A stretch of 8,559 bases of DNA. Origin: a bacterium. Lineage in GTDB: Bacteria > Chloroflexota > Dormibacteria > Aeolococcales > Aeolococcaceae. The notes below the pieces were generated by a model, which was not told the DNA's origin, did no database searches, and saw nothing but the letters and a program-made list of their open reading frames with translations. Each line of letters starts with the position of its first letter. Position 1 is the stretch's first letter. The DNA lies in the NCBI GenBank assembly GCA_021850405.1, contig JAJZMA010000261.1:1-8559 (forward strand), read 5' to 3'. The position numbers were made by a program, and so were the translations under genes. Positions 1 to 8,559 of the stretch are shown one piece after another.

Positions 1-5
1 TGTTA

Positions 6-56
6 GTCCCTTCCCCCCGGACCCCCTATCCCGTTTTCTACTGCTGTCTACCGACA
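6..56 (-). repeat. Dispersed leader-like repeat, copy A
   Basis: This segment aligns with 4387-4438 over about 50 bases with a few small indels. Shared blocks, in plus-strand order, are a C-rich stretch, ACCCC, ATCCCG, TTCTA, CTGCT and TACCGACA. In copy B the segment lies immediately 5' of the broken ferredoxin gene on the minus strand and supplies its purine-rich Shine-Dalgarno area. By analogy, copy A could be the leader of a similar minus-strand gene whose start would fall just outside the left edge, or it could be part of a mobile-element end. The similarity is seen directly; its function is inference. Confidence 0.5.
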
Positions 57-101
57 CTTTCACTGAACAGTTAGCTACCGACAGAATCACTGAACTACCA
101 C
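48..101. repeat. Two tandem copies of a 27-bp repeat
   Basis: Two direct copies with a period of 27 bases, 48-74 and 75-101. Each starts CTACCGACA, continues with four variable bases (CTTT or GAAT), then CACTGAAC. That gives 17 identical bases per unit outside the variable stretch. On the minus strand the unit reads GTTCAGTG, spacer, TGTCGGTAG. Such short tandem units are seen at insertion-sequence ends that carry several transposase-binding sites (IS21-type elements are one known example) and also in tandem operators. No transposase gene is visible in the window, so the assignment is open. Confidence 0.6.
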
Positions 102-154
102 AACAATGCGCTGCACGCTAATTGAACAGAGCGCAAGACCCTTGCAATTCACAC

Positions 155-185
155 CCTGTGGCTGGGAATCAGGAGGTACCACAGG
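155..185 (-). terminator. Weak hairpin downstream of the L,D-transpeptidase gene
   Basis: CCTGTGG (155-161) pairs perfectly with CCACAGG (179-185) around a 17-base loop. It lies 80 bases past the transpeptidase stop codon on the minus strand. There is no T-tract on the exit side, so it is only a weak candidate for a transcript end. The rest of 102-264 shows no gene or RNA that I can recognise. Confidence 0.2.
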
Positions 186-264
186 TCGAGCGGGCTGCTC
201 ACCATCCCTGCCCGGAAGCAAACTCCTCCACGGAACAGCCGACTCTCATCCTGCCACCTGCAGC

Positions 265-1632
265 CTACGCCGAAATGATCACCGGAGTACCAAGTGGTGT
301 CCATCCATACGCCCAGCTCATTATCGGGGTAGGCGTCTGCACGCATCCATGGCTGGCATCTGGGCCATTCAGGCTGCCGGGCCCAAACTGGGAGGGTGGT
401 TCCCAGGGTGCGTCATGAATGTAGTAACCACCCACATCAAACTCCATCACCCAGTGCACCCAGCTTGGATAGTAGTAGAAGGGAGAGCCCAGGGGCCACG
501 GTGATATGAACTCGTATGGACTCTGCTTGTCAAATATGTGAAAAGTTCCAGTTGGGGTGCGAAGCTGGGCCATACCTGTGGTTACCGGAGTTGCTGCAAC
601 CTCACAGCCTTTGTCATAGAAGATCATCTCCTGCAGCGACAGGTTAATGGTGATTACCTTTCCACCACCAACCGGGTGATTACATACATTAGCCGCAAGA
701 TCAGCTGCCACCTGTGTTTTCAGTGCAGCGGCAGACTGTTCCACAGAGGTCAGCTGTGCCGCGGTGGAAGCTGCTGTAAGGGCTGCCTGAATAGCACCAT
801 AACGGGAAAGCTCAGATCCCCCTCCTGGCGTCCCCTCTGCGGCAGCCTGGTCGACAAGCGGCATCAGTGCCTGCACCACTGCGGTTGCCGTGCCATTCTG
901 GTCAATGAGCGTCTGCTCGCTTCCTACGGCGCTCTGCAGCTGGGCAGACAGAGCAGTACCAAGCCCTCCTGCAGCAAGCACTGACTTTAGCTGTGCTGCG
1001 AGCGAAGGCAGATTCCCGGTAGAAAGCCCCTCTGCCTGTGCCGTCGCAAGCACAGAATTGGCTTGCCCAAGCACGCCAGTGACACCCCCTGCCGCTGCCA
1101 GTCGGGCAGCTGCCGCAGCCTTTGCCGAGGCAACGGTATGCCGTGCTGCTGCGATGGTAGTATCCCAGCGCTCGCCCAGAAGGGAAAGCTGTCTTGGGGT
1201 GCCAGCCGCAGCCAGTTCTGACTGCCAGTCTGCTGTTGCTGTCACGTAATTACGGGGAAGCCAGCTGCTATTTGCCTTTTCGAACGAGTGCCAGGAGGCG
1301 AGCGCCGCCAGGTCCTGCCTCCTCGCAGTCTCATCCAGCTGTGTATAAATGGTTTGCGCCTTCACCTGGGTGGCATTCAGCATGCCGTCTGGCTGTGCAG
1401 TGATCCAGAGTGGAGACCACCAGGGAAGCTGCGCCTTATCCATCTGGTCCAGCAACGGCACAACCTGGGCCGGACTGGCTCCCTGGCTCTGGTCTCCAGT
1501 TAGCTGCTCGCGCACAAGGGTTGCATCCCTTGCCCACTGGGCGGAGCGGACTGACCCTATGCCTAGATCTGCGGCACCCGCGACCAGGAGTAGGCCAGCC
1601 AGGGAGAGCGCTACCAACCTGCCCTTATGCAT
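265..1632 (-). CDS. Membrane-anchored L,D-transpeptidase (YkuD domain)
   Basis: 455 residues. YkuD-family enzymes form or remodel 3-3 peptidoglycan cross-links, or attach proteins to peptidoglycan, through a cysteine acyl-enzyme outside the membrane. Residues 1-25 are a positively charged start plus a hydrophobic stretch, so a signal peptide or anchor. Residues about 30-315 are alanine-rich, helical and repeat-like, probably a stalk crossing the wall; I recognise no known domain there. The catalytic domain is about 325-455: H406 in YYIHDAPW, then SHGCVQTP with the nucleophile C430. The usual residue after HGC-V is Asn or Arg, and here it is Gln. Two further cysteines (C317, C343) flank the start of the domain and could form a disulfide. 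The ATG at 1632 is preceded by GAGGA nine bases upstream. The gene lies downstream of the hydrolase but probably has its own promoter in the AT-rich spacer. The family call is firm; the substrate is unknown. Confidence 0.9.
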   Translation of the reverse strand: MHKGRLVALSLAGLLLVAGAADLGIGSVRSAQWARDATLVREQLTGDQSQGASPAQVVPLLDQMDKAQLPWWSPLWITAQPDGMLNATQVKAQTIYTQLDETARRQDLAALASWHSFEKANSSWLPRNYVTATADWQSELAAAGTPRQLSLLGERWDTTIAAARHTVASAKAAAAARLAAAGGVTGVLGQANSVLATAQAEGLSTGNLPSLAAQLKSVLAAGGLGTALSAQLQSAVGSEQTLIDQNGTATAVVQALMPLVDQAAAEGTPGGGSELSRYGAIQAALTAASTAAQLTSVEQSAAALKTQVAADLAANVCNHPVGGGKVITINLSLQEMIFYDKGCEVAATPVTTGMAQLRTPTGTFHIFDKQSPYEFISPWPLGSPFYYYPSWVHWVMEFDVGGYYIHDAPWEPPSQFGPGSLNGPDASHGCVQTPTPIMSWAYGWTPLGTPVIISA

Positions 1633-1740
1633 TCACCGAGTCCTCAATAGTCAAAAACCCTGCCTTCCGGATATACCAGATCCATACACATATTTATACA
1701 CACTGGTAACGAAGATAACGGCCCAGACCCTGATCCAGTT
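1633..1740 (-). promoter_or_regulatory. AT-rich spacer with probable promoter of the L,D-transpeptidase gene
   Basis: This 108-base spacer is clearly more AT-rich than the flanking genes. On the minus strand it contains TATAAA (1698-1693) and an extended -10-like TGGTATATC (1678-1670). Neither has a convincing -35 hexamer at the usual spacing. The leader then carries GAGGA ahead of the ATG at 1632. Promoter function is inferred from composition and position. Confidence 0.35.
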
Positions 1741-2634
1741 TCAGACCGGAGCCGACAGCACCACCCCTCTGGCCTCCGCTTCGCCAAGGAAGGTCTCTAT
1801 CTGCCTGGCAGTCCAGCCTGGGTTCTCATGGAAAAACAGATGGCCTGCTCCCGGCTCTACTGCCAGGCGAGAGCCGGTGATCTGGTCCGCGAGCAGGCTT
1901 GCGTTCTCCACTGGAACGACCAGGTCCTGACCGCCATGCAGTACAAGAGTTGGGCACTGTATGCTCGCCAGTCCGGAAAACGGATCGGCAGCCCGTGCAG
2001 CATTGTACTGCGCTGAAAACGTAAGCCCGCGCACAGGGTGCGCAAGTCTCTCTGCCACGTGTGCTTCCAGCAGGTCTGGCTGCCCCAGCCGAAAACGCTC
2101 TGAATACAGGACCGTTGTCGCCCGCCGGTAAGCCTCCTCCGGGGTGTGCGCCCCACGCCCCCGCAACGCATCATCTATCTCATCCGGTGGGGCAACTCCA
2201 TGTGCATACCCTGGATGAGTGCACCCCAGAATGAGTGCGCTCACCATCCCGGGATGCCGGATGGCAGCATACTGGGCGACGAGCCCACCCATGGAGAAGC
2301 CAGCGACAACAGCCCGTGAGAGACCCATGGCACCAATGAGACGAGCAACGTCATCGCCCATCTCCTCCATCGAAAATACCTGGGGCAGGGGGGAAGAGGC
2401 TCCAATACCTCTGGAGGCCATCGCGATCAGCATAAAATCGCCTTCGAGATTTTTGAACAGGGTCGCAAACACAGCTGATGACGTTCCCAGTCCAGGGATA
2501 AAAAGCAGCGTCCGATCCATCCTGTTCCCAGAGACTGCAACCGACAGGTGGACATCTCCACCGATCTCCACATTCCGGATTTCCTGGATTCTCTGGCCCT
2601 TCTGGCTCCTGGCATCCACAGCGTCCAACCCCAT
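1741..2634 (-). CDS. Alpha/beta-fold hydrolase
   Basis: 297 residues, the usual size of a stand-alone alpha/beta hydrolase. The order of elements is canonical: oxyanion-hole region FIPGLGTSS (45-53), RGIGAS (75-80) in place of the common RGxGxS, nucleophile elbow GFSMGG with S114, a lid region about 140-220, HGGQD with acid D237, and GAGH with base H265. No signal peptide, so cytoplasmic. The fold is shared by esterases, enol-lactonases, haloperoxidase-like and C-C bond hydrolases, and the sequence does not decide among them. The ATG at 2634 has no Shine-Dalgarno; a TANNNT box 7 bases upstream would suit a leaderless mRNA. It is divergent to rsmE, with starts only 13 bases apart. The catalytic triad looks complete. 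The specific substrate is unknown. Confidence 0.88.
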   Translation of the reverse strand: MGLDAVDARSQKGQRIQEIRNVEIGGDVHLSVAVSGNRMDRTLLFIPGLGTSSAVFATLFKNLEGDFMLIAMASRGIGASSPLPQVFSMEEMGDDVARLIGAMGLSRAVVAGFSMGGLVAQYAAIRHPGMVSALILGCTHPGYAHGVAPPDEIDDALRGRGAHTPEEAYRRATTVLYSERFRLGQPDLLEAHVAERLAHPVRGLTFSAQYNAARAADPFSGLASIQCPTLVLHGGQDLVVPVENASLLADQITGSRLAVEPGAGHLFFHENPGWTARQIETFLGEAEARGVVLSAPV

Positions 2635-2647
2635 GGTTCATACTGTA
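2635..2647 (-). promoter_or_regulatory. Candidate -10 box for leaderless transcription of the hydrolase
   Basis: On the minus strand TACAGT (2647-2642) matches the TANNNT -10 pattern and is followed by 7 bases before the ATG at 2634. That spacing would place the transcription start at or next to the A of the start codon. No Shine-Dalgarno precedes this ATG. The -35 region, inside rsmE, is not recognisable. The divergent rsmE start is equally crowded, so its promoter must lie inside the hydrolase coding sequence. Confidence 0.3.
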
Positions 2648-3406
2648 ATGGCTTTGGCCCGCCTCCTGATTCCGCCCGATGCCCTGGAGCAAAACCAGAT
2701 TAATATCCGGGGGCGCGACGCACTCCACCTGGCTGGACCGCTCCGTATGCGGCCGGGCCAGAAGCTGCATGTTTATGCCAGCCACACCGGCACCGACTAC
2801 CTCATCTGCCTGACAGCCGTAGCGCCAGACCTGGTCCAGGGAGATATAGAAGAGGAAACAGCTAAGCCAGATCAGCTGGATCCCCAGCCAGTTGTCCTCC
2901 TCCAGGCCATCCTGCACTCAGACATGGAACTGACGGTGGCGGCAGCTACTGAGCTTGGGGTCGAGGAGATAATCCCCGTTCTGACAGGGAGAAGCCTTAC
3001 GTCTGCAACAGAGAAACGGCACAAGCAGGTCACCCGTTGGCAGAAGACTGCGGCAGATGCAGCAGCTACCAGCTGGCGCACCCACATCCCGGTGATACTG
3101 CCGGTTATGACCCTTGAAGAAGCGCTCAAGCGGCAGAGCCCTACCTCCATCATTGCCTGCCACGTCCACCCCGCCACCCGACCCCTGACAGAGACCGTTC
3201 CCGCCAGCGGCGCTATCTCTCTGGTGATTGGACCAGAGGGAGGGCTCGCTCCACCGGACGTTGCGCTGCTCGAGAAATATGGGGCAGCATTTTCCCATCT
3301 TGGAAACCGCCCCATGCGAGCCAGGGTTGCGGCCCCACTGGCTCTAGCCCTGGTTCGGCAGGTTACCGGGGGATGGAAAGAAGCGCCAGAGGAGCTGGAG
3401 GACTAG
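2648..3406 (+). CDS. rsmE: RsmE-family 16S rRNA (uracil1498-N3)-methyltransferase, divergent
   Basis: 252 residues, close to the usual RsmE length. RsmE methylates N3 of U1498 in 16S rRNA with S-adenosylmethionine. An N-terminal PUA-like part (1-60, with ALHLAGPLRMRPGQ at 25-38) precedes a C-terminal SPOUT knot: TELGVEEIIP (101-110), VIGPEGG (193-199) and LGNRPMR (218-224). It is unusually divergent. The usual LRTETA loop reads MRARVA (223-228), the ERS after the ELGV strand is GRS, and the EAxxQxxR helix reads DAAATSWR. ATG 2648 is preferred because MALARLLIP matches the family start; ATG 2633 would overlap the divergent hydrolase. No clear Shine-Dalgarno. The rsmE-HIT order matches the conserved dnaJ-rsmE-HIT-phoH neighbourhood of related phyla, though dnaJ and phoH are not beside it here. 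Confidence 0.85.
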   Translation: MALARLLIPPDALEQNQINIRGRDALHLAGPLRMRPGQKLHVYASHTGTDYLICLTAVAPDLVQGDIEEETAKPDQLDPQPVVLLQAILHSDMELTVAAATELGVEEIIPVLTGRSLTSATEKRHKQVTRWQKTAADAAATSWRTHIPVILPVMTLEEALKRQSPTSIIACHVHPATRPLTETVPASGAISLVIGPEGGLAPPDVALLEKYGAAFSHLGNRPMRARVAAPLALALVRQVTGGWKEAPEELED

Positions 3407-3411
3407 GACAG

Positions 3412-3437
3412 ACCCGGGCAAGTGCACTTGCCCGGGT
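3412..3437. terminator. Perfect 26-base palindrome after rsmE
   Basis: The arm ACCCGGGCAAGTG is followed directly by its exact reverse complement, with no unpaired centre. In RNA it would fold as an 11-bp GC-rich stem with a TGCA loop. It begins 5 bases after the rsmE stop codon. No T-tract follows, so it may be a GC-type terminator, a 3'-end stabiliser or a dyad protein-binding site. Confidence 0.5.
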
Positions 3438-3465
3438 GCCTCCCCGATAACCTGATGAATACAGT

Positions 3466-3488
3466 CCGCCATCCATGGCGGAAGTTTT
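3466..3488 (+). terminator. Hairpin with T-tract between rsmE and the HIT gene
   Basis: CCGCCA pairs with TGGCGG around a TCCA loop (3466-3481). It is followed by AAG and TTTT (3485-3488). This is a short classical intrinsic-terminator layout, about 60 bases past the rsmE stop and in tandem with the larger palindrome. It implies that the HIT gene has its own promoter in 3489-3574, where I cannot pick out clear hexamers. Confidence 0.4.
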
Positions 3489-3574
3489 ACTCTAGAAAGA
3501 AGTGATGTTACAGCTACCAGAGCCACCCGACCAGAGGCACACGACAGGGCGCTGCGAAGACATGGGAAGCTACC

Positions 3575-3916
3575 GTGTCAGCTGACTGTATTTTCTGTTC
3601 CATCGTGGGTGGACAGCTTCCTGCAACAGTCCGGTATGAGGATGAAAGGCTCCTTGCCATAGAGGATCGAAATCCAGCAGCACCCACCCACCTGCTCCTC
3701 ATCACCAAAGAGCACTTTACCTCGCTAAATACGCTGACAGATACAGCCGCATGGGCTGCCTTTCTGCCAGCAGTGCAGCAGCTGGCGGCAGACACAGACA
3801 GCGCAAGGGGGGGCTACAGGCTGGTAATCAACACTGGAGAAAACGGTGGCCAGACAGTGGGACACCTCCACATGCACTTTCTGGCCAGCCGCCGCCTGAC
3901 CTGGCCACCTGGATAG
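3575..3916 (+). CDS. HIT/HINT-family nucleotide hydrolase
   Basis: 113 residues, the standard size for a HINT-type protein. These enzymes hydrolyse purine nucleoside phosphoramidates and aminoacyl-AMP through a histidine triad. CIFCSIVGGQLPA (5-17) carries the CxxC seen near the N-terminus of many members. NTGENGGQTVGHLHMHFL (about 86-103) holds the histidine triad HLHMH, and the end LTWPPG is typical for the family. No signal peptide; cytosolic. The start is GTG at 3575, supported by GGGAAG five bases upstream and by the conserved MSADCIFC opening. It follows rsmE on the same strand with a 168-base spacer containing terminator-like hairpins, so it is probably transcribed separately. All residues expected of an active enzyme are present. 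Confidence 0.93.
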   Translation: MSADCIFCSIVGGQLPATVRYEDERLLAIEDRNPAAPTHLLLITKEHFTSLNTLTDTAAWAAFLPAVQQLAADTDSARGGYRLVINTGENGGQTVGHLHMHFLASRRLTWPPG

Positions 3917-4172
3917 CCGCGCCGCGACTGCAATGATGCGGAAGGATCCGCGATGGTCCGGCGGCCCAAACAACCGCCCCTCTGGATGGCCTCGAGCCTA
4001 TCCCTCCGCGATGTAGTCCTGGCTGGCGTTTCCTGCCCGAGCGCACACTTTGGCACACAACTCAATTGCAGCCAGGAACACCACACCCTGCGGCAGCTCT
4101 CGAGAAACTGGATCCTGTGCCTTGCCCTGCCATACAGAATCAACCGTGTAGAGCGACCGCGGCGATAGTGTG
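3917..4172. other. Non-coding stretch between the HIT gene and the broken ferredoxin
   Basis: I find no supported gene or RNA here. Long open frames exist on both strands but resemble no family and lack ribosome-binding sites. One of them is the out-of-frame run-on of the broken ferredoxin. A small hairpin, GCGGA AGGA TCCGC (3938-3951), lies 22 bases past the HIT stop and could help end that transcript, but it lacks a T-tract. The stretch may be decayed sequence linked to the pseudogene. Confidence 0.4.
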
Positions 4173-4382
4173 TCACTCCCTGGTACTCCTCAATGAATAG
4201 CGCACGGCGTGGACAGGCTGCAACAAAGCGCTCTGATGCAAGGACGCTGTCTTCTCCTTCAACTGGCCGCGGATATACAACCAGATAACGCCAGCGATCC
4301 AGCGCAATAAACTGGGAGCGATGAGACAGCAGATCCCATAGCCACGGCACTGGGCCATGGCAACAACCAGGCGCCTGCGCAT
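4173..4382 (-). pseudogene. Frameshifted paralogue of the 3-cysteine ferredoxin
   Basis: This is a second copy of the ferredoxin gene at 5331-5540, alignable along its whole length and using the equivalent TGA stop. It opens MRRRLVVAMAQCRGYGIC, which gives the first two cluster cysteines (C12, C18). One base is missing near 4312, where the intact gene has AAGTTCATT and this copy has CAGTTTATT. In the shifted frame the match resumes: FIALDRW, then VAACPRRALFIEE with the third cysteine. One extra base near 4180 restores the original frame before the stop. The ORF actually translated is therefore still 69 codons, but its middle is scrambled and the third cysteine is lost. Good purine-rich Shine-Dalgarno sequence (GGAGGGGAGTGGAG) precedes the ATG, so it could still be translated. 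A dead gene is the simplest reading; a sequencing error would need two separate indels. Confidence 0.75.
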
Positions 4383-4386
4383 CTCC

Positions 4387-4438
4387 ACTCCCCTCCGCGA
4401 ACCCCATCCCGGTTCTACTACTGCTATATTTACCGACA
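4387..4438 (-). repeat. Dispersed leader-like repeat, copy B
   Basis: This is the partner of the segment at 6-56 and sits directly 5' of the broken ferredoxin on the minus strand. The similarity runs from the Shine-Dalgarno side through to TGTCGGTA at the far end, where it stops. The CACTGAAC tandem units seen at 48-101 are absent here. On the plus strand it contains TATATT (4425-4430), a possible -10 for the DUF4232 gene, without a good -35. Confidence 0.45.
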
Positions 4439-4502
4439 TCAGAGGCTACGTGGTCCCAAGAACAGGTACCTCTGTGAAGTAGAAGGGCTACTCAACAGTT
4501 CG

Positions 4503-4509
4503 AAGGAGG
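4503..4509 (+). promoter_or_regulatory. Strong Shine-Dalgarno for the DUF4232 lipoprotein
   Basis: AAGGAGG with a 6-base spacer to ATG 4516. It is the strongest ribosome-binding site in the window and fixes the start. A CAGAGG/CCTCTG inverted repeat (4440-4445 and 4469-4474) lies upstream and might be an operator, but it is short. Confidence 0.8.
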
Positions 4510-4515
4510 CGATCG

Positions 4516-5121
4516 ATGCGAAGCTGGCTTTCGGCTCTGACGGTAGCGGCACTGGGAATTCTCATGGCCGCCTGCGGGTCTGCAACCCCAGCGCATCACG
4601 CGCCAACCTCCCCGCCCACTCATGCGCCCAGTCCCAGTTCAACGTCATCTGTGGGTGTGACGGGCAGTGCCAGCGCCACCCCCAGTGCCGGCTCGGCGCT
4701 CACCAGCTGCACAACCAGCGGCCTCACTGCAGCCCTTGTTAATGCACAGGGCACCGCTGGCAGCGTCATCTACGACCTGAAGTTCACGAATGTGAGTTCC
4801 GGAAGCTGCACCCTGTTAGGCAACCCGGGAGTGTCCATGGTCACAGGTCCGGCTGGCGCCCAGGTCGGGGCGGCCGCCACCCTCGTCAACAGCGCGAGCG
4901 CAAGCACTGTGACCCTGTCGCCGGGACAGTCGGCTAGCGCGGTTCTGCAGATAGTAGAGGCGGGCAACTACCCGGCGTCATCCTGTGGCATGGAGAGCGT
5001 GGCCGGCCTGCGGGTGTACCCGCCCAGCCAAACGTCGGCAATCTTCATTCCGGCGAGCAGCCTGCAGGGTTGCCGCAATTCCAGCACCAAGCTCATGCAG
5101 GTTGGGCCGGTCCAGAGCTGA
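4516..5121 (+). CDS. DUF4232-domain lipoprotein
   Basis: 201 residues. The N-terminus is a lipoprotein signal peptide: Arg at 2, a hydrophobic run to residue 18, and lipobox LMAAC with the lipidated C20. Residues 21-63 are a Pro/Ser/Thr/Ala linker of low complexity. Residues about 64-197 form a DUF4232 domain: SCTTSGLTA, YDLKFTNVSSGSCTLLGNPGVS, then VTLSPGQSASAVLQIVEAGNYPASSCG and GLRVYPPSQTSAIFIP. Four domain cysteines probably form two disulfides, as in the family. Exported and anchored to the outer face of the membrane. DUF4232 proteins are common in Actinobacteriota and related phyla and have no settled function. The gene stands alone on the plus strand between two minus-strand ferredoxin copies and converges on the redox operon. 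No partner can be inferred from position. Confidence 0.88.
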   Translation: MRSWLSALTVAALGILMAACGSATPAHHAPTSPPTHAPSPSSTSSVGVTGSASATPSAGSALTSCTTSGLTAALVNAQGTAGSVIYDLKFTNVSSGSCTLLGNPGVSMVTGPAGAQVGAAATLVNSASASTVTLSPGQSASAVLQIVEAGNYPASSCGMESVAGLRVYPPSQTSAIFIPASSLQGCRNSSTKLMQVGPVQS

Positions 5122-5155
5122 GCCCGGCGTTCCAGAAGGCCCGCAATCCTGGTCA

Positions 5156-5176
5156 GGGAACAACGCTCCGGTTCCC
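5156..5176. terminator. Weak hairpin between convergent genes
   Basis: GGGAAC (5156-5161) pairs with GTTCCC (5171-5176) around a 9-base loop, in the 209-base gap between the DUF4232 gene and the convergent ferredoxin. It could serve as a terminator for either side, but no T-tract follows on either strand. I see nothing else in 5122-5330. Confidence 0.2.
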
Positions 5177-5330
5177 GCAATCGGCAGCGCAAATGCTCCT
5201 GAGTGCCAGCTGCTGCTACCACAAGCCTCCCTCTCAAGCTGGCGTTGAATGTGTACAGGTTGGCTCGTCCTGTCGGCTGGCGTAGTGCTGCGCCACCACC
5301 GTCCCAGAGGATTTCCCTGCCACCGCAGTG

Positions 5331-5540
5331 TCACTCCTTGCACTCCTGAATGAAGAGCGCACGGCGCGGACAGGCGGCAACAGCGCGCTCTGCCGCAAGG
5401 ATACTTGCTCTGCCTTCCATAGGCAGTGGATCCACAATCGGATACCCCCAGCGATCCAGCGCAATGAACTTGGGAGCGATGAGCGAGCAGATCCCATGCC
5501 CACGGCACTGCGCCATGACAACAACCAGGCGCCTGCTCAC
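5331..5540 (-). CDS. Small ferredoxin, three-cysteine [3Fe-4S] type
   Basis: 69 residues from GTG 5540. Ligand pattern C12-x5-C18 and C57-P58, with the conserved surroundings CRGHGIC, IAP, LDRWGYP (28-34) and AVAACPRRAL (53-62). Three cluster cysteines with the fourth position unfilled match [3Fe-4S] ferredoxins of the kind that accompany cytochrome P450s and flavoprotein dehydrogenases in actinobacteria. C67 near the end is extra and probably not a ligand. The start codon overlaps the stop of the NuoF-like gene (GTGA), with GAGAGAG 6-7 bases upstream; GTG 5546 is an alternative. It is the last gene of the operon and is probably translationally coupled. The likely role is to carry single electrons to or from the NuoF-like flavoprotein or the membrane haem b subunit. 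A decayed copy lies about 1 kb away. Confidence 0.85.
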   Translation of the reverse strand: MSRRLVVVMAQCRGHGICSLIAPKFIALDRWGYPIVDPLPMEGRASILAAERAVAACPRRALFIQECKE

Positions 5541-6859
5541 CGCCACTCTCTCGCCAGCTCAGGAATCGGAAATGTGCGCCCCATGGCAGAGCCATGGCAC
5601 GGGGAACCACCTGCATGATGCGTAGCATCTGACGCAAATACGTCGAGTGCGGAAAGGGCCAGGAGAACAGCCCCGTCCGGATGTCTGCAGCTCCCCCGAC
5701 CGTAAAGAAGCGTGGCGTGCTTCCTGACTAGCTGCACCACGCTTTCTGGCGCTCGGGCCTGACTCAAGCCCGTCATCGCCTTTGCGAGCCCGGTCAGGCC
5801 AAAGACACACGGACCACACTGCTGCGCACTCTCCCGGGCGAAATACTCAAGAATGGCGGCCGTTTCAGCAATACCACAGTGCTCAGACGAAAGCACTCCC
5901 ATAAAACCGCAGCCGAGTGAAACTCCTGCAGCAGCAAACAGATCCTGTGCAATACCAAGATCAGCCGCCTCCACACCAGCCATCCACGTGCCAGCATATC
6001 CCCCAAGCAACAGGGAACGAGCCTCTACCGTACCCGGTGCGAACGCTTCCAGCAACGCTCCTATGGTCGTAGGAGCAGTCAACTCTACTACCAGGCCCGC
6101 AGCGGGCACATCACCGCCCAGGGTGACCAGAACAGAACCTGGTGACTGGTCAGTGCCACAGCCACGAAACCAGTCGGCACCGTTGCGAACGACAAGGGCC
6201 AGATGGGCAACGGTCTCAAGGTTATGCACGATAGTGGGAGAGTCGCCAATTGTGCCTGTTCCGGCAACTGGGTGTCTCGCGGGCCTCGCCTCCCTGCCAC
6301 CAACAAACGAAACCACAGCACTCGACTCCCCAGCGACATACCGGTCAGGGCCAAGCGCAAAGGTGATGGGTGGCATCCGCGAACCCGCGGCCGCCCTGCT
6401 CTTCACTGCTTCCAGCAGAGCGCGATACATCTCTATGGAGCGCCTATGCAGATAGATGACAACCCGGTCTGCTCCTGCGAGGAATGCTGCAGCGACAGCG
6501 CCATCAACAACCAGGTGGGGACGGAAAGTGGCCAGCATGAAATCCTTGCGACTGGCCGGCTCACTCTCTGCTCCGTTAATGATGACAGTCGGAATGCCCT
6601 CACGCCTGTGCAAGGCTGAGATCTTGTCGGCAACCGGAAAGCCAGACCCTCCCCTTCCTCCAAGCCCGCTCTGCCGCACCACCTGAAGCAGATCCTGGCG
6701 AGAACTGAGTGCCGCATGGATTGAACCCAGCCTTGCAAGGTGCTCTTCCCAGCTTTCTGCATGCAGCGGGCCGGCGAACAAACGGGGTGGAGGGGCATAT
6801 GGCATGAAGTGCGGTCGCAACACAGAAAGAGGCAAGTCCGTAGTTACCCCACCAGACAT
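5537..6859 (-). CDS. NuoF-like flavoprotein (FMN, SLBB and Fe-S domains)
   Basis: 440 residues, homologous to the NADH/FMN subunit of complex I but part of a different system. Glycine-rich FMN loop GLGGRGGSGFPVADK (65-79), NGAESEPASRKD (95-106), RYVAGESSAVVSF (173-185) and PTIVHNLETVAHL (208-220) mark the flavin domain. An SLBB-like part lies at about 240-290. The cluster domain has C348, C351 and C391. In NuoF the motif is ESCxxCxxC plus a distant Cys; here the first is Ala (ESAQQCGPC), which leaves three ligands unless C328 or C421 helps. The second Glu of the GEE motif is Ser179, and the aromatic positions around the NADH adenine look lost. ATG 6859 is favoured by AAGGA five bases upstream; GTG 6862 also fits. 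It overlaps the membrane gene upstream and the ferredoxin downstream. The donor could be NAD(P)H or something else. Confidence 0.85.
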   Translation of the reverse strand: MSGGVTTDLPLSVLRPHFMPYAPPPRLFAGPLHAESWEEHLARLGSIHAALSSRQDLLQVVRQSGLGGRGGSGFPVADKISALHRREGIPTVIINGAESEPASRKDFMLATFRPHLVVDGAVAAAFLAGADRVVIYLHRRSIEMYRALLEAVKSRAAAGSRMPPITFALGPDRYVAGESSAVVSFVGGREARPARHPVAGTGTIGDSPTIVHNLETVAHLALVVRNGADWFRGCGTDQSPGSVLVTLGGDVPAAGLVVELTAPTTIGALLEAFAPGTVEARSLLLGGYAGTWMAGVEAADLGIAQDLFAAAGVSLGCGFMGVLSSEHCGIAETAAILEYFARESAQQCGPCVFGLTGLAKAMTGLSQARAPESVVQLVRKHATLLYGRGSCRHPDGAVLLALSALDVFASDATHHAGGSPCHGSAMGRTFPIPELAREWR

Positions 6860-7563
6860 CACGGTCCTTCTCTTGCTGGTTCCAGCACATCATCTGGCGG
6901 CAGGAAATCTCCCGTCACAAAAAAACGCGAAAGCAGCAGGAGCACTACTGCCAGTCCGGTCACTAGATACATTGGTCGCAAAACAGGAGTGTCGCTTCCC
7001 GCGAGTACGCCATGAAACCAGGCAAGTGCAAAGACTGCAACAGCTCCGTGATGGATACGCACCCAGCTACTTCCGAACAGCCGACCCGCCCATGCAGCTG
7101 AACCAAAAATGATTACTCCCAGGTAGAGAGATAGCGTTCCAAGCGCTATCGCAAAGGGCCGGTAGGCTGCTGCGCCCGGAACAAATGCCCCCATCCAGCC
7201 GACGTGCGCAAAGGAGTCTGCGCTGAGTGCCACCACATGGACCAGCGTAAACACCACAACACCAAACGCAAGCAGCCGGTGGATTTGAAGCTGAGCCTGA
7301 GGAGCAATGACCGGATGAATCCTCCTCCATGGATGGCGGAACCAGATTCCGGAAAAGACCAGCAGAGTAAGGTCCAGATAGGCGGCAATGCCAAAGCCGC
7401 GTCCGGTGATCCACGGAAACATCCGGGAATGCACCAAGGGGAAAAAGATGCTTCCCAGCAGATTTCCCAGCACAAGGGCAAGGAGCACAGCTCCTGCACC
7501 AAGCACCATTCCACCTACTTGCCTTGCCCAGAAGGACGGAGGGGGATTGGGTGCAGGTCTCAT
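6859..7563 (-). CDS. Ferric-reductase-like transmembrane di-haem b protein
   Basis: 234 residues with six predicted helices, about 16-41, 56-74, 97-114, 137-157, 173-187 and 198-215. Histidines H95 and H109 bracket helix 3, and H171 (or H172) and H184 bracket helix 5. This two-by-two arrangement, with 13-14 residue spacing, ligates two stacked b haems in the ferric-reductase-like (NOX/FRE/MsrQ) superfamily. There is no FAD or NAD(P)H domain, so electrons must come from and go to partners. The natural candidates are the NuoF-like protein and ferredoxin encoded next. ATG 7563 forms an ATGA overlap with the ApbE-like stop. Longer reading from GTG 7710 would add residues that only duplicate the other frame of the ApbE gene. 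The role is inferred as transmembrane electron transfer, with direction and acceptor unknown. Confidence 0.85.
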   Translation of the reverse strand: MRPAPNPPPSFWARQVGGMVLGAGAVLLALVLGNLLGSIFFPLVHSRMFPWITGRGFGIAAYLDLTLLVFSGIWFRHPWRRIHPVIAPQAQLQIHRLLAFGVVVFTLVHVVALSADSFAHVGWMGAFVPGAAAYRPFAIALGTLSLYLGVIIFGSAAWAGRLFGSSWVRIHHGAVAVFALAWFHGVLAGSDTPVLRPMYLVTGLAVVLLLLSRFFVTGDFLPPDDVLEPAREGP

Positions 7564-8531
7564 GATGGAGCCCGCCACAGGATAAAGCGCTCCATTGCAG
7601 AGGTCACGTGCATGCGGCCCGTATCCGCAATCCATAGGGCTGCCAGCCCCTGCTGATCTGCGAGCCTGCCTATTGCCCTGGCTCCCTCCAGAAAGAGACT
7701 CTTGCTCCACACCTCTGCCACTGCCGGATCACTGTGAACGACAGTAACAGACGCCAGCCCCCTACCTCCCGGCCTCCCGGTAGCGGGGTTGAGCAGGTGG
7801 TGGACCGGGCGGCTGTCAAGCTGCCAGCGGCGGAGACGAGTAGAAGACGTTGCCACCGCCAGATCCCGCACTCCCAGAACCGCCAGCGGTGCCGGTCCCC
7901 CCCCAGGGTCTTCCACTCCAATCTGCCAAGGGCCACCATCCGGAGCTGATCCGCGGCATGCACAATCACCGCCCGCAGATATCAGGTATGAGTCTGCTTC
8001 CCCCTCCCGGGCGAGCAGGCTCGCGGCCCATCGTATGGCTAACCCTTTTCCAATGCCTCCCAGCTCCACTGGATGGGGACCGAGCAGTACCATGCTGCTG
8101 GAATAGCGAAACCTGGGGCGCCAGGGCCGGCCCCGCAGGCTAGTCATCGGGCGACTCCATGCTCCAGGCAATTCCAGCACCGCACCGGATGAGAGGGTTT
8201 CTGTATAACCCAGGGACAGAAGTGCTGTCAGAACCCGGGGGTCAAAGCGACCGTGGGTGCGCTGGTAGGCCCAGGAAGCCTCCAGAAGCGCCTGAAACAG
8301 GATAGGCGGGGCAAAATGCCAGCGGAACGGCACCCGGTTGATCCGCATGAGTGGACTCTCCGGGCGAAATCGCGTGCAGATCACATCGACTGTGTCAAAC
8401 ACCGAAAGAGCTCTCCCCATGACCCTCTCGGTCCAGCCTGCATCGTGGCTTGGCCAGGCGCGAATCATGATCGGGGACGCCATAGCCTTGCTGTAGCCAA
8501 ACAGCTCACCATGCCGCCACTCAAGGGACAC
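7560..8531 (-). CDS. ApbE-like FAD:protein FMN transferase
   Basis: 323 residues from GTG 8531. ApbE enzymes split FAD and attach FMN to a Thr/Ser of partner proteins such as NqrC, RnfG and FMN_bind-domain proteins. Visible family motifs are TRFRPESPLMRIN (53-65), GRFDPRVLTALLSLGY (94-109), LGGIGKGLAIRWAA (157-170), SAGGD (185-189), PWQIGVEDP (201-209) and HHLLNPATGRP (244-254). The usual HHxIDPxTG has Asn for Asp here, and the metal-binding ADxxxT near the C-terminus reads AEVWSK (E273, K277). No signal peptide, so it acts in the cytoplasm or on a co-exported partner. GGAG six bases before GTG 8531 supports this start, but the frame stays open to the right edge, so a longer protein is possible. 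First visible gene of the operon. No flavinylation target is seen in the window. Confidence 0.85.
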   Translation of the reverse strand: MSLEWRHGELFGYSKAMASPIMIRAWPSHDAGWTERVMGRALSVFDTVDVICTRFRPESPLMRINRVPFRWHFAPPILFQALLEASWAYQRTHGRFDPRVLTALLSLGYTETLSSGAVLELPGAWSRPMTSLRGRPWRPRFRYSSSMVLLGPHPVELGGIGKGLAIRWAASLLAREGEADSYLISAGGDCACRGSAPDGGPWQIGVEDPGGGPAPLAVLGVRDLAVATSSTRLRRWQLDSRPVHHLLNPATGRPGGRGLASVTVVHSDPAVAEVWSKSLFLEGARAIGRLADQQGLAALWIADTGRMHVTSAMERFILWRAPS

Positions 8532-8559
8532 CAGAGGCTCCAGTAACAGCGTGAGGAGC

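Follow-up and report, generated by a model that had tools for sequence, protein, structure and literature searches.

A conserved operon that pairs an ApbE-like protein lacking the catalytic Asp with an FNR-less cytochrome b: a possible membrane electron-transfer complex

The window, by which we mean the whole stretch of 8,559 nucleotides of Dormibacteria DNA that was analysed, contains at positions 5331 to 8531 four overlapping minus-strand genes for an ApbE-like protein, a two-haem cytochrome b, a NuoF-like protein and a ferredoxin with three Cys. These genes, and two codons within the first of them, are as follows.

7560..8531, minus strand: ApbE-fold protein of 323 residues with a GTG start (PF02424, E 1e-42; AlphaFold fold matches; residue analysis)
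7713..7715, minus strand: codon of Glu273 of the ApbE-like protein, at the place of the Mg2+-binding Asp of FMN transferases (FmnB Asp301; alignments)
7701..7703, minus strand: codon of Lys277 of the ApbE-like protein, at the place of Thr305 in FmnB numbering (Lys in 121/121 rows)
6859..7563, minus strand: MsrQ/FRD-type cytochrome b with six hydrophobic segments, two His pairs and no FNR (PF01794 below the cut-off; conserved residues; hydropathy)
5537..6862, minus strand: NuoF-like FMN/Fe-S protein (PF01512 and PF10589, Complex1_51K and NADH_4Fe-4S; alignments; model)
5331..5540, minus strand: small ferredoxin, C12-x2-H15-x2-C18 ... C57-P (PF13459, Fer4_15)

Gene calls and Pfam searches bore out an earlier, sequence-only reading of this locus as four genes locked together, with an ATGA overlap for the cytochrome b gene, a TGATG junction for the NuoF-like gene and a GTGA overlap for the ferredoxin gene. 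The GTG start of the ApbE-like gene is supported by a 62% homologue (P0121) that begins at the same residue, ‘MSLEW’.

The same gene set was also found in other records, titled Actinobacteria, Chloroflexi and Dormibacterota. The named NuoF-like loci were the best 80 of at least 561 confirmed matches, and 52 of them had enough flank for their neighbours to be counted. The counting script was strict and gives too low a number where ORFs overlap. All four genes were found at 35 of these 52 loci (cytochrome at 47, ApbE at 43, ferredoxin at 43). Conserved co-occurrence elsewhere, which had been named beforehand as the test of the proposal, thus holds, and the co-occurrence of the operon genes is not by chance. 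By the same under-counting script ApbE was absent at 9 of the 52 loci, indicating that it is not always needed, and at some loci (e.g., L076 and L085) it lies downstream of the ferredoxin gene instead.

The NuoF-like protein resembles Complex I NuoF and HydB in its FMN and 4Fe-4S domains and in its fold (model pLDDT 87). It differs from them in having AGES for CGEE, in the absence of NuoE and NuoG from the nine window ORFs in a Pfam scan, and in missing the first Cys of the ESCxxCxxC motif, whose Cys residues we take to be ligands of cluster N3 in NuoF. Of 20 aligned rows, 18 have Ala and 2 have Ser at this position, such that none of the 20 has the four-Cys N3 pattern of Complex I NuoF. Cys329, 349, 352 and 392 are invariant in the alignments, and Cys329 could stand in for the lost first Cys. 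It was rejected as a new cluster ligand, as it aligns with a Cys of HydB and of mycobacterial NuoF. A search on NuoF E183 and NADPH returned nothing usable. The window ferredoxin has the three-Cys pattern of single-cluster ferredoxins (CX2XX2C...CP); the three Cys are kept in 108–109 of 110 rows and His15 in 64 of 110.

The window cytochrome scored 18.7 bits against Ferric_reduct (PF01794), below the cut-off of 28, and nevertheless has the two His pairs of an MsrQ-like system (His95/109 and His171/184). The four His are 96–100% conserved in the alignment, and Asp116, Asp191, Trp51 and Arg55 are conserved as well. Hydropathy indicated six hydrophobic segments, the sixth being N-terminal. Pfam found no FNR (FAD/NAD-binding) domain fused to this 234-residue protein, in agreement with the original description of a cytochrome b without its own flavin domain. 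Some FRD partners of ApbE at other loci, e.g., L183, match no Pfam family and were detected only with a custom-built profile.

The AlphaFold model of the ApbE-like protein (pLDDT 92) matched ApbE of E. coli, Salmonella and T. maritima and FmnB with TM scores of about 0.8. Asp301 of FmnB is a ligand of both Mg2+ ions that lie at the FAD diphosphate, and changing residues of the Mg site to Ala reduced or abolished activity (PMC8906456). This catalytic Asp (FmnB Asp301, Vc Asp285) is replaced by Glu273 in the window protein. An alignment of that protein with the best 120 of 1982 homologues, one of which (P0122) is an identical fragment, had Glu for Asp301 and Lys for Thr305 in 121 of 121 rows; in the wider non-Asp ApbE clade the Asp301 position is mostly Asn. 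The other FAD-pocket residues that were checked are retained: all 121 rows have equivalents of Lys190, Ser257 and His273, and 120 have that of Arg262. FAD binding itself is predicted. Structure alignments comprised 20 and 44 rows. Because the catalytic Asp is absent, the term flavin-attaching enzyme, as the product had been described, is for the operon ApbE a family name only. Lacking its metal-binding Asp, the protein probably does no more than carry a flavin through which electrons are relayed. A search for a described non-transferase ApbE found nothing usable.

Two other features of the ApbE-like protein were considered as signs of lost function and set aside. The equivalent of FmnB Asn216, which stabilises Asp301, is lost in the window clade, but this says little because Asn occupies that position in just half of the Asp-type ApbEs examined. 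Likewise, no signal peptide or lipobox was visible in the N-terminus of the window protein, and this absence does not discriminate because signal peptides were also unseen in the Asp-type ApbE ORFs of relatives (25 rows by eye, one an N-terminally cut fragment).

The residue at the Asp301 position followed the gene neighbourhood. ApbE was searched in 39 of 43 genomes with a NuoF-like gene, the other four apparently being relatives searched before; 95 regions were taken and one short fragment left out. The search of relatives covered 30 places as loci and 56 further regions (including G047:C122 and G000:C11 from another search), with five weak or partial places left out. Among the 98 ApbE ORFs tallied in the 39 genomes, Asp was present in 26 of 26 with FMN_bind within 2.5 kb and in 23 of 23 near FRD+FNR, each of which is also beside FMN_bind, versus 0 of 51 with a NuoF-like gene within 2.5 kb (37 Asn, 13 Glu and 1 Ser, the last in a segment that looks out-of-frame) and 0 of 57 with an FNR-less FRD nearby and no FMN_bind. 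One Asp-type ApbE beside FMN_bind also has an FRD without a detected FNR. In a larger set that shares loci with this tally, 23 of 24 FMN_bind-linked ApbEs were Asp/Thr (one was truncated), and the 95 NuoF-like-linked ApbEs comprised 74 Asn/Thr, 16 Glu/Lys, 5 unreadable and no Asp. In the genomes examined here, the Asp versus Asn/Glu check separates two kinds of ApbE wherever a diagnostic neighbour was found. A 66-row tree (at most 18 rows per class) placed the non-Asp classes on one side of a branch with support 100/99; as they form one clade, the many class counts represent few independent events. At the level of sequence, alignments and neighbourhoods together show the loss of the Asp and the pairing of ApbE with an FNR-less cytochrome.

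The ApbE-cytochrome pair was also found without NuoF-like and ferredoxin genes, near a SUOX-type molybdoprotein (confirmed by Pfam at L183 and L191) or DUF1501/DUF1800 proteins (confirmed at L174), and 16 of 16 Glu/Lys ApbEs without a NuoF-like neighbour adjoin an FRD gene. The pair therefore looks like a module that can be reused with different inputs and outputs.

FMN_bind is the usual target of ApbE. No match to it was found in the window’s genome, which is 65% complete, in the fetched flanks of loci L001–L111, or in 17 of the 43 other genomes with a NuoF-like gene that were searched (the genomes of 43 of the 80 named loci). Many of the genomes are incomplete, but four of the 17 are from isolates and measure 7.6 to 10.1 Mb. 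The part of the cluster covered by the window has no FMN_bind either; the contig ends 28 bases past ApbE, and a partner just off the contig was rejected as none was seen beside the fetched NuoF-like loci elsewhere. FMN_bind and NuoF-like genes are both present 4 to 8 kb apart at L112 and L113, and at L113 the FMN_bind has its own Asp-type ApbE. The check proposed at the outset, for FMN_bind or an ApbE target motif beside ApbE, thus gave no FMN_bind in the flanks and no motif enrichment in neighbour genes (4 of 724 versus 3 in shuffled proteins). In Streptomyces and Micromonosporaceae, a small anchored protein encoded upstream of ApbE has TGGS/TGAS at its C-terminus; this was not counted as a target motif because it apparently arises from a Shine-Dalgarno sequence plus the ATGA overlap. 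Of the transmembrane redox system proposed for this locus, the conserved operon stands and a redox role is plausible, but with an ApbE that lacks the catalytic Asp and no FMN_bind in these places, the flavinylated acceptor is unsupported.

With confidence slightly below even, we propose that the four products form a membrane electron-transfer complex, in which the Asp-less ApbE fold holds an FAD that feeds the two-haem cytochrome b rather than attaching FMN. The ApbE fold is not known to have an NAD(P)H site, and the ferredoxin would thus have to reduce its FAD, through a predicted contact. Electrons would pass from NAD(P)H to the FMN of the NuoF-like protein, through its Fe-S cluster to the ferredoxin, then to the FAD in the ApbE-like protein, the inner haem, the outer haem, and a putative extracytosolic or quinone acceptor. 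We infer the FAD binding without transfer, the order of the carriers, the cytosolic side and the acceptor. More broadly, and a little more tentatively, the ApbE fold may, through losing the metal site needed for catalysis, have become an electron-transfer subunit that permanently holds FAD for haem b cytochromes without an FNR domain. No flavocytochrome b of this kind turned up in our searches; it would occur in records titled Actinobacteria, Chloroflexi and Dormibacterota, with the subunit paired with NuoF-like and ferredoxin inputs or with molybdoenzyme-type neighbours.

Several known systems are similar in part. Méheust et al. 2021 describe 31 MsrQ-like clusters with a PF10589 NuoF-like protein, PF01794 and ApbE (PMC8238504). 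The NuoF-like input, which had been seen as a departure from flavinylation systems, is present in the window but was therefore already reported. The operon shares with those clusters a PF01794-type cytochrome, an ApbE-family gene and a NuoF-like gene; they are said typically to have a gene for an FMN-binding domain, whereas here no adjacent FMN_bind was found, the unit includes a ferredoxin, and the catalytic Asp is missing from the ApbE, a loss of which the available passages of the paper contain no mention. The FRD+FNR / FMN_bind / ApbE clusters of relatives (e.g., L117), some in the same genomes, have the same cytochrome superfamily and ApbE, but differ in an NAD-binding domain fused to the cytochrome, an FMN_bind, and an ApbE with Asp and Thr. 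E. coli MsrQ/Fre shows that a separate flavin protein can supply electrons to an FNR-less FRD (PMC11031084). MsrPQ/Fre is thus comparable, although here the flavin holder would be of the ApbE rather than the FNR fold, and there is no MsrP in the window. In E. coli ApbE (Ftp), FAD binding and FAD hydrolysis are split by one residue; the wild-type protein alone binds FAD and does not hydrolyse it, but it has RnfG as a flavinylation target and has not lost the metal-binding Asp, listed as Asp280 in the metal table (PMC4767422).

It is rather unlikely, in our estimation, that the ApbE-like protein still transfers FMN, as the sequence-only reading had it, using a changed metal site and acting on an unrecognised target. 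The fold and the equivalents of Lys190, Ser257, Arg262 and His273 are kept, loss of the Asn216 equivalent says little, and such clusters are classed as flavinylation systems by Méheust et al. (PMC8238504). In addition, Glu and Asn can act as metal ligands and might still do so here, and the Asn class retains Thr305, both of which count against an ApbE that only holds FAD. What speaks against a transferase is the split between FMN_bind-linked and NuoF-like-linked ApbEs (Asp in 26/26 versus 0/51), together with the lack of an FMN_bind partner or enriched target motif. We consider it highly improbable that the NuoF-like protein and ferredoxin deliver electrons to P450s or other cytosolic enzymes, with ApbE and the cytochrome a separate unit, given the overlaps of the four window genes and the conservation of the set in other phyla. 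Nevertheless, ApbE-FRD pairs occur without NuoF-like genes, some NuoF-like and ferredoxin loci are missing ApbE or FRD, and the CX2HX2C...CP pattern of the ferredoxin is presumably that of P450 partners.

An improbable alternative is that an extracellular ApbE-like protein carries the flavin and serves as the electron outlet in place of FMN_bind, with the NuoF-like protein and ferredoxin replacing FNR. Its basis includes fused reading frames: a length-restricted search that used a run-on ORF listed 120 proteins, of which 34 matched both ApbE and FRD in one ORF by profiles with loose boundaries, and 27 by precomputed Pfam domains. In two Phytohabitans species ApbE runs into FRD without a stop, and P0270 starts with a signal-anchor-like segment. 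The fusions, if real, would place ApbE outside, and the positive loops of five-segment FRDs suggest an external N-terminus. However, an internal ATG is kept at the FRD start in the junctions of Phytohabitans and P0270, which would allow the two parts to be translated separately; owing to this and the topology conflict, the fused ORFs were also rejected as proof of a complex. The window cytochrome has its sixth, N-terminal segment, and the outer haem could reduce a SUOX-type enzyme directly, in the way that MsrQ supplies MsrP. Also against an external ApbE, none of the 27 Glu/Lys ApbEs whose N-terminus is complete has a hydrophobic stretch ahead of the domain; in its favour, 3 of 79 Asn-class ORFs, whose starts are uncertain, have one.

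If the ApbE fold is the electron carrier that we propose, it would explain how FNR-less cytochromes are supplied with electrons and would give a testable input route through the NuoF-like protein and ferredoxin. Asp-less ApbEs are commonly named ‘FAD:protein FMN transferase’. Many genes so named in Actinobacteria and their soil relatives may attach no flavins, and counts of ApbE as a marker would therefore overstate flavinylation.

The co-occurrence of the four genes, whose lack elsewhere was to have refuted the proposal of a combined redox system, is conserved in other genomes. Gene calls and Pfam analysis also bore out the sequence-only reading's description of the genes and their overlaps: an ApbE-like protein (7560..8531), a cytochrome b (6859..7563), a NuoF-like protein (5537..6862) and a ferredoxin (5331..5540), all on the minus strand. 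The ApbE-like gene starts with GTG at 8531, and a 62% homologue (P0121) begins at the same residue. A scan of species genomes with the NuoF-like alignment gave at least 561 confirmed places, and the best 80, mostly from Actinobacteria, Chloroflexi and Dormibacterota, were kept as loci. Among the 52 of these 80 with enough flank for counting by a strict script, all four genes were present in 35, the cytochrome in 47, ApbE in 43 and the ferredoxin in 43, while nine lacked ApbE. Gene order varies, with ApbE downstream of the ferredoxin in some loci. A cluster of histidine-kinase-sized genes occurred within 9 kb in 41 of the 80 loci and one of response-regulator-sized genes in 33; Pfam confirmed these identities in both loci tested (L034 and L035). 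The other genes of the window, by Pfam, were:

4516-5121, plus strand: DUF4232 protein, lipoprotein-like, flanked by the operon's ferredoxin gene and a diverged second copy of it
265-3916: L,D-transpeptidase (YkuD), alpha/beta hydrolase, PF04452 RNA methyltransferase and HIT-domain genes, apparently unrelated

The sequence-only reading had envisaged a flavinylated acceptor, sought as an FMN_bind protein (PF04205, the usual ApbE target) close to the operon. None was identified in the window's own genome (1.46 Mb, 65% complete, the window being one entire contig), nor by a profile of 14 FMN_bind proteins in the flanks of loci L001-L111, which reached up to 10 kb on often shorter contigs and included the genome's other NuoF (L002). 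The relatives search gave FMN_bind matches for 19 of its 61 genomes; of 43 genomes carrying the NuoF-like gene, 26 had a match, and the other 17 include isolates of 7.6 to 10.1 Mb, namely Nocardia seriolae, Micromonospora sp., Phytohabitans flavus and P. suffuscus. In two loci, L112 and L113, a distance of 4 to 8 kb separates the NuoF-like gene from FMN_bind. The first query detected another ApbE in 11 of 14 fetched FMN_bind loci; L116 and L118 gave none, and the L112 match is part of the NuoF-like operon that shares its fragment. A ferric reductase-type cytochrome b domain (FRD) protein of 474-486 aa lay upstream in four of 23 FMN_bind-linked cases, using a profile not made for such FRDs, and better profiles detected an FRD joined to an FAD/NAD-binding domain (FNR) in 23 of 26. 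By Pfam, the L117 upstream protein has an FRD and an NAD-binding domain.

The operon protein is predicted to have an ApbE fold (pLDDT 92), its model resembling E. coli, Salmonella and T. maritima ApbE and Listeria FmnB (TM about 0.8). The conserved centre of FmnB comprises Asp301, Ser257 and His273 (PMC8906456); Asp301 binds Mg2+ ions, and alanine substitutions of Mg-site residues reduce or abolish activity (PMC8906456; review PMC12052999). In the alignment, the window protein has Glu273 at the Asp301 position and Lys277 at the Thr305 position, with Lys162, Ser229, Arg234 and His245 kept. This Glu and Lys are present in 121 of 121 rows (the window and the best 120 of 1982 homologues), and in the wider operon clade it is mostly Asn that replaces Asp. 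Cys52 and Cys190 (and nearly Cys192) are conserved specifically in the Glu/Lys operon class, and 97% of the Asn class has Cys at the position of window residue 269.

The identity of the residue at the Asp301 position followed the neighbouring genes. Among 95 NuoF-like-linked ApbEs of the locus set, 74 were Asn/Thr, 16 Glu/Lys, five unreadable and none Asp, whereas 23 of 24 FMN_bind-linked ApbEs were Asp/Thr and one was truncated. The 51 unlinked ORFs comprised 28 Asn/Thr (most fetched with 1.5 kb flank only), 16 Glu/Lys, two Asp/Thr, one Ser/Val and four unreadable. A wider test, sharing loci with this set, classified 98 ORFs from the PF02424 places, minus one short fragment, of 39 genomes selected for presence of the NuoF-like gene. 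Asp was found in 26/26 ApbEs with FMN_bind within 2.5 kb and 23/23 near an FRD with FNR, but in 0/51 with a NuoF-like gene within 2.5 kb (two without detected FRD, both Asn) and 0/57 near an FNR-less FRD without FMN_bind. Seven of 13 ApbEs with none of these neighbours have Asp. One FMN_bind-adjacent Asp ApbE was accompanied by an FRD without detected FNR. Because the non-Asp classes lie on one side of a branch (support 100/99; tree of 66 rows), few independent events are behind these counts, and the cross-phylum conservation of the changed residues is the stronger point.

Two longer ORFs, L302 3464-5530 (688 aa) and L294 3509-5254 (581 aa), have a C-terminal ApbE domain with Ser or Thr at the Asp position and no tested partner nearby. 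An incomplete ApbE fragment with the Asp/Thr signature lies at a contig edge of the window's own genome (L209 3357-3641, contig C181), so that a canonical ApbE is probably encoded there too.

Two pairs of His are retained in the cytochromes, together with Asp116 and Asp191, each seven residues past the second His of its pair; the positive-inside rule would place both on the outer side. The NuoF-like protein retains its FMN and Fe-S domains. The first Cys of ESCxxCxxC is missing in 20/20 rows (18 Ala, 2 Ser), and where the CGEE motif of NuoF has Glu-Glu, this protein has Glu-Ser; we take the changed Glu to be the residue governing NADH versus NADPH choice, for which a literature search returned no usable support. 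The ferredoxin pattern, C-x2-H-x2-C...CP, is one linked to P450 partners. A second, diverged ferredoxin copy (4170-4390, minus strand; 82% DNA identity), beyond the opposite-strand DUF4232 gene, is split over two frames and looks like the remnant of a duplication.

MsrQ-like clusters with apbE, 31 of them with a NuoF-like protein, were described by Méheust et al. 2021 (PMC8238504), and a 2024 follow-up treats MsrQ cytochromes and DUF4405 (PMC11334425). For such clusters, the accessible text of these two papers mentions neither an ApbE lacking the Asp nor a ferredoxin, and our literature search found no report of ApbE acting as a non-transferase subunit.

We tentatively favour the ApbE-like protein being a cytosolic FAD holder, such that electrons would pass from the ferredoxin to its FAD and then to the inner haem. 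The ApbE isoalloxazine ring remains exposed, outside the pocket (review PMC12052999), which would suit electron transfer. The cytosolic placement is weakened because Asp-type ApbEs of these relatives show no signal peptide either, 3/79 Asn-class ORFs carry a hydrophobic stretch before the domain, and some ORFs combine ApbE with FRD (34 of the 120 matches listed in a length-restricted search). Should the latter be genuine single polypeptides, ApbE would be on the outer side, replacing FMN_bind. The Phytohabitans and P0270 ORFs retain an internal ATG at the FRD start, and for this reason we do not rely on them.

Five FMN_bind-adjacent ApbEs (L114, L115, L117, L121 and L123) begin without a visible signal peptide, although a hydrophobic segment is present at the N-terminus of their presumed targets. 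In L049 (about 7920-8330), L043 (about 7900-8230) and L048, from Micromonosporaceae and Streptomyces, ApbE is directly preceded by a small protein that is acidic or Pro-rich and has an N-terminal anchor.

All 16 Glu/Lys ApbEs without a NuoF-like neighbour adjoin an FRD gene recognised with a custom profile, 15 being immediately upstream of it; the one such FRD tested (L183) matched no Pfam family. Further neighbours by Pfam included SUOX-type molybdoproteins (L183, L191) and DUF1501 and DUF1800 proteins (L174), and other loci had similar neighbours as judged by eye. The closest working analogy for this ApbE-FRD pair is MsrQ, an FRD without FNR that passes electrons from the flavin reductase Fre to MsrP, which has a molybdopterin centre (PMC11031084).
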